A stretch of 64,000 bases of DNA. Source: Actinomyces oris. GTDB taxonomy: Bacteria; Actinomycetota; Actinomycetes; Actinomycetales; Actinomycetaceae. The position numbers and the translations under genes are program-made. The notes below the pieces were generated by a model. It did not search any database. It worked only from the letters and a program-made list of their open reading frames with translations, and was not told the origin of the DNA. Positions 1 to 64,000 of the stretch are shown one piece after another (positions within the stretch are counted from its first letter, which is position 1; the number at the start of each line of letters is the position of its first letter). Location of the stretch: the NCBI RefSeq assembly GCF_001937665.1, contig NZ_MSKL01000019.1, forward strand, positions 1-64,000, read 5' to 3'.

Positions 1-959
1 TACGGCCCGTCCCCGTCTCCGGCCCTGTTCTACGGCCCGTCCCCGTCACCGACCCCAACCACCGGCCCGCTCCCATCACCCACGGCCCCGACGACGTCGC
101 CCTCGTCTTCGAGAGCGGCGGCATGCGTGGGGCCTACACGGCCGGCCTCGTGCGCGTCATGCTGGAGGCCGGGCTCTCCTTCCCCTGGGTCGGTGGCATC
201 TCCGCGGGCTGCACCAACACCTGCAACTTCGTCTCCCGGGACACCTGGCGCACCCGCGAGGCCTACCTGGGACTGACCACCGACCCCAAGGCCGGCGGCT
301 GGGGCAGCTTCGTGACCGGCAAGGGCTACTTCAACTCCGAGCACATCTACCTGCACACCTCCGCGCCCGACGAGTCCATCCCCTTCGACTGGGAGACCTT
401 CGCCGCCTCACCGGCCACGGTGCGCCTGGGCGCCTTCCGCTGCGACACCGGCCAGGAGGTCTACTGGGGCCTGGAGGACATGCCCACCATGGCGGACCTG
501 CTGGTACGGGCCCGCGCGTCGTCGTCGATGCCGGTGCTCATGCCCATGGTCGAGGTCGACGGCGCCCCCTACGTGGACGGCGCCGTCGGACCCACCGGCG
601 GCTTCGCCATCGACGCCGCCCGCGCCGACGGGTACGACAAGCTGCTCGTGGTCATGACCCGCCCCGAGGACTACCGCAAACCGCCCATGCGACGCCACGA
701 GATCGAGATCCTCCAGCGGCTCTACGCCCGCTACCCGGCCCTAGTTCAGGCCGTCATCGACCGCCCCGAGAACTACAACCGCACTGTCGAGGAGCTGGAG
801 CACCTGCGCAGCCAGGGGAGCGTCTACCTCTTCCGGCCCGAGCGCATGCCCATCGCCAACGGCGAGCTGCGCTACGACCGCATCGTCACCGCCTTCGAGG
901 CCGGCCTGGCCCAGGCCCGCCGCGAGCTGCCCGCCATCGAGGCCTTCCTGGCGAGCTGA
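1..959 (+). CDS. patatin-like phospholipase family protein (5' partial)
   Basis: This is a patatin-fold serine acyl hydrolase, expected to cleave acyl esters of phospholipids or other lipids with a Ser-Asp dyad. The oxyanion-type motif FESGGMRGAYTAG, the nucleophile elbow GISAG and the catalytic-Asp motif VDGAVG are all visible, in the order and spacing of the YjjU/RssA-like bacterial patatins. The frame is open to the first base of the window, and the conserved ESGGMRG motif sits right at the first in-frame ATG (position 123). The true start therefore lies upstream, at or beyond the window edge, and the gene is 5' incomplete here. Codons before 123 encode a proline-rich stretch with a near-repeat of ten residues. 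The family call is firm; substrate and location are unknown. Confidence 0.85.
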   Translation, partial: RPVPVSGPVLRPVPVTDPNHRPAPITHGPDDVALVFESGGMRGAYTAGLVRVMLEAGLSFPWVGGISAGCTNTCNFVSRDTWRTREAYLGLTTDPKAGGWGSFVTGKGYFNSEHIYLHTSAPDESIPFDWETFAASPATVRLGAFRCDTGQEVYWGLEDMPTMADLLVRARASSSMPVLMPMVEVDGAPYVDGAVGPTGGFAIDAARADGYDKLLVVMTRPEDYRKPPMRRHEIEILQRLYARYPALVQAVIDRPENYNRTVEELEHLRSQGSVYLFRPERMPIANGELRYDRIVTAFEAGLAQARRELPAIEAFLAS

Positions 960-961
960 GC

Positions 962-1528
962 TCAGTGCGGCAGGGCGACGCCGTAGCGAGCGATGTCCTG
1001 GCCCTCGTCGAAGCCGAAGGTGATGACCGGCGGCACCGGCCGGCCGCCGTCGAGGGAGGCGGCCAGCAGATCCAGGACGTGGCGCTCGTGCGGCGGAACC
1101 GCCTCGGGCAGGTCGGTCAGGGAGAACCAGCGCAGGCCCGCGTTCTTGGCCGGCTCACGCACACTCGGCGTGCCCGCCCAGGTCCGCAGCGTGAAGAACA
1201 GGTCGATGCGCTGCTCCAGAGCCGCGCCGCCGAGGTCATTGGTGCGGTGCATCGCCGTCAGCGCCGTCAGGTCCTTCGCCTCGACGCGGATCCCCAGCTC
1301 TTCGTCGGTCTCACGCACAGCCGTCTCGAGGACACTCTCGGCGGCCTCGACGTGACCCGAGGCGCCGCAGGCCCAGTGTCCGTCCATGTAGCCGGTGCCC
1401 TGCCGCAGCTGGAGGAGCACCTGGGGCGCGGTGCTCACCGGGCCGGCGTCCCAGTCGGAGACACCCGGATGGGGGCGCAGGAGGTAGACGTAGGCGGCGG
1501 GAACAAGGGTGAAGGAGTGGACGGCCAT
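962..1528 (-). CDS. Nudix hydrolase
   Basis: This 188-residue protein is a Nudix pyrophosphohydrolase that would hydrolyse a nucleoside diphosphate linked to another moiety. The Nudix box is complete, running from GHVEAAE through RETDEELGI, which matches G-x5-E-x7-REUxEExGU and supplies the metal-binding glutamates. A longer reading frame extends upstream, but the ATG at 1528 is preferred. It begins the usual N-terminal strand (MAVHSFTLVPAAYVYLL) and is preceded by a TACGGT box seven bases away, which fits leaderless transcription. The gene is convergent with the patatin gene, with only two bases between the stop codons. The substrate cannot be told from sequence. Confidence 0.9.
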   Translation of the reverse strand: MAVHSFTLVPAAYVYLLRPHPGVSDWDAGPVSTAPQVLLQLRQGTGYMDGHWACGASGHVEAAESVLETAVRETDEELGIRVEAKDLTALTAMHRTNDLGGAALEQRIDLFFTLRTWAGTPSVREPAKNAGLRWFSLTDLPEAVPPHERHVLDLLAASLDGGRPVPPVITFGFDEGQDIARYGVALPH

Positions 1529-1535
1529 GACGACC

Positions 1536-1541
1536 ACCGTA
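1536..1541 (-). promoter_or_regulatory. -10 box of leaderless promoter (Nudix gene)
   Basis: TACGGT on the minus strand lies 7 nt before the ATG at 1528, with no Shine-Dalgarno sequence between. It matches the actinobacterial TANNNT -10 pattern for transcripts that begin at the start codon. Confidence 0.5.
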
Positions 1542-1915
1542 GACCAGGTGCCCGACCGGAGTAGGTGGAAGGGTTTGTGGGGAGAACTGTCGGGATATGG
1601 GTGACAGGGACTCATGAAACCATCAGGAATGTAGGCGATGCTCCGGTGCAGTCAGTCATCAGTGGCCGTCTGTGGCAATTCTGCAGTGTGCCCGCTCTGG
1701 GGGCATCGGAGATTCACCTCGGCGGTAACGCTGCCGGCTCGGCGTCGGACAACTAGGCTTCTACCTGGGGCGACGGGACACTGTGGGCCCAGCCCGCGAA
1801 CCCGGTTCCACTGCCGATCGTCAGCCGTCGACACGATCAATGATGACCGATGCCGACCCGAGCACGACCGACGCCCCGTTGACGTCGATTGACGACGCTG
1901 CCTGAGGAGGACTCG
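1542..1915. other. divergent intergenic region
   Basis: This stretch separates the divergent Nudix and serine hydrolase genes. It carries the minus-strand promoter at its left end and a strong Shine-Dalgarno sequence (AGGAGG at 1905-1910) at its right end. Short open frames inside it lack ribosome binding sites and actinobacterial codon bias, so I see no gene here. Confidence 0.5.
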
Positions 1916-2941
1916 ATGCAGACCAGCCTTACTCGGCTCACGGCCGACGACGGAGTGCGTCTGGTCGTGCACATCTGGCTCCCCGAGTGGCTCATTGACG
2001 GCTCCCTCCTGGTGGCCGACGCTCCCGAGGACGGCGCCCCGGTGCGCCCTATGGCCGCGCCGCGCCCGCAGGTACCCGGCGCCGCCCGCCCCCGGGGCAT
2101 CATCGTCATCGCCCACGGCATGGCCGAGCACGCCTCGCGCTACGCCCGCTTCGCCGCCTCCGCGGTGGAGGAGGGCTACGCGGTCCTGGCCGAGGACCAC
2201 CGAGGCCACGGGGCCACCGCCGCACCGGATGGCTTCGGCTTCATCGCCGAGCGGGACGGGTGGGACAGGGTCGTGGCCGACATGGGCACCGTCCTGGACG
2301 CGGCCCGGCGGGCCTGGCCCGATGTTCCGGTCTTCCTGGTGGGCCACTCCTGGGGCTCCTTCCTGGCCCGCGACCTGGCCGCCCGCCGCGGCGGCGAGCT
2401 GGCCGGCCTCATCCTGTTGGGGACCGGTGCGGGAATCGGTGCGTTGGCCGGCCCCGCCGCAGCGATCTGCGCCGGGGAGTCCCGGCTGCGCGGCCCACGC
2501 CGCCCCTCCCGGCTGCTCAACGCACTCGCCTTCGGTCCCTACCAGCGGCACTTCGCCCCCAACCGCACCGAGGCCGACTGGATCAGCCGGGACGTTCACG
2601 AGGTCGACCGCTACGTCGCCGACCCCTGGTGCGGGTTCGCCTACCCCTCGAGCTTCTACCGCGACATCATTTCAGGGCAGGAGGTCGTCAACACGGCCGC
2701 CCACGCCGCGGCAGTGCCCGCGGGGCTGCCCATGCTCCTGGCCTCCGGGGGCCGGGATCCGGTCGGTGCCATGGGAAGGGGCGTCCAGCGGGCCGCCACT
2801 CTCTACCGCCGCGCCGGCGTACGGGAGGTCTCCGTCATCCTCTACCCGGGCGGGCGCCACGAGCTGCTCAACGAGACCAACCGGGACCAGGTCACCGGCG
2901 ACATCCTCACCTGGATTGACGGACACCTGCCTGAACTGTGA
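1916..2941 (+). CDS. alpha/beta hydrolase, monoacylglycerol lipase/lysophospholipase-like
   Basis: This is a 341-residue alpha/beta hydrolase of the Hydrolase_4 (monoacylglycerol lipase/PldB-like) group, predicted to release fatty acids from monoacylglycerols or lysophospholipids. The family HG motif IVIAHGMAEHASRY, the nucleophile elbow VGHSWGS, the acidic-residue region GGRDPVG and the catalytic histidine in YPGGRHELLNE occur in the expected order. No signal peptide is seen, so it is probably cytoplasmic. The ATG at 1916 is chosen because AGGAGG lies five bases upstream; an in-frame TTG at 1889 lacks such a site. The gene stands alone between the Nudix gene and bioY. Confidence 0.88.
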   Translation: MQTSLTRLTADDGVRLVVHIWLPEWLIDGSLLVADAPEDGAPVRPMAAPRPQVPGAARPRGIIVIAHGMAEHASRYARFAASAVEEGYAVLAEDHRGHGATAAPDGFGFIAERDGWDRVVADMGTVLDAARRAWPDVPVFLVGHSWGSFLARDLAARRGGELAGLILLGTGAGIGALAGPAAAICAGESRLRGPRRPSRLLNALAFGPYQRHFAPNRTEADWISRDVHEVDRYVADPWCGFAYPSSFYRDIISGQEVVNTAAHAAAVPAGLPMLLASGGRDPVGAMGRGVQRAATLYRRAGVREVSVILYPGGRHELLNETNRDQVTGDILTWIDGHLPEL

Positions 2942-2987
2942 GAACCACCGGGTAATCGCGGATTCTAAGGCGGACACCCGCGTAATT

Positions 2988-3006
2988 CTTGTAGGAAACC
3001 TACAAG
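2988..3006. promoter_or_regulatory. perfect palindrome upstream of bioY, candidate operator
   Basis: CTTGTAGG-AAA-CCTACAAG has perfect 8-bp arms around a 3-bp spacer. It ends 66 bp before the bioY start and about 55 bp before the predicted -10 box. Position and symmetry suggest a dimeric repressor site; its half-site is only loosely like the TTGTAAACC half-site of BirA, and the spacing is much shorter. Confidence 0.45.
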
Positions 3007-3060
3007 TCATGGTCTGGCTCTTCGGTGGGAACCGGTCGTTCGTCATGTCGGCGGTCCCCG

Positions 3061-3066
3061 TATGGT
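3061..3066 (+). promoter_or_regulatory. -10 box of leaderless promoter (bioY)
   Basis: TATGGT lies exactly 6 nt before the ATG at 3073, matching the TANNNT-N6-start arrangement seen repeatedly in this window. Confidence 0.5.
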
Positions 3067-3072
3067 GGAGCC

Positions 3073-3681
3073 ATGATCACCAAACCCTCCACCCCGGCCG
3101 CCGGCTCCGCGGCCCGCTCAGAATCCGTTACCAGCGCCGCCAACCCCGCTCTTGTCCGCGTTCGTGAGGTCGGGCTGATCCTGGCCGGCACCGTCGCCCT
3201 GATCCTCATCGGTCAGATCGCGATCCCCCTGCCCTTCACCCCTGTGCCGATCTCCATGGGCACCTTCGCCGCTCTGGGCGTCGGCGCCGTCCTCGGTTCG
3301 CGCCGCGGCGCCCTGTCCGCGATGCTCCTCGGCGTCCTGGCCGCCGTCGGCGCCCCGGTCCTGGCCGGCTGGAACGGTGGCGTGGGCGTCACCTTCGGCT
3401 ACGTCATCGGCTACACCCTCATCGCCGCCATCGCCGGACGCGCCGCCACCGTGTGGTCGCGCCACTCCGGCTCCACGACCGCTCGGGTCGCCACTGGCGT
3501 CGCCCTCATGCTGCTGGCCTCGGCCTCGGTCTACGTCCCGGGCCTGATCTGGCTGAAGGTCGCCACCGGCGCCAGCTGGGGCACTACCCTGACCCTGGGC
3601 CTGGTGCCCTTCATCGTGGGGGACATCCTCAAGTCAGTGGTCGCCACCGGCCTGCTGCCCGTGCGCAGCCGGATTCGCTGA
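3073..3681 (+). CDS. bioY: biotin transporter BioY
   Basis: BioY is the substrate-binding S component of the ECF-type biotin importer and resides in the cytoplasmic membrane. The 202-residue protein has about six hydrophobic segments and the family pattern IAIPLPFTPVPISMGTFA near the N-terminus, GSRRGALSAMLLGVLAAVGAPV in the middle, and the lipid-facing helices typical of BioY. No bioM or bioN energising genes adjoin, so it would work alone or with a shared ECF module elsewhere. The ATG at 3073 is chosen for its TATGGT box 6 nt upstream; an in-frame upstream GTG at 3025 would add a basic, non-conserved tail. The palindrome at 2988-3006 suggests regulation, plausibly by biotin. Confidence 0.92.
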   Translation: MITKPSTPAAGSAARSESVTSAANPALVRVREVGLILAGTVALILIGQIAIPLPFTPVPISMGTFAALGVGAVLGSRRGALSAMLLGVLAAVGAPVLAGWNGGVGVTFGYVIGYTLIAAIAGRAATVWSRHSGSTTARVATGVALMLLASASVYVPGLIWLKVATGASWGTTLTLGLVPFIVGDILKSVVATGLLPVRSRIR

Positions 3682-3710
3682 CCATCCCCGAACGGCACGA
3701 GTCCGACCCT

Positions 3711-3751
3711 CCGTGTGCCCTGCCGCGCTGCGCGCTCGGCGGGGCACACGG
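3711..3751 (+). terminator. bioY terminator hairpin
   Basis: A 15-bp stem (one T-G wobble) with arms at 3711-3725 and 3737-3751 and an 11-nt loop lies 29 bp after the bioY stop. There is no clear T tract, so termination efficiency is uncertain. Confidence 0.55.
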
Positions 3752-3786
3752 GCCTCAAGGCCCGCTTCCGGGCGGTCGGTGCGGGT

Positions 3787-3792
3787 TAGAGT
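3787..3792 (+). promoter_or_regulatory. -10 box of leaderless promoter (LLM oxidoreductase)
   Basis: TAGAGT stands 6 nt before the ATG at 3799; no ribosome binding site is present in between. Confidence 0.5.
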
Positions 3793-3798
3793 GCCCGT

Positions 3799-4914
3799 AT
3801 GAGTCAGCCCGAAAGGCGGGCCATACCCGTCCTGTCCGTCATGGACATGGTCCCCGTCAGCGCCGGATGCAGCCGCACCGACGCCCTCACCGACATGATC
3901 GCCCTCGCTCGAGCCGCCGACGCCGCCGGCTACGAGCGCTACTGGTTGGCCGAGCACCACGGCTCCGCCACCTACCTCTCCTCGGCGACCATCGTCCTCA
4001 TGGGGCAGGTCCTGGCCGCCACCGAGCGCCTGGGTGTCGCCTCCGGTGGGATCATGCTGCCCAACCATGCCCCGCTCGTCGTCGCCGAGCAGATCGGAAC
4101 CCTGGCCACCCTCTACCCAGGCCGGGTCGAGCTGGGACTGGGGCGGGCCCCGGGCACCGACCGGCGCACGGCCGCCGCGCTGCGCCGAGGGGCCTCCGAC
4201 CCGGGACACTTCGCCGAGGAGATCCTCGAGATCCTCACCTACCTCGGTGACGAGCCCGTACCGGAACGGGTCCCCGGATCCCTCCTCCTGGGCGCCCCCG
4301 GCGTTCCCGACGACGCCGTCCAGACACCCGATCCCGACGGCCCCCGGGTGCGGGCCATCCCGGGGGAGGGCACCCACCCGAACGTCTGGGTGCTCGGCTC
4401 CTCCGTCAACGGGGCGCGTGTGGCCGGCCGGCTCGGACTGCCCTTCGCCGTCGCCTCGCACTTCGCCCCGGTCCAGGCCGAGGCGGCCATCGCCACCTAC
4501 CGCTCCGTCCTCGAGTCCAGGACGGAGGACGCCCAAGGACACCAAGGCGCGCCGGGTGCTCCGCGGGTCGCGGCCGCCGTCAACGTCATGGTGGCTCCCA
4601 GCCAGGAGGAGGCCCGCCTGCTGTTCAGCACCGCCATGGCCGCCGCCGCCCGTATCGTCGGCAATCGGCCCGGCCCGCTCGACTCACCCAGCGAGGACCC
4701 GCAGGCCTGGCGCGCCTACGCGCCCGGCAGGGAGGGCGCCGTCGAGGCGGCCATGTCCCTGTCCTTCGTCGGGACGGCCGACGACGTCGCCGCCCGCCTG
4801 CGTGAGCAGGCCGCCCGGTGGGACCTCGACGAGATCCTCGTGGTCACCTACGCCCACGACCCGGCCCTGCGGCGCCGCTCCTACGAGTTGCTCGCCCAGG
4901 CCTGGACCGCCTGA
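3799..4914 (+). CDS. LLM class flavin-dependent oxidoreductase
   Basis: The 371-residue protein belongs to the bacterial luciferase-like monooxygenase superfamily, the MsnO8/YhbW-like branch that uses reduced flavin supplied by a partner reductase. Typical motifs are YERYWLAEHH, GGIMLPNHAPLVVAEQ and RVELGLGRAPGTD, followed by the late FVGTADDVAARLRE segment that closes the TIM barrel. The start at 3799 follows a leaderless promoter box and gives the usual family length. It is separated from bioY by a hairpin and appears to be a single-gene unit. The substrate is not known, and no flavin reductase gene lies nearby. Confidence 0.88.
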   Translation: MSQPERRAIPVLSVMDMVPVSAGCSRTDALTDMIALARAADAAGYERYWLAEHHGSATYLSSATIVLMGQVLAATERLGVASGGIMLPNHAPLVVAEQIGTLATLYPGRVELGLGRAPGTDRRTAAALRRGASDPGHFAEEILEILTYLGDEPVPERVPGSLLLGAPGVPDDAVQTPDPDGPRVRAIPGEGTHPNVWVLGSSVNGARVAGRLGLPFAVASHFAPVQAEAAIATYRSVLESRTEDAQGHQGAPGAPRVAAAVNVMVAPSQEEARLLFSTAMAAAARIVGNRPGPLDSPSEDPQAWRAYAPGREGAVEAAMSLSFVGTADDVAARLREQAARWDLDEILVVTYAHDPALRRRSYELLAQAWTA

Positions 4915-4953
4915 ACACGCCAGTTTCTCACGGTTTAACACCTGTTCCACGTG

Positions 4954-4983
4954 TTGGTCCTGTTTCCTCAGTGGACGTAGTAT
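4954..4983 (+). promoter_or_regulatory. candidate promoter of the first opp operon
   Basis: TTGGTC at 4954-4959 and TAGTAT at 4978-4983 are spaced by 18 bp. They lie about 95 bp before the start of the substrate-binding protein gene, leaving a leader that contains its GGAGG site. Confidence 0.4.
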
Positions 4984-5078
4984 CCCCGCCTATGGGCGGC
5001 GCCTGAGCCCCTCAGTGCGCCGGAAACCCCCTGATCCAGTGACGAATCCCAGTCGGTTCCATGCCCCATGGAGGTCGC

Positions 5079-6704
5079 ATGAACAACGCCCTGACAGTGT
5101 CGCGCCGTGGCTTCGGGCTCGGCGCGGCCGCCTTCGGCCTGCTCCTGGTCTCAGGATGCTCGCGCGGATCGAGCTCGACAGGAGGCGGACTGGGCAGCGG
5201 CAGCGGCAAGCTGACCCTGGCCTACAACTCCGACGGTCCTCACAAGACCTGGGCCGAGGCCGTGTGCCACTCGGTGTCCAACGTCCTGGGCATCACCATG
5301 GAGCCCCTACCGGTGGCCCAGTTCTCCGAGATGCGTTCCGCCATCACCAAGCACACCCTCCTGGGCGCCTTCCGCAGCGGCTGGTTGGCCGACTACCCCT
5401 CACTGGAGAACTTCCTCAACGCCACCTTCCAGACCGGTGCCGGCGCGAACGACTCCCAGTACTCCTCGAAGGCCTTCGACGACCTCCTGGCCCAGGCGGC
5501 GGGCGCCACCGATCCCCAGACCGCCTACGGCTACTTCCGCCAGGCCCAGTCCCAGCTCTTCGCCGACCTGCCCGGTATCCCGCTGTGGTACCAGAACGGG
5601 ATCGGCGGCTACTCCCGCAACGCCTCCAACGTCGACTTCAACTGGACCGGTATCCCGGTATACGAGGAGGCCCGCTCCAGCGCCAACGACGGCGTCATCC
5701 TGGCCAATCTCTCCGAGCCGCAGAACTCCTTGCTGCCCACCAACACCAATGAGTCCAACGGTGGGCGGGTCCTCGACCTGATCTACGCCGGCCTGATCCG
5801 CTACGACAAGGACGGCAACGTCATCAACGAGGTGGCCTCCTCCATCGAGACCAAGGACAACCAGCATTACACGATCACCCTCAAACCGGGCTGGACCTTC
5901 TCCGACGGCAGCCCGGTGACATCCGACTCCTTCATCAAGGCCTGGAAGTTCGGCGCCCTGCTGTCCAACGCCCAGCTCGGCTCCTCCTTCTTCGAGAGGA
6001 TCAAGGGATTCTCCTACGACGAGGACTCCGAGCTGACGGGGCTGACCAAGGTGGACGACCTCACCTTCACGGTCGAGCTGAACGCCCCGGCGTCGGACTT
6101 CAAGATCAGCCTGGGGCACTACGCCTACTATCCGATGCCGGAATCCGCCTTCAAGGACCCCAAGGCATACGGCGCCAAGCCCGTGGGCAACGGCCCCTAC
6201 CGGCTCGTCTCCTGGGACCACGACAGCCGGATCGTCCTGGAGCCCAACCCCGCCTACGCCGGCGGGCGAACCGTGGCGAACAAGGGCATCACCTTCAAGC
6301 TGTACACGAGCTTGGACTCGGTCTACAACGACTTGCTCGCCGATGCCATCGACATCACTGACGGAGTCCCCGACTCCTTCCTGCCCATCTTCCAGAAGCA
6401 GCTGGGCGAGCGTGCCATCAACAAGCCGGCCGCATACTTCCAGGGACTCGCCATCGACGTCACCCACGAGCACTGGAAGATGGACGAGGAAGGGCGCGCC
6501 CGCCGCGCCGCCATCTGCCGGGCCATCGACCGCAAGCTCATCTGCGACAAGCTCTACTACGGCACCCGCACGCCCGCCAAGGACTTCACCGCTCCCACCG
6601 TTGTGGGCTGGACGCCGGATGTCCCGGGCAACGAGGTTCTCACCTACGACCCGGACGAGGCCAGACGCCTGTGGGCCAAGGCCGAGGCCATCTCCAAGTT
6701 CTGA
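5079..6704 (+). CDS. oligopeptide ABC transporter substrate-binding lipoprotein, circularly permuted
   Basis: This is a cluster-C (SBP_bac_5/OppA-type) solute-binding lipoprotein for the importer encoded just downstream. The signal has a twin-arginine motif SRRGFGL and lipobox VSGC (Cys27). What follows is out of order. Residues about 44-198 carry blocks normally found at the C-terminus of this family (LTLAYNSDGPHKTW, GAFRSGWLADYPSLENF, LPGIPLWYQNG, FNWTGIPVYEEA). Residues about 199-541 then carry the normal N-terminal and middle blocks (GVILANLSEPQNSLLPTNTN, YTITLKPGWTFSDGSPVTSD, VGNGPYRLVSWDHDS), ending at WAKAEAISKF. Joining end to start restores the standard order with almost nothing missing, so the whole fold appears present but permuted. 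The start at 5079 has GGAGG four bases upstream. Family is certain; permutation is read directly from block order. Confidence 0.9.
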   Translation: MNNALTVSRRGFGLGAAAFGLLLVSGCSRGSSSTGGGLGSGSGKLTLAYNSDGPHKTWAEAVCHSVSNVLGITMEPLPVAQFSEMRSAITKHTLLGAFRSGWLADYPSLENFLNATFQTGAGANDSQYSSKAFDDLLAQAAGATDPQTAYGYFRQAQSQLFADLPGIPLWYQNGIGGYSRNASNVDFNWTGIPVYEEARSSANDGVILANLSEPQNSLLPTNTNESNGGRVLDLIYAGLIRYDKDGNVINEVASSIETKDNQHYTITLKPGWTFSDGSPVTSDSFIKAWKFGALLSNAQLGSSFFERIKGFSYDEDSELTGLTKVDDLTFTVELNAPASDFKISLGHYAYYPMPESAFKDPKAYGAKPVGNGPYRLVSWDHDSRIVLEPNPAYAGGRTVANKGITFKLYTSLDSVYNDLLADAIDITDGVPDSFLPIFQKQLGERAINKPAAYFQGLAIDVTHEHWKMDEEGRARRAAICRAIDRKLICDKLYYGTRTPAKDFTAPTVVGWTPDVPGNEVLTYDPDEARRLWAKAEAISKF

Positions 6705-6723
6705 GCGGGAGGAAGAAGGAGAC

Positions 6724-7653
6724 ATGCTTCGCTACGTCGCACGCAGGCTGCTGCAGATGGTCCCGGTGTTCTTCGGTGCCACGCTGCTCATCTACGCCAT
6801 GGTCTTCGCCCTGCCGGGCGACCCGATCGCCGCTCTCGGGGGCCAGCGCTCGCTCAGCCCCGAGGTGATCGACCAGATCAAGGCCAGCTACCACCTCGAC
6901 AAGCCCTTCATCGTCCAGTACCTGCTCTACCTCAAGGGGCTGTTCACCCTGGACCTGGGCCAGTCGCTGCGGGGGACCGAGTCCGTCCTCGACGTGCTGG
7001 TGCGGGCCTACCCGATCACCATCAAGCTCTCCCTCATGGCCCTGGCCTTCGAGGCCGTCGCGGGCATCGGCTTCGGCCTCGTCGCCGGGGTGAGGAAGGG
7101 CGGCTGGTTCGACGCCACCGTCCTGGTGCTCTCCCTGGTGGTCATCGCCGTGCCCACCTTCGTCATCGGCTTCGTCCTGCAGTTCATCATCGGGGTCCGC
7201 CTGGGATGGCTGCCGGTCACCGCCGGTGAGAGCCCCGGCTTCACCGAGCTCCTCATGCCGGCCATGGTGCTGGGCGCTGTCTCCTTCGCCTACGTGCTGC
7301 GCCTGACCCGCACTGAGGTGGCCGAGAACCTCACCGCCGACCACGTGCGCACCGCCCGGGCCAAGGGCCTGAGCGGGGCCCGTGTCATGATCGTCCACGT
7401 CCTGCGCAACTCCCTGGTCCCGGTCGTCACCTTCCTGGGCGCGGACCTGGGGGCCCTCATGGGCGGCGCCATCGTCACCGAGGGCATCTTCAACATCAAG
7501 GGCGTGGGAGGCACCCTCTACTCCGCCATCATCCGCGGCGACGGACCCATGGTCGTGTCCTTCACGACTGTGCTCGTGCTCGTCTTCATCGTCTCCAACC
7601 TCCTGGTGGACCTGCTCTACGCCGCCCTGGACCCGAGGATCCGCTATGCCTGA
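6724..7653 (+). CDS. oligopeptide ABC transporter permease (OppB/DppB type)
   Basis: This 309-residue integral membrane permease has the OppB layout: an N-terminal helix (VARRLLQMVPVFFGATLLIYAMV), a periplasmic-side loop with GDPIAALGG and FTLDLGQSLRG, then five further membrane segments. The EAA-type coupling loop DHVRTARAKGLSG contacts the ATPase. It pairs with the OppC-type permease, whose start overlaps its stop by eight bases, and together they form the channel fed by the permuted binding protein encoded 19 bp upstream. The ATG at 6724 follows a purine-rich GAAGAAGGA site. Peptide specificity cannot be read from the sequence. Confidence 0.93.
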   Translation: MLRYVARRLLQMVPVFFGATLLIYAMVFALPGDPIAALGGQRSLSPEVIDQIKASYHLDKPFIVQYLLYLKGLFTLDLGQSLRGTESVLDVLVRAYPITIKLSLMALAFEAVAGIGFGLVAGVRKGGWFDATVLVLSLVVIAVPTFVIGFVLQFIIGVRLGWLPVTAGESPGFTELLMPAMVLGAVSFAYVLRLTRTEVAENLTADHVRTARAKGLSGARVMIVHVLRNSLVPVVTFLGADLGALMGGAIVTEGIFNIKGVGGTLYSAIIRGDGPMVVSFTTVLVLVFIVSNLLVDLLYAALDPRIRYA

Positions 7654-8605
7654 GAACAACACGTCCCCCACCACCCGCCCGGGCCAGGAGCGCTTCGTCA
7701 TCGCCGACGACGAGATCGGCCTGGGGGCCGTCGACGCCGTCGCCGACGAGTCCGCTCCGGCCTCCGTCTGGGTCGACGCCTGGAGGCAGCTGCGCCGTCG
7801 GCCCATCTTCTGGGTGGCCTCGGTGCTCATCGCCGTGGCCGTGGCCTTCTCCCTCGTTCCCGGGCTCTTCGCCCCGCGCGACCCCGGCTACTGCACGCTG
7901 GTCAACTCCTACCAGGGGCCCTCCTGGGGCCACCCCTTCGGATTCGACATCCAGGGCTGCGACATCTTCGCCCGTACCGTTCACGGGGCCCGTGCCTCGG
8001 TGAGCGTGGGCATCTTCACCACCCTCGTCGTGGTCCTCGTCGGCTCGGCCGTCGGGGCCCTGGCCGGGTTCTTCGGCGGCTTCTTCGACGCGCTGCTCTC
8101 GCGCGTCACCGACATCTTCTTCGCCGTGCCCTTCGTCCTGGCCGCCATCGTCGTCATGCAGATGTTCCGCAACGACCGTTCGATCCTCACCGTCATCCTG
8201 GTCCTGGCCCTGTTCGGCTGGCCCCAGATCGCCCGCATCACGCGAGGCTCGGTCATGAGCGTCAAGAACGAGGACTACGTGACCGCCTCACGCGCCTTGG
8301 GCTCAGGACGCATGGCCATGCTGCTGCGCCACGTCATGCCCAACGCCGCCGCCCCCATCATCGTGACCGCCACCGTCGAGCTCGGCGTCTTCATCGTCTC
8401 GGAGGCCACCTTGAGCTTCCTGGGCATCGGGCTGCCGTCCTCGGTCGTCTCCTGGGGCGCGGACATCGCGGCCGCCAAGGACGCTCTCAACAGCCACCCG
8501 AGCGTCCTGCTCTTCCCCGCCGGCGCACTGGCCCTGACCGTGCTCGGCTTCATCATGCTCGGCGACGTCGTCCGCGACGCCCTGGACCCGAAGGCCCGCA
8601 AGTGA
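7646..8605 (+). CDS. oligopeptide ABC transporter permease (OppC/DppC type)
   Basis: The 319-residue protein is the second permease subunit. It has the OppC-type N-terminal extension before the first helix, then the short conserved segment HPFGFDIQGCDIFARTVHGARAS. The coupling loop EDYVTASRALGSGRMAMLLRH and the family ending LGDVVRDALDPKAR are present. It overlaps the OppB-type gene by eight bases, and the following ATPase gene by four, so translation is probably coupled along the operon. The periplasmic loop is longer than in many OppC proteins because of a YCTLVNSYQGPSWG insert. Function as a peptide importer subunit is by family. Confidence 0.92.
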   Translation: MPENNTSPTTRPGQERFVIADDEIGLGAVDAVADESAPASVWVDAWRQLRRRPIFWVASVLIAVAVAFSLVPGLFAPRDPGYCTLVNSYQGPSWGHPFGFDIQGCDIFARTVHGARASVSVGIFTTLVVVLVGSAVGALAGFFGGFFDALLSRVTDIFFAVPFVLAAIVVMQMFRNDRSILTVILVLALFGWPQIARITRGSVMSVKNEDYVTASRALGSGRMAMLLRHVMPNAAAPIIVTATVELGVFIVSEATLSFLGIGLPSSVVSWGADIAAAKDALNSHPSVLLFPAGALALTVLGFIMLGDVVRDALDPKARK

Positions 8606-10449
8606 CACCCTCCAACGCATCCACCGCCACCGCCTCAGGCGCCTCCGACAAGACCTTCGCCCCCGCGGCCTCCTGGAGCGCCGAGAACGACCCCCTCCTG
8701 GAGATCAGGGACCTGGAGGTCGCCTTCCGCTCCTCGACCGGGCTCGTGCCGGCCGTGCGCAAGGCGAACCTGACCCTCTACCCCGGCCAGTCCGTGGCCA
8801 TCGTCGGGGAGTCGGGCTCGGGCAAGTCCACCCTGGCCCATGCCGTCATCGGGCTGCTGCCCGGAACCGGTCGGGTCACCGGCGGCACGATCCGCTTCCA
8901 GGGCCGCGACATCACCCACCTGGGCACCCAGGAGCTCACCGCCCTGCGCGGCTCCTCCATCGGACTGGTGCCCCAGGACCCCATGTCCAACCTCAACCCG
9001 GTGTGGTCCATCGGCTTCCAGGTCAAGGAGGCGCTGCGGGCCAATGGACTGGCCGGCGTCGCCGACGACCGCCTCGCCAACCTCATGGCCGAGCACACCG
9101 AACACGCCGGCGAGGCCCGGAAGCCGGCACCTTCGGCCGGCGGGCACATCGACGTCAACGAGCAGGTGGCCCTTCTGCTGGAGCAGGCCGGTCTGCCCGA
9201 GGCCTCCCGGCGGGCCAAGCAGTACCCCCACGAGTTCTCCGGCGGGATGCGCCAGCGCGCCCTCATCGCCATCGGCCTGGCCGCACGCCCCGACCTGCTC
9301 ATCGCCGATGAGCCCACCAGCGCCCTGGACGTCACCGTCCAGCGACGCATCCTCGACCACCTCCAGACCCTCGTGCGCGAGCTGGGCACCGCGATGCTCT
9401 TCATCACCCACGACCTGGGGCTGGCCGCCGAGAGGGCCGAGCACATCGTCGTCATGCACCGCGGCCGGGTCGTCGAGTCCGGACCCAGCCTCGAGGTGCT
9501 CCAGGACCCCCGCCACCCCTACACCCAGCGTCTGGTCAAGGCCGCCCCCTCCTTGGCCTCCCGGCGCATCGAGTCCGCCCACGCCCGCGGCATCCAGGTC
9601 ACCGACGACGAGCTCCTGGGCGCCAGCCTGGGATCGAGCTCCACCGAGGAGATCCTGCGCGTGGAGCACCTCACCAAGGTCTTCGAGGTGCGCGGCGCCA
9701 AGGGGAAGGACAAGACCCTCACCGCCGTCGACGACGTCAGCTTCGGTATCCGCAAGGGCACGACGACTGCGCTCGTGGGAGAGTCCGGTTCCGGCAAGTC
9801 CACGGTCGCCAACATCATCCTCAACCTCATCGACCCCACCTCCGGCAAGGTGTTCCACGGCGGGGTGGACCTGTCCACCCTGGGCCCCAAGGAACTCTTC
9901 GCCCTGCGGCGCATCATGCAGCCGGTCTTCCAGAACCCCTACGGGTCCCTGGACCCGATGTACTCGATCTTCCGCGTCGTCGAGGAACCGCTGAGGGTCC
10001 ACGGGATCGGCACCGCCAAGGAGCGCGAGGCGCGCGTCGCCGAGCTGCTCGACATGGTCTCCCTGCCGCGCTCGGTCATGCGCCGCTACCCCCATGAGCT
10101 CTCCGGCGGACAGCGCCAGCGCGTCGCCATCGCCCGGGCCCTGGCCCTCAAGCCGGAGATCGTCGTGCTCGACGAGGCGGTCTCCGCCCTGGACGTGCTG
10201 GTCCAGGCCCAGATCCTGCGCCTGCTGTCCGACCTGCAGGCCGAGCTGGAGCTGACCTACCTGTTCATCACCCACGACCTGGCCGTCGTGCGCCAGATCG
10301 CCGACGACGTCGTCGTCATGGAGCACGGGCGGATCGTGGAGGCCGGGGCGGCCGACGAGCTCTTCGCCGATCCGCGCCAGGACTACACCCGTGAGCTGAT
10401 CCGGGCCGTTCCCGGGGCCGGCATCGACCTCTACGGAGATGAGAAATGA
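8602..10449 (+). CDS. oligopeptide ABC transporter, fused two-domain ATP-binding protein (OppD-OppF type)
   Basis: This 615-residue cytoplasmic ATPase powers the importer encoded upstream. Two complete ABC domains are fused. Domain 1 has Walker [10 protein letters not shown] near residue 72, Q loop VPQDPMSNLNP, signature FSGGMRQRA, Walker B LLIADEPTSALD and switch ITHDLG. Domain 2 has Walker [10 protein letters not shown] near residue 394, VFQNPYGSLDP, signature LSGGQRQRV, Walker B VVLDEAVSALD (Ala replaces the usual Pro) and ITHDLAVV. An insert of about 20 residues (HAGEARKPAPSAGGHIDV) separates the Q loop and signature in domain 1. It starts at a GTG overlapping the permease stop and ends just before a strong terminator, closing the operon. 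Confidence 0.93.
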   Translation: MTPSNASTATASGASDKTFAPAASWSAENDPLLEIRDLEVAFRSSTGLVPAVRKANLTLYPGQSVAIVGESGSGKSTLAHAVIGLLPGTGRVTGGTIRFQGRDITHLGTQELTALRGSSIGLVPQDPMSNLNPVWSIGFQVKEALRANGLAGVADDRLANLMAEHTEHAGEARKPAPSAGGHIDVNEQVALLLEQAGLPEASRRAKQYPHEFSGGMRQRALIAIGLAARPDLLIADEPTSALDVTVQRRILDHLQTLVRELGTAMLFITHDLGLAAERAEHIVVMHRGRVVESGPSLEVLQDPRHPYTQRLVKAAPSLASRRIESAHARGIQVTDDELLGASLGSSSTEEILRVEHLTKVFEVRGAKGKDKTLTAVDDVSFGIRKGTTTALVGESGSGKSTVANIILNLIDPTSGKVFHGGVDLSTLGPKELFALRRIMQPVFQNPYGSLDPMYSIFRVVEEPLRVHGIGTAKEREARVAELLDMVSLPRSVMRRYPHELSGGQRQRVAIARALALKPEIVVLDEAVSALDVLVQAQILRLLSDLQAELELTYLFITHDLAVVRQIADDVVVMEHGRIVEAGAADELFADPRQDYTRELIRAVPGAGIDLYGDEK

Positions 10450-10492
10450 TGAGGTCTGAATGAGACCTCAATCGGGGGTGGACCCCTGGTGA

Positions 10493-10526
10493 CGCGGCGG
10501 TGGACTCAAGGCCACCGCCGCGTTTT
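10493..10526 (+). terminator. intrinsic terminator of the first opp operon
   Basis: An 11-bp perfect GC-rich stem (arms 10493-10503 and 10512-10522, 8-nt loop) is followed by TTTTATTT. A smaller 8-bp hairpin lies just upstream at 10450-10470. Confidence 0.88.
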
Positions 10527-10554
10527 ATTTCTCCTCCACTATTAACCATTTGGG

Positions 10555-10576
10555 CATTTCCTGAATACTGGAAATG
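10555..10576. promoter_or_regulatory. inverted repeat in promoter region of the second opp operon, candidate operator
   Basis: CATTTCC-N8-GGAAATG, with perfect 7-bp arms, sits in an AT-rich stretch 140 bp before the first gene of the second opp operon and after the terminator of the first. It is a candidate regulator binding site; the regulator is unknown. Confidence 0.35.
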
Positions 10577-10714
10577 TATCCATCGAGTTTCATGCGACAG
10601 GTATTGTGACCCCATTCATTTGTTCGTACACGGTGTCACCTCCAACGCCGCCAGGTGCGCCTGCTGCGGGCCAGTGATCCTTGCACCGGTGGGTTGTCCG
10701 AAGGAGGAGAACGC

Positions 10715-11674
10715 ATGCTCCCGTACCTGGCGCGCCGGATCGCGAACTACGCGGTCCTGCTATTCATCGCCACGTCGTTGGCCTATCTGTTGGCCTCGGC
10801 CTCCCTGGATCCCTCGGCCCTGTGGAACCGCCAGGACCCATCTCTCAACTGGGACGCCATTCACGCCAACCTCGTCAAGTACAACATCAGCCACGACCTG
10901 CCCGTGTGGGACCGCTACGTCACCTGGCTGCGCAACGTCGTCCTCCACTGGGACTGGGGCCGCACCCCCAAGGGTGAGCTCATCAACACCCTCATCGGCA
11001 CCAAGATCTTCGTCTCAGTGCGGCTGGTGTTCCTGGGCGCCGCCATCGGCATGGTCGGGGGAGTGGCCCTGGGGGCCTGGACCGCCACGCGCCAGTACCG
11101 CTTCTCCGACCGCGCGATCTCCCTGATCTCCATGATCATCATCTCCACCCCCGCCATGGTCATCGCGATCCTCCTGCAGGTCCTGGCCGTTCAGATCAAC
11201 CGCTCCTCCGGCTACCAGATCTTCGAGTTCACCGGTGAGGGGGAGGGCGCCCTCGGTCGCCTCCAGCACCTTCTGCTTCCCACCTTGTCGATGTCGCTGG
11301 GCGGTATCGCCTCCTACTCCCGCTTCCAGCGCAACCTCATGCTCGACACCCTGGGGGCCGACTACGTGCGCACCGCCCGAGCCAAGGGCCTCGTCAAGCG
11401 CAAGGCGCTGACCCGCCACGCGCTGCGCACCGCGCTCATCCCCATGGCCACCTACTTCGCATTCGCCCTGGCCACCCTGTTCACCGGCGCCGCCATCACC
11501 GAGCGGGTCTACGGCTGGCACGGCATGGGCGAGTACTCCATCAGTGCGATCTCCGGCATGGACATCAACGGGGTGACGGCCGTCGTCGCCTTCTCCGGGC
11601 TGTGCACCCTCACTGGTGCGCTCCTGTCCGATGTCTTCGTGGCGATCGTCGACCCGAGAGTGAGGGTGAGCTGA
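10715..11674 (+). CDS. oligopeptide ABC transporter permease (OppB/DppB type), second system
   Basis: This 319-residue permease opens the second importer operon. It shows the OppB N-terminal helix (LARRIANYAVLLFIATSLAYLL), a periplasmic region with HWDWGRTPKGELIN, and the coupling loop ADYVRTARAKGLVKRKAL. The C-terminus VAIVDPRVRVS is typical. The ATG at 10715 is preferred over an upstream in-frame GTG because AAGGAGG lies eight bases before it. The periplasmic loop following helix 1 is unlike that of the first system, so the two importers probably differ in peptide preference. The next permease gene begins three bases downstream. Confidence 0.92.
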   Translation: MLPYLARRIANYAVLLFIATSLAYLLASASLDPSALWNRQDPSLNWDAIHANLVKYNISHDLPVWDRYVTWLRNVVLHWDWGRTPKGELINTLIGTKIFVSVRLVFLGAAIGMVGGVALGAWTATRQYRFSDRAISLISMIIISTPAMVIAILLQVLAVQINRSSGYQIFEFTGEGEGALGRLQHLLLPTLSMSLGGIASYSRFQRNLMLDTLGADYVRTARAKGLVKRKALTRHALRTALIPMATYFAFALATLFTGAAITERVYGWHGMGEYSISAISGMDINGVTAVVAFSGLCTLTGALLSDVFVAIVDPRVRVS

Positions 11675-11677
11675 TCC

Positions 11678-12691
11678 ATGGCGCGCAACGCTGAACCCAA
11701 TGGGATGGCCTCCATCGGCAAGCAGATGACGGTGGGCGGCTACGCCGCCGTCGAGCAGGGCGGGGAGGCCCCGCTGAGCCCCGAGGACCTGGGCGACATC
11801 ACCAAGGAGACCCCCAGGGACTCCCGGCGTCTGACCCGCAGGCAGATCATCACCCGGCGCTTCTGGCGCAACAAGGGGGCCGTCGTCGGCGCGGTCGGCT
11901 TCCTGGTCATGGTGCTCTTCGCGCTCTTCGGCGACGCCGTGACCCCCTGGACCTTCACCGACGTCGACTCCTCCGCCTTCCTCCAGGCCCCCAGCGCCGA
12001 TCACTGGTTCGGCACCACCCAGGGCGGCCGTGACGTCTACGCGATGGTGGTGGAGGGCACCCGCAAGTCCATGATGATCGGCGTCTTCGTCGCCCTGCTT
12101 CAGACGGGCGTCGCCGCCGTCATCGGCTCCTCTGCCGCCTACTTCGGCGGCTGGTGGGAGAAGATCGCCCTGTGGGCCACCGACCTGCTCCTGGTGGTCC
12201 CCTCCTTCCTCATCATCGCGATCCTCTCCCAGCGTGCCGGAGCCGCCAAGGGCTCCATCGCACTGTTCATCATCCTCCTGGCCGGCTTCGGCTGGATGCT
12301 CACGGCCCGCGTGGTGCGTTCCCTGACCCTGAGCGTGAAGAACCTGGAGTACGTCAACGCCGCCCGGTTCATGAACGTGCCCAGTCCCGTCATCATCGCG
12401 CGCCACATCCTGCCCAACATCGCCTCTCTGCTCATCGTCGACGCCACCATCAACGTTGCCTACGCCGTCATCAGCGAGACGACGCTGTCCTACTTCGGCT
12501 TCGGGGTCCAGCCGCCCAACACCTCCCTGGGCACCCTCATCGCAGAAGGGCAGCGCTCGGCGACCACCTACCCCTGGATCTTCCTGGCCCCGGCAGCCGT
12601 GCTCGTCCTCATGCTCCTGTGCGTCAACGTCATGGGTGACGGTCTGCGCGATGCCATCGACCCCTCGTCCAAGTCCGGAGGCAAGGCATGA
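11678..12691 (+). CDS. oligopeptide ABC transporter permease (OppC/DppC type), second system
   Basis: The 337-residue OppC-type subunit begins with a long hydrophilic N-terminus of about 65 residues. The first helix ([19 protein letters not shown]) follows, then the conserved [19 protein letters not shown] segment, and four more membrane spans. The coupling loop [20 protein letters not shown] is present. The ending [14 protein letters not shown] is diagnostic of this permease class. It overlaps the downstream ATPase gene by four bases (ATGA). Assignment to peptide import is by family and operon. Confidence 0.92.
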
Positions 12692-14895
12692 CTCCCACGA
12701 GCAGCTCCAGCACGTCCACCGAGGCCACGAAGAGCACCGCGGCCGTTCCCGCCGTCGACGCCAGAAGCACCGACGACGCGCTCCCGGACCCCTCCAGCAC
12801 CGCCCCGCTGCTGGAGGTCGCCGACCTGCAGGTCTCCTTCCCCTCCGAGGACGGGCGCGTCAACGCCGTGCGCGGAGTCAACCTGTCAGTCGCACGCGGT
12901 GAGGTGCTGGCCCTGGTCGGCGAGTCCGGCTCGGGCAAGTCCGTCACCTCCACGGCGGTCATGGGCCTGCTCGACGAGTCCGCCGAGGTCACCGGGTCGG
13001 TGCGCCTCCACGGCACCGAGCTGCTGGGGCGGCCCGACGGCTACATGTCCCGCATTCGCGGCTCCCAGATCGCCATGGTCTTCCAGGACCCGCTCAGCGC
13101 CCTGACCCCCGTGTACACGGTGGGCGCCCAGATCGTCGAGGCCCTGCGGATCCACCATCCCGAGATGAGCGAGGCGGACGCCCACAAGCGCGCCGTCGAG
13201 CTGCTCGACCTGGTGGGCATCCCCAACCCGCAGGTGCGTGCCAAGGCCTACCCCCACGAGTTCTCCGGCGGCATGCGCCAGCGGGCCGTCATCGCGATCG
13301 CGATCGCCAACGACCCCGATCTCATCATCGCCGACGAGCCCACCACGGCTCTCGACGTCACCATCCAGGCCCAGATCCTCGACGTGCTGCGCACCGCCCA
13401 GAAGGAGACCGGTGCCGGCGTCATCATGATCACCCACGACCTGGGGGTCGTGGCCGGTATGGCCGACCGGGTGGCCGTCATGTACGCGGGGCGCATCGTG
13501 GAGACCGGCGACGTCGACGACATCTTCTACCGCTCGCGCATGCCCTACACGATCGGCCTGCTCGGCTCCCTGCCCCGTCTGGACGCGCGCAAGGACTCGG
13601 CCCTGGCCACCCTCGAGGGCAACCCGCCCTCGCTGCTGGAGCTGCCCCGAGGGTGCCCCTTCATCCCCCGCTGCCCCATGGCCCAGGCCGAGTGCGCCCA
13701 GGGAGAGCCGGAGCTCGCCCTCGTGGAGCGCGGCGGGGCCGACGGCGAGGAGGCCGGCTCCGGCGCCCAGTACTCGGCCTGCCGCCGCCGCGATGAGATC
13801 GAGCGGGACCAGCTCGACTACTCCCACATCTACCCCGTCCCGGCTCTCAAGACCGCCGAGACCATGAGCCTGCCGCATGCCGAGCGCCCCGAGGTCCTGC
13901 GCGTCACCGACCTCGTCAAGGAGTTCCCCCTCATGAAGGGAGCCGTCTTCAAGAGGCGCGTGGGCACCGTCCACGCCGTCGACGGCGTCTCCTTCGACGT
14001 CCGCCGGGGCGAGACCCTGGCCCTGGTCGGCGAGTCCGGCTGCGGCAAGACCACCACCCTCATGGAGGTCCTCTCCCTCCAGGCGCCCCAGGAGGGCAGG
14101 ATCGTGGTCCTGGGCAAGAACACGGCTGACCTGGGGCGGGCCGAGCGTCGCCAGGTGCGCCGCGACCTGCAGATCGTCTTCCAGGACCCCATGGCCTCCC
14201 TGGACCCGCGCCTGCCGATCTTCGACATCATCGCCGAGCCGCTGCGGGCCAACGGCTGGAAGAAGGCGGACATCGGGCCGCGCATCGAGGAGCTCATGGA
14301 GCTCGTCGGGCTCGAGCCCAGTCACGCCAACCGCTACCCGCGCAACTTCTCCGGCGGGCAGCGTCAGCGCATCGGCATCGCCCGCGCCCTGGCCCTCGAA
14401 CCCAGTCTCCTGGTCCTCGACGAGCCGGTCTCCGCCCTGGACGTGTCCATCCAGGCCGGCGTCATCAACCTGCTCGACGAGCTTCGCGCCACCATGGGGC
14501 TCAGCTACCTCTTCGTGGCCCACGACCTGTCAGTGGTGCGCCACATCGCCGACCGCGTCGCCGTCATGTACCTGGGGCGGATCGTGGAGATCGGCGATGT
14601 CGACACCATCTTCGAGGCCCCGGCCCACCCCTACACCCAGGCCCTGCTCTCGGCGATCCCCATCCCGGACCCGGCCAAGGAGCGCGGTCGCAGCCGCATC
14701 GTCCTGGAGGGCGACCTGCCCAGCCCCGCCAACCCGCCCTCGGGTTGCCGCTTCCGCACCCGCTGCCCGAAGTTCGTCACAGGACTCACCGACGACGAGC
14801 GCTCGGCCTGCCTGGGAGCCATGCCGGAGTTCCTCTCCCAGGGCGAGGACCACGAGGTCGCCTGCTACTACCCCGAGCGCACGGCGGTCTTCTGA
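12688..14895 (+). CDS. oligopeptide ABC transporter, fused two-domain ATP-binding protein, second system
   Basis: This 735-residue protein fuses two OppD/OppF-like ATPase domains, each with its C-terminal oligopeptide-transport extension. Domain 1: Walker [21 protein letters not shown], signature [29 protein letters not shown], then the cysteine-rich tail [15 protein letters not shown]. Domain 2: [49 protein letters not shown], then [11 protein letters not shown] with further cysteines. The retained CxxxxxRCP tails, which in characterised relatives can hold an Fe-S cluster, distinguish it from the shorter fused ATPase of the first system. It lies between its permeases and the binding-protein gene. 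Confidence 0.93.
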
Positions 14896-14988
14896 CGTCC
14901 CTCGCCCCCGAGTCCACCCATCGCACTGTCCACGATCCTGCCCACCACCGCGCGCCGACGACGGCGCCCTCAGTGAACGGAGATTCCC

Positions 14989-16656
14989 ATGAAGCTCAAC
15001 CGCCGCATGTTCCTCGCCACGACGACCTCCGCGGCCGTCCTGACCGCCCTGGCTGCCTGCGCCAAGAACGGCTCCGGCTCCTCGGGCTCCACCGCCGGCG
15101 TGCCCACCGCCGCCCCCGACGAGCTCCAGGACGGGGGCACGCTGCGCTTCGGCATCGGCTCGGCGCCGGCGAACTGGAACGCCGTGACCGTGGACGGCAA
15201 CATCGTCGACATGTGGCTGATCATGAAGTTCGTCTCCCCCTTCACCGTCGACTGGGCCGCGGACGGCAAGGCGACACCGAACCCCGACTTCCTCACCAAG
15301 CTCGAGGCCGCGGAGGTCGGCGGCAAGACCGTGGTCACCGTGGCCATCAACGAGAAGGCCACCTGGGGCAATGGGCGCAAGTGGGACTCCGAGGACATCA
15401 AGGTGTTCTTCGACCATGTCAAGGACCCCAGCTACTCCTGGGCCACCGTCGAGGGACTCGACAAGGTCGAGAAGGTCGAGATCGTGGACAAGCAGACCGC
15501 CAAGGTCACCTTCAACTCGGTCTACCCCGACTGGTCCTACCCCTTGGCCGGCATCACCCCCAGGGAGCTCATGGCCGACGCCAAGACCTTCAACGAGTCG
15601 ATGGCCGGCGCCACCAAGTTCAACAACGACTACTTCGCCGGCCCCTTCAAGATCAAGAGCTACGACGAGTCCAAGCAGGTCATCACCCTGGAGCGCAACG
15701 ACAAGTGGTGGGGCGCCACCCCCAAGCTCGAGACCGTCACCCTGCACGTCCTGGATGACTCGGCCTTGGGACAGGCCTTCGCCAACAAGGAGATCGACGT
15801 CCTGGACTACATCTTCTCCGCCGACGTCTACCAGCAGGCCAGTGGCCGCGACGATGCCGAGGTCCGCCAGAACACCGGCCTGCAGTGGCGTCACATCATG
15901 TTCAACGCCTCCTCCGGTCCTCTGGCGGACAAGGCCGTGCGTCAGGCCATTGTCCGGGCCTGCAACCGCGAGGCCATTGCGGCCTCCGACCTGGCGGGTC
16001 TGCCCGTGGACGCCAAGAAGGTTCTCCTGGGCAACCGCTTCTTCCTGCCCGTCCAGGAGGGCTACCAGGACAACTCCACCAGCTGGGGCCACGACGTCGA
16101 GGCCGCCAAGAAGCTGCTCGACGGCGCCGGCTGGGTGGCCGGCTCCGACGGCGTGCGCGCCAAGGACGGCAAGAAGCTCGAGCTGGTGATCACCATCCCC
16201 TCCAACGCCCCGGTGGCCACCAACGAGGCCAACCTCCTCCAGAAGCAGCTGAACGAGGTCGGCATCAAGCTCAGTGTCTCCACGGTCGAGATCGACAAGT
16301 ACTTCCCGGAGTACATCAACAAGAAGAATTACGCACTGACGGTCTTCACCGGCGAGAAGACCCAGTACCCCCTGGCCAACACGGGTCAGTACTACGCCTC
16401 GACCAGCCAGTCGAATTACACCGGACTGTCCGTCCCCGAGGTCGACCAGTACGTCGCCAAGATCGGCTCGACCCCCGACGGCGCCGAGCGTAACAAGCTC
16501 GCCAACGAGCTCGACAAGGTCCTGTGGGAGAACGTCTTCAGCATCCCGATCTACCAGCGCATGCAGCTGACCGCCGTGCCCAAGACGCTGCGCAACTTCG
16601 GCGCCCAGGGGCTGGCCTCCTTCCGGCCCGAGAGCATCGGCTACGTCAAGAGCTGA
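14989..16656 (+). CDS. oligopeptide ABC transporter substrate-binding lipoprotein, second system
   Basis: This 555-residue cluster-C solute-binding lipoprotein serves the second importer. The signal carries a twin-arginine-like motif NRRMFLA and a lipobox LAAC. The mature part has the family blocks in normal order: GTLRFGIGSAPANWN, FVSPFTVDWAADGK, WGNGRKWDSEDIKVFF, then AGPFKIKSYDESKQV, VRQAIVRACNRE and the C-terminal ENVFSIPIYQR. It thus gives a useful contrast with the permuted binding protein of the first system. The gene follows its ATPase by 93 bp; GGAG lies eight bases before the ATG. It ends the operon. Confidence 0.92.
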   Translation: MKLNRRMFLATTTSAAVLTALAACAKNGSGSSGSTAGVPTAAPDELQDGGTLRFGIGSAPANWNAVTVDGNIVDMWLIMKFVSPFTVDWAADGKATPNPDFLTKLEAAEVGGKTVVTVAINEKATWGNGRKWDSEDIKVFFDHVKDPSYSWATVEGLDKVEKVEIVDKQTAKVTFNSVYPDWSYPLAGITPRELMADAKTFNESMAGATKFNNDYFAGPFKIKSYDESKQVITLERNDKWWGATPKLETVTLHVLDDSALGQAFANKEIDVLDYIFSADVYQQASGRDDAEVRQNTGLQWRHIMFNASSGPLADKAVRQAIVRACNREAIAASDLAGLPVDAKKVLLGNRFFLPVQEGYQDNSTSWGHDVEAAKKLLDGAGWVAGSDGVRAKDGKKLELVITIPSNAPVATNEANLLQKQLNEVGIKLSVSTVEIDKYFPEYINKKNYALTVFTGEKTQYPLANTGQYYASTSQSNYTGLSVPEVDQYVAKIGSTPDGAERNKLANELDKVLWENVFSIPIYQRMQLTAVPKTLRNFGAQGLASFRPESIGYVKS

Positions 16657-16716
16657 GCTGTGCCCGCAACCGGAGCGGATGACGACGGACGAGAGCTGGT
16701 GCGGCATGATGCGCCC

Positions 16717-17424
16717 GTGCAAGAAGACGTGTCCTCCACTGTGCCCACCACCGTGCCCCCTGTCATGCCGACCGTCGTCATCCGGTCCCTGCCGGCTCGC
16801 CTCGGCACCGCCCTCATCGGCCTGGCCGCAGGGGGGATGTCCCTGACGATCGGCCTGGCCGACGGCGCCGCCCACGGGCTGCGCACCCTGGCCTGGGCGG
16901 GAACACTCGCCTTCCTCACCTGGCTGCTGTGGTGGGCCCCGCAGATCACCCTGACCCCGCAGGCCCTCACCATCCGCAACGCCTGGCGCACCCACGTGCT
17001 GGGCTGGGACGAGGTCGAGCTGTGCCGCACCCGCTGGGGACTGTCGATCATCACGCCCGACGACGTCGAGGTGCGCGCCTCGGCCGCTCCCCGCCGCGGC
17101 GGCATGGCCGAGTCCTTCCGGCGCCGCCAGGCGCTGCGCGAGCAGCAGGAGCGGCGCGACGGCCTGCGAGACTCCGAGCCGGCCCCAGCGGTGCGCCCGG
17201 AGTACCTCTCGGGGGAGGGGACTCACTGCACCAACCTCGACACCGGCGACGCCGGAGCCCTCATCGAGGCCTACGTCGAGCAGGTGCGCAGCCGTCCCGG
17301 TCGGGCCGCCGACAATACGGCGCCGGGCACGACCACCGGTGTGACCAGCAGCCTCAACCGTCCGGTCATCGTCGTCGCAGCGCTGCTCGCCGTCGCGCTC
17401 GCGGCCGTGACAGTGCTCCTATGA
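16717..17424 (+). CDS. PH-like domain membrane protein
   Basis: The protein (235 residues from this start) resembles small actinobacterial membrane proteins with a bacterial PH-like domain. It has a pair of hydrophobic segments (RLGTALIGLAAGGMSLTIGL and LRTLAWAGTLAFLTWLLWW), then a PH-like beta segment (ITLTPQALTIRNAWRTHVLG, ELCRTRWGLSIITPDD), a basic Arg/Gln-rich stretch, and a C-terminal membrane segment. The GTG at 16717 is preceded 6 nt upstream by CATGAT, which fits the local leaderless pattern; a GTG at 16660 is an alternative start that would add 19 residues. Function is unknown. It lies between the second opp operon and an MFS gene. Confidence 0.65.
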   Translation: MQEDVSSTVPTTVPPVMPTVVIRSLPARLGTALIGLAAGGMSLTIGLADGAAHGLRTLAWAGTLAFLTWLLWWAPQITLTPQALTIRNAWRTHVLGWDEVELCRTRWGLSIITPDDVEVRASAAPRRGGMAESFRRRQALREQQERRDGLRDSEPAPAVRPEYLSGEGTHCTNLDTGDAGALIEAYVEQVRSRPGRAADNTAPGTTTGVTSSLNRPVIVVAALLAVALAAVTVLL

Positions 17425-17511
17425 CCCGCCCTATCGGCGCCTTGGTGTACTCGGTGGACGGCGGCGAGACGGACGATCACGCACGGGGAGTGCGGCGGGA
17501 AGGGTAGCTGA

Positions 17512-18714
17512 ATGAAGCTGATGGCGGAGGAGTACGTCGTTGAGTTTCTTGTGTCGCGAGGCCTGTATGTCCTGGCGAATTCGGCGGTTCCCGTATTGCT
17601 GGCGATAGCTGTGGCGTCGGAGGGTTACAGTGCCTCCGGTGTCGGGCTGGTTCTCGGCGTGGGCGCGTTGCCGGGTATCTTGGGTGCGTTGCTGGCTCCG
17701 CAGATGCTGGTTCACGTCAGCCCCAAGACCATGTTCGGCGGTGCGGCAGCCGCATGGATCGTCATCTGCGGCGGTATCGCGATGCTGAGTCATGCCGGCT
17801 CGGTTGGGCTCGGCGTATACGTCACTGTGTCATTCGCCTTGGAGTTCGTCGCATCGATCATGTACCCAACGATGGGGTCCTATGTCGCAGACCTCGTGCG
17901 GTCGGATCTGTTGGATCGGATGAATTCCGCCAGGGCTGTTGTCGCTGGTTTGTGCGCGGTCGCCGGCCCTGGACTTATTGCGGTGGTGCAGTCATGGCGA
18001 GGTGTTGCCGACGCTTGGTGGCTGGTCTCCCTGCTGATGCTCGTATGCCTGCTGTCGCAGGCCCGCCTGCCGAAAGGGCGCAGAACGGGTCGTGCGGATC
18101 GCGTCACCGCGCTGAAGCGGGGCCTGCGGGTCGCCGCACGTTCCCGAGGTGTTCTCGTTGTGCTGGTCGGCTCCGGTGTGTGGCACTTTACGGTGTGGGG
18201 GAGTTACATGACGATATACCCGGTGATGCTGCGCGATGATTATCGGGCGTTATGGTTCATCGGAGTCAGTGAGTCCTTGTTTGCGGTCGGTGGAATCGTT
18301 GGGTCCTTGCTTCGTGTGCCATCTCGCTTGTCGCGCCCGGTGCTGTGCCTGGTTGCGCTCCTCAGCTTCGTACCGGTTCCGGTCGGCGTGGTACTCGGTG
18401 CGCCTCTTTGGCTTGTCGCGGCGTTGGTATGTGTGTCGAGTACTGTGATTGCGTCGACGAGCGTGGCTTGGGAGACGTTTCTTCAGTCTCGAGTTGAGCG
18501 TGACGCGCTGCCCTCTGTCTTCGCCTTGGACTACCTCGCCGGGGATGGTGCTGCGCCGCTCGGCTACGTGGCTGTTCCCGCCCTTGCGGTGTGGCTGGGC
18601 CAGGGTGTGGGTGTGCTGACGACCGCCGGGGCATGCGTATTGGTGCTGGTCGGGTGTCTGTGGGCGTGCGCCGTCTCCCCGGAGGTGGAGCAAGTCGAAA
18701 CGGCTGTGGAGTGA
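17512..18714 (+). CDS. MFS transporter
   Basis: This 400-residue protein is a major facilitator superfamily permease with about twelve hydrophobic helices, in two halves separated by a basic cytoplasmic loop ([23 protein letters not shown]). It resembles the MFS_1 efflux group related to macrolide and drug exporters; no motif allows a substrate call. The codon use differs from both neighbours: third positions are often G or T rather than C, suggesting acquisition by transfer. It begins at an ATG seven bases after an AAGGG site; a second in-frame ATG lies nine bases further on. No regulator or partner gene adjoins. Confidence 0.85.
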
Positions 18715-18920
18715 CCGGCGGCTCGTGGCTCGCAGTCCCGCCCGGCGGTTGATGCCGTCGGCTCCTGAATGGTCGAGGTGAGAGGCGGCACAGGCCGGGT
18801 GTCGGCCCTGCCATGGCAGGTCGCGACCGGCGTCCTCTAGTCTTTCCCTGTTTCATGCCCTGTGGCCGGTGCCGTGAGAGGTGCCTGGCCCGCGGCGTCC
18901 CCCACCGGAAGAAGTGCCCC

Positions 18921-20843
18921 ATGAGCGTGCGCCAGGACCTGCGTAACGTCGCCATCGTCGCCCACGTCGACCACGGCAAGACCACTCTTGTCGACGCCAT
19001 GCTCTGGGAGGCGGGCGCCTTCGGGGCCCGGGCCACCGAGGAGACCACCGGCGAGCGCGTCATGGACTCCGGCGAGCTGGAGCGCGAGAAGGGCATCACG
19101 ATCCTCGCCAAGAACACGGCGGTCCACTACTCGGGCCCCTCGGCCGCGGACGCCGGCTGCCCCGAGGGCATCATCATCAACGTCATCGACACCCCCGGTC
19201 ACGCCGACTTCGGCGGTGAGGTCGAGCGCGGGCTGTCCATGGTCGACGGCGTCGTTCTCCTCGTCGACGCCTCCGAGGGGCCCCTGCCCCAGACCCGCTT
19301 CGTGCTGCGCAAGGCCCTGGCCGCGAACCTGCCGGTCATCCTCGTGGTCAACAAGGTGGACCGCCCCGACTCCCGGCTCGACGAGGTCGTCGCCGAGTCC
19401 ACCGACCTGCTGCTGTCCCTGGCCAGCGACCTGGCCGACGAGCACCCCGACATCGACCTCGACGCCGTCCTGGACGTTCCCGTCATCTACGCCTCCGCCA
19501 AGGCCCGCCGCGCCGACACCGAGGCCCCGGCCGACGGCGAGCTGCCGGCCAGTGAGAACCTCGAGCCGCTCTTCCGCACCATCATCGAACGGATCCCCGG
19601 CCCCTCCTACGAGGACGGCGCACCCCTGCAGGCCCACGTCACCAACCTGGACGCCTCACCCTTCCTGGGGCGTCTGGCACTGCTGCGCATCCATAACGGC
19701 ACCCTGCGCAAGGGGCAGACGGTGGCCTGGGCCCGCCACGACGGCTCGCTCACCTCCGCCCGCGTCTCCGAGCTCCTCGTCACCGAGGGCCTGGACCGCA
19801 AGCCGGCCGAGGAGGCGCACGCCGGTGACATCGTCGCCGTCGCCGGGATCGAGGACATCACCATCGGCGAGTCCCTCGTCGACCCCGAGGACCCGCGCCC
19901 CCTGCCGCTCATCACCGTGGACGACCCGGCCATCGCCATGACCATCGGCATCAACACCTCCCCGATGGCCGGGCGCACCAAGGGCGCCAAGGTCACCGCC
20001 CGCCAGGTCAAGGACCGCCTGGACCGTGAGCTCATCGGCAACGTGTCCCTGCGGGTCCTGCCTACCACTCGGCCCGACGCCTGGGAGGTACAGGGACGCG
20101 GCGAGCTGGCACTGGCGATCCTCGTGGAGCAGATGCGCCGCGAGGGATTCGAGCTGACCGTCGGCAAGCCCCAGGTGGTCACCCGCACCATCGACGGCAA
20201 GCGCCACGAGCCCATCGAGCGCATGACCATCGACGTCCCCGAGGAGTACCTGGGCGCCGTCACCCAGCTCATGGCCGCCCGCAAGGGCCAGATGGAGACC
20301 ATGACCAACCACGGAACCGGCTGGATCCGTATGGAGTTCCTCGTGCCGGCCCGCGGCCTCATCGGCTTCCGCACCCAGTTCCTCACCGAGACCCGCGGAA
20401 CCGGCATCGCCTCCTCCATCGCCGAGGGATACGCCCCCTGGGCCGGGCAGATCGTCTCGCGCACCACCGGCTCCCTCGTCTCCGACCGCGCCGGGGCCGT
20501 GACCGCCTACGCGCTCATCCGCCTGCAGGACCGCGGCAGCTTCTTCGTCGAGCCCACCCAGGAGACCTACGAGGGCCAGGTCGTGGGGGAGAACCCCCGT
20601 GGCGAGGACATGGACGTCAACGTGGTCCGCGAGAAGCAGCAGACCAACATGCGCTCCTCCACCGCGGACACCTTCGAGGCCCTCGTGCCTCCGCGCCGCC
20701 TCACCCTGGAGGAGGCCCTCGAGTTCGCGGCCGACGACGAGTGCGTCGAGGTCACCCCGGAGGCCGTGCGCATCCGCAAGGTCATCCTCAACTCCCAGGA
20801 GCGTTTCCGCGAGAACGCCCGTCGTCGCCGTGCCGAGGCCTGA
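18921..20843 (+). CDS. typA: translational GTPase TypA/BipA
   Basis: TypA (BipA) is a ribosome-associated GTPase of the EF-G family, involved in 50S assembly and in stress and cold adaptation. The 640-residue protein has G1 AHVDHGKTT, the switch segment [19 protein letters not shown]3 [12 protein letters not shown]4 NKVD and G5 SAK. The BipA-specific C-terminal region follows, with [39 protein letters not shown] and the late [14 protein letters not shown] and [18 protein letters not shown] motifs. The ATG at 18921 begins the conserved [21 protein letters not shown] frame extending upstream lacks conservation. The VanW-family gene follows after 15 bp. Confidence 0.97.
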
Positions 20844-20858
20844 GAGGAACCGCCGCCC

Positions 20859-23567
20859 ATGAGCCAGTCCGTCAACCGCGGGGAGAAGTCCGCCGCCTCC
20901 GAGGTCGCAGCCGACGTCGTCGAGCCGGCTGAGCCTGTCAAGCCGGCCGAGTCCGTCGAGAGGGAGGCCGAGGAGTCCGAGAAGACCCCGGCCGTCGTTG
21001 AGCAGCCCGAGGGGAGGGGCGCTGGGGCTGACTCCGCCGAGGGCGGGCGCGCTGATGACACGCCGACTCTCAACCTCGATGACGAGTCTCAGGATGAGTC
21101 GGCTGAGGAGCCCGGCGGCGAGGCCCAGGAGGAGCAGCCTGCCGATATTGCCGAGGTCGTCAAGCCCGTCGAGGCGGCTGAGTCGGCCCAGTCCGCTGAA
21201 CCTGTCGAGCCGGCCGAGTCCGTCGAGGAGGCTCCCGTCGTCGCCGAGCAGCACGAGGAGAGGACTCCCGTCACCGAGGACACTGGCGAGGTCGCGGATC
21301 AGGGCGTGGGCGAGGCCGCCTCCCCTGCTGACGAGTCTGATGAGGCGGCCGATTCCGAGCCGGCCGCCGCCGATGCCGCAGTCGCTGAACCGGTGACGAC
21401 GCCGGTGTCGACGAGCGTCGTCGACGAGGCCACCACCCCTGCCGAGGCCCTCTCGCCCTACGAGTCGATCAGTGCCGATGCAGCGGCCGAGCCCCGGCAG
21501 GGCAGCGCATGGAGCCCCGACTCCGGCGGCATGCCGCCATCGATCGCACCGAAGAGCCCGGCATCCGGGTCGTCGCCCTCGACGCCCGTGCAGGCCACGC
21601 CCGCCGTCGTCGACGCCGCCGGAATCGCTGAGGCCGCTGCGACCACCGAGGCATCCCCGGCCACCGGAACCGTCGCGGCCCCGGTCTCGCCGGGGCGGGA
21701 GCCCATCGGGGGCGCTACTGATCCGGTGGGGGAGAACGCTGTTCCCGCCGCCGTCCCCGGGGCCCTGGCCACGGCTGAGAGGGTGCAGGAGCCCGTGAAG
21801 GCCCACGTCACGCAGAAGACCAACGGTGCGGCCGCCGGATCGAGCGCCTCGCGCCGTCGGCGCCTCATTCCCGCCGCCTGCGCCGCCGGGGCCGCCGCCC
21901 TGCTGCTGGCCTGGGGCGGCATCGCCTGGTGGACCACCCAGCACATCGCCTCGGGCACCACCGTCTCCGGTGTCGACGTCTCCGGCCTGAGTCCCAAGGA
22001 GGCCCGCGACCGCATCAGCAAGGGCGTCGGTGACCAGCTCGCACAGCCCGTCACCCTCACCGTCGGGCAGGGGAGCGCCGAGCTCGTGCCCGCCAAATCA
22101 GGCGTCTCGGTCGACACCAACGCCTCGGTCAAGAAGCTCACCGGGTTCACCCTCAATCCCGTCACCCTGACCCAGCGCCTTGGCGGTCAGCGCACCGACG
22201 CCGTCATCCGGGTCGATTCCACCGCCCTGCGCGGCGCCCTGGAGGACCGGGTCGACACGATGGCCAACGGTGCGGTCTCGGCGACCGTGACCCTGGAGGG
22301 CACCAAGCCGGTCACCACCCCTGCGAGCAACGGCATCGGCCTCGACGTCGATGCCTCTCTCAAGCAGCTCGCCGGCACCTGGCCCCTGGGGAAGAAAACC
22401 CTCGCCATGGCCGAGGGCACTGCGATCCCCGCCATCACCGATGAGGAAGCCACGAAGTTCGTCGACGGCACCCTCACGCCGCTGCTCTCCAGCGGGCTGA
22501 CCGTGAATGCGGCGAGCGCCGGCGCACAGAGCAAGAATCCCGGTGCGGCCGCGGCCTTCTCGCCGCAGGACACCGCCGCGATGCTGAAGATCTCCTCCGA
22601 GGGCGGCACCTTGAGCGCCACCTTCGACCCGACCGCGCTGCGCGACGCCGTCGTCGCCAGGGTCGGCCAGGTCGAGACCCCGGTCCAGAACGCGACCTGG
22701 AAGATCGATGGCTCCGCCACCGGCGCCCCCGGGGCGCGTCCCCAGTATGTCCCCGCCGCCCAGGGCAAGGTCATCGACACCGCGGCCCTGTCCGCAAGCC
22801 TGCTCAAGGCCGGCACCTCCGCCACCGATGCTGCCGGTCGGACCGTGACCCTGCCGATGGTCGTGGCCGAGCCGACGGTGACGACGCCGCAGAACGAGTG
22901 GGGCATCAGCGAGGCGATCGGCGAGTTCGCCACCCCGTACAACGCCGGGGACGCGCCGCGCACGCAGAACCTCACTCGCGGAGCCGAGCTCGTCAACGGC
23001 ACGGTCGTCAAGCCCGGCGAGGTCTTCTCCCTGGAGAAGGCCCTCGGCGAGGTCGACTACGAGCACGGGTTCGCCGCCGCCGGGGTCATTCAGAACGGAG
23101 AGCATGTTGACGCGATGGGAGGTGGACTCAGCCAGGTGGCCACCACCACCTTCAACGCCGGTTTTGAGGCCGGGATGGATGACACCGAGCATCATCCCCA
23201 CCAGTACTACTTCGAGCGTTACCCGGCTGGGCGTGAGGCGACCCTGTGGACCGGCAATCTCGACATGAAGTTCACGAACTCCACGCCCCACGCGGTACTG
23301 GTCCAGGCATGGCTGGACGGTGAGCAGATCCACGTGCGGATGTGGTCCACGAAGTACTACGACGTGTCGATCACCTCCTCAGAGCGCTCCAACTTTCGTC
23401 CTGTGAGGACCGAGCACGGGTCCGGTCCCAACTGTGAACCCACCTCCGGGGGGCAGCCGGGATTCGACATCACTGTCACCCGCACCCGCAAGCACGACGG
23501 CAAGGCCCTGCCCGACGACGTCCTGACCACCAAGTATGACGGCGATGTCGATATGATCTGCAACTAG
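20859..23567 (+). CDS. VanW-family membrane protein with long acidic N-terminal region
   Basis: The 902-residue protein has three parts. Residues 1 to about 325 form a low-complexity, Glu/Pro/Ala/Val-rich cytoplasmic segment with repeated units such as EPAEPVKPAESVE and EPVEPAESVEEAPVV. A single membrane helix follows a basic cluster near residues 330-355 (SRRRRLIPAACAAGAAALLL). The outer part has PG_binding_4-like segments (GTTVSGVDVSGLSPKEARD, TLTPLLSSGLTV) and a VanW domain near residues 690-850 (VVKPGEVFSLEKALG, MGGGLSQVATTTFNAGFEAG). It is probably a cell-envelope protein facing peptidoglycan; in vancomycin clusters VanW is an accessory of unknown function. It lies 15 bp after typA and probably shares its transcript. 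Confidence 0.88.
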   Translation: MSQSVNRGEKSAASEVAADVVEPAEPVKPAESVEREAEESEKTPAVVEQPEGRGAGADSAEGGRADDTPTLNLDDESQDESAEEPGGEAQEEQPADIAEVVKPVEAAESAQSAEPVEPAESVEEAPVVAEQHEERTPVTEDTGEVADQGVGEAASPADESDEAADSEPAAADAAVAEPVTTPVSTSVVDEATTPAEALSPYESISADAAAEPRQGSAWSPDSGGMPPSIAPKSPASGSSPSTPVQATPAVVDAAGIAEAAATTEASPATGTVAAPVSPGREPIGGATDPVGENAVPAAVPGALATAERVQEPVKAHVTQKTNGAAAGSSASRRRRLIPAACAAGAAALLLAWGGIAWWTTQHIASGTTVSGVDVSGLSPKEARDRISKGVGDQLAQPVTLTVGQGSAELVPAKSGVSVDTNASVKKLTGFTLNPVTLTQRLGGQRTDAVIRVDSTALRGALEDRVDTMANGAVSATVTLEGTKPVTTPASNGIGLDVDASLKQLAGTWPLGKKTLAMAEGTAIPAITDEEATKFVDGTLTPLLSSGLTVNAASAGAQSKNPGAAAAFSPQDTAAMLKISSEGGTLSATFDPTALRDAVVARVGQVETPVQNATWKIDGSATGAPGARPQYVPAAQGKVIDTAALSASLLKAGTSATDAAGRTVTLPMVVAEPTVTTPQNEWGISEAIGEFATPYNAGDAPRTQNLTRGAELVNGTVVKPGEVFSLEKALGEVDYEHGFAAAGVIQNGEHVDAMGGGLSQVATTTFNAGFEAGMDDTEHHPHQYYFERYPAGREATLWTGNLDMKFTNSTPHAVLVQAWLDGEQIHVRMWSTKYYDVSITSSERSNFRPVRTEHGSGPNCEPTSGGQPGFDITVTRTRKHDGKALPDDVLTTKYDGDVDMICN

Positions 23568-23715
23568 TGCTGCGTGAGTCTGCGGCTCCTGTGACGGCGG
23601 GCATGCAGATCGGGATGCATCGATTGTTGCCTATGACATTCGCGCCGCGGTAGTGACGTAATCGCGGTTTGACAACCCTGAGTTTTCGGCGTGCTGACGG
23701 CCACTCTCTCACCTC

Positions 23716-23745
23716 TTGGGTCGACGGGCACTGGGGGACCATACT
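23716..23745 (+). promoter_or_regulatory. candidate promoter of fdxA-dapC
   Basis: TTGGGT (23716-23721) and CATACT (23740-23745) are spaced by 18 bp about 60 bp before fdxA. A TTGACA further upstream (23669) lacks a matching -10 box. Confidence 0.35.
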
Positions 23746-23805
23746 TGCTCCGACCCCGCCCACCCGCGCGGGAGGATCCCCCAGAGGAGAAAGGACACTG
23801 CTGCT

Positions 23806-24156
23806 ATGACGTACGTCATTGCCCAGCCCTGCGTCGACGTCAAGGACCGCGCCTGCGTCGACGAGTGTCCCGTCGACTGCATCTACGAGGGTGAACGCAG
23901 CCTCTACATCAACGCCGACGAGTGCGTCGACTGCGGAGCCTGCGAGCCCGTCTGCCCCACCGAGGCGATCTTCTACGAGGACGATGTTCCCGAGGAGTGG
24001 GAGGACTACACCCGCGCCAACATCGACTTCTTCGAGCTCAAGGGACTGGGCTCGCCCGGGGGTGCCCAGAGGACCGGTGCCCTGGACTACGACGACCCCA
24101 TGATCGCCGCCCTGCCCCCGCAGAACGTGGAGTGGAGAGAGGCCAACGGCTACTGA
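23806..24156 (+). CDS. fdxA: ferredoxin FdxA (7Fe-8S type)
   Basis: This 116-residue soluble electron carrier has two clusters of cysteines. The first, CVDVKDRACVDECPVDC, has the spacing expected for a [3Fe-4S] or flexible site. The second, CVDCGACEPVCP, is a classical [4Fe-4S] site. The acidic C-terminal extension (DDVPEEWEDYTRANIDFF) is typical of actinobacterial FdxA. The ATG at 23806 follows GAGGAGAAAGGA; an upstream in-frame start would add residues not found in the family. It sits before dapC, a conserved actinobacterial neighbourhood. Confidence 0.95.
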   Translation: MTYVIAQPCVDVKDRACVDECPVDCIYEGERSLYINADECVDCGACEPVCPTEAIFYEDDVPEEWEDYTRANIDFFELKGLGSPGGAQRTGALDYDDPMIAALPPQNVEWREANGY

Positions 24157-24214
24157 GTCGACGGGCGGGGCCGGGGTGGAGACGCCCCCGGCGTGTGAGG
24201 AAGAATCAGGGTCC

Positions 24215-25423
24215 GTGACCACCAGTGCGACACCTGAGACCGTCCCCAGCCACCACCTGCCCCGCCGGCTCGCCCTGCCCGACTTCCCCTGGGACTCTCT
24301 GAGCCCCTACCGGGCGCGGGCCGCCCAGCACCCGGACGGCGTTGTCGACCTCGCGGTGGGCACGCCCGTCGACCCCACCCCCGAGATCGCCCGCAACGCC
24401 CTGTCCACGGCAGCCAACGCCCCCGGCTACCCGACGGCGGTCGGTGCCCCCGTGGTACGTGCCGCCATCACCGAGTGGATGGAGCGACGTCGGGCCGTGG
24501 CCGGCCTGGGCGACGACGAGGTCATCCCCACCATCGGCTCCAAGGAGTCCGTGGCCCTCCTGCCGCTGCACCTGGGGGTGCGCCCCGGCGACCTCGTCCT
24601 GCACCCGCGAGCCGCCTACCCCACCTACGACGTCGGTGCCCGCCTCGTGGGGGCCACCCCGGTCCCCGTGGACACCGATGCCGACCCCGCCACCTGGGGC
24701 ATCTCCGAGGACGCACCCGTGGCCATCGTCTGGCTCAACAGTCCCGGCAACCCCGACGGTCACGTCCTGAGCGTCGAGCAGATGGCCCGGATCGTTGCCT
24801 GGGCTCGGGCGCGGGGCGCCGTCGTCATCTCTGACGAGTGCTACGCCGAGCTCGGGTGGGAGTCGCCGTGGGACACCCAGCCGATCCCGAGCCTCCTGGA
24901 CCCCCGGGTCGGAGGGGAAGCGGGCCGAACCGGTCTGCTCGCCCTGTACTCCCTGTCCAAGCAGTCCAACCTGGCCGGCTACCGGGCGGCCTTCCTCGCC
25001 GGTGACGCGGAGCTGGTGGGCGCCGTCACCGAGGTGCGCAAGCACACCGGCATGCTCATGCCGACTCCGGTGCAGGCCGCCCTCGTGGCCGCCCTCGGCG
25101 ACGAGGCTCATATGGAGGTGCAGAAGGAGGTCTACCGGGAGCGCCGCGAGGTGCTCGTCGAGGCGACCGCCGCCGCCGGGCTCGTCAACGACCCGGCCTC
25201 CGTGGCCGGCCTGTACCTGTGGCTCCGGGGGCCCGAGTCGATGAGCGCCTACGAGCTCGTGGGGGCCTTCGCCGAGCTCGGGATCATCGTGGCCCCCGGT
25301 GACTTCTACGGCGAGGCCGGGGCCGGGCGGGTGCGCATGAGCCTGACCGACACCGACGAGCGCGTGGCCGCCGCCGCCGCGCGCCTGCGCTCGCCCGAGG
25401 CCGCCGCCCTCTTCGCCGGCTGA
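24215..25423 (+). CDS. dapC: succinyldiaminopimelate transaminase
   Basis: DapC transfers an amino group from glutamate to N-succinyl-2-amino-6-oxopimelate in the succinylase branch of diaminopimelate/lysine synthesis. The 402-residue protein is a fold-type I PLP aminotransferase with DLAVGTPVDPTPE, the NSPGNPDGHV motif, the ISDECYAELGW strand and the PLP-lysine motif YSLSKQSNLAGYRAAF. The C-terminus has the substrate-binding arginine in GRVRMSLTDTDE. The GTG at 24215 is chosen because GAGGAAG lies ten bases upstream; a GTG at 24176 is an alternative. The fdxA-dapC order and the presence of dapD further along support the assignment. Confidence 0.9.
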   Translation: MTTSATPETVPSHHLPRRLALPDFPWDSLSPYRARAAQHPDGVVDLAVGTPVDPTPEIARNALSTAANAPGYPTAVGAPVVRAAITEWMERRRAVAGLGDDEVIPTIGSKESVALLPLHLGVRPGDLVLHPRAAYPTYDVGARLVGATPVPVDTDADPATWGISEDAPVAIVWLNSPGNPDGHVLSVEQMARIVAWARARGAVVISDECYAELGWESPWDTQPIPSLLDPRVGGEAGRTGLLALYSLSKQSNLAGYRAAFLAGDAELVGAVTEVRKHTGMLMPTPVQAALVAALGDEAHMEVQKEVYRERREVLVEATAAAGLVNDPASVAGLYLWLRGPESMSAYELVGAFAELGIIVAPGDFYGEAGAGRVRMSLTDTDERVAAAAARLRSPEAAALFAG

Positions 25424-25460
25424 GGCTGGAACAGCCGACCGAATCAGCCGCCGCCGGGCT

Positions 25461-25474
25461 TGATAAATTTATCA
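25461..25474. promoter_or_regulatory. AT-rich perfect palindrome upstream of gltA, candidate operator
   Basis: TGATAAATTTATCA is a perfect 14-bp palindrome and the only AT-rich island in the 245-bp gap before citrate synthase. It lies 195 bp before the start codon. A regulator site is inferred from symmetry and position only. Confidence 0.4.
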
Positions 25475-25668
25475 GGCGCGGACGGGTGTCCAGCTGCTGC
25501 GCCCGGCGGGCTGATCCGGGCTGATCGGCCGATCCGGTCGCCCGCGGTGGGTCCATGAAACGACACCGTGACAGTGCACCCCGTACAGTGGGCGCTGGGC
25601 CTGCCGGAACCCCGTGGGCCCAGGTCTCGCCGTCGCGATGCGTGCGGCCCCGAGCCCCAGGAGGCATG

Positions 25669-27090
<1,422 letters not shown>

Positions 27091-27448
27091 ATCACGAGGG
27101 TCTGAGGCTCACGGGCTCACGCCGGTTGCTCAGGCCGGGTGGTGCGGGTCGGGGACGTACTTTCCCGACGAGGACTGCGTTCTCCCCCAAACCACTAAGG
27201 GCGGACCTCAGTGGTTTGGGGGAGAAGTACGTCCCCGATGCAGAAGTACGTCGTCGATCAACCGCTTGTGGGGCGCCACCAGTCGCTCGTGGACCGGGCG
27301 GCTGTCACCGAGGATGAACAGGGGATCTCCGGTCGACACGAACGCCACCACCGGGCAGTACTCGACTGCATCACGAGGGGCTGCCTTGCGCTCCATCGAA
27401 TCAGGATGCCTGGTGCAGAGGTGAGGTGGGCCCCTGGTCTGCTGGGCA
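27091..27448. other. intergenic region with hairpin repeat and a possible gene remnant
   Basis: This gap between citrate synthase and the toxin gene holds the compound inverted repeat at 27151-27236. A 62-residue minus-strand reading frame (27208-27396) overlaps the hairpin; it contains VVAFVSTGDPLFILGDSRPV and is preceded by CATCCT 6 nt before its ATG. I do not recognise it; it may be a decayed gene or chance. Confidence 0.3.
27151..27236. repeat. compound long inverted repeat, probable terminator or palindromic repeat element
   Basis: Inner arms of 17 bp (27180-27196 and 27210-27226) pair perfectly around a 13-nt loop. Outer arms GGGGACGTAC (27151-27160) and GTACGTCCCC (27227-27236) also pair, with a 19-nt one-sided bulge between. 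The right end reads GTACGTCCCCGATGC, similar to the right end of the hairpin at 33830. Confidence 0.7.
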
Positions 27449-27688
27449 TCAGTCGATCAGATCCAGGAGATGGCGACGCGCCTTCATCGCACGGATGAGT
27501 AGCTGGTGACCACTGTCGAAGGTGAGAATGACGAGTTCCAGAAGCCGTCCTTGGCTGTCGAAACCCATGACGAACTGCTTGGCTGGTACATCGTCGTCCG
27601 GCCAGCTCTCGTAGATCCGGTGGTTGGCGGCGTAGAGGGCGTCCGCAGCGCTGATGCCATGCTTGAGCGCTGAGTTGTGGACTTTCAC
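27449..27688 (-). CDS. probable toxin of a type II toxin-antitoxin module (BrnT-like)
   Basis: This small basic protein of 79 residues is the downstream partner of a ribbon-helix-helix antitoxin gene and overlaps it by four bases. The pattern KHGISAADAL near the start, GFDSQGRLLELVILTF in the middle and LLIRAMKARRHLLDL at the end resembles BrnT/RelE-like small toxins, in which an HG motif near the N-terminus and the basic C-terminus are conserved. If so it would be a ribonuclease neutralised by its partner. Gene order (antitoxin first) and overlap support this. Similarity to BrnT is judged by eye and is moderate. Confidence 0.65.
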   Translation of the reverse strand: MKVHNSALKHGISAADALYAANHRIYESWPDDDVPAKQFVMGFDSQGRLLELVILTFDSGHQLLIRAMKARRHLLDLID

Positions 27689-27933
27689 GCGACGAAGGCT
27701 CGTACGGCCGAGCGAATGATCTCGGAGCGGCTGGTGCCATCCTTCTCAGCGCGCTGGTCGACCGCGGCCACCAGACTCTCGTCCATACGGACTGGGACGA
27801 CCCGCGCCGCACCATCCCCGATAGGGCGGCGTCCTCGCTTCTTCAGCACTTCGACGTCGTATCCACGTTCCGCTTCGTCAGCCCACTCCTGGATCATCTC
27901 GTCGGTGACTGGCACGCCATTAATGGATTCCAT
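27685..27933 (-). CDS. ribbon-helix-helix (CopG-type) antitoxin
   Basis: The 82-residue protein has a C-terminal ribbon-helix-helix DNA-binding fold: the strand ARVVPVRMDESLVAAVDQRAE is followed by GTSRSEIIRSAVRAFVA, whose TSRSEIIR helix pattern is typical of CopG/MetJ-like repressors. The N-terminal part is acidic and probably wraps the toxin. Such antitoxins repress their own operon. The direct repeats ATACGA at 27932-27937 and 27946-27951 flank the predicted -10 box and are plausible binding sites. Translation begins at the ATG at 27933, 6 nt after TACACT, so the transcript appears leaderless. Confidence 0.8.
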   Translation of the reverse strand: MESINGVPVTDEMIQEWADEAERGYDVEVLKKRGRRPIGDGAARVVPVRMDESLVAAVDQRAEKDGTSRSEIIRSAVRAFVA

Positions 27934-27939
27934 ACGACA

Positions 27940-27945
27940 AGTGTA
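27940..27945 (-). promoter_or_regulatory. -10 box of toxin-antitoxin operon, flanked by direct repeats
   Basis: TACACT on the minus strand lies 6 nt before the antitoxin ATG. Two ATACGA repeats (27932-27937, 27946-27951) bracket it, spaced 14 bp start to start, consistent with autorepression by a ribbon-helix-helix dimer pair. Confidence 0.45.
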
Positions 27946-27998
27946 ATACGAAATGTCTGCCTGAACGTCGTCGAGACCGTCATGATGAGCTCTGCGGC

Positions 27999-28847
27999 CT
28001 ATAGGCCGGCCAGGTCGATCTTGCCCATGTGCAGGAGCTTCTCGCGCGTGGCGGCGTCGGCCATGAGCTCAGCGATGTTGTGGGGGACGACCTGCCAGGA
28101 CACGCCCCAGCGGTCGACGCACCAGCCGCAGCGCTCGGCCTCGGGCACGGCCGACAGGCCCGTCCAGCAGCGGTCGATCTCCTCCTGGTCCCGACAGAAG
28201 ACGATCATGGAGACCCCGGGCGTGAAGGTGAAGTCGTGGAAGGCCCCCGAGTCCATGGCCGCCATCCAGGTGCCGCGCAGCGTGAAGTCGGTGAACATGA
28301 TGGTTCCTGCCTCCATCGGACCGCCCTCCTCGTAGCGACGCAGGGCCCCGCGGTGGGCGTCGTCGAACAGGTTGATCCAGGCCTCGGAGGCCTCCTCGGC
28401 GTTGGCGTGGTTAGTGCCGCCGAACATGAAGGAGGGCAGGATGAAGGGGCGCGGCTCGCCGGCCGGGTCGGTGAGCATGAGCCGCCAGGTCATACCGAAG
28501 CGGTCGCGGACCCAGGCGTAGCGCGGCGAGAAGGGGTACTCGCCCAGCTCCATGAGCACGCCGCCGGTGGAGAGTCGCTCGTAGAGCTCATCGAGGTAGG
28601 CCCGGGCCTGCTCCTCGCCGCCGAACAGGAGCGGGTCGAAGTTCAGGATGCAGCTGATCGACGGGTTCGGGCCGTCCTGGTCGCCGCCGTTGATGAGCGA
28701 GAGCCGAAAGCCGTGGATGCTGACCGTTGACGCGTACCCGGGCACCTGCTCGACGACGGAGCCCTCCCGGAAGACGTCGGCGTAGAACCGGGCCGCTTCG
28801 TCGACGGTGCCGTTGCACCGAATGGCGGGAGTGATGAGCTGAGCCAT
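27999..28847 (-). CDS. VOC family protein (two glyoxalase-like domains, PhnB-like)
   Basis: This 282-residue soluble protein consists of two vicinal-oxygen-chelate (glyoxalase/PhnB-like) domains. The first begins AQLITPAIRCNGTVDEAARFYADVF and ends with DRFGMTWRLMLTDPAG. The second has GTIMFTDFTLRGTWMAAMDS and ends CVDRWGVSWQVVP. The repeated W-x-x-DRFG/DRWGxxWQ pattern is the hallmark of the PhnB/3-demethylubiquinone-methyltransferase-like group, whose members are mostly of unknown substrate. The ATG at 28847 is supported by TACGGT 6 nt upstream; an upstream extension is not conserved. The function remains open. Confidence 0.85.
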   Translation of the reverse strand: MAQLITPAIRCNGTVDEAARFYADVFREGSVVEQVPGYASTVSIHGFRLSLINGGDQDGPNPSISCILNFDPLLFGGEEQARAYLDELYERLSTGGVLMELGEYPFSPRYAWVRDRFGMTWRLMLTDPAGEPRPFILPSFMFGGTNHANAEEASEAWINLFDDAHRGALRRYEEGGPMEAGTIMFTDFTLRGTWMAAMDSGAFHDFTFTPGVSMIVFCRDQEEIDRCWTGLSAVPEAERCGWCVDRWGVSWQVVPHNIAELMADAATREKLLHMGKIDLAGL

Positions 28848-28853
28848 GTGGAC

Positions 28854-28859
28854 ACCGTA
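28854..28859 (-). promoter_or_regulatory. -10 box of leaderless promoter (VOC gene)
   Basis: TACGGT on the minus strand is exactly 6 nt before the ATG at 28847. Confidence 0.5.
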
Positions 28860-28870
28860 TCGCGACATGC

Positions 28871-28903
28871 GTTGGGGCCGCTCCGGAGAGGAACGGCCCC
28901 AAC
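28871..28903 (-). terminator. terminator hairpin after the LPXTG protein gene
   Basis: GTTGGGGCCG (28871-28880) pairs perfectly with CGGCCCCAAC (28894-28903), with a small CTCCGGAG palindrome in the loop. It lies 40 bp past the surface-protein stop and before the VOC promoter. No T tract is visible. Confidence 0.55.
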
Positions 28904-28943
28904 ACTGTGATCGGCGAGCCGGGTCATGCCCGGGTGTCACCGG

Positions 28944-31208
28944 CTAGGAGGTGACTTTGCGGCGGTGGTGGAGAACTGCTGTGCCGGCGAGCAGCCCGAG
29001 GATCGCCAGGGCCGTCAACCTGCTCGCGTTGATCCCTGTGTTGGGGAGGGGGCGCTTTGAAGCAGTAGTTGTCGGAGCGGCCGTGGGCGCCTGGGTGGGT
29101 GCTGGTGCGACGGCAGGAGTGGGTGTCGAGCCTCCACTGGGCGCAGGAGTTGGCTGGGTGCTGGGAGTCCCGCTGTCGGGTGGGCAGTTCTCGCCGACGA
29201 CGCAGACACCGGGCTTGTCCTGGGTGGGGAAGCCGGGGTCGGGGTCGCACTCGTCTCCGACTCCGTCGTTGTCGTAGTCGGTCTGACCCCAGTTACTGAC
29301 GTCGGGGCAGTTGTCTTGGTCGCGTGGCGTGTTGTCGCCGTCGTCGGTGATATCGACCTGGGTGGTGGCGACGGCGGTCTGCCCGTCTGACTGGGTGACA
29401 CGCAGCCCGATGACGCCGCTGAACTCCTCGGTGAAGGTATGGGTGATGCGTGGGGAGGTTCCGGTTTCGTCGTAGACGCCGTCACCGTTGAAGTCCCACT
29501 CATAGGAGGTCAGGGAGCCAGAGACTGCGTGGGAGGCTGCGGCATCGATATCGACAGGATCTCCGACCTTGGCGACATAGGGACCCTGGATCCAGGCGAA
29601 GGGCTTGTTGAGCTCGCTGCTGATGGCCTTGTTGACGAGGTCGCTGACCTGATCGGGAGAGGAAGCATTGGCGGTGGTGCCCGTGCTGGAGGTGACCAGC
29701 GTCTGGAAGCTGGTGGAGTTGAGCTGTCCGGTGTCAATACCGTAGACACTGACCGGGTCTACTTCGTAGGCGGCCTTAGCGACGGAGGCGGCGGTGTAAC
29801 CGGTGCCCGGCTCTGGGTCGCGTGGAGGCGCGTCACCGATGACGACGACGATCTTCTTAACCCCGTTGCGCCACTTCATATTAACGGCCTGCATGACGCC
29901 GCTGTAGACGCTGGCGTTGGTGTTGCCGAGGTTTCCTCCCTCATAGGTTAGAGAATTCAGTCCTGCATCCAATGCAGATATGTTGGACGTGAAAGCGACG
30001 TCGGTCCGGGCCAGGTAGTTTTTTGGGTCATATTGAGGGTGGTCTTTGTAGTTAACGAGTGCGAACCGATAAGACAGCGCCTTCTTGCCTGTTTCTTCCG
30101 CTATCGAATGAATCTTCGATCGAACTGCCTCGACGTTACTGTCCATCGAGCCTGTAGAGTCTACAACGAACGCGATATCGATATCCTCTCCATTGCTTTT
30201 GGGGTTCTTGATGGATGGGACCCCGATTTTGGTCTCTATGAGTTTTGCTATCTCTTCGTGTCCGATGAGATTGGGGTGGTAGAATTCATTTGGGTCCCCG
30301 CTTGTCTTGGCGTGCGTGTTTCCATTCTGGTCTTCCTGCCCCTCTGTCTCAAAAAACTCATTAATCCAGCGGTGAGGATTGACGACAGGGAATGATGGGT
30401 CTGGTTCATGTCCATCGAATGAGTTGATGACGCCATCTACGTAGGTTACCTTCAGGCTTGGGTGTGAGCTATTCCATTCAGAAACAAGGTCTGATTGAAT
30501 GACCTTTGCGTCGTCACCGAGTTTTCTGACTGCCGCGCCGGCATTGTATGAATCTGTCCATAATGCGTGGCTGTCCCTGAGGGTAAAATTATCCTTGGAT
30601 GATAGTCGAGGGTAGCCTACAATGACCACCTGGGCGTTGTCGTCTAAGCGATTATCAATTGCCTGAAGAATGTCAAGAGTTTGCTTCTTCACTCGCGGTA
30701 GCTTGGAGTTAGCGCCATCGATTTTCTGACGGCAAGTGGCAGGGTCTCTCATTCCAATCATGAAACACTGCGAAACAATGTCGGAAAAGTTAACATCGTT
30801 ACCGCCGATAGTGAACATCACTAAATTTGTGTTAGAGTCCAATCTTTTCATTTGGTTACTGAGGACGTCGTCCGAAACGTGGCCACTATGTGCAACATTA
30901 TTTAATATTGCGTGAGCCCCCTGGTCGTTAAGCCAGTTTACGTAGTTGTGTGCCCAATTGCGAGAACTTCTGTAGGCTTTCTTGTCATCGCCGTAGTAGT
31001 GTCCTGCGCCATTCCCCGCAGAATAAGAGTCTCCGAGTAGGGCTACTCTGAGTGGAACGTTGGTTGTGATTGCCGCAGAGGCGTTTGGAAGAATGGTAGG
31101 CAAGGGGAGTTCTTGGTTGAACAGTAGTAATGTGACAAGAATGATGAAAGATAGCTGTTTCAGGCAGCGTACAATGTTCGGATTGCCGTGTCGGGAAGGC
31201 TGATTCAC
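28944..31208 (-). CDS. LPXTG-anchored surface protein: SGNH/GDSL hydrolase + vWA + PKD + TSP3
   Basis: This 754-residue cell-wall protein combines an enzyme with adhesion-type domains. In order: a signal peptide ending near NASAA (residue 46); an SGNH/GDSL hydrolase resembling the Streptomyces-type esterase group (ALLGDSYSAGNG, FTIGGNDVNF, FYHPNLIGH); a von Willebrand A domain with MIDAS DSTGSMDSN; a PKD-like domain (SYEWDFNGDGVYDETG, RITHTFTEEF); a thrombospondin type-3 calcium repeat (DQDNCPDVS, DYDNDGVGDECD); a Pro/Thr linker; then LPNTG at about 721-725, a hydrophobic helix and the tail HHRRKVTS. Sortase would attach it to peptidoglycan. Start is GTG after GAAAGGAAACC. The 5' half is markedly poorer in G+C than the 3' half, indicating a mosaic gene. 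Confidence 0.9.
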   Translation of the reverse strand: MNQPSRHGNPNIVRCLKQLSFIILVTLLLFNQELPLPTILPNASAAITTNVPLRVALLGDSYSAGNGAGHYYGDDKKAYRSSRNWAHNYVNWLNDQGAHAILNNVAHSGHVSDDVLSNQMKRLDSNTNLVMFTIGGNDVNFSDIVSQCFMIGMRDPATCRQKIDGANSKLPRVKKQTLDILQAIDNRLDDNAQVVIVGYPRLSSKDNFTLRDSHALWTDSYNAGAAVRKLGDDAKVIQSDLVSEWNSSHPSLKVTYVDGVINSFDGHEPDPSFPVVNPHRWINEFFETEGQEDQNGNTHAKTSGDPNEFYHPNLIGHEEIAKLIETKIGVPSIKNPKSNGEDIDIAFVVDSTGSMDSNVEAVRSKIHSIAEETGKKALSYRFALVNYKDHPQYDPKNYLARTDVAFTSNISALDAGLNSLTYEGGNLGNTNASVYSGVMQAVNMKWRNGVKKIVVVIGDAPPRDPEPGTGYTAASVAKAAYEVDPVSVYGIDTGQLNSTSFQTLVTSSTGTTANASSPDQVSDLVNKAISSELNKPFAWIQGPYVAKVGDPVDIDAAASHAVSGSLTSYEWDFNGDGVYDETGTSPRITHTFTEEFSGVIGLRVTQSDGQTAVATTQVDITDDGDNTPRDQDNCPDVSNWGQTDYDNDGVGDECDPDPGFPTQDKPGVCVVGENCPPDSGTPSTQPTPAPSGGSTPTPAVAPAPTQAPTAAPTTTASKRPLPNTGINASRLTALAILGLLAGTAVLHHRRKVTS

Positions 31209-31331
31209 TTCGGTTTCCTTTCAATCTGCTGCACTATATTTTGCGTGTCATTAATGGTGATGGTTACCGAGGTGGCGATCTAGAATCTCGCCAACTTAAT
31301 GGTCGTGCCATTGCGAGGCTACTTTAGATAT

Positions 31332-31895
31332 CTAGAAATAACATAATAGTATGGCGATGCTATTATCGCCTGCATTGGGTGGGGGAGTAGGGTCGTCAGA
31401 GGATAAGTATATTGCGAGAAACATGTCATCAATGGGTTGCGTACCTCCATGTCTTCCAACCCATGAGGTTGGGGTGGTTGGCCCTGGATCATTCTCCCAT
31501 CCGTGATGTTCAGCGTACTCAGTAAACTGATTCTTGAGTTCTTTTGGATCTGTGTTGTCATCTCTGAACCACCGTCTCAGGCGAAGTCCTGGATACTTAT
31601 ATTCAAACCATTTTGGGAGCGGGGAGTCGTTGGTCTGAATAGCCTCGTGGCCGAGGATTTTCTTTTTTCCCATCGGGTCATTCTTGAGGGCCCTCAGTCG
31701 TCTCGCCTCATATGACAGGGGGCCTCCTGGGCCATATGCCCAGGTAAGGCCACCCCCGATAGTAAGGCCTCCTGCAAGTGTGCTGCAGCCGATTCTTGCC
31801 AGCAGTTTTCGCCGAGATGGGTGGTGTGGAGGTGGTGTGGTGAACTCTGTGGAAGTGGTGGAACTGGCGTGGGGGTGTGGGACTGCCGTATTCAC
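31332..31895 (-). CDS. hypothetical membrane-anchored protein, copy 1 of tandem pair
   Basis: This 187-residue protein is a paralogue of the next upstream gene (32223-32804). Shared features are a Pro/His/Thr-rich N-terminus, a twin-arginine-like SRRKLLARIGC, one hydrophobic helix with GGLTIGGGLTWAYGPGGPLS, then EARRLRALKNDPMG and a variable acidic and aromatic domain (FTEYAEHHGWEND). It is probably exported or anchored with its C-terminal domain outside. Start is a GTG lying 6 nt after TAGAAT. The gene is AT-richer than housekeeping neighbours. No known family was recognised; function unknown. It follows its paralogue and precedes the LPXTG surface-protein gene on the same strand. Confidence 0.75.
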   Translation of the reverse strand: MNTAVPHPHASSTTSTEFTTPPPHHPSRRKLLARIGCSTLAGGLTIGGGLTWAYGPGGPLSYEARRLRALKNDPMGKKKILGHEAIQTNDSPLPKWFEYKYPGLRLRRWFRDDNTDPKELKNQFTEYAEHHGWENDPGPTTPTSWVGRHGGTQPIDDMFLAIYLSSDDPTPPPNAGDNSIAILLCYF

Positions 31896-31901
31896 GTCAC
31901 G

Positions 31902-31907
31902 ATTCTA
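31902..31907 (-). promoter_or_regulatory. -10 box of leaderless promoter (tandem copy 1)
   Basis: TAGAAT on the minus strand lies 6 nt before the GTG start at 31895. Confidence 0.45.
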
Positions 31908-32222
31908 TAACGCCCGTCCGTTAGGTGTGCAGCTTTGCATGCTGATGCTTGTCAGTGTTTCCTGGGCATCATTTGAAGGCGTGCTTTTATGTACCCTCAA
32001 CTTGGAATGGTGTTCTTCTGTTTTAGTTGTGGTAGTGTTCGAGCTCATTATGAGGGGTAATTGTCGTAGTGGATTATTTTCTGAAGTGCGGGAAACTGGA
32101 GCGTATAAGGTGTGGCCGGGCGGCCTCAGGTGATCCGAGGGGTGGAGGTGCTCTCGCTGTGTCGGTTCCCCGTTGTATGCGGTAATACCTTTCATCTTGG
32201 CTGTGAAGTGTTGTGGAAATAG
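31908..32222. other. intergenic region between tandem paralogues
   Basis: The stretch upstream of copy 1 (about 31920-31975) resembles the stretch upstream of copy 2 (about 32830-32890), sharing GTGCAG, TCAGTGTT and GGGCATC in order. The duplication unit therefore included promoter DNA and has a period near 909 bp. No further gene is seen. Confidence 0.45.
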
Positions 32223-32804
32223 TTAAGCAACTGAGTCTGGGTCGACAGGTAGGGCGTAGTTAATTGTGATACCAACTTCACTACCCTCGGGTGGCGTGTC
32301 TTCTGAAAGTCCAATAAATAGTTGCATGTAGTCGTCAGGTTTTCGGTGTGTGTGTTGGGCGAGCCATAATGTCGAGGTAGTGACTCGGCTCTGTTCCTCC
32401 CATCCGTGAGACTTTGCGTAGTCTATGAACTCGTCCTTGAGTTGCTCTGAGGGTTTTGATGGGTCTCGATACCATCGTTCGAGATGAACTCCTGGGTATT
32501 TCCAAGTTGTCCAACCTGGAAGCTCGGACTCTTCTGTGCGGACGGCGGTGAGGCCGAGGATGGTCTTGGCTCCCATGGGGTCATTCTTGAGGGCTCTCAG
32601 TCGTCTCGCCTCATGTGACAGGGGGCCTCCTGGGCCAAAAGCCCAGGTCAGTCCGCCTCCGATGGCGAGCCCTCCGGTCAGTGTTCCGCAGCCGATTCGG
32701 GCCAGCAGTTTACGGCGTGATACATGTGGGGGTGGGCCTGTTGATTCCGAAGGAGGGGTGGGAGAGTGGAAGGGGTGGTGGGGTTCTGGGACTGCCGTAG
32801 TCAT
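32223..32804 (-). CDS. hypothetical membrane-anchored protein, copy 2 of tandem pair
   Basis: A 193-residue paralogue of the 31332-31895 protein, sharing SRRKLLARIGCGTLTGG, GGGLTWAFGPGGPLSHEARR and RALKNDPMGAKTILG before the sequences diverge. The outer domain has two W-rich segments (LPGWTTWKYPGVHLERWYRD and YAKSHGWEEQ) matching the layout of copy 1. Conservation is strongest in the N-terminal signal/anchor third and weaker outside, as expected of surface domains under diversifying pressure. The ATG at 32804 lies 6 nt after TAAAAT. No family was recognised; function unknown. Confidence 0.75.
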   Translation of the reverse strand: MTTAVPEPHHPFHSPTPPSESTGPPPHVSRRKLLARIGCGTLTGGLAIGGGLTWAFGPGGPLSHEARRLRALKNDPMGAKTILGLTAVRTEESELPGWTTWKYPGVHLERWYRDPSKPSEQLKDEFIDYAKSHGWEEQSRVTTSTLWLAQHTHRKPDDYMQLFIGLSEDTPPEGSEVGITINYALPVDPDSVA

Positions 32805-32810
32805 GTTGTG

Positions 32811-32816
32811 ATTTTA
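32811..32816 (-). promoter_or_regulatory. -10 box of leaderless promoter (tandem copy 2)
   Basis: TAAAAT on the minus strand lies 6 nt before the ATG at 32804. Confidence 0.5.
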
Positions 32817-32957
32817 AGAACTCCGTGAGATGGCGGTGCAGGGTGGTGCGTTGAAGTTAATCAGTGTTGCCGAGGGCATCTTGGGATGATGAGTTCTCGC
32901 GCCGAGGTGGGTGTGCCGAAGCCCGATGTAACCTCGTCGAACCGCAGTGGTTGTGGT

Positions 32958-32963
32958 TAGGCT
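32958..32963 (+). promoter_or_regulatory. -10 box of leaderless promoter (methyltransferase)
   Basis: TAGGCT lies 6 nt before the ATG at 32970. Confidence 0.5.
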
Positions 32964-32969
32964 TGCCTT

Positions 32970-33797
32970 ATGAGCAAGAAGTCCGCCGCCTCTGCCGCCT
33001 CGACCGACCTGCCGCTGCCTCACGCCGACCGCCCCATCGCCTCCGCGCCCGGCCACTGGGTCCTGGCCCGCGCCGGCAAGCGCGTCCTGCGCCCCGGTGG
33101 CGCTGCCCTGTCCGCCGCCATGCTCAGCCATGCCGGTCTGACCGGTGCCGACGTCGTCGAGCTCGCCCCGGGCTTGGGGCGCACCGCCGCCGAAATCATC
33201 AAGGCCCGCCCCGCCTCCTACACGGCCATCGACCGCGACCCCGACGCCGCCCGGCGCGTGGCCGCCGTCGTCGGGAACCTCGGCACCGTCCGCCAGGGCG
33301 AGGCCGCCGACACCGGCCTGGATGAGGCCAGCGCCGACGTCGTCGTCGGCGAGGCCATGCTCACCATGCAGGGAGACAAGGGCAAGGCCGCCATCGTCGC
33401 CGAGGCCGCCCGCGTCCTGCGCCCCGGCGGGCGCTACGCCATCCACGAGCTCGGTGTCACCCCCGACGACATCGACGAGGACTACTACACCCAGCTGCGC
33501 CGCGACCTGGCCCGCTCCATCCACGTCAACGCCCGCCCCATGACGGCAGCTGCCTGGAAGGAGCTCATGGAGGACGCTGGACTCGTCGTCGACTGGGTCG
33601 ACACCGCCCCCATGGCCCTGCTCAAGGTCGGCCGCAACATCCGCGACGAGGGACTGGGCGGCTTCCTGCGGATCGCCCGCAACGTCGCCGCTGACCGGGA
33701 GCTGCGCCAGCGCGTCCAGGAGATGGCCGCCACCTTCAAGCGCTACGAGAAGGACATGGTCGGCATCGCTCTCGTCGCCCACAAGCCCGAGTCCTGA
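32970..33797 (+). CDS. class I SAM-dependent methyltransferase
   Basis: This 275-residue cytoplasmic protein has a class I S-adenosylmethionine-dependent methyltransferase core. Motif I is VVELAPGLGRTAAEI, the acidic residue binding the ribose follows in YTAIDRDPDA, and the post-motif segment ARVLRPGGRYAIHELGV closes the core. It resembles UbiE/small-molecule methyltransferases, but no substrate motif is visible. Start is supported by a leaderless -10 box. The gene stands alone, with G+C and codon use typical of the genome and unlike the AT-richer genes to its left. A 23-bp-stem hairpin lies between it and the converging sdhB. Confidence 0.85.
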   Translation: MSKKSAASAASTDLPLPHADRPIASAPGHWVLARAGKRVLRPGGAALSAAMLSHAGLTGADVVELAPGLGRTAAEIIKARPASYTAIDRDPDAARRVAAVVGNLGTVRQGEAADTGLDEASADVVVGEAMLTMQGDKGKAAIVAEAARVLRPGGRYAIHELGVTPDDIDEDYYTQLRRDLARSIHVNARPMTAAAWKELMEDAGLVVDWVDTAPMALLKVGRNIRDEGLGGFLRIARNVAADRELRQRVQEMAATFKRYEKDMVGIALVAHKPES

Positions 33798-33829
33798 GCC
33801 CCGCTTCTCGCCGGTCGTCGACGTCGCGG

Positions 33830-33889
33830 TCGTACCTTAGGTCGCGCGTTCGAGGGGTAAAGGGTACGAACGCGCGACCTAAGGTACGA
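33830..33889. repeat. long perfect inverted repeat between convergent genes
   Basis: Arms of 23 bp (33830-33852 and 33867-33889) pair perfectly around a 14-nt loop, between the stops of the methyltransferase and sdhB. It could terminate transcription in both directions. Its edges (CGTACCTTAGG at left, GGTACGAACTCGCGGATGC at right) resemble those of the hairpin at 27151-27236. Confidence 0.75.
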
Positions 33890-33921
33890 ACTCGCGGATG
33901 CGTCCCTACTTGCAACGGGCC

Positions 33922-34677
33922 CTAGTCGTCGCGGGTCGCCCCGCGCAGACCGGCGCGCAGAACCTCCCGGTTGAGCAGCGCGATCGCCTCGATCGGGATC
34001 CCCGCCGGGCACGCCGGCAGGCACTCGCCGTACTCCGAGCACGGCCCGAAGAGTTCATCGAGCTCCCTCGTCATCGCCCGAGCCCGGCGGCCCCGTTCGA
34101 TACGCCCCTGAGGCATGAGCGACAGGTGCGCCAGCTTCGCCCCCGCGAAGAGCGCCGCCGCCCCGTTCGGGCAGGCCGCCACGCAGGCCCCACAGCCGAT
34201 GCAGGCGGCGAAGTCCAGAGCCCGCTCCGCCTGCAGATGCCCCTGGGCGACGTCGTCGGCGTCCGGGGCGGTCCCAGCGGCCACGTCCACGGTCCCGCTC
34301 GCCCGGATGAGCTCATCGAGCGCCGTACGGTCCACCACCAGGTCCCGGATGACCGGGAAGGCCGCCGACCTCCACGGCTCCAGCCGGAAGCGCCTCACTG
34401 CGGGGAAGGCCCGCAGGTGTTGACGACAGGCCGGGGTCGTGTCCATCGGCCCGTGCGGCACCCCGTTGACGAGGAAGCCGCAGGCCCCGCACACCCCCTC
34501 CCGGCAGTCGGACTCGAAGACCACCGGCTCGCCACCGGCCTCGATGATCTGGTCGTTGAGGCGGTAGAGCAGCTCGAGCAGACTCATCTGCGGCTCGGCG
34601 TCCTCCACCACGTGGCTCTCGAAGAAGCCCCGCGCCCGCGGCCCGTCCTGCCGCCAGATCTCCAGCTCGATCCTCAT
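33922..34677 (-). CDS. sdhB: succinate dehydrogenase/fumarate reductase iron-sulfur subunit
   Basis: The 251-residue iron-sulfur subunit relays electrons between the flavoprotein and the membrane quinone site. The plant-type [2Fe-2S] ligands lie in CREGVCGACGFLVNG with a later Cys in TTPACRQHL. The ferredoxin-like part carries CIGCGACVAACPNG and CSEYGECLPACPAG, ligands for the [4Fe-4S] and [3Fe-4S] clusters. The ATG at 34677 overlaps the sdhA stop by four bases, indicating coupled translation. It is the last gene of sdhCAB. With menaquinone as the likely quinone (men genes in this window), the complex could run as fumarate reductase as well. Confidence 0.95.
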   Translation of the reverse strand: MRIELEIWRQDGPRARGFFESHVVEDAEPQMSLLELLYRLNDQIIEAGGEPVVFESDCREGVCGACGFLVNGVPHGPMDTTPACRQHLRAFPAVRRFRLEPWRSAAFPVIRDLVVDRTALDELIRASGTVDVAAGTAPDADDVAQGHLQAERALDFAACIGCGACVAACPNGAAALFAGAKLAHLSLMPQGRIERGRRARAMTRELDELFGPCSEYGECLPACPAGIPIEAIALLNREVLRAGLRGATRDD

Positions 34678-36635
34678 CGGTAGTCCCTCACCTGCATAGG
34701 CACCAGCGAGAAGCTCAGTGGCTCCGTGCGGCGCGTGTGCCCGCCGTCGGGCCCCGTCTGCCAGGCCGAGACGGAGCACCAGGTCTCATCATTGCGCTGG
34801 GCCTCGCCGCCCTGCGTCGCGTACTCCTCGCGGAAGTGGGCGCCGGCGGACTCGCGCCGGTCCAGGGCGTCGAGGATCATGACCTCCGCCAGCTCCAGGA
34901 AATCGGCGACCCGCAGCGCCTTCTCCAGCTCCTGGTTGAGCCGCGCCTGGTCACCAACCACGGTGACGTCGGCCCAGAACTCCTCGCGCAGGGCGCGCAC
35001 CTCCTCCAGGGCACGCCGCAGCCCCGCCTCGGAGCGGCTGACCCCGCAGCCGGTGTAGAGGACCTCACCCAGACGGCGGTGGAACCACACGGGGCGGTGG
35101 GTCCCACGCACCGCCATGAGCGCCTCAATGCGCTCGCGGGTGTCGGCCACGGCCTGAAGCGCCTCCGGCGCGTCGGGGCTCAAGGGGCTACTGCCCACCA
35201 ACCCGGCCAGGTAGTTCGGCACGGCCAGCGGCAGCACGAACCAGCCGTCCACGCTGGCGCTCAACAGCGAGTTCGCCCCCAGGCGGTTGGCGCCGTGGTA
35301 GTTGTTCGAGGCCTCCCCGCCTACGAACAACCCCGGGATCGTGGACATCTGGTCGAAGTCCACCCACAGCCCGCCCATCGTGAAGTGGGCGCCCGGGGCG
35401 ATGCGCATGGGTACCTCATAGGGGTCCTCGCCGGTGGCGTCGAGGTACATCTCGAACAGGTTGCCGTAGCGCGAGGCGATGGTCTCCTTGCCCAGCCGCT
35501 TCAGCGCGTCGCGGAAGTCGAGGTAGACCGAGTTGCGCAGCGGCCCGACGCCGCGGCCGGACTCGATCTGCTCGCGGGCGTTGCGTGAGGCCACGTCGCG
35601 CGGGGTGAGGTTGCCGAAGGCCGGGTACTTGCGCTCCAGGTAGTAGTCGCGCTCGTCCTCGGGGATCTCGTTCGGGGGTCGCTCGTCCCCGGGGCGCACG
35701 GGCACCCAGATGCGCCCGTCGTTGCGCAGGGACTCGCTCATGAGCGTCGTCTTGGACTGCCAGTGGGAGCTCACCGGCAGCGCCGTGGGGTGGAACTGCA
35801 CCATGCAGGCGGAGGCGAAGGCCGCCCCGCGCCGGTGGGCGCGCCAGGTGGCGGTGGCGTTGGAGGCCATGGCCAGGGTCGAGTAGTGGTAGACGCTGCC
35901 GTAGCCGCCGGTGGCCAGCACGACGGCGTGAGCGGTGTGGGCGCTCACCTCACCGGAGAGCAGGTCTCGGGTGACGATGCCCTGCGCGCGGGAGTCGGCC
36001 ACGATGAGGTCGAGCATCTCGGTGCGGGTGTGCATGCGGACGCTCCCGGCGGCGACCTGCTCCTGGAGGGCCTGGGCGCAGGCGATCTCCAGCTGCTGAC
36101 CGGTCTGCCCTCGCGTGTAGTAGGTGCGCGAGACCTGCACCCCGCCGAAGGAGCGGGTGGCGAGCTGGCCGCCGTACTCGCGGGCGAAGGGCGCCCCGAT
36201 CGCCTCCATATGGTCGATGACCCGGCCGGACTCCAGCCCCAGGCGCACGACGTCGGCCTCCCGCCCCCGGTAGTCCCCGCCCTTGACGGTGTCCTTGACG
36301 AAGCGCGCCAGGGAGTCGCCGTCGACCTTGCGGGCCCGGGCGGCGTTGATCCCGCCCTGCGCGGCCACCGAGTGGGCGCGGCGCGGGGCGTCGTGCAGGC
36401 TGAAGCACTCCACCCGGTAACCCAGGCGCCCCAAGGTGGCGGCCGCCCCGGCGCCGGCCAGCCCGGCACCCACCACGATGACAGTCAGCTTTCGACGGTT
36501 GGCGGGATTGACCAGGCGGTACTCGTCGCGTCGGCGCTCCCAGGCCTGCTCGGGCGGACAGTCCGGCAGATGCGCATCAAGATCCTCACCGACGTCGTAC
36601 AGGCCGCCGACGGCCCCCGGCGCGTTCGCACTCAT
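34674..36635 (-). CDS. sdhA: succinate dehydrogenase/fumarate reductase flavoprotein subunit
   Basis: The 653-residue flavoprotein oxidises succinate (or reduces fumarate) with covalently bound FAD. The dinucleotide fold VIVVGAGLAGAGAAATLG, the FAD-histidine region RRAHSVAAQGGINAA, and active-site segments ACMVQFHPTALP and HFTMGGLWVD are present. EASNNYHGANRLGANSLLSA lies near the C-terminal half. The ATG at 36635 overlaps the sdhC stop by four bases; a longer frame upstream would run through sdhC. The C-terminal region with NDETWCSVSAW resembles the SdhA of the sdhCAB type used by menaquinone-linked bacteria. Confidence 0.96.
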   Translation of the reverse strand: MSANAPGAVGGLYDVGEDLDAHLPDCPPEQAWERRRDEYRLVNPANRRKLTVIVVGAGLAGAGAAATLGRLGYRVECFSLHDAPRRAHSVAAQGGINAARARKVDGDSLARFVKDTVKGGDYRGREADVVRLGLESGRVIDHMEAIGAPFAREYGGQLATRSFGGVQVSRTYYTRGQTGQQLEIACAQALQEQVAAGSVRMHTRTEMLDLIVADSRAQGIVTRDLLSGEVSAHTAHAVVLATGGYGSVYHYSTLAMASNATATWRAHRRGAAFASACMVQFHPTALPVSSHWQSKTTLMSESLRNDGRIWVPVRPGDERPPNEIPEDERDYYLERKYPAFGNLTPRDVASRNAREQIESGRGVGPLRNSVYLDFRDALKRLGKETIASRYGNLFEMYLDATGEDPYEVPMRIAPGAHFTMGGLWVDFDQMSTIPGLFVGGEASNNYHGANRLGANSLLSASVDGWFVLPLAVPNYLAGLVGSSPLSPDAPEALQAVADTRERIEALMAVRGTHRPVWFHRRLGEVLYTGCGVSRSEAGLRRALEEVRALREEFWADVTVVGDQARLNQELEKALRVADFLELAEVMILDALDRRESAGAHFREEYATQGGEAQRNDETWCSVSAWQTGPDGGHTRRTEPLSFSLVPMQVRDYR

Positions 36636-37411
36636 CCGATCACCCCCGTGCAGATGAGTACGGGAAGCAGGCCGTTGACGACGGCGATGGTCAGGGCCAC
36701 GGCCAGGGCGACGGCGCGGCACACCTTCCGCAGCCTGGGACCCGTGCCGCCCAGGTCGATGACCACGTTCCACAGGCCCTGTGCCAGATGGAGGGAGAGC
36801 GCCAGCATGACCAGGCTGTAGAAGACCGCCATGCCGGGGCGCGACAGGCTCGCCACGAGGTTGTGGTAGGCGCTGACCTGCAGCTCACCGTTCGACGCCG
36901 TCGGCGCCTGAAAGCCCTCAGGGGCGATGAGACGACCGACGGTCAGGTCGAGAATGTGGATGAGGACGAAGACCCCGATGAGGACACCGGTCAGCAGCAT
37001 GGACCGAGCGCCGATAGTGCGCACGGGCAGGGCCCGGCGCCGGAAGGCCCCGCGAGCGCTCCTCGCACGTCGCCACAGCGTGATCCCCGCAGCGACGTGG
37101 GCCGCGATGCAGACCCCCAGAGCCAGGCGCATCACCCACAGGAGCCCTTCGTGCGGCAGGAGCGGGTAGGCGACCTGTCGCAGCCATGCGGCGTACCCGT
37201 TGAACGCCTCCGGGCCCGCGAGAACCTTGAGGTTGCCGACCATATGGACCACGACGAACAGGGCCATGATCGTGCCGGTGACCGCCATCGTCGCCTTGAG
37301 GACGCGCTGCGACGCCCACACGGGGGTGCGGCGTCTGCGCCGGGGAGGAAGCGCGTCACCAACGGGCCGAGCAGCCTCAGGGATGTGGGCGACCGTGGAC
37401 GTCGCAGCCAT
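36632..37411 (-). CDS. sdhC: succinate dehydrogenase cytochrome b subunit
   Basis: This 259-residue membrane anchor belongs to the single-subunit b558 family (five helices, two haems), found with sdhCAB operons rather than sdhCDAB. Helices include MAVTGTIMALFVVVHMVGNL, LALGVCIAAHVAAGITLW, SMLLTGVLIGVFVLIHILDL and YSLVMLALSLHLAQGLWN. Their conserved histidines (VVHMVGN, AAHVAAG, IHILDL, LHLAQG) are likely haem ligands. The ATG at 37411 follows AGGAGG ten bases upstream; an earlier start at 37462 adds non-conserved residues. It is the first gene of the operon. Confidence 0.93.
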   Translation of the reverse strand: MAATSTVAHIPEAARPVGDALPPRRRRRTPVWASQRVLKATMAVTGTIMALFVVVHMVGNLKVLAGPEAFNGYAAWLRQVAYPLLPHEGLLWVMRLALGVCIAAHVAAGITLWRRARSARGAFRRRALPVRTIGARSMLLTGVLIGVFVLIHILDLTVGRLIAPEGFQAPTASNGELQVSAYHNLVASLSRPGMAVFYSLVMLALSLHLAQGLWNVVIDLGGTGPRLRKVCRAVALAVALTIAVVNGLLPVLICTGVIG

Positions 37412-37515
37412 CTGACCCACCCTCCTATGCGCAGAACAACCCATAACTATGATAACGAACACTGTGATGCTGGCATAGGGCGTGCACCCTGTGCTTCGAC
37501 GGGCCGTCCAACGCG

Positions 37516-37554
37516 ACCGGCCGCCTCCCGCCGTTGAGGCGGAAGGCGGCCGGT
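37516..37554 (-). terminator. terminator hairpin after dapD
   Basis: ACCGGCCGCCT pairs with AGGCGGCCGGT, with an inner CCGCC/GGCGG extension and a short GTTGA loop, spanning 37516-37554. It lies about 30 bp beyond the dapD stop and in front of sdhC. Confidence 0.65.
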
Positions 37555-37582
37555 ACGAGAAGCGCGGCGGAGGAGAGGAACC

Positions 37583-38566
37583 CTACTGGCCTGCGTGCTG
37601 TGTTGAGCCCAGCTCGATGCTCTTGCCGCCGCGGGCCAGCGCCTCAACGGCCCCGGACTGGGAGTTGCGGCGGAACAGGACGTTGGAGGCACCGGCCAGC
37701 TCGCGGGCCGAGACCACGCGCGGCTCCTTGAACAGGCCGTGGTTGCCGGGCACTACTCCGCCCTGCGGCATGAGGGAGACCTTCGTGCCGGCCGTCAGGT
37801 ACAGGCCGGCCTCGACGACGCAGTCGTCACCCAGCGGGATTCCGAGCCCCGAGTTCGCCCCCAGCAGGCAGCGCTCACCCAGCGCCACCCGCTGGCGCCC
37901 ACCGCCCGAGAGCATTCCCATCGTGGAGGCACCGCCGCCGACGTCGGAGCCGTCACCGATGACAACCCCCTGGGAGATGCGGCCCTCAACCATGGAACGG
38001 CCCAGCGTCCCGGCGTTGTAGTTGACGAAGCCGGAGTGCATGACCGTGGTGCCCTCGGACAGGTAGGCGCCCAGGCGCACGTTCGCGCCGTTGCCGATCC
38101 GCACGCCCGAGGGCAGCACGTAGTCGGTCATGCGGGGGAACTTGTCCACCGAGTGCACCTGGACGGGGCGTCCCACGTCGGCGCGCAGGCGCATGCGGGT
38201 GGTCTCGAAGTCCTCAGCGCGGCAGGGGCCCGCGGAGGTCCACACCACGTTGGGCAGGCGGGAGAAGATTCCGTCCAGGTTGACGGTGTTGGGCCGGGCC
38301 AGGCGGTGGGACAGTGCGTGCAGGCGCAGGTAGGCGCCGGCCACGGTCTGGGGGGCGTCGTCGAGGTCGGCCCAGGTGCGCACCACGGTGGTGTGGACGC
38401 CGCGGGCCTCGTCGCGGCGTTCCATGGCACTCAGGGAGGCCAGGAGATCGGCGTGCCCGTCCTCGGGCTCGTCACCGAGAACCGGGCGGGGGTACCACAC
38501 GTCAAGGGTGTTGCCGTCGTCAGTCACGGTCGCCAGACCGAGACCCCATGCGCTACGAGTCGTCAT
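37583..38566 (-). CDS. dapD: 2,3,4,5-tetrahydropyridine-2,6-dicarboxylate N-succinyltransferase
   Basis: DapD transfers succinyl from succinyl-CoA to tetrahydrodipicolinate, the step preceding DapC in diaminopimelate/lysine synthesis. The 327-residue protein is the actinobacterial form. It has an N-terminal domain with [20 protein letters not shown], then left-handed beta-helix hexapeptide repeats from about residue 150 ([58 protein letters not shown]). The ATG at 38566 lies 6 nt after TAAGGT. It is divergent from the histidine phosphatase gene and seems to be transcribed alone. Confidence 0.95.
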
Positions 38567-38572
38567 GGGAAC

Positions 38573-38578
38573 ACCTTA
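38573..38578 (-). promoter_or_regulatory. -10 box of leaderless promoter (dapD)
   Basis: TAAGGT on the minus strand lies 6 nt before the dapD ATG. Confidence 0.5.
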
Positions 38579-38626
38579 CGGTCCCCGGTGGCTGACCGTT
38601 GCCGGCGGGCGTGCGAGAATCACCGC

Positions 38627-39334
38627 ATGGCGCGCACGACGATCCACCTCATGCGGCACGGCGAGGTGCACAACCCCGAGGGCATCCTCTACGGCCGCCT
38701 GCCCGGGTACCACCTGTCGACCCTGGGCCACCAGATGGCCCAGCAGGTCGCCGACGTCCTGTCCGCCTCCGGGCACGACATCACCCGGGTCATCACCTCA
38801 CCCCTGGAGCGGGCCCGGGAGACCGGCGCCCCCACTGCCGCAGCCTTCGGTCTGGCGCCGACGACGGACGCCCGACTCATCGAGGCCGGCAACTCCTTCG
38901 AGGGCGTGGCCGTCAACCGCAACCGCTGGGTCCTGGCCCACCCCACCTACTGGCCCAGCTACGTCAACCCGCTGCGCCCCTCCTGGGGCGAGCCCTACAA
39001 GGAGATCGTTGAACGGATGCGCGGCGCCGTCGTCTCCGCTCTCGACGTCGCCGAGGGGCACGAGGCGCTCCTCGTCTCCCACCAGCTGCCCGTCTGGTCG
39101 CTGCGCCTCTTCCTGGAGGGGCGCTCCCTGGCCCACGACCCGCGCCGCCGCCAGTGCGCCCTGGCCTCTCTGACCTCCCTGACCTTCGAGGACCGCACCC
39201 TGGTGGGGCTGGCCTACTGGGAACCGGCCGGCGACCTGCTGCGCCAGGCCCGCGACATGGTTCCCGGCACCTCCTCCGCCCGCCCCGCCACCGGCAGCGT
39301 CAGCCGCGACAGGCACGCCGAGGCGGCGCGGTGA
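38627..39334 (+). CDS. histidine phosphatase family protein
   Basis: The 235-residue protein belongs to the histidine phosphatase (phosphoglycerate-mutase-like) superfamily. The catalytic motif IHLMRHGEVHN gives the phosphorylated histidine, TSPLERARETG holds the second arginine, and SHQLPVWSL contains the late histidine. Actinobacterial relatives (MSMEG_4193-like) are of unknown substrate. GAGAAT lies 6 nt before the ATG, near the leaderless pattern. The stop overlaps the GTG start of the next gene, so they form a two-gene unit. A longer upstream frame antisense to dapD is spurious. Confidence 0.88.
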   Translation: MARTTIHLMRHGEVHNPEGILYGRLPGYHLSTLGHQMAQQVADVLSASGHDITRVITSPLERARETGAPTAAAFGLAPTTDARLIEAGNSFEGVAVNRNRWVLAHPTYWPSYVNPLRPSWGEPYKEIVERMRGAVVSALDVAEGHEALLVSHQLPVWSLRLFLEGRSLAHDPRRRQCALASLTSLTFEDRTLVGLAYWEPAGDLLRQARDMVPGTSSARPATGSVSRDRHAEAAR

Positions 39335-40101
39335 CCCAGCAGCCGCCCTCGCGCCCGGTCGGCGGCGAGGTCGTGCGCACCGGCCCGCCCGGTGAGGTCC
39401 TCCGCCCCGGCCGCGCCCGCCCCGCCCCACGCCGCCCCTGGACCGGGCAGGACTTCGTGTGGTGGCACACCGCCGCCGTCCTGACCGCCACCCGCCAGGG
39501 TCGGCGCCCCAACCCGGTCTCACCGACCATCGACCCCGTGCGCCCGGCCCTGGGGTCCGGTGAGGTCATGCTGGCCACCTGCGACGCCGAGCTGCTCCTG
39601 TGGCGGCGCGGGGACGCCACCTACAACCCCTCCCGAGGCTTCTTCCTGGCCGGAGGCCCCGTCGGCCTGGCCCTGACGGCCGCCTTCTTCGGTGGACAGG
39701 CCTATCTCAACCACCGGCGCCGACGCTCCGCCGAGGCCGACGCCGTCGAGAAGTGGCGCCACCTGGCCGGCGCCCGCCTGACCGTGTCCACCCACGGCAT
39801 CTACCTGGGCACGGGGGAGGGCGTCATGCCCATCTCCTACGCCGACATCCAGGAGGTCCAGCTCACCGCCACCGGAGAGATCGTCATCGCCGCAGCCAAC
39901 TCCTCCGGCTCGGTGCGGCTCAAGATCCGGGCCCAGTGGGCCGAGCTCGTCCTCATCCTGTGGTCGGTGCGCTACATGCCCGAGCACCCCCAGCTCATCG
40001 GGCGAACCTGGATCCCCGGCGACTGGCTCATCCACGCCGCCGCCCACGGATACGACGTCGACACCACCCCCTGGCCCCAGGCGCGCCCCGCCCTGCCCTG
40101 A
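39331..40101 (+). CDS. hypothetical protein with two-residue-spaced hydrophobic segment, phosphatase operon
   Basis: This 256-residue protein of unknown function starts at a GTG overlapping the histidine phosphatase stop (GTGA). The N-terminal 45 residues are rich in Pro and Arg. A central region has FVWWHTAAVLTATRQGR and a hydrophobic segment GGPVGLALTAAFFGGQAYLN followed by a basic RRRRSAEADAVEKWR. The C-terminal half looks like a small beta-rich domain (RLTVSTHGIYLGTGEGVMPI, VQLTATGEIVIAA) reminiscent of PH-like folds, followed by WVLI-rich helices. Membrane association is likely. No family was recognised with confidence. Confidence 0.7.
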   Translation: MTQQPPSRPVGGEVVRTGPPGEVLRPGRARPAPRRPWTGQDFVWWHTAAVLTATRQGRRPNPVSPTIDPVRPALGSGEVMLATCDAELLLWRRGDATYNPSRGFFLAGGPVGLALTAAFFGGQAYLNHRRRRSAEADAVEKWRHLAGARLTVSTHGIYLGTGEGVMPISYADIQEVQLTATGEIVIAAANSSGSVRLKIRAQWAELVLILWSVRYMPEHPQLIGRTWIPGDWLIHAAAHGYDVDTTPWPQARPALP

Positions 40102-40136
40102 GGGCGCAGCGACACGGCCGGCCGGCGCGTCCCCGG

Positions 40137-40571
40137 TCAGTGCTGGTCGGTCCCGGACCGGTCGGTCTCGCCGGCGTCAGGACCCTCGTCAGTCCCGTCA
40201 TTGCTGCCGTCGTGACCGCCGGCCGGCTCCTGCGGGTGGTGCTTGCGACGGCGGATGTCCTGCTCCAGGCCCCTGAGGAACTCCGGGTCGTCGTCGGGCG
40301 CCGTGGGCCGGGCGCGCTGCGGGCGACGGAAGCTCGTGCCCTCCCGGGAGGACCACACGGTGGGCTCGACGTAACCGCCGCGCTCCTCGGCGGCCTTGAC
40401 CCGCGAGACGATGATCCAGGCGATCGGGCCGATGGTCGGGAACAGGACGACCAGGGTGATCCACAGGTACTTCGGCATCCTGGCCGGCATGCCCTCATCC
40501 GGCGTGCGTGCGCAGTCCAGCAGGGCGTACAGCGTCAGAGCGAACACCAGGACGATGAGGACGATACGCAT
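40137..40571 (-). CDS. PLDc_N domain membrane protein
   Basis: This 144-residue protein has two membrane helices (RIVLIVLVFALTLYALLDC and PKYLWITLVVLFPTIGPIAWIIVSR) with the Y-A-L-x-D-C and W-(x)n-P-x-x-G-P-I-A-W pattern of the PLDc_N domain, found at the N-terminus of cardiolipin synthases and as stand-alone proteins in actinobacteria. A hydrophilic tail of about 80 residues follows, rich in Gly, Asp, Ser and His, probably disordered. No catalytic HKD motif is present, so it is not itself a synthase. Start is supported by TAGGGT 6 nt upstream. It is divergent from menE. Confidence 0.82.
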   Translation of the reverse strand: MRIVLIVLVFALTLYALLDCARTPDEGMPARMPKYLWITLVVLFPTIGPIAWIIVSRVKAAEERGGYVEPTVWSSREGTSFRRPQRARPTAPDDDPEFLRGLEQDIRRRKHHPQEPAGGHDGSNDGTDEGPDAGETDRSGTDQH

Positions 40572-40577
40572 GGGCCA

Positions 40578-40583
40578 ACCCTA
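40578..40583 (-). promoter_or_regulatory. -10 box of leaderless promoter (PLDc_N gene)
   Basis: TAGGGT on the minus strand lies 6 nt before the ATG at 40571. Confidence 0.5.
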
Positions 40584-40680
40584 ACCGAGCCGGACGGTCC
40601 CGCAGACCCCTCACCTGCCCGGACCCTCCCGTCCACGCCGGCTCGTCCCCATCCGGCCGGGGCCGTGGCACGATCATGCC

Positions 40681-42036
40681 GTGCCCGCCCCGCCCGCCCT
40701 CCGCCTCCTGACCGGCGGAACCGCCCCCGACGACGTCGCCGCCCTGCGCACCGCCCTCGCCGAGCGCCTGGCCCTGCGCGGCCTGCTCGCCAGCCGCGAT
40801 GGCCGCCCAGCGTCCACCGCCGTGGACGGAGCCGACCGGACGGACGCGCCTCCTCCGCCGCTCGTACCCATCGGTCCCGAGGAGGACCCCTCCCAGGTCC
40901 GCGCCGACCTGACCCGCCGCATCACCCGCATCCCTGCGCGCACCGACCTCATCCTGCGCACCTCCGGCTCCACCACCGGCACCGGCAGGCTCATCGCCAT
41001 GAGCGCCGCCGCCCTGGTGGCCTCCGCCCGCGCCACCCACGCGCGCCTCGGCGGCCCGGGAACCTGGCTCCTGCCCCTGCCCGCCCACCACGTCGCCGGC
41101 CTGCAGATCCTCATCCGCTCCCTGGAGGCCGGAACCGAGCCCGTCGTGGTCGACACGAGCGCAGGATTCAGCCCGACGGCGCTCGCGGACGCCCTGAGCT
41201 CGGCGCACCCGCTCACCGGTCCGGCCGCCTCCCGGCTCTATGTCTCCCTGGTCCCCACCCAGCTGGTGCGCATCCTGCAGGACCCGGCGGCCGGCCGGGC
41301 CCTGTCCACGGTCGACGCCGTCCTCCTGGGCGGTGCCGCCGCCGACCCCGGGCTGCTGGCCCGGGCTCGAAGCTCCGGCATCACCGTGGTCACCACCTAC
41401 GGCATGAGCGAGACCGGCGGCGGCTGCGTCTACGACGGCCGTCCCCTGGAGGGGGTCGAGATCGCCATCCAGGAGCCCGATGCCGAGGGCGCCGGCCGCA
41501 TCCTCATCTCCGGTCCGGTCCTGGCCGAGGACTACCTCCAACCCCCCGGCCGCACGCCCGACGACGCAGGCGAGGGCTTTCACCGCAGCGGCGGCAAACG
41601 CGTCCTGGCCACCTCCGACCGCGGCCGACTGCACCCCGACGGGCGCCTGGAGGTCCTGGGACGCCTGGACGACGTCATCATCACCGGGGGCGTCAAAGTC
41701 GAGCCCCGCCACGTGGAGGAGGCCCTCGCCGGCATCGAGGGCGTTGCCGAGGCCTGCGTCGTCGGCCTGCCCGACGAGCAGTGGGGAAGCCGCGTGGTCG
41801 CCGCCGTCGCGCTCGAGCCGAGTGGGCACCGGGACCGCTCGCACCGGTGGGACGGCGCCGCCCTGCGCGAGGCGGTCCGCGCCCGGCTGGACGGTGCGCA
41901 CGCCCCCAAACGGGTTGTTGTCCTGGAGGCCCTGCCGCTGCGCCCCAGTGGGAAGGTCGACCGGCGCGAGGTCGCCCGACGCCTCGCCGCAGCCACGACA
42001 GACGTGACGGCGGGGCCTCCTACGCCAGGGCCCTGA
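40681..42036 (+). CDS. menE: o-succinylbenzoate--CoA ligase
   Basis: MenE activates o-succinylbenzoate with ATP and CoA in menaquinone synthesis. The 451-residue protein is an adenylate-forming enzyme of compact actinobacterial type. P-loop-like LRTSGSTTGTGRLIAM, the HHVAGLQILIRSL segment, TTYGMSETGGG, the ribose-binding TSDRGRLHPDGRLEVLGR and the late catalytic-Lys motif LRPSGKVDRREV are visible. The GTG at 40681 has CACGAT 6 nt upstream. Its 3' end overlaps the convergent PfkB kinase gene by 17 bp. menA and menB elsewhere in the window support a men role over a generic acyl-CoA ligase. Confidence 0.88.
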   Translation: MPAPPALRLLTGGTAPDDVAALRTALAERLALRGLLASRDGRPASTAVDGADRTDAPPPPLVPIGPEEDPSQVRADLTRRITRIPARTDLILRTSGSTTGTGRLIAMSAAALVASARATHARLGGPGTWLLPLPAHHVAGLQILIRSLEAGTEPVVVDTSAGFSPTALADALSSAHPLTGPAASRLYVSLVPTQLVRILQDPAAGRALSTVDAVLLGGAAADPGLLARARSSGITVVTTYGMSETGGGCVYDGRPLEGVEIAIQEPDAEGAGRILISGPVLAEDYLQPPGRTPDDAGEGFHRSGGKRVLATSDRGRLHPDGRLEVLGRLDDVIITGGVKVEPRHVEEALAGIEGVAEACVVGLPDEQWGSRVVAAVALEPSGHRDRSHRWDGAALREAVRARLDGAHAPKRVVVLEALPLRPSGKVDRREVARRLAAATTDVTAGPPTPGP

Positions 42037-42952
42037 TCTCCGCCTCACTCGGGCAGGTGGCCGGACCGAAGCGCGTCGTGGTCAAGGCGCCGGCCACATT
42101 CGCCCAGCGCAGCGCCGTCGTCAGATCGACGCCCCGGGCCAGGGCCGCGGCCAGGACACCGGAGTGCGCGTCCCCGGCCCCATTGGTGTCCACCGGTGTC
42201 ACCGGGATGCTCGGGGTGTGGCGTGCCCGACCCCCATCGGAGAACCAGGATCCCTGCGCCCCGGCCCGCACTAGGACGATGCCGAGCCTGGACGCCAGCG
42301 TCTCGCAGACAGCACCGTGGTCGCCGATCTCCGCCCGCAGCCCCAGGCGGCCGGCGAGCAGCCCGGCCTCACGCTCGTTGAGGGACCAGATGGGCGCCAG
42401 TCCACCGATGCGCTCCAACGCGCTCATGGGGACCGAACCGACCATGGGGGAGACGTCGAACAGTGCCGTGCACCCCGCCCGGGCCTCGATCAACCTCCCG
42501 GCCAGCCGCTCCAGCGCCGTCCTGGAGGCATCATCGGCCAGGGAGTAGCCGGAGAGGTAGACGATGTCGTCGTCGCTCACCTCCAGGTGGTCGAAGGCAT
42601 CCGCCGGGCCACGAGTCTCGGCCCCGCAGGTGGAGATGAAGGTGCGCTCGGCTCTCGCATCGGTCATGGCCACGCAGTAGCCCTGGTCGCCGGGTGCGAC
42701 CGGGCCGACATGGTCCACCCCGATCGTCTCCAAGGCCTCGCGGGCTGCCTCGGCGAAGGGCCCCTCACCCAGTGGTCCGGCGTACAGGGTCTCGACACCC
42801 AGCCTGCGGGCGGCGGCCAGCACGTTGAAGCCACCGCCGACGGCCATGGAGGACTCGTCGGCGAACACGTCGCCACCGGGCTCGGGAATCGCCTCGACGC
42901 GCAAGGTGAGGTCGATGACGACCTGGCCGGTGTGAATGACCCGTCCCATCAT
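42020..42952 (-). CDS. PfkB family carbohydrate kinase
   Basis: This 310-residue kinase of the ribokinase/PfkB superfamily has the first signature AVGGGFNVLAAARRLGV and the second, with the catalytic aspartate, PVDTNGAGDAHSGVL. Substrate-lid residues and the LNEREAGLLAGRLG segment are typical. It overlaps the stop of the upstream ADP-ribosylglycohydrolase gene by four bases, so the two are translationally coupled. A ribose- or nucleoside-type substrate released by the hydrolase is a reasonable inference, but no sugar can be assigned from sequence. Confidence 0.88.
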   Translation of the reverse strand: MMGRVIHTGQVVIDLTLRVEAIPEPGGDVFADESSMAVGGGFNVLAAARRLGVETLYAGPLGEGPFAEAAREALETIGVDHVGPVAPGDQGYCVAMTDARAERTFISTCGAETRGPADAFDHLEVSDDDIVYLSGYSLADDASRTALERLAGRLIEARAGCTALFDVSPMVGSVPMSALERIGGLAPIWSLNEREAGLLAGRLGLRAEIGDHGAVCETLASRLGIVLVRAGAQGSWFSDGGRARHTPSIPVTPVDTNGAGDAHSGVLAAALARGVDLTTALRWANVAGALTTTRFGPATCPSEAEIRALA

Positions 42953-44049
42953 GGCCGCCTCTGCTCCGGAGCGGCCTTCCGGGAGCGCCCGATGCCACCA
43001 CGGAGCGTCAGCAGCGCCTCGCAGACCGGGGCGAGCCTCAGGCTGGAGCGCGCCAGTACCTGACGGACCGGCTCGGTGGGAAGAAGACGGGGTGAGCTCG
43101 CCCCCAGGACCGCGCCGGCCATCGCGGCAATGGTGTCGGTATCTCCCCCGAGCTCAGCGGCGAAGCACAGACCATCCAGGGGCTGCTGCGCGAACTCCCG
43201 CACAATCACCAGAGCGCAGGGGACCGACTCCGCCGACTCCACCGACGTTCCGACGTAGGTGCGCAGATGCTCGGCCAGGGCGTCCCCGTGCAGGTCGCGA
43301 CTCGTCGCCAGGGCCAGGCGAGTGCGGGCGGCGACAGAGGCCTTCTCCGTCCAGTGACCCTCCCCGGGGTGGGCGGCCACGAAGTCCAGCGCCGCCTCCA
43401 GCGCACCCGCCGCGTCGACGCCGTCGATGGCCGCGCTGACCGCTGCGGCCAGGAGCCCAGCGGCCTCGAAGCCCTGCCGGGTGTCGTGGGTGACCAGGCA
43501 GGACTCGTGAACGGCCTGGGCCAGCGCGTCGCCGTCGGTGCTCAGGGAGAAGGCGATGCCCACCGGAGCCACCCGCATCGCGGCGCCGTTGGTGGTGCCC
43601 TCCCTGCCGGTGCAGTGCGGGTCGGCCCCGGCGCGCACCCGCTCCAGAGCGAGCTTGGTGGAGGGGCCCAGCAGGTCCAGGGAACCGCGGGCGCGCATGT
43701 CATCCTCCCAGCTCAGGAGGGCAGCGGCGAGCTGGTGGGGGTCGATGCGGCCGCCACCTTCGGTGAGGAGTCCGGCCAGGATGAGAGCCTGCTCGGTGTC
43801 ATCCGTGACGCTGCCCGCAGGCATTGAGGGGGCGATGGGCTGCTCGGCGACGGCGTCGCGCAGCCCGGTGATCGCGCCGTAGCACCGGCGGATCTGTGTC
43901 GGGCTCATGGACTGGGTGGGCATCCCCAATGCATCGCCGAGGGCCAGCCCGGTCAGCGCTCCCAGGGCGCGTTCGCCCACCGAGGGCTCAGACGCGGCAG
44001 GCTCAGACCCGGGTGAAGGAGTACGAGGACGGGGATCGGGGTGTCTCAC
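42949..44049 (-). CDS. ADP-ribosylglycohydrolase family protein
   Basis: The protein belongs to the DraG/ARH family that removes ADP-ribose from proteins or small molecules using two magnesium ions. Metal-binding motifs are MPAGSVTDDTEQALILAG and the late GGDTDTIAAMAGAVLGA. The core begins at GERALGALTGLALGDALGMP. Two starts are possible. The ATG at 44106 lacks a ribosome binding site, whereas the GTG at 44049 has AGAAGGACC six bases upstream and is preferred, giving 366 residues. The gene is coupled to a PfkB kinase gene downstream and is divergent from menA. Confidence 0.88.
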   Translation of the reverse strand: MRHPDPRPRTPSPGSEPAASEPSVGERALGALTGLALGDALGMPTQSMSPTQIRRCYGAITGLRDAVAEQPIAPSMPAGSVTDDTEQALILAGLLTEGGGRIDPHQLAAALLSWEDDMRARGSLDLLGPSTKLALERVRAGADPHCTGREGTTNGAAMRVAPVGIAFSLSTDGDALAQAVHESCLVTHDTRQGFEAAGLLAAAVSAAIDGVDAAGALEAALDFVAAHPGEGHWTEKASVAARTRLALATSRDLHGDALAEHLRTYVGTSVESAESVPCALVIVREFAQQPLDGLCFAAELGGDTDTIAAMAGAVLGASSPRLLPTEPVRQVLARSSLRLAPVCEALLTLRGGIGRSRKAAPEQRRP

Positions 44050-44177
44050 GGAGGTCCTTCTGGCGATCAGGGTGCCGGCTGCATCACCGGTCGAGGTGTG
44101 GCTCATGCGCTCGCACCGGTGAGGGCCACGGCGCTGGTAGGGTCACTGCCGCCTACCCTAGAGGATCGGAGGAAGCC

Positions 44178-45158
44178 GTGAGCGGCGAGAACGGCGAACA
44201 CGCGCAGGACAGCGGCCCCCGCGCCACCAGCTGGGGGGAGGTGGTACGTCTGCGCACCCTGCCGGCCGCTGTCGCCCCCGTCATCCTGGGTGCCGGGGCG
44301 GCCGCCGCGGTGGGGGAGCTCTCAGTGCTGCGGAGCCTGCTGGCCGCGGGCGTGGCCCTGGCGCTGCAGATCGGCTGCAACCTGGCCAATGACTACTCCG
44401 ACGGCGTGCGCGGCACCGACGACGATCGCACCGGGCCGCCGCGACTGACCGCCTCCGGGCAGGTCGCCCCGGGCGCCGTCAAGCTCGCCGCCTTCGGCTG
44501 CTTCGGGATCGGAGGTCTCCTGGGCCTGGGTCTGGTGGTGCTGACCGGCCAGTGGTGGCTGCTGGTCATCGGGGCCGCGGCGATCGCGGCCGCCTGGTTC
44601 TACACCGGCGGCTCCCACCCCTACGGCTACGCCGGCCTGGGGGAGGTCTTCGTCTTCGTCTTCTTCGGCCTGGTGGCCACGGTGGGAACCGCCTATGTCC
44701 AGGCCGGCACGGTGCCGGGGTGGCTGTGGCCCTCGGCCTGCGGGATCGGCCTACTCGCCTGCTCCCTGCTCATGGTCAACAACTTGCGCGACATCGACAC
44801 CGATCCCGCCCACGGCAAGATGACCCTGGCGGTCCGTCTGGGGGAGGGGGGCGCTCGGCGCGCCTTCTCAGTCATGCTCTACCTGCCTCTCCTGCTGGGG
44901 GCCGTCGCCCTGGTGTGGGCGCGTGAGACCGGATCAGCCAGTCCCGTCGACGGCGGGGGCCACATCAGCCCGCTGCTGACCCTGGTCATCGCGCTGGCGG
45001 CGCCGCTCCTGCTCCTGCCGCTGGTCCGACGGGCCACCGCGCCTGTGCGTGCCGGCGCCCGGGGACGCGATCTCATCGCCTCCCTGCGTGACGCCGGCCT
45101 GCTGGAGCTGGCCTACGGCGTCGTCTTCGCCGCCGCCACTGTCATCATCACCCTGTGA
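44178..45158 (+). CDS. menA: 1,4-dihydroxy-2-naphthoate polyprenyltransferase
   Basis: MenA prenylates 1,4-dihydroxy-2-naphthoate in the membrane to give demethylmenaquinone. The 326-residue protein has about eight helices and the two aspartate-rich prenyl-diphosphate motifs, NLANDYSDGVRGTDDDR and NNLRDIDTDPAHGKMTLAVR. Opening RLRTLPAAVAPVILGAG is characteristic of MenA. The GTG at 44178 follows CGGAGGAAG; longer frames antisense to the ADP-ribosylglycohydrolase gene are not conserved. TAGGGT at 44138 within a short GGTAGG/CCTACC inverted repeat may be its -10 box. A hypothetical membrane-protein gene follows after 27 bp. Confidence 0.95.
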   Translation: MSGENGEHAQDSGPRATSWGEVVRLRTLPAAVAPVILGAGAAAAVGELSVLRSLLAAGVALALQIGCNLANDYSDGVRGTDDDRTGPPRLTASGQVAPGAVKLAAFGCFGIGGLLGLGLVVLTGQWWLLVIGAAAIAAAWFYTGGSHPYGYAGLGEVFVFVFFGLVATVGTAYVQAGTVPGWLWPSACGIGLLACSLLMVNNLRDIDTDPAHGKMTLAVRLGEGGARRAFSVMLYLPLLLGAVALVWARETGSASPVDGGGHISPLLTLVIALAAPLLLLPLVRRATAPVRAGARGRDLIASLRDAGLLELAYGVVFAAATVIITL

Positions 45159-45185
45159 GCCCGGGCTCGGGAGAGCGTCAATCTC

Positions 45186-45959
45186 ATGCGGGGAGATCTC
45201 AGGGCGTCAACGAAGTACATCGACTGGGCGCTGGTTCCATCCCGCTGGATTGAGCGGCGATTCCTCATCTTCACGGCACTGCGCAGCCCGGGGTACATCC
45301 TGCTGCATCTCGTTGCTGGCCTGCCTCTGGCGGCTATCGTGGGAATCACTGTTGGGGTGCTTCTGGAGCTGGTGGGAGTGCCTGAGGTGAACGGGGCGTG
45401 GGCCTTTGTGCTGGGGGCCCTGCTCGTGGCCTCTCTCATGGGGTACCGGCTGCTGAGCTTCACCGTGTTCAACACCTCGGGCGTGCACATCTTCCGGTTC
45501 ATCGGATGCTGGTGGTGGCGCAAGGACATCCCGTGGGTGGCCTTTCGCGAAACGGCGCGTGTGGACCTCCAGGAGGCGCCCTATGACATCCACGGCTTCA
45601 CACCTCCCGATACCCACAATCTGGCGCTGCATCTGACGACCATGGAGCAGTGGGCAGGGTTCGTCGGGGCCTGGGCGGCACAGGGGGATCGCTCTGATCC
45701 GGTGGCGGGACTTCCTCCGAGGGACCGCATGGCGCTGGTCAAGGCATTCGATAAGCAGGGCACGTTCTGGAAGCTGGACAGTACTTCGACGATCGTCCCC
45801 GGATTCGTACGCCTGTCTCGACCTGACGACCGGCGTCAGGGGGCTCAGGAGCGCATCGCCCGCGACTGGCGCGCCCTCATCGAGTGGGCGGAGCAGAAGC
45901 AGTACCTGCCCAGACGGCTCTACCCCTTCGAGTCCTACCCGGGCTTTCTTCCCTGGTAG
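45186..45959 (+). CDS. hypothetical membrane protein downstream of menA
   Basis: This 257-residue protein has two or three N-terminal hydrophobic segments (YILLHLVAGLPLAAIVGITVG and GAWAFVLGALLVASLMGY). A soluble C-terminal part carries IFRFIGCWWWRKDIPWVAFR and an aromatic ending YPFESYPGFLPW. The order of membrane pair, beta segment and W-rich helix recalls bacterial PH-like membrane proteins, but I could not assign a family. An ATG preceded by GGGAGAG starts it 27 bp after menA, so it may be co-transcribed. Codon use is slightly less C-ending than that of menA. Confidence 0.65.
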   Translation: MRGDLRASTKYIDWALVPSRWIERRFLIFTALRSPGYILLHLVAGLPLAAIVGITVGVLLELVGVPEVNGAWAFVLGALLVASLMGYRLLSFTVFNTSGVHIFRFIGCWWWRKDIPWVAFRETARVDLQEAPYDIHGFTPPDTHNLALHLTTMEQWAGFVGAWAAQGDRSDPVAGLPPRDRMALVKAFDKQGTFWKLDSTSTIVPGFVRLSRPDDRRQGAQERIARDWRALIEWAEQKQYLPRRLYPFESYPGFLPW

Positions 45960-46498
45960 CCCGAAGCTCCAGACTCGCCTGCGGGCTAAGCAGTCGGAGT
46001 CGGCGTTCGCCCCGCGATTGGTACTGCATCAGTGTGGGCAGAGGGGGAGAGGTCTGGAGGGCCGCTGGTGTCCATGGTGCTGACATCACCCCCCTCATCG
46101 GCGTTGCACGCCGAGGAGGAATCCCGTAATTCCAACGATTCTTGGGGAGGGCTTTCGCGGTGGGCTCGTTGATGTCAGCGCTGTGGACACTGAGCCGTGG
46201 GACTGAACGACTCTGCGGGGTCTAGGTGGCGGGGTCGGGCTCCCTTACCCGCGCTGGCCGAGCCTTCCTCTGCCTGTCCCCTTTCGGCTCCTGCGCAGGA
46301 GCCTGGACGCCATGGTTCGACGTCGGCCCCGGCCTACTCCACGAGGATGGGGGTGCACTGGCCGAAGTTTGTGCGTACTGCACGAGCCCCCGCCCCTGGT
46401 GGAGTACACCCGAGGCTCACGCAGTAGCCCCCGGCCCTCGTGGAGTACTGGCGGACGCCGACCGCCGCACCGATGGAGACGCACCAAGCCCTGAGGAC
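45960..46498. other. 539-bp intergenic region, no gene seen
   Basis: The gap lies between convergent genes (the hypothetical protein and the YagU-like gene). Several open frames cross it but none has a ribosome binding site, conserved motif or codon bias. It includes a structured stretch at 46334-46448 with repeated GTGGAGTAC. A decayed gene cannot be excluded. Confidence 0.5.
46334..46448. repeat. imperfect direct and inverted repeats (GTGGAGTAC units)
   Basis: TACTCCACGAGG (46335-46346) is the exact inverse of CCTCGTGGAGTA (46436-46447). GTGGAGTAC occurs at 46399-46407 and 46440-46448, with a one-mismatch inverse GTACTGCAC at 46375-46383. The stretch could fold into alternative hairpins. 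Confidence 0.4.
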
Positions 46499-47080
46499 TC
46501 AGCGGGTCGGTTCGGTATCGAGCGGAACCCACGGGTCGGGCTGGTGGGTGATGCGGTTGCGCACGTCCCGGCGCACGAGCTCGATCGACCACAGCCAGAT
46601 GACGTGCCCCAGCGCCTCGGAGAAGTGCTCCGCCCAGGTCTGCCCACCGGCGACCCACGGGAAGGGCGAGGGGACCGTGCCCGTCAGCGGCATGAGCACC
46701 AGGTGCGCCCCCACCCACACGAGCAGACCGAAGGCGGCCCCCTGCCACAGCGTGATCGACTTGTAGTACTCCGCCATGACGCAGTAGAAGACGGCGAAGA
46801 CGATCGCGAAGCTGAAGTGGATGATGAAGGAGTAGATCGGCAGCCCCTCGTTGCCATTGAAAGTGATGCCGGTGTGCGACTGCTCCGGGCTCATCCCCAG
46901 CTGCTCAAGGAGCTGCTGAGGCGGGTTGGTGGCGTTGCGCTCCGGGGTACGGGGCGGGAAGGGAACCTCCCAGCCGAACTTGACGATGGCGGAGAAGAAG
47001 CCTCCGATGATGCCGACGACGATCGCTGTTCCGACTCGCCGCCGCGTGGGGTCGGTCTTCTTCAGCAGGGTGGACAGCAT
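46499..47080 (-). CDS. YagU family protein (DUF1440)
   Basis: This 193-residue integral membrane protein matches the YagU/DUF1440 pattern: an N-terminal helix (GTAIVVGIIGGFFSAIVKFGWE), the signature FPPRTPERNATNPP, then helices FIIHFSFAIVFAVFYCVMAEYY and WQGAAFGLLVWVGAHLVLMP, and the ending HFSEALGHVIWLWSIELVRR. E. coli YagU has been linked to acid resistance; its molecular function is unknown. Start ATG at 47080 follows CTGGAGA. It is a single gene, convergent with the region after menA. Confidence 0.85.
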   Translation of the reverse strand: MLSTLLKKTDPTRRRVGTAIVVGIIGGFFSAIVKFGWEVPFPPRTPERNATNPPQQLLEQLGMSPEQSHTGITFNGNEGLPIYSFIIHFSFAIVFAVFYCVMAEYYKSITLWQGAAFGLLVWVGAHLVLMPLTGTVPSPFPWVAGGQTWAEHFSEALGHVIWLWSIELVRRDVRNRITHQPDPWVPLDTEPTR

Positions 47081-47290
47081 GGGTGTCTCCAGGTGGTGGG
47101 AGTAGTCATGGTGACCGAGTCGGTGGACGGCTTGCAGATCGAACGGTGTCCTAGTCGTCCGTTGTCCACCGACCCGGCCTCCCGGAAGCCTGGCATGGGA
47201 GGCGGCCGGGCCGCAACGTTATCGTGACCTAATCCGGTCGCGTCCCGTGAGCCGTGGCGAGGTCGAAGCGCTGAACCGGGAACGGAAACC

Positions 47291-47334
47291 GGCGAGGGCC
47301 TCGCCGCAGCTGGTGCTGCAACGAGGCCCTCGCC
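47291..47334 (-). terminator. terminator after the lipoprotein gene
   Basis: A perfect 13-bp stem (47291-47303 with 47322-47334) lies 26 bp beyond the lipoprotein stop. On the minus strand the stem is followed by a modestly T-rich stretch. Confidence 0.7.
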
Positions 47335-47359
47335 AGATTGATGGTGCAGGTCTGTCGGC

Positions 47360-47869
47360 TCAGTTGCCGCCGCCCTGCTGGCCCGGCTGCTGGGCGCCGG
47401 CGCTGCTGTCAGCACCGCCCTGCTGCTGGCCACCCTGCTGGCCCGGCTGCTGACCGCCCTGCTGGTTGTCGCCCTGAATGGAACCGCCCTGCTGCTGGCC
47501 GCCCTGCTGCTGGCCCGGTTGCTGGCCCGGCTGCTGACCGCCCTGCTGGCCCGGCTGCTGACCATCCTGCTGGGTGCCGGCGCTGCCGCCTGCACCGCCC
47601 GGCTGCTGACCGCCCTGCTGACTGTCGCCGCCCTGCTGGCCCTGGGGAGCGCTGGGCTGGCTGCCTCCGCCGGTGGCGCCACCGGTCGCCTTGCTGTCAG
47701 CACTGGGCGTAGCGGCACCGCCGTCGCTGGTCTTACCCGCGGTCTGCTTGGTGGCGGGTGTGGTCGAGTCGCTCGAGCCGGAACCCGAGCAGGCTGCCAG
47801 ACCGAGTCCGGCGGTGACGATGAGGAGCGAGGTGGCGAGGGTCTTGGCACGTGTAGCGGTGAATCGCAT
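47360..47869 (-). CDS. Gln/Gly-rich repeat lipoprotein
   Basis: The 169-residue product has a lipoprotein signal ending at lipobox LAAC, then a Ser/Thr/Ala-rich spacer to about residue 75. The remaining half is a low-complexity tract built of QQGG, QQPGQQGG and GGQQ units. No globular domain is visible, so it is probably a disordered surface lipoprotein, possibly a spacer or matrix component. Translation starts at an ATG seven bases after TAGGAGA. The repeat codons (CAGCAGGGCGG type) make the tract prone to slippage, and its length may vary between strains. It is divergent from dipZ. Confidence 0.82.
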   Translation of the reverse strand: MRFTATRAKTLATSLLIVTAGLGLAACSGSGSSDSTTPATKQTAGKTSDGGAATPSADSKATGGATGGGSQPSAPQGQQGGDSQQGGQQPGGAGGSAGTQQDGQQPGQQGGQQPGQQPGQQQGGQQQGGSIQGDNQQGGQQPGQQGGQQQGGADSSAGAQQPGQQGGGN

Positions 47870-48094
47870 GAGATCTCCTATGCGGTTGCTGGTGCAGTGT
47901 CAGTGCGGGATGGCCCGCTCTTGCCGATCCGGAGTCGCCGTCGTCCATGGTGCTTAAGGAAGAGCCCACCGACACCCGTTGCGAGTGACGATCGTCATAG
48001 ACGGCTATGTGGTTGTTCGACAATCCCCGTTGCCGATGGCTCCGAACCTCTTTCGAGACTAGCAACAAGAAACGGACCGAAAGGGTGAATTATC

Positions 48095-49789
48095 GTGACA
48101 ACCGTCTCGAGTCTGGTGGCCATCGGGCTGCTGGGAGGTCTCATCACGGGTATCTCCCCGTGCGTCCTGCCCGTGCTCCCCGTCATCCTCCTCTCCGCAG
48201 GAGCGCAGGGTGTACGTAGTGATGACGAGGAGGACAGCGGCGGCTTCGCCTCCCGCTTCCACCCCTACCTCGTGGTGACCGGCCTTGTGGTCAGTTTCAC
48301 GGTCTTCACGCTCCTGGGATCGACTCTCCTGAGCCTGCTCCATCTGCCGCAGGACCTCATCCGTTGGATCGGCATCGTCATGCTCGCCCTGATCGGCCTG
48401 GGCATGATGGTCCCGAAGGTCATGGAGACCCTGGAGCGTCCCTTCTCGCGCTTCCAGCGCTTCGGTGGTTCGAAGAATCCCTCCAACGGCTTCCTCCTGG
48501 GCCTGGTGCTGGGAGCCGCGTACGTGCCCTGCGCCGGACCGGTCCTGGCTGCTGTCGCCGTCGCGGGCGCCACCGGACGGATCGGCGTCGACACCGTTGC
48601 GCTGGCCGTGTCCTTCGCCGTCGGCACGGCGATCCCGCTGCTGGCCTTCGCCCTGGCCGGACGTGGCATCACGGAGAGGATTCGCGCCTTCCGCACCCGC
48701 CAGCGCGCCATCCGCGTCACCGCCGGCGTCGTCATGCTCGGGCTGGCCGTGGCGCTCGTCCTGGACGCCCCGGCCGCGCTCCAGCGCCGCCTGCCCGACT
48801 ACACGGCCTCCCTTCAGGCCCGCACCGACAGTCTCCTTCACGGTGACTCCACCGGGGCCTGCCGTCCCGGGGCCACCGCTCTCGGCGACTGCGGCCCCCT
48901 GCCCGCCATCGACGGCGCGGTGGCCTGGATCAACACGCCCAGCAACCAGCCCCTGACCCAGCATGACCGCGCCGGCAAGGTCACTCTGGTCGACTTCTTC
49001 GCATACTCCTGCATCAACTGCCAGCGCTCGATCCCCGGCATCGAGAAGCTGCACGAGACCTACGCCGCCTCCGGCCTGCAGGTGATCGGCGTCCACTCCC
49101 CGGAGTACGCCTTCGAGAAGGAGGTGGACAACGTGCGCGGCGGCGTCGAGAGCCTCGGCATCACCTACCCCGTGGCCGTCGACTCCAACCTGGTCACCTG
49201 GACCAACTTCGACAACCACTACTGGCCCGCCCACTACCTGGCCGACGCCCAGGGCAACGTCCGCCAGACCCACATCGGTGAGGGCGGGGAGGCCGCCACG
49301 GAGAAGCTCGTCCGTGAGCTGCTCACGCAAGCCAACCCGAAGGCGACCCTCCCCGCCCCCGTCTTCTCCGAGGCGAACGACGACGCGGGCACGAACAGCC
49401 CCCGCACCCCCGAGACCTACCTGGGCTCGGACCGGGCCTCCGGCTTCGCGCAGGGCACCCTGCACAAGGGCCGGCACTCCTTCTCCTTCCCCTCCCGTCT
49501 TCAGGCCGACACCTTCGCCCTGGACGGCACGTGGAAGGTTGAGCCGCAGTCCATCGCCCCGGCCGAGGGCAAGGGACGTCTGCGCCTGTCCTACCGCGGC
49601 AAGCAGGTCAACCTCGTCGTCTCCGGTGAAGGGGACCTGACCTGGACGGTCAACGGGAAGACCCGCACCACCCACATCTCCGGCGTGCCCAACGGGATGG
49701 AGCTGGTCCGTACCGACGAGGTGGGATCGGGCGAGCTCGAGCTGGAGGCCTCGCCCGGGCTGCAGCTGTACTCCTTCACCTTCGGGTGA
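48095..49789 (+). CDS. dipZ: cytochrome c biogenesis/thioredoxin fusion protein DipZ
   Basis: DipZ carries reducing power across the membrane to extracytoplasmic thiol proteins. The 564-residue protein has an N-terminal CcdA/DsbD-like membrane domain with the paired cysteines in [12 protein letters not shown] and [13 protein letters not shown] thioredoxin-like domain follows with the active site [12 protein letters not shown] and the cis-Pro region [14 protein letters not shown]-terminal beta-sandwich (about residues 440-564, [18 protein letters not shown]) is typical of actinobacterial DipZ. It starts at a GTG. The ECF sigma gene follows, an arrangement recalling mycobacteria, where dipZ belongs to the SigK regulon. 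Confidence 0.93.
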
Positions 49790-49891
49790 CCCGACGGTGA
49801 CGGCAGGGACGCTCCAGGAGGCGGTGTGATGGGCCTGGTGACGCTGGAGCCGCGGACCGGGACGCGCACCGTCTCCTCCTGCGGGCTCGCC

Positions 49892-49897
49892 TACCAT
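49892..49897 (+). promoter_or_regulatory. -10 box of leaderless promoter (ECF sigma gene)
   Basis: TACCAT lies 6 nt before the GTG at 49904, matching the local leaderless pattern. An alternative translation start (ATG 49829 after AGGAGG) would place this box inside the gene. Confidence 0.35.
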
Positions 49898-49903
49898 TCC
49901 CCT

Positions 49904-50461
49904 GTGACAAGCAGCAGCTCCAGCAGTTCTGAGGGGGAATGGATCGCGCAGGTGGCCGACGGTGACGCCGACGCCTTCGCCCGCCTCTACGACGCCTGGT
50001 CCTCTCGTCTGTTCGCGCTGATCCTGCAGATCGTCGTGGACCGCGCCCAGAGTGAGGAGGTACTCCAGGAGGTCTTCCTCGAGGTGTGGCGTACGGCCGG
50101 TTCCTTCTCCCAGGCGCGAGGCAGCGCCCGCGCCTGGCTGGTGACCATGGCCAGGCGCCGTGCCATCGATCGGGTCCGCTCCTCCCAGTCCTCCCGGGAC
50201 CGGGAGAGCCGGTGGCATGACTACATGCCCGACGTCGACCTGACGGTCCAGCAGGTCGAGGACAGACTCGTGGGCGAGCAGGTGCACCGGGCGCTCGAGG
50301 CCGTGGGGGAGCCCTACCGCTCCACCATCGAGCTGGCCTACTTCACGGGCCTGACTCACCGCGAGATCGCCCGCCGCACGGGCACGCCGCTGGGGACGGT
50401 CAAGACACGCATCAGGGACGGAATGGCACGGTTACGACGAGAGCTGGGGGTGCAGTCATGA
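49904..50461 (+). CDS. sigK: ECF RNA polymerase sigma factor, SigK-like (ECF19)
   Basis: The protein directs RNA polymerase to a stress or envelope regulon. Sigma region 2 is ADAFARLYDAWSSRLFALIL followed by QSEEVLQEVFLEVWRTA, and region 4 is YRSTIELAYFTGLTHREIAR followed by GTPLGTVKTRIRDGMARLRR. The features match the SigK-type ECF19 group, whose partners are RskA anti-sigma factors, as here. Two starts are possible: GTG 49904 (185 residues, 6 nt after TACCAT) and ATG 49829 (210 residues, with AGGAGG seven bases upstream). The first gives the usual short lead before region 2. The stop overlaps the anti-sigma gene by four bases. Confidence 0.88.
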   Translation: MTSSSSSSSEGEWIAQVADGDADAFARLYDAWSSRLFALILQIVVDRAQSEEVLQEVFLEVWRTAGSFSQARGSARAWLVTMARRRAIDRVRSSQSSRDRESRWHDYMPDVDLTVQQVEDRLVGEQVHRALEAVGEPYRSTIELAYFTGLTHREIARRTGTPLGTVKTRIRDGMARLRRELGVQS

Positions 50462-51375
50462 GCGACCGCGACAAGACTCACGAGGACACCATCAACGGCG
50501 ACGCCGATACGCCGGACGCCGAGGGGCTCGACGGTGCGCAGGACCTCGACGGCGTCGGGCTCTTCGACGACGATCTCGACTCGGAGACGGCCGCCCTGCT
50601 GGGGTCCTCGCTCAGGCCCGTGCCCCCGCCGGCCGCGATCCGCTCCTCCCTTCTGGAGGCCATTGCGCGCGAGCCTCAGACGGGCCAGGCCGGCGAGGCC
50701 ACCGGCACCATTGAGGAGGACGCTGGCGCCGCCGCCGGCGGCAGCGATGGTGGCAGTGACCGCGACTCGGTGGACTCCTCCGTCGTCAGCCTCGGTGCGC
50801 GCCGCCGACGCCGCTCCGCCTGGCGCACCGGCCTGTTACGGGCGGCCGCAGCCGTGGTCCTGCTCGGCGTCGGCATCGGTGTGGGGCGCTGGAGCGCGCG
50901 GGGTGCGGTCGATGAGGCCATGGACTCCATGGCCAACTCCATGGCGCCGACCCAGCACTACGCCCACCTCAACCAGGCCCAGGACGTCCAGCGCGTGACC
51001 GACACGATGCCCGACGGGCATGTTGCGACCCTCACCTGGTCCCGGGACATGAGCATGACCGCGCTGACACTGCCGGCCGCCATGAAGGAGTCGGCCGGTG
51101 AGCGCAGCCTCCAGGTCTGGCTCAAGGAGGGGGAGACGACCACCTCGCTGGGCGTCTACGACCCCCGCGGCGGGGCCGGCTTCTCCTTCCTCGACATCAT
51201 GCCCAAGCCCGGCCAGCAGATCGTCATCACCATGGAGCCGGCCGGCGGATCGGCCCAGCCGACGACGCCGCCCCTGGTCACCCTGCGAGTGAGTGAGGAC
51301 GCCGGCCAGGCCGGCACCGCGACCGGCTCACCGACCCCCGCACCCTCGGCCGGCCCCACCGGGGACTCCGCCTAG
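50458..51375 (+). CDS. rskA: anti-sigma factor, RskA family
   Basis: This 305-residue single-pass membrane protein should hold the sigma factor inactive until regulated proteolysis. It has an acidic N-terminal region with a short anti-sigma segment (DSETAALLGSSLRPVPPPAAIRS), a membrane helix LLRAAAAVVLLGVGIGVGRW, and a C-terminal extracytoplasmic RskA domain. The latter shows ATLTWSRDMSMTALTLPAAM, LQVWLKEGETTTSLGVYDP and VITMEPAGGSAQPTTPPL, the pattern of the anti-sigma-K factor family. The zinc-binding HxxxCxxC motif is absent. The four-base overlap with the sigma gene indicates coupled expression. Confidence 0.88.
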   Translation: MSDRDKTHEDTINGDADTPDAEGLDGAQDLDGVGLFDDDLDSETAALLGSSLRPVPPPAAIRSSLLEAIAREPQTGQAGEATGTIEEDAGAAAGGSDGGSDRDSVDSSVVSLGARRRRRSAWRTGLLRAAAAVVLLGVGIGVGRWSARGAVDEAMDSMANSMAPTQHYAHLNQAQDVQRVTDTMPDGHVATLTWSRDMSMTALTLPAAMKESAGERSLQVWLKEGETTTSLGVYDPRGGAGFSFLDIMPKPGQQIVITMEPAGGSAQPTTPPLVTLRVSEDAGQAGTATGSPTPAPSAGPTGDSA

Positions 51376-51735
51376 CGGGGGCCGCGGCGGGGAGGAACGA
51401 CACGAGCCCCGAATTGTGATGTAAATAACACTAAAGTCATCTCGAGGGGGCCGACCTCGGTGCTGACGGACGTCAGTGTCTCTGAGGTGATTTCCTGTCA
51501 TTCCGCGGCTTTCTGAGGGTTGATGGAAGCGGCGGGCGACGAGGGCGGTCGTTGTTGCTGTGAGCGGAAGACAATGAGTACTTCTTTTCCATCTTCGGCA
51601 TGAATGCACAGAGAATTCTGAGGGCGTGAATTCTCTTTCAGAATATTCGCTCCATTCCGGTACGCACCACGATTCTGAATGCCCTCGATATGTCGACCCT
51701 GAGCTCTCTCATGCGGTCGTGACGATGCCTCAGAG
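51376..51735. other. intergenic region between rskA and menB with inverted repeat
   Basis: This 360-bp AT-richer stretch separates convergent genes. It includes AGAGAATTC-N9-GAATTCTCT (51610-51636, perfect 9-bp arms), which may terminate transcription or bind a regulator. No open frame with supporting signals is seen. Confidence 0.45.
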
Positions 51736-52827
51736 TCAGAAGTAGTACGGGAAGGGCGACCAATCGGGGGTGCGGCGCTGGAGGAACGCGTCGCGCCCCT
51801 CAACGGCCTCATCGGTCATGTAGGCCAAACGCGTGGCCTCGCCGGCGAAGACCTGCTGGCCGGCCAGGCCGTCGTCGGCCAGGTTGAAGGCGAGCTTGAG
51901 CATGCGGATGGCCTGCGGGGACTTGCCCGCTACGGTGGCCGCGTACTCCAGGGCCCGTTCCTCGAGCTCGGCGTGGGGGACCGCCTCATTGACGACGCCC
52001 CAGCGTTCGGCGGTGACGGCGTCGTAGGTGCGGGCCAGGAAGAAGATCTCGCGGGCGCGCTTGTCCCCGACCTGGCGGGCCAGGAGCGCGGAGCCGTAGC
52101 CGGCGTCGAAGCTGCCGACATCGGCGTCGGTCTGCTTGAAGCGCGCGTGCTCGATCGAGGCCAGCGACAGGTCGCACACGACGTTGAGGCTGTGACCGCC
52201 GCCGGCGGCCCAGCCCGGGACGGCGGCGATGACGGCCTTGGGCATGGTGCGGATGAGACGCTGAACCTCCAGGATGTGGAGTCGGCCTGCCCTCGCGGTG
52301 TCGAGACGGGCCTGGGCGGCGGCGACATCGGCGTCATGGCTGTAGGTGCGGTCGTCGGCCTCGCCGGCGGCAGTCGGGCGTTCCTGCGAGGCGCCCGGCG
52401 AGGTCTCCCGCTCGTAGCGGTAGCCGTCCCGGCCGCGGATGCGCTGGTCGCCGCCGGAGGAGAAGGCCCAGCCGCCGTCGCGTGGGGAGGGGCCGTTGCC
52501 GGTGAGGATGACGGCGCCGACGTCGCCGCTCATACGCGCATGGTCCAGGACCCGGTAGAGCTCGTCGACGGTGCGGGGGCGGAAGGCGTTGCGCACCTCG
52601 GGCCGGTTGAAAGCCACGCGGACCACCGGCAGGTCCTGGAGCCAGGTGCCGTCCTCGTCCCGGACGCAGCCCCTGTGGTAGGTGATGTCCGTAAGGGCCT
52701 CCGCCTGCTGCTGGGGGGCGTTCGTGCCGGCCTCGGCGTGAGGGAAGCCGGACACCTCCCGCCAGCGGGCGGGGGCGAAGATCTCTGAGACTCGGCGCGG
52801 CAGCGGGTGGGCGGTGGTGGCGTTCAT
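51736..52827 (-). CDS. menB: 1,4-dihydroxy-2-naphthoyl-CoA synthase
   Basis: MenB cyclises o-succinylbenzoyl-CoA to dihydroxynaphthoyl-CoA in menaquinone synthesis. The 363-residue crotonase-fold protein is longer than E. coli MenB at its N-terminus, as in actinobacteria. It shows ITYHRGCVRDEDGTWL near the core start, NRPEVRNAFRPRTVDEL, FSSGGDQRIRGRDGY with an oxyanion-hole glycine, VPGWAAGGGHSLNVVCDLSL, and the C-terminal TPDWSPFPYYF that is diagnostic of MenB. An insert (GASQERPTAAGEADDRTY) follows the first active-site loop. The ATG at 52827 lies 6 nt after TACGCT. menA and menE lie within 12 kb but are not co-transcribed. Confidence 0.95.
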   Translation of the reverse strand: MNATTAHPLPRRVSEIFAPARWREVSGFPHAEAGTNAPQQQAEALTDITYHRGCVRDEDGTWLQDLPVVRVAFNRPEVRNAFRPRTVDELYRVLDHARMSGDVGAVILTGNGPSPRDGGWAFSSGGDQRIRGRDGYRYERETSPGASQERPTAAGEADDRTYSHDADVAAAQARLDTARAGRLHILEVQRLIRTMPKAVIAAVPGWAAGGGHSLNVVCDLSLASIEHARFKQTDADVGSFDAGYGSALLARQVGDKRAREIFFLARTYDAVTAERWGVVNEAVPHAELEERALEYAATVAGKSPQAIRMLKLAFNLADDGLAGQQVFAGEATRLAYMTDEAVEGRDAFLQRRTPDWSPFPYYF

Positions 52828-52833
52828 GGCCTC

Positions 52834-52839
52834 AGCGTA
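52834..52839 (-). promoter_or_regulatory. -10 box of leaderless promoter (menB)
   Basis: TACGCT on the minus strand lies 6 nt before the menB ATG. Confidence 0.5.
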
Positions 52840-52887
52840 GGGCCGCCGGGGCTTGTCCCGCCCCAGGGGGTGTGGTCGTCGTGGCTC

Positions 52888-53559
52888 CTAGTTTCCCAGG
52901 GCTGCGGCGATGAGCTCGGTGCGCGAGGTGTGGCCGAGGCGGTGGAGGACCTCGGAGACGTAGATGCGCACGGTGTTCTCGGAGATGCCGAGCTTGCGGG
53001 CGATGCGCCGGTTGGTCAGCCCCTCCAGGAGGCAGGTGTAGATGTCCTGGAGGCGGGGCGGCAGCTCGCTGACCAGCTCCTGAATGCGGGCCTCCGCGGT
53101 GGCGCGCTTCTGCTCGGACTGGTAGGCGCTGACGAGCATCTTCGTGGGGCGTGAGGACATGACGGGCTCGCCGCGGCTGGCGCGCAGCAGCGCCGCGGCG
53201 ACATTCTCCGTGCTCTCATCCTTGGTGATGAAGCCGTTGACGCCCTCGGCCAGGGCCTCGGTGAGCATCTCGTCACGACTGAAGACAGTGAACATGACAA
53301 TGGGCATCCTGGGGAAGCGCTCATAGATCGCTCTGGCCGTCTGGGCGCCATCCATATCCGGCATGTCGCTGTCCAGCAGGACGACGTCGACGGGCTGCTG
53401 CCCGGTCATGAGCAGGCTGATGGCCTGCCGTCCACCGGAGGCGGCGGCGACGACGGTAATGGCCCGCTGCGAGTCGAGCTGTTCGGCGAAGGTGGTGCGG
53501 ATGAGCGGGTCGTCATCGACGATGAGGACTCGCAGGGAACGCAGGGTGTGACTAGGCAT
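52888..53559 (-). CDS. LuxR/NarL-family response regulator
   Basis: The 223-residue regulator has a receiver domain (LRVLIVDDDPLIRTTFAEQL, phosphoacceptor Asp in VDVVLLDSDMPDMDG, conserved Lys in GFITKDE) and a C-terminal NarL/LuxR helix-turn-helix (LLEGLTNRRIARKLGISENTVRIYVSEVLHRLG). It is the cognate regulator of the histidine kinase whose gene it overlaps by eight bases (kinase stop at 53552, regulator start at 53559). It probably binds DNA as a phosphorylated dimer. Targets are unknown; the adjoining peptide gene is the obvious candidate. Confidence 0.92.
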   Translation of the reverse strand: MPSHTLRSLRVLIVDDDPLIRTTFAEQLDSQRAITVVAAASGGRQAISLLMTGQQPVDVVLLDSDMPDMDGAQTARAIYERFPRMPIVMFTVFSRDEMLTEALAEGVNGFITKDESTENVAAALLRASRGEPVMSSRPTKMLVSAYQSEQKRATAEARIQELVSELPPRLQDIYTCLLEGLTNRRIARKLGISENTVRIYVSEVLHRLGHTSRTELIAAALGN

Positions 53560-54763
53560 AAGCGGCTCCGTCCGGTGGCGACATGAGGGATCTCGCATTA
53601 GTGGTTGGTGTGGCGATCTCGTTCCAGGGGAGGCTGGCGAGAACGGTCCAGGAGGCTCCGATCCGGTTCGAGCTCAAGGAGCCCCCGGCATTCTCGAACC
53701 GGTCCTGGAGGGCCCATAAACCGTATCCTCCGTGCATCTCCTCAGGCACTTTCTGATCATGCCAGGGCGAGCTGAAGCTGATGAAGAGGGTGTCCTGCTC
53801 CTGCTCCACGAAGAGGGAGACAAGATCGTGGGGAAAGTTGTACTTGAGGGCGTTGAGGGTGTTCTCGCGGATGAAGGCGACCAGGAGTCGACCGAGCTCA
53901 GAGCGGTGCAGTGCCGGAATCCTCTCGATGCCGTCGAGGTCGGCGTCCAGGACGATCTTGCGCTGCGCCAGCGTGTAGGCGCTGGAGTCGACGATCTCCT
54001 GCAGGGTGGGCTCCTCCTTGGGAGGCCCCTGGGAGACGGCGAGGTTGTGGATGAGCAGGCGCAGGTGGGCGAGGGCCTGCTGAGTCCGGTCCTGCAGGTC
54101 GAGGATGCGGTCGCGGTCATCGCCGTTGGGAAGCTTGATGGAGCGGGAGATGATGAGCATGCGGGTGAGGTCGGCGGCCAGGTCGTCATGGAGGCTGTCG
54201 GCGATGTCGCGGCGCAGCTGCTGAATGAGCTCGGCGGCAATCTCCTTGGAGCGCTCCGCCTCCCGCTGCATCTCATCCAGGCGGTCTTTGGTGTTGCGGA
54301 TCAGGACTCCGAGGGAGGCGGACAGGGTTCCCCAGAATACAGTCCAGACTGTCACGGGAAGGAAGGGGATTCCTGATATGAGCTGCGCCAGAAAGAACAC
54401 AGAGAGCTGAATAAGGGCGAGTTTAGGTTTTCTGGCCGCCAGGAGGTCGGCAACCATGACATACACAAGAGTCCATGCCCATGATAGCTGTGATTCTGAT
54501 GCATAAAAGACTACGAGGAGCGTGGTGGAAAAAGTAAATATTCCGAGTCGTCGATCTTTTGCGTAGACGTATGGGAGGAATGAGAGTATCTGAAATATCT
54601 CCCCGATAATGATTGAACTTATATTGGCTCTGAAAGTGATGTAGGTGTATGTGTCTAGGAGAACGAGGGCGGTGACAACTGAAATGAGGATGGCTCGCCT
54701 CAGGCGCGGCAAAAACCTCTGGTGTCGTATCCAGAGTCTTGATAGGAAACTATCGTTTTGCAT
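53552..54763 (-). CDS. sensor histidine kinase (HisKA_3/NarX-like) with polytopic membrane sensor
   Basis: This 403-residue kinase has an N-terminal sensor of about five to six hydrophobic helices and no large extracellular domain (AILISVVTALVLLDTYTYITF, IFTFSTTLLVVFY, IQLSVFFLAQLISGIPFLPV, WTVFWGTLSASLGVLI). A coiled linker and a HisKA_3 dimerisation domain follow, with the phosphorylated histidine in IADSLHDDLAADLTRM. The ATPase domain has RENTLNALKYNFP (N box) and HGGYGLWALQDRFENAGG (G box). A GTG at 54841 would also be in frame but lies inside the upstream terminator stem, so the ATG at 54763 is used. DNA of the sensor half is AT-richer than the kinase half. A secreted peptide gene precedes it. 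Confidence 0.9.
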   Translation of the reverse strand: MQNDSFLSRLWIRHQRFLPRLRRAILISVVTALVLLDTYTYITFRANISSIIIGEIFQILSFLPYVYAKDRRLGIFTFSTTLLVVFYASESQLSWAWTLVYVMVADLLAARKPKLALIQLSVFFLAQLISGIPFLPVTVWTVFWGTLSASLGVLIRNTKDRLDEMQREAERSKEIAAELIQQLRRDIADSLHDDLAADLTRMLIISRSIKLPNGDDRDRILDLQDRTQQALAHLRLLIHNLAVSQGPPKEEPTLQEIVDSSAYTLAQRKIVLDADLDGIERIPALHRSELGRLLVAFIRENTLNALKYNFPHDLVSLFVEQEQDTLFISFSSPWHDQKVPEEMHGGYGLWALQDRFENAGGSLSSNRIGASWTVLASLPWNEIATPTTNARSLMSPPDGAAYA

Positions 54764-54836
54764 GGTCTGTGAGGTGAGTGCTGAAACCGTGGGTGGAGTG
54801 TGTTCTATCTCAGGTGCTCGGTGGTGGAAAAATGCC

Positions 54837-54867
54837 GCCACCCCTAAGGGGTGAGCTTAGGGGTGGC
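54837..54867 (-). terminator. terminator between peptide gene and histidine kinase gene
   Basis: GCCACCCCTAAG (54837-54848) and CTTAGGGGTGGC (54856-54867) form a perfect 12-bp stem with a 7-nt loop. On the minus strand it is followed by CATTTTT, so it should act on transcripts of the peptide gene, possibly as an attenuator allowing partial read-through into the kinase. Confidence 0.8.
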
Positions 54868-54881
54868 AGTGACGGCACTTC

Positions 54882-55076
54882 TCAGGAGTACCAGCGGTTC
54901 ATCTTCCTGTCGCACCAGGCGGTGGGTGGGAAGATGCACCAGTCGGGGCGGGGCCTCAGGAAGGCTCCTGCCGAGTCGTCGTGTCGTGCGGGGGTGGTGG
55001 CCGGTGCGGCGCTGGCCGGCGCGGCGAAGCCCGCCATGAGGAGGGCGACGAGGGAGATGCGGACAACGGATTTCAT
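54882..55076 (-). CDS. small secreted peptide precursor upstream of two-component system
   Basis: This 64-residue product has a clear Sec signal peptide (MKSVVRISLVALLMAGFAAP, cleavage expected after ASA near residue 23) and a mature part of about 41 residues. The mature peptide contains exactly two cysteines, in WCIFPPTAWC, which could form a small disulfide loop rich in aromatic and proline residues. A basic tail DRKMNRWYS follows. The ATG at 55076 has AGGAG nine bases upstream, and a good promoter lies at 55117-55144. It is followed by a terminator and then by a polytopic histidine kinase and response regulator, an arrangement often used for peptide signalling. I recognise no known family; a signal, bacteriocin-like or adhesion role is possible. 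Confidence 0.7.
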   Translation of the reverse strand: MKSVVRISLVALLMAGFAAPASAAPATTPARHDDSAGAFLRPRPDWCIFPPTAWCDRKMNRWYS

Positions 55077-55116
55077 GGAGAGAACTCCTGTCTCAAAGGG
55101 GTGTTGCGAACAATTT

Positions 55117-55144
55117 ATCTTACCATTCCACCGGTTTGCGACAA
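55117..55144 (-). promoter_or_regulatory. promoter of the secreted peptide gene
   Basis: On the minus strand TTGTCG (55144-55139) and TAAGAT (55122-55117) are spaced by 16 bp, in an AT-rich setting about 40 bp before the peptide start. This gives a conventional leader with a ribosome binding site. Confidence 0.5.
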
Positions 55145-55213
55145 CTGCGTTCTTCGCCGCCCCGATTGATTCTTCGCTCAACAAAACCTGTTGATGGCGG
55201 GGCTCTGCCAACT

Positions 55214-55440
55214 CCATAACCCTGGAGCCGTGCCTGTGTGAGACCGTCGGCTACGAGGCCGTCTACCGCACTACCCGGCCTTCGCTCCGCGCCCGGCCGA
55301 GCTCGCCGACTCCGACGACACGGTCGCCCGCCTGCGGCGCGAGCAGGGACGGGGCTTGGCCGCCTCGACCATCGAGGGCGGAGGCTTCGAGATCCTGGGC
55401 AGCCTGACCCTCGTCATGGGACTCACTCACCACTCCACTG
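55214..55440 (+). pseudogene. possible decayed gene fragment
   Basis: Protein-like sequence is split between two plus-strand frames: LCETVGYEAVYR in one, then after a shift HYPAFAPRPAELADSDDTV, VARLRREQGRGLAASTIEGG and FEILGSLTLVMGLTHHS in another. There is no start or ribosome binding site and no stop-free full-length frame. The codon pattern looks coding, so a remnant of a lost gene between the peptide locus and the GH112 operon is plausible. No family recognised. Confidence 0.25.
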
Positions 55441-55457
55441 CCTGCCGGTCAGGGCGC

Positions 55458-56723
55458 TCAGGACAGCCGGCACGCCCCCGGCCCCGGCCTGGTCACGATC
55501 ACCGCGGCCCGCTCAGCGCCTTGCTCTCGGTCCCGGTAGGCCCGGAGCCACTGCGAGGCGAAGGCCTCAGCGTCATCGGCCCGAACCAAGGCGTACACCG
55601 ACCCGCCCCACCCGGCTCCGAAGGAGGAGGCGCCGATGGCGCCCGCCTCACGGGCCAGTGACACCATGAGTCGGGTCTGCGGCACCTGGTTGCACAGGCA
55701 GCGGTCGGCCAGCTCCTGAGAGCGCTCAAGGACCTCGCCCACGCCGGGATCGGCCGCAGCGATCAGCCGGGCGCCGTCGGGAACCAGGACGAGGGACTCG
55801 ATGAGGAACTGCTCGATCCGCTGCCTCTCGTAGCCGGGGCCGCACAGCCTCAGCAGGTCCTTCAGCGCCGGGTCGCCGGCCGCCTGCTCACCGGTGGCGT
55901 CCCCGACCAGGTGCCTGACCGCGCCGGCCAGGGAGGCATCGGTGCGCCCAGTGGCCGCGTTCCACCTGGCCAGTACCGCCTGGACGGTGTTCGGCCCGCG
56001 GTTGTAGTCCTTCAGGGCCGCACCGGTCTTGTGGGCCAGCACCCCGCTCACGCCGACGACGAGCGCCCACTGGGCGGGGAAGGAGATGGTCCGCTCGATG
56101 CGCATCGGATCGAATCCGGCCAGCAGCAGCCGGTCCTGGGCGCCGCACAGCATGCCGGTGTGGTCCTCACTCCCGCCGCGGGTGCCCACTCCGCTGGTCC
56201 CCGGCAGGTCCCGCCACGCCCGTCCGCCCTCCACGGCGGCAAGGTAGCCGGCCAGGGACAGGCGGTTGGGCATCGACTCGATCCACCGGGGATCCTCGTC
56301 CCAGCCGTTGAGGGAGGCCAGGGCCAGCGCCGTGGCGCACACCAGCGCGGAGGACGAGCTCATCCCGGAGGCCGGCGGAAGGTCCGAGGAGATGGACAGG
56401 TGGGCCGCGGTGCCTGCCCCGAAGTTGAGGGTGAGGCGGTCCAGCACCGTCTGAAGGTAACGGCCCCAGTGGCCCGGCTCCAGGCCCGGGTCCACCCCGG
56501 CGAGCAGGGTGACCGGCTCGCCGCCGTCCGTGGTGGCGGTCAGGGAGGCGGGAGGCCCCGCCACGCGACGCGCCCGCGCCGTGATCGCTCGGTCGACGGC
56601 GCCGACCAGGACCGAGCCGCCGGCGTAGTCGGTGTGCTTACCCAGGACCTCGACGCGTCCGGGCACCCGCCACGCGGTCTCCCCGGGCCTCTCACTCATC
56701 GCCCGGTGCGTTCCCTGGTTCAC
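55458..56723 (-). CDS. GHMP sugar kinase, galactokinase family
   Basis: The 421-residue kinase has the three GHMP motifs. Motif 1, GRVEVLGKHTDYAGG, is the galactokinase signature, but with Lys for the usual Glu of GEHTDY. The ATP loop is LPPASGMSSSSALVCATA, and motif 3 is FGAGWGGSVYALV. It would phosphorylate a hexose at C1, most simply galactose. The GTG start overlaps the stop of the nucleotidyltransferase gene (GTGA), and it is the last gene of the GH112 operon. The GKHTDYAGG variant occurs in kinases with other sugar substrates (fucose, galacturonate and similar), so galactose specificity is an inference from context. Confidence 0.85.
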   Translation of the reverse strand: MNQGTHRAMSERPGETAWRVPGRVEVLGKHTDYAGGSVLVGAVDRAITARARRVAGPPASLTATTDGGEPVTLLAGVDPGLEPGHWGRYLQTVLDRLTLNFGAGTAAHLSISSDLPPASGMSSSSALVCATALALASLNGWDEDPRWIESMPNRLSLAGYLAAVEGGRAWRDLPGTSGVGTRGGSEDHTGMLCGAQDRLLLAGFDPMRIERTISFPAQWALVVGVSGVLAHKTGAALKDYNRGPNTVQAVLARWNAATGRTDASLAGAVRHLVGDATGEQAAGDPALKDLLRLCGPGYERQRIEQFLIESLVLVPDGARLIAAADPGVGEVLERSQELADRCLCNQVPQTRLMVSLAREAGAIGASSFGAGWGGSVYALVRADDAEAFASQWLRAYRDREQGAERAAVIVTRPGPGACRLS

Positions 56724-57598
56724 AGCGACACCTTCGTCCCGGACAGGCGGGCCTCGACCTCGCGGATGTCCTCACGCCGCGACAGGTCCAGGACCCCTCC
56801 GGTCGCGGGGAGGACCGAGACCGGACCGGGCAGGGCGCGCACGGCGTCGACGATCTCCAGCTCGCCGCGCGGCGAGGGAGTGATCCGGCGGCAGGCGGAG
56901 AAGATCTCAGGGGTGAATCGGAAGGCGTTCATCGACACCGGGGCGTGGGCTCCGGCGGCCCGGACCGCCTCTGCTGAAGGCTTCTCCACGATCTCCCCCA
57001 GCGCCCCGTCGCAGGCGCGCACGAGAGCGAAGGCGGCGATTCGCTCGGCGGGGATGTTGGACTCGGCCACCAGGGCGGCGCGATCGAAACCGGCCAGGGC
57101 GTTGCCCCGGTGGCGAGCCAGGTCTCGCAGTACCTGACGGGGGTAGTAGTTGTCCCCGTTGACCATGAGGAAGGACTCCTCTCCCACGGCCGCCTCGGCG
57201 GACAGGACGGCGTCGGCCGTCCCCAAGGGGTTGACCTGGACGGCCAGGTCGATCGTGAGTCGGGCGCACTCCAGGGAGTCGACGTGGCGGCGGAAGTCCT
57301 CGTGCTCGGGCCCCACGACCAGGACGGCCCGCTCGATCCCGGCGTCGGCCAGGGCTGAGAGGCTGTAGTCGATGAGCCGGTGCTCGCCGATGGGCATGAG
57401 GGCCTTGTAACCGCTGGCCGCGGCCGTGGCCTGCTGGGAGGTCAGGCCGGAGCCGGCTGTGCTGCTCGCCCGCATGCGTGTGCCCAGTCCCCGGGCCAGG
57501 ACGACGGCGACACGGGTGCGGTCCGCCGCATCGCTCACCGTCTCCGTCATAGGGCCGGTCATCGCGTCAGCCATCGTGTCAGTGTTCGTGTCTGTCAT
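56720..57598 (-). CDS. sugar-1-phosphate nucleotidyltransferase
   Basis: This 292-residue protein is a nucleotidyltransferase of the GalU/RmlA/GlmU-like fold, making an NDP-sugar from NTP and a sugar 1-phosphate. The nucleotide loop reads VVLARGLGTRM (usual LAAGxGTRM with Ala to Arg), the lysine of SGYKALMPIGEHRLIDY follows, then NPLGTADAVL, the metal-binding NGDNYYP, and GEIVEKPS. The N-terminus has a repetitive MTDTNTDTMADAMTGPMTET tail. The ATG at 57598 follows AGGAGGAAGGA. In this operon galactose 1-phosphate from the GH112 phosphorylase and the kinase is the likely substrate; that is inference. Confidence 0.82.
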   Translation of the reverse strand: MTDTNTDTMADAMTGPMTETVSDAADRTRVAVVLARGLGTRMRASSTAGSGLTSQQATAAASGYKALMPIGEHRLIDYSLSALADAGIERAVLVVGPEHEDFRRHVDSLECARLTIDLAVQVNPLGTADAVLSAEAAVGEESFLMVNGDNYYPRQVLRDLARHRGNALAGFDRAALVAESNIPAERIAAFALVRACDGALGEIVEKPSAEAVRAAGAHAPVSMNAFRFTPEIFSACRRITPSPRGELEIVDAVRALPGPVSVLPATGGVLDLSRREDIREVEARLSGTKVSL

Positions 57599-57620
57599 GG
57601 GATCCTTCCTCCTGTCCGTC

Positions 57621-59039
57621 TCAGGCGTCCAGGCCGTAGTGGCTCGCGACAGCGGCCGCGGTCTCCCGGGCCTCGACACCGGTGGGCATCTCGGCGAAGA
57701 CCCGCAGGAGCGGCTCGGTGCCCGAGAAGCGAATCGTCACCCAGCCGCCGCATGTGAAGTAGACCTTGCAGCCGTCCTCCCAGGAGATGCGTTCGACGTC
57801 GTGGGCGAAGGCGGGCAGGTCGTGGGCGCTGAAGATGCGCTGCTCCAGCTCGGTGCGCCGCTCGGAGGTGAAGCCGTAGGCGTTCTCCACCATGACGAGC
57901 TCACCGTACCGGGCCACGATGTCGGCGTAGAGCTCGGAGAGCCTCTTGCCCGAGGCCGCCACCGCCTCGACCAGCAGGGAGCCGGCGTAGACCCCGTCCT
58001 TGCCGGGGATGTGACCGCGTACGGTCAGGCCCCCGGAGGACTCGCCCCCGATGACGGCCCCGGTCTCGGCCATCTTGGCGCTGATCCACTTGAAGCCGAC
58101 GGGCACCTCGTGGCAGACCTGCCCGTGTGCGGCCGCGACCCGGTCCAGCAGGTGGGTGGTGGACATGTTGCGCACGGCCGGTCCCGTCCACCCCTTGTGG
58201 GTCAGCAGGTAGTCGTAGAGCAGGACCAGGACCTGATTGGGGGTGAGGTAGGCGCCGGTGTCGTCGATGATTCCCAGGCGGTCCGCGTCCCCGTCGGTGG
58301 CGATGCCCAGGTCTGCGCCGGACTCGACGACGGCGTTGCGCAGCGTGGCGACGGTCCCCTCGGTGGGTGAGGGCATGCGGCCCCCGAACAGGGGGTCGTG
58401 GCGGTCATGGATGACGTCCACCTGGCAGCGGGCGGTCAGCAGGATCGTCTGCAGGCTCGTCTCGGAGACACCGAACATCGGGTCCAGCACGATGCGCATG
58501 TGGGCGTGGCGGATGGTCTCGGTGTCGAGCTTGTCGATGATCGCGTCCAGGTACCAGTTGATGGAGCGCTGGACGGTGACGAGCTCGCAGGAACGGGCCT
58601 GATGGGGCTCGACGCTGCGCACGTCCGCATCCGTCAGGCCCTGCACGGAGGCGGCGAGCTCGTTGGTGACCCTCAGGTCGGCGTCGCGGCCACCGGGCAG
58701 GAAGATCTTGACACCGTTGTACAGGGCCGGGTTGTGGGAGGCGGTCACGGCCATCCCGTAGGCCGCCTTGAGGCGGCGCACCGTCCACATGGTGGTGGGG
58801 GTCGGGGAGGGGCGGTCGATGACGGTGACCCGGATGCCGTTGCCGACGAGCACCTCGACGGCCCACCAGGCGGCGGTGTCGGACAGGAATCGGCGGTCGT
58901 AGCCGATGACGACGCCCTGCTCGGCCGTGCCCTCCTTCACGATGCGGTTGGCCAGCCCCTGGGTCAGGAGCCTGACGTTGGCGCGGGTGAACTCGTCGCC
59001 GATCACGGCTCTCCAGCCGCCGGTGCCGAAGTGGATCAT
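57621..59039 (-). CDS. phosphohexomutase (phosphoglucomutase/phosphomannomutase family)
   Basis: The 472-residue enzyme interconverts hexose 1- and 6-phosphates. All four signature loops are visible: active-site serine in VTASHNPALYNGVKIF, metal loop IATDGDADRLGII, sugar loop GGESSGGLTVRGHIPGKDG, and phosphate loop IRFSGTEPLLRVF. It starts at an ATG seven bases after AGAGGAAA and lies between the importer permeases and the nucleotidyltransferase gene. Hexosamine or glucose phosphate is the likely substrate, linking the GH112 products to glycolysis or amino sugar metabolism; sequence alone does not decide which. Confidence 0.9.
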   Translation of the reverse strand: MIHFGTGGWRAVIGDEFTRANVRLLTQGLANRIVKEGTAEQGVVIGYDRRFLSDTAAWWAVEVLVGNGIRVTVIDRPSPTPTTMWTVRRLKAAYGMAVTASHNPALYNGVKIFLPGGRDADLRVTNELAASVQGLTDADVRSVEPHQARSCELVTVQRSINWYLDAIIDKLDTETIRHAHMRIVLDPMFGVSETSLQTILLTARCQVDVIHDRHDPLFGGRMPSPTEGTVATLRNAVVESGADLGIATDGDADRLGIIDDTGAYLTPNQVLVLLYDYLLTHKGWTGPAVRNMSTTHLLDRVAAAHGQVCHEVPVGFKWISAKMAETGAVIGGESSGGLTVRGHIPGKDGVYAGSLLVEAVAASGKRLSELYADIVARYGELVMVENAYGFTSERRTELEQRIFSAHDLPAFAHDVERISWEDGCKVYFTCGGWVTIRFSGTEPLLRVFAEMPTGVEARETAAAVASHYGLDA

Positions 59040-59131
59040 GGTGTTTCCTCTGCTGAGGTGCCGTTGCCCGGGACGGGGCGGCGAGGCGGGTATGGGTGTG
59101 GAGGGGGGAGGTCTCTGGGGACGGGCGGGGC

Positions 59132-59995
59132 TCAGCCCTTGACGGCGCCGGCGGCCAGGCCGGACTGCCAGAAGCGCTGCAGGCCCAGGAACAGCACGAT
59201 CAGGGGTATGACGCCCAGGAGAGCGCCCTGGAGGAGCGCCCCGTACTGGGGGTTGAAGTAGGTCGACATCCCGTAGAGCCCCAGGGTGACGGGCTTGAGC
59301 GTGGCGGAGTTGATGGTCATCAGGGGCAGGAAGAAGTTGTTCCAGGTCGCCACGAAGATGAACAGGAAGATGGTCACCATCGCCGGCGCGAGCAGCCGCA
59401 GCACGATGGTGAAGAAGATTCGGATCTCGCTGGCCCCGTCAATGCGGGCGGAGTCGATGATCTCGTTGGGCACCGAGGAGTCGGCGTAGACGCGGCCCAG
59501 GAAGACCCCGAAGGGGCTGACCGAGCACGGCAGGATGATCGACCAGACGGTGTTGGTCAGGTGAACGGCGTCGAGGACCAGGTACAGTGGGATGGTCAGC
59601 AGCGCGATGGGCATGAGCAGGCCGGAGAGGATGACGACCTGGACGGCGCCCCGGCCCGCGAACTCGAACTTCGCCAGACCGTAGCCGGCGGCCACCGACA
59701 GGAGCGTGCCCAGCACCCCGGCGACGCACGAGTAGAGCAGGGAGTTGAGGATCCAGCGCCAGAAGAGCCCCTGGGTCCAGCTCATGAGCGCGCTGTAGTT
59801 GGCGGAGAAGTTGTTGTGGCCGGAGAACCACCATCCGGAGGAGGTCAGCAGGTCGGAGTTGGACTTGGTGGAGGAGACGATGAGCCAGTAGACCGGGCCG
59901 AGCATGTAGGCCAGGACGATGACCAGGACCGCGATGGTCAGGGCCCGTGCGGGGACCGACGGACGCAGCGAGCGAGGAGTGTCGGTGGGCTTCAC
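59132..59995 (-). CDS. sugar ABC transporter permease (MalG type)
   Basis: The 287-residue permease has six helices in the MalG arrangement: LTIAVLVIVLAYMLGPVYWL at the start, a periplasmic loop (KSNSDLLTSSGWWFSGHNNF), and the coupling loop NEIIDSARIDGASEIRIFFTIVLRL. It ends FLGLQRFWQSGLAAGAVKG, the typical C-terminus of this class. The GTG at 59995 overlaps the stop of the first permease gene by four bases. With its partner and the lipoprotein encoded upstream it should import the GH112 substrate. No ATPase gene is in the visible operon, so a shared MsiK-like ATPase encoded elsewhere is expected. Confidence 0.92.
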   Translation of the reverse strand: MKPTDTPRSLRPSVPARALTIAVLVIVLAYMLGPVYWLIVSSTKSNSDLLTSSGWWFSGHNNFSANYSALMSWTQGLFWRWILNSLLYSCVAGVLGTLLSVAAGYGLAKFEFAGRGAVQVVILSGLLMPIALLTIPLYLVLDAVHLTNTVWSIILPCSVSPFGVFLGRVYADSSVPNEIIDSARIDGASEIRIFFTIVLRLLAPAMVTIFLFIFVATWNNFFLPLMTINSATLKPVTLGLYGMSTYFNPQYGALLQGALLGVIPLIVLFLGLQRFWQSGLAAGAVKG

Positions 59996-60984
59996 TTGTC
60001 GATCCTGTTCTGCACGAGGGCGTAGAGGGCGGCCAGGACACCGGCCACCAGGGCGATGAGGACGGAGACCGCGGAGGCCGGGCCCGAGCCGGACGGCGAG
60101 AGCGCACCGGTCATCGAGTTGTAGGCCATCATCATTGGCGTGTAGTCCAGCCCCATCCACTGGTTCTGGCTGTACAGAACGGTGGGCTCGTTGAACAGCT
60201 GCACGGTCCCGATGATGGAGAGCAGAACCGCCAGCAGCGAGGCGGAACGGACCATGGGGATCTTGATGCGTCGGACGATCTGCCACCCACTGGCCCCGTC
60301 GATGCGGGCGGCCTCGTAGAGCTCGCGGGGCACGGACTGCAGCGCCGCCAGGAAGATGAGCATGTTGTACCCGGTGAAGGTCCACGTCGTGATGTTGGCC
60401 ATGGACCACAAGATGATGCTCCTGCCGAAGAAGTCCACCTTCAGGCCCACCAGTCCCAGCAGCTCATTGATGGGGGAGAAGCTGGGGTTGTACATGTAGA
60501 GCCACATGATCGCGGCCACGATCCCGGGGATCGCGTAGGGCAGGAAGAAGCCCAGGCGGAAGACTGTCACCCGCCTGACCAGGAGGGAGTCGAGCACCAG
60601 AGCCAGGGCGAGGGCCGCCAGGATCATGACCGGGACCTGGACCACGCCGAACAGCAGGACCCGTCCCAGTCCCCTCCAGAAGACGGGCTGCCCCGCGGCC
60701 TGGACGTAGTTGTCCAGGCCGACGAAGGTGCTCACCTTCTCCCCGCCGCCGTAGAGGTCCGAGCCCGAGGCGACGTCGCGGAAGAAGGACCGGTAGACCG
60801 ACACCACGATCGGAATGAGGAAGACGACGGCGAACATGGCCAGGAACGGGGCCACGAACCCGATGCCCGCACGGGCCTCCCTGCGCTTTCGCAGCGAGGT
60901 GGTGCGGATGGCGGGAGAGGTCCGTGGCCGGGCCGGTGACGAGGGGGAGGAGGAACCGCCCGTTGCCGTTGTCGTCGTACTCAT
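59992..60984 (-). CDS. sugar ABC transporter permease (MalF type)
   Basis: The 330-residue permease has a Ser/Thr/Arg-rich cytoplasmic N-terminus and six helices. These include GIGFVAPFLAMFAVVFLIPIV, FGVVQVPVMILAALALALVL and FRLGFFLPYAIPGIVAAIMW, followed by the coupling loop ELYEAARIDGASGWQIVRRI. It is the MalF-like half of the importer. The short intergenic space of 56 bp after the substrate-binding protein gene and the overlap with the second permease gene place it in one operon. The likely substrate is a galactosyl-hexosamine disaccharide, by context. Confidence 0.92.
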   Translation of the reverse strand: MSTTTTATGGSSSPSSPARPRTSPAIRTTSLRKRREARAGIGFVAPFLAMFAVVFLIPIVVSVYRSFFRDVASGSDLYGGGEKVSTFVGLDNYVQAAGQPVFWRGLGRVLLFGVVQVPVMILAALALALVLDSLLVRRVTVFRLGFFLPYAIPGIVAAIMWLYMYNPSFSPINELLGLVGLKVDFFGRSIILWSMANITTWTFTGYNMLIFLAALQSVPRELYEAARIDGASGWQIVRRIKIPMVRSASLLAVLLSIIGTVQLFNEPTVLYSQNQWMGLDYTPMMMAYNSMTGALSPSGSGPASAVSVLIALVAGVLAALYALVQNRIDK

Positions 60985-61040
60985 GATGCTCTCACTTCGA
61001 TCGTGGTGCCGGTGGCTGCCCGTGGGCCGTGCTCGACCGC

Positions 61041-62333
61041 CTACTCGGCGACGGGCAGGTTGGCGTCCTTCAGGGAGCTGACGGAGGTCTTCTGGGCCGC
61101 CTGGAAGATGTCATCGACCTTGCCGGTTCCCTTCCCGGCCGCCTCGGCGGCCTTGGTCATGGGGTCCGCCAGGGAGGGCCAGGTCGGCATGAAGCCGAAC
61201 TTGGAGTTCACGGCCGTGTTGGCCTTGGTGAACTCGGCGTAGACGTCCTGGCCCCCGAAGAAGGTGGAGATGGCCTGCGGGGTCTTCACCGGGGCCTTCG
61301 CGGTCAGGACGAGTCCCTGGGTGGCCAGGTCATCGACCTGGGTGTTGAACCAGTCGTTGAAGGCCATGGCCCCCTCGGGGTTGGAGCAGCCCTTGAGGAC
61401 GGCCACACCGGAGCCGCCGTCGGGGCCGGACATGGGCTTCTCCCCGAAGGCGGGCAGCTGGGCGACCGCCCAGGACCCGGCATTGGGGGAGTCCTTCATG
61501 GTGTCGGCCAGGAGCGCGCCCTCCCACGCGGCGCCAATGGTGCCGATGAGCTGCTGGTCGACCAGCGCCTTGCCGAAGGCGTCGTCCCAGCGGTTGGCCA
61601 CGAGGGCCGTCTTGGAGTCCAGGACCCCCTGCCAGAAGGAGGAGACCTTGGCGGTCTCCGGGCTGGAGACGTTGACCTTCCACTTGTCGTTCTCAGCGCT
61701 GAACCACTGGGCGCCGGCCGCGGCCGACTGGCCCGCCAGGGTGTTGGGGGCCTCATCGGGCTCGAAGGCCAGGGCGTACTTGCCCTGCTCCGCCGCCTTC
61801 TTGGCGACCTCGGCCAGCTCGGCGCTCGTCGTGGGCACCTTCAGCCCGAGCTTGTCGAAGGCGGCCTTGTTGTAGAAGTAGACCAGCGGGCCGGAGTCCT
61901 GCGGCAGGCCGACGACGGTCTTGCCCACGGTCATCAGCGACATCGACCCCTCGGAGAAGTGCTCCTTGTACTTCTCGGCCTGGGCGGACACGTCGGTGAG
62001 CAGGCCGGAGGTGTAGAGCTTGGGAATCTCGGCGTAGCCGACCTGCGCCAGGCAGGGGCCGGTCCCGGCCTTGACGTCGTTCTCCAGCTTGACGTTCATG
62101 TCCGCGGCCTTGCCGTCGAACTTGGTGGCCTCGACCTTCATGTCGGGGTGCTCGGAGTTCCAGCGGGCCACGATGTCGTTGACCTTGGTCATCCCCTCGC
62201 CGTCGGGCAGGCGGTGCAGGTAGTGGATGACGCCGCCGGAGGAGGACGAGCCGGACGAGCCGGTCGTGGCCGAGCAGCCCGCGGTGAGCATTGCGAAGGC
62301 GAGCAATGAGGCGGCCAGTGCGTGTTTCTTCAT
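61041..62333 (-). CDS. sugar ABC transporter substrate-binding lipoprotein (GNB/LNB type by context)
   Basis: This 430-residue solute-binding lipoprotein of the SBP_bac_1 family has a signal peptide with lipobox LTAGC. The family pattern GMTKVNDIVARWNSEHPDMK comes near the start, then FDGKAADMNVKLENDVKAGT, GLPQDSGPLVYFYNKAAFDK and, in the second lobe, GSGVAVLKGCSNPEGAMAF. The ATG at 62333 follows AAGGAAAA; a longer frame upstream antisense to nothing conserved is rejected. In bifidobacteria the equivalent protein (GL-BP) beside lnpA binds lacto-N-biose and galacto-N-biose, and the same role is inferred here from operon structure. Confidence 0.9.
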   Translation of the reverse strand: MKKHALAASLLAFAMLTAGCSATTGSSGSSSSGGVIHYLHRLPDGEGMTKVNDIVARWNSEHPDMKVEATKFDGKAADMNVKLENDVKAGTGPCLAQVGYAEIPKLYTSGLLTDVSAQAEKYKEHFSEGSMSLMTVGKTVVGLPQDSGPLVYFYNKAAFDKLGLKVPTTSAELAEVAKKAAEQGKYALAFEPDEAPNTLAGQSAAAGAQWFSAENDKWKVNVSSPETAKVSSFWQGVLDSKTALVANRWDDAFGKALVDQQLIGTIGAAWEGALLADTMKDSPNAGSWAVAQLPAFGEKPMSGPDGGSGVAVLKGCSNPEGAMAFNDWFNTQVDDLATQGLVLTAKAPVKTPQAISTFFGGQDVYAEFTKANTAVNSKFGFMPTWPSLADPMTKAAEAAGKGTGKVDDIFQAAQKTSVSSLKDANLPVAE

Positions 62334-62469
62334 GGGATTTTCCTTCTTCGTCATTGAAAAGGCCCGGCGTCTGCCGGAAGGAGCGGGGGCGCGGCGGGGA
62401 GGTGACGTGGAGCTGTCGGCGTTGTCGGTGCGCGCCCGTGTGAGGATCGTGGACATGGAAAGGGGGTGC

Positions 62470-64000
62470 TCACTGCGAGGCAGCGGTGAGCCACTGGTGT
62501 CCTCCTTCCTCCAGACGGACCGTCCGGGGGCCCTGGGGCGTCGGCACCGTCGTGGTGACGGGCTCCAGGGAGTTGTTGATGGCGAGGGTGGTGCGGCCAT
62601 CGGGGTAGGCGGCCACCTCCACCCTGGGGTCGAGGGCCGCCCAGGCGGAGAACTCCTCCTGGCGGCCCGCGGCCCAGAAGATGGCCCGGTGCAGCAGCCG
62701 GGAGTTCTGGGCGCTGTAGGGCAGTCCCGTGGCGTACACCGCCCTGCCCCGGCCCAGCTCGTGGACAGCGAGGCGGACCTGGCCGTCCGCGGCGTCGAGC
62801 ACCTGGGTGCCGGGGCTGGTGACGACGATGTCGGGAGTGCCCTCGCCGTCGTCGAGGCCGCCGTTCAGGTCCCGGGTGATGAAGTGCTCCTGCGCCTCGG
62901 GAGAACGACGGCGCGTGCTCAGTCCCCAGCCGATCTCCCGGTCGACGCCCAGGACGTCGGCGAGCTGGAAGGTGACCCCGTGGGCGGGGTGGGCGCTGGG
63001 AGCCCCCACCCCTATGAGGCCGCCGCCGGCGGCGACGAAGGAGCTGACCGCGGCCACCAGCTCCGCATCCGCCCACTGCTCGCCCCCGGAGAAGGCGGTG
63101 CCCTCGGCGCCTGCGCAGATGAGGACCTTCACGTCCGGGTCCAGGCCGGCGCGCACGTCGTCGAAGGACAGGAACTCCACGTCCACCGGCAGACCCGACA
63201 GCGCCTCGAGAACCCCCAGGTAGGTATAGGTCTGGCGGTACCACAGCGCGTGCGCGACCATATGCGTCATCCAGGAACGCAGGCGACCCCACGAGTTGAC
63301 GACCGCGACCTTGAAGCCGGGGGTCAGCGGCCGCAGTCCCGCGGAACGCTCGTGGATGGCGCGGAACTCCGCGACAATCTGCTCGATGCGGTCGATGAAG
63401 TCGGGGTGCTCGACGGCCAGGGACAGGTAGCCGCCGTAGCCGATCCGGTCCAGGGGGGAGCGCACGATGGCGCGCCGGGCCTCCAGCCAGCTGCGGTTCG
63501 CCTCCCTGACGGGGTCACCTCCCGGGTGGAAGACGTCGGGGAAGAAGTACGGCAGGAACCGGCCCTCGGTGTACCGGACGTGCGGGATGTCGGCGATCAT
63601 CCGGCAGGTCGCCCCCGATCCGACCGAGCCGACGACGGCGTCGAGGCCGGTGATGGCGAAGTGCTCGCCGTAGGGCTCAGTGCCGATCCAGTTGTCACCC
63701 AGGAACATCATCGCCTCCTTGCCCTGGGCGTGGACGGCGTCGGTCAGCTCCCGCACCCGGGAGCAGACGAAGCGCTGCTGGAAGTCGATCCAGTCGCGGA
63801 AGGCGCGGGTGGGAACCCGGAAGGGGGAGTTGTAGTAGCCGGCGTCGACGAAGTCCTCGGCGCTGAGGCGGTAGCCGTACTCCTCCTCGAAGGCCTCCAG
63901 GGCAGGGACGCTCACCGAGGCGGAGTAGCCGAACCAGTCGACGTAGCGCTCGGTGGCGTCGGCGCCGTAGACGAGGGTGAAGTGGTAGAAGAAGGTGGTG
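62470..64000 (-). CDS. lnpA: 1,3-beta-galactosyl-N-acetylhexosamine phosphorylase, GH112 (5' partial)
   Basis: This is a GH112 phosphorylase, cutting lacto-N-biose I or galacto-N-biose with phosphate to give galactose 1-phosphate and the N-acetylhexosamine. About 509 residues are present; the frame is open to the window edge, and the family is normally over 700 residues, so the N-terminal third is missing. Characteristic segments are FFYHFTLVYGADATERYVDWF, MMFLGDNWIGTEPYGEHF, VVGSVGSGATCRMIADIP, RYTEGRFLPYFFPDVFHPGG and the glutamine-amidotransferase-like domain with VNSWGRLRSWM and ICAGAEGTAFSGG. A C-terminal beta domain ends it. The specificity between GlcNAc, GalNAc and rhamnose acceptors cannot be settled here. 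Confidence 0.93.
   Translation of the reverse strand, partial: TTFFYHFTLVYGADATERYVDWFGYSASVSVPALEAFEEEYGYRLSAEDFVDAGYYNSPFRVPTRAFRDWIDFQQRFVCSRVRELTDAVHAQGKEAMMFLGDNWIGTEPYGEHFAITGLDAVVGSVGSGATCRMIADIPHVRYTEGRFLPYFFPDVFHPGGDPVREANRSWLEARRAIVRSPLDRIGYGGYLSLAVEHPDFIDRIEQIVAEFRAIHERSAGLRPLTPGFKVAVVNSWGRLRSWMTHMVAHALWYRQTYTYLGVLEALSGLPVDVEFLSFDDVRAGLDPDVKVLICAGAEGTAFSGGEQWADAELVAAVSSFVAAGGGLIGVGAPSAHPAHGVTFQLADVLGVDREIGWGLSTRRRSPEAQEHFITRDLNGGLDDGEGTPDIVVTSPGTQVLDAADGQVRLAVHELGRGRAVYATGLPYSAQNSRLLHRAIFWAAGRQEEFSAWAALDPRVEVAAYPDGRTTLAINNSLEPVTTTVPTPQGPRTVRLEEGGHQWLTAASQ

Follow-up and report, generated by a model that had tools for sequence, protein, structure and literature searches.

The binding protein encoded by the gene under study in the window (the whole stretch of 64,000 nucleotides of Actinomyces oris that was analysed) is circularly permuted, as sequence comparison shows, and very probably serves as the functional peptide-binding lipoprotein of a DppA(B)(C)(DF) importer. 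The same change has very probably recurred independently among actinomycete DppA genes, mostly at a single preferred site and in one case at another. The coordinates of the gene, its segments and its neighbours are given in Table 1.

Table 1. Features of the permuted binding-protein gene and its neighbourhood in the window.
Feature	Positions	Strand	Evidence or remarks
Gene of circularly permuted DppA/OppA-type peptide-binding lipoprotein	5079..6704	+	541 aa; single ORF
Residues 1–43: presumed Tat-like signal SRRGFGL, presumed lipobox VSGC (Cys27), Gly/Ser linker	5079..5207	+	sequence
Residues 44–198: displaced C-terminal part of ordinary DppA	5208..5672	+	aligns with 7jls 378–534; carries W102 and D105
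Residues 199–541: N-terminal portion of ordinary DppA; its last residues, AISKF, mark the cut	5673..6701	+	aligns with 7jls 27–376; Pfam SBP_bac_5
Joint of old C-terminus with old N-terminus, residues about 189–212, WTGIPVYEEARSSANDGVILANLS	5643..5714	+	joint-length pattern across permuted proteins
Presumed DppB-type permease	6725..7653	+	ORF; homologue 3' of binding-protein genes of ordinary and permuted order
Presumed DppC-type permease	7646..8605	+	ORF and locus comparison
Presumed fused DppD-DppF-type ATPase	8602..10449	+	ORF and locus comparison
Presumed luciferase-like monooxygenase gene (luxA); upstream conserved neighbour, synteny marker	3799..4914	+	ORF and locus comparison

The open reading frame list holds an in-frame ATG at 5061, a possible earlier start of this gene. 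The protein opens with what we take to be a Tat-like signal and a lipobox, and after the Gly/Ser linker KLTLAYNSDGPHKTW begins at residue 44. The initial annotation, made from the letters alone, had read the segment after the linker as the blocks that end ordinary OppA-type proteins and the rest as those that begin them, and alignment with a solved relative bore this out. In a phmmer search against PDB sequences, residues 203–540 matched residues 27–376 of Mycobacterium tuberculosis DppA (7jls; i-E 5e-107) and residues 42–198 matched residues 378–534 of the same chain (i-E 8.9e-33); together the two blocks span nearly the whole mature chain, and the matches are far past chance. Pfam SBP_bac_5 (PF00496) scored 200.2 bits against a cut-off of 32.4, residues 248–536 corresponding to profile positions 2–277 of 368, and the NCBIfam matches were family 5 peptide/nickel binding models, mainly over the second block. 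The domain of the SBP_bac_5/cluster C proteins is complete and its ordinary N-to-C order is absent, the blocks being exchanged. Both segments are homologous to one relative, their order is exchanged and the arrangement is fixed in nature, as a natural permutation is defined; on its sequence, the protein is a permuted variant of this family.

The cut was compared in ten Actinomyces and 17 other permuted genes. With the exception of G1125, their chains end after AI.(P)F/W (AI.PF/PW) and restart before F.IAYN, so that the new termini fall where ordinary proteins link a helix to a beta strand by about two residues. At this point the ordinary protein of genome G019 reads AISPF-SG-SFTIAYN, and the window protein ends AISKF and starts SG-KLTLAYN; no residue need be missing on end-to-start joining, where the loss of two or three had been supposed. 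In M. tuberculosis DppA numbering the cut maps (by our own alignment) to about residue 381, in the C-terminal half of the protein, the hinge helix being formed by residues 250–266 (PMC6751184), and this half would correspond at the cut to the second lobe. The joint of the old ends, measured from a conserved Trp to an EP motif, was 22–24 residues long in all permuted proteins that matched the pattern (23 of the 27), and the sequence TKADG occurs there in permuted proteins of both family f19 and family f8. All examined permuted genes share the same cut site with one exception, that of G1125, where the cut falls about 54 residues later (start AFRTGWQ, end ..FAGLRTEVND plus a short tail); this second site comes from one draft genome. 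G1202, its sole congener in the data set, has the ordinary order and reads FAGLRTEVNDRTITAAFRTGWQ. A truncated-looking binding-protein-like ORF (L088:121-1197) lies directly upstream of the G1125 permuted gene.

Cognate permease and ATPase genes for the permuted protein are present immediately downstream of it (Table 1). The assembly from which the window comes is a draft in 46 contigs; searched as a whole, it gave the permuted gene and one 26% paralogue piece, in agreement with the earlier remark that neither half is duplicated nearby. The window also contains a second, ordinary-looking family 5 binding-protein ORF (14989–16656), placed after a second permease/ATPase set (10655–14895), so that two transporters adjoin.

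The order of the two halves was determined in Actinomyces by placing each half separately. Matches at E≤1e-30 were obtained in 34 of the 49 genomes searched, 29 of them permuted and five ordinary (G010, G019, G025, G029 and G034), and the other 15 gave no match at this threshold. Each ordinary gene is a single open frame, as are 24 of the 29 permuted ones, and several of the 29 genomes with the permuted order consist of one contig. A scan of named genomes, all already counted among the 49, found seven loci 91–96% identical over residues 1–541, in three strains of A. oris, A. johnsonii, A. naeslundii, oral taxon 170 and strain ZJ308. These closest relatives are permuted alike, so that neither ground for refutation named in the initial annotation, an assembly error or close relatives in ordinary order with identical flanks, holds. 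The ordinary congeners are 56–62% identical to the window protein in the N half and 53–58% in the C half. With the blocks exchanged on 7jls, the same order in 29 of 49 related genomes and the transport operon following, the claim of a naturally permuted OppA-type binding protein stands.

Both orders occupy a similar locus. The order luxA-binding protein-permB-permC-ATPase is common to ordinary G019 and G034 and to permuted genomes such as G033, G045, G022 and G030 (11–14 kb read). In ordinary G010, G025 and G029 permB-permC-ATPase also follow and luxA is absent from the fetched stretch, giving the three transport genes 3' of the binding-protein gene in five of five ordinary congeners and luxA 5' in two of five. 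The 29 permuted Actinomyces proteins fall into a single clade (100/100) of the binding-protein tree, and in the permB tree the 26 usable permB sequences that accompany permuted genes likewise group together. The existence of ordinary congeners, two with the same gene order, dates the permutation within the history of Actinomyces and does not refute it. In the rest of the family, 103 of 164 genomes matched; among the matches listed, which give the best row for 99 of the 103 (all but G067, G159, G182 and G184), every best row starts no earlier than query residue 176, in keeping with the ordinary order.

Outside Actinomyces, four actinomycete families (f8, f19, f20 and f45) also contain permuted DppA, in 15 genomes, with the permuted order of all 17 genes confirmed by half placement; by sequence, this recurrence goes beyond what the initial annotation saw. 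The searches used a joint-spanning probe (residues 98–311) at overlapping levels of order, class, phylum and family, with thresholds that would miss distant permutants. Spanning rows were obtained in 10 of 396 genomes at the order level (six Actinomyces plus G276, G443, G395 and G342), in 3 of 394 at the class level (E≤1e-42; the own genome, G276 and G807) and in 1 of 198 at the phylum level (the own genome). By family, they appeared in 4 of 249 genomes of f19, 8 of 200 of f8, 2 of 18 of f20 and 1 of 81 of f45, where 15 others gave N-part rows only. Since linear profile searches match part of permuted proteins, others may be overlooked. Genome G342 carries three divergent permuted copies (L062, L063 and L064; 39–48% identity to the window N half), and the stretches fetched around L063 and L064 gave no match to a permease.

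Trees were built after both halves of each protein had been set into the ordinary order. Five order changes were counted in the 53-row tree (21 permuted), four of them forced by starred branches; five, with four forced, in the 71-row tree (30 permuted; quick method); and five, all forced by well-supported branches, in the 49-row tree (19 permuted), where none of 200 bootstrap trees had one change only. The 49 rows were hand-chosen from 73 at hand, contain 7 of the 29 Actinomyces permuted genes and omit long-branch rows such as G342b, G342c, G230, G212, G141, G124 and G048; the 53-row tree includes these and the 71-row tree omits only G342c. The five changes are those of Actinomyces, of f8 with or without f20, of G276/G1177/G1236 in f19, of G807 in f45 and of G1125 in f19. 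In the 49-row tree the Actinomyces permuted genes stand beside their own ordinary congeners, and G1125 beside G1202. G276/G1177/G1236 neighbour two ordinary members of their family, G315 and G528, the latter sharing genus g61 with G276; G807 lies within ordinary f45, and f8 and f20 make up a further permuted grouping. The backbone is partly weak, and f20 shifts between the 53-row and 49-row trees.

The N-half tree gave four order changes (three forced) and the C-half tree five (three forced). A half-swap, in which a foreign C half was put in front, was rejected for Actinomyces, both of whose permuted halves group with the ordinary Actinomyces proteins in these trees; beyond this genus the test is clear only for f19 and f45, and there in just one of the two halves. 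The C half of G276 had no firm placement, and G395 groups with its own family in the C half only (95/79, then 95/29).

We read the permuted DppA genes as the outcome of several independent events. From these trees, actinomycete DppA would likely be a hot spot of recurrent permutation, with at least five independent order changes, a strongly preferred cut site besides a second one, and both orders occurring inside single genera, and selection for relocating the anchor may be reflected in it. A different history, which we consider unlikely, is that a single permutation spread by horizontal transfer and that conversion from resident ordinary copies made the permuted genes resemble their host lineages. 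The same cut in all examined genes but one would fit such an origin, which stays alive as a rival through the resemblance of f19 and f8 at the joint (TKADG) and the raised similarity of f19 at the cut: across 30 alignment columns there, permuted f19 proteins are 85–86% similar to the permuted ones of other lineages versus 73–77% to the ordinary ones of their own, as one origin followed by conversion would predict. Similarity in f19 is also raised at the C end. However, the AU test rejected one permuted clade (p 4.6e-6, lnL 203 lower; 53-row set) as well as the pairs Actinomyces plus f19 (p 1.9e-5) and f19 plus f8 (p 0.008), the Actinomyces permuted proteins cluster in either half with their ordinary congeners, and G1125 is cut elsewhere and has an ordinary congener. 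Conversion also needs a permuted and a close ordinary copy in one genome at some time, and no genome with such a pair was found among the loci read.

Recurrent permutation of DppA probably proceeded by duplication and trimming. The likely route would be an in-frame tandem duplication, after which the leading N part was lost and a stop codon arose within the trailing C part. In the sequence, a short peptide joins the old termini, and the new ends lie between helix and strand, in what is the second half of ordinary DppA. The permuted chain is predicted to fold into the ordinary two-lobed shape and to bind peptides in the same pocket as ordinary DppA, and the lipid anchor would have moved from the first lobe to the second. 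Because the permutation recurs, the data suggest that the cut site tolerates new ends and that re-siting of the anchor is at least neutral. Origin by tandem duplication and trimming had been put forward in the initial annotation. Relatives do carry tandem ordinary copies, three in G080 (L055:3674-9014) and two in G212 (L058:3174-6981), which are the raw material that this route needs, but no fused or half-trimmed intermediate was seen among the loci examined. Remnants of the lost halves were absent from the 700 bases downstream and up to 1300 bases upstream of 25 permuted genes, where matches had E 0.32 or weaker; the sole stronger match (E 0.007, upstream of G1125) lies inside a separate binding-protein-like ORF. 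Fission and fusion, by which the halves would have been separate genes for a time and then rejoined in the other order, is, like duplication, an established model of circular permutation (PMC3320104). We hold it to be improbable for DppA, where the halves occur as separate genes in no locus read, broken copies aside, and tandem duplicates do exist.

It is very unlikely that the permuted order is ancestral in the subfamily, with repeated returns to the ordinary one. Midpoint rooting puts the permuted genes of f20 in a basal position in the 53-row and 71-row trees, but they are not basal in the 49-row tree, and there the permuted genes of f19, f45 and G1125 fall inside ordinary clades, so that several gains of the permuted order would be needed anyway; among the matches listed, the solved relatives, two M. 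tuberculosis DppA entries, all have the ordinary order. An assembly or annotation artefact, to which the draft state of the own genome and the single draft genome behind the G1125 cut might point, has a negligible probability given the 29 genomes of the same order, their one-contig members and open frames, and was already refuted for the window gene by relatives permuted alike.

Among known systems, M. tuberculosis DppA (Rv3666c; PDB 7jls, 6e4d and 8wd9) is orthologous to the window protein over both blocks, with the pocket Trp and Asp matched, and differs from it in its ordinary order. The ordinary Actinomyces DppA proteins share similar sequence and the permB-permC-ATPase genes but are unpermuted. 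A naturally permuted, tethered ABC binding lipoprotein has been described in Treponema pallidum, TpMglB-2 (Tp0684; 'Type Ic / Cluster Bc'), with homologues in Gram-positive bacteria (PMC4990184). TpMglB-2 is a cluster B sugar-binding protein permuted in the N lobe, the rearranged segment and its counterpart are just 13% identical, and recurrence is not among the features reported in the available part of that work (PMC4990184). Assignment of the window protein to the TpMglB-2 type was rejected, since its Pfam and NCBIfam matches are to family 5 peptide/nickel binding proteins. Among the matches listed from the open-licence literature, no natural permutation was found in family 5, and TpMglB-2 was the sole case of an ABC binding protein; the earlier remark that none is described holds for this family, although a permuted binding protein of another cluster had already been published (PMC4990184). 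Exchanged order, with duplication and fission-fusion models, is also known from saposin/swaposin, DNA methyltransferases and transhydrogenases (PMC3320104). DppA differs from these classical cases, as far as the available part of that review describes them, in having both orders at the same locus in one genus and one site that recurs across families.

Most of the natural circular permutations known are ancient one-time events whose intermediates have disappeared, whereas DppA offers both orders at one locus in one genus. Its seeming recurrence across several families, around the same peptide bond, would supply natural replicates with before-and-after pairs, from which one may ask why the site tolerates or favours new termini, how bacterial genomes yield permutations and whether docking on the permease changes with the anchor on the other lobe. 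Recurrence, if true, may reflect selection for tethering the protein by its second lobe instead of its first.

Both halves of the permuted gene are under purifying selection. Between the window gene and six relatives dN/dS was 0.12–0.21 in the N half and 0.17–0.32 in the C half; other permuted pairs gave 0.17–0.52, one pair standing at 0.52, and ordinary pairs 0.12–0.38. The pocket residues W442 and D445 of M. tuberculosis DppA (PMC6751184) correspond by hand mapping to W102 and D105 of the window protein, and the motif [GS]W..DYP is kept by 29 of the 31 permuted rows, by 40 of the 41 ordinary ones and by 26 of the 29 Actinomyces permuted proteins. Haem binding as in M. tuberculosis DppA is unsupported, as the haem-binding R179 (PMC6751184) maps by hand to S344. 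An AlphaFold model from an alignment of seven rows only (the window protein and six relatives, the frameshifted L007 omitted) had a pLDDT of 31.9, too low for the model to be of use.

Five of the 29 Actinomyces copies are broken, those of G002, G015, G022 and G030 by frame breaks and that of G045 by an insertion; some breaks are perhaps sequencing errors, and others sit in single-contig genomes. In G015 (L048) and G048 (L053) the permuted gene is kept beside luxA and no permB occurs in the 5–7 kb downstream, the G015 copy being also one of the broken ones. The broken copies and these two loci without permease indicate that the permuted gene is dispensable in some genomes. The insertion in G045 (L049:6238-7387) contains a 356-amino acid transposase-like ORF on the strand opposite to the permuted gene.
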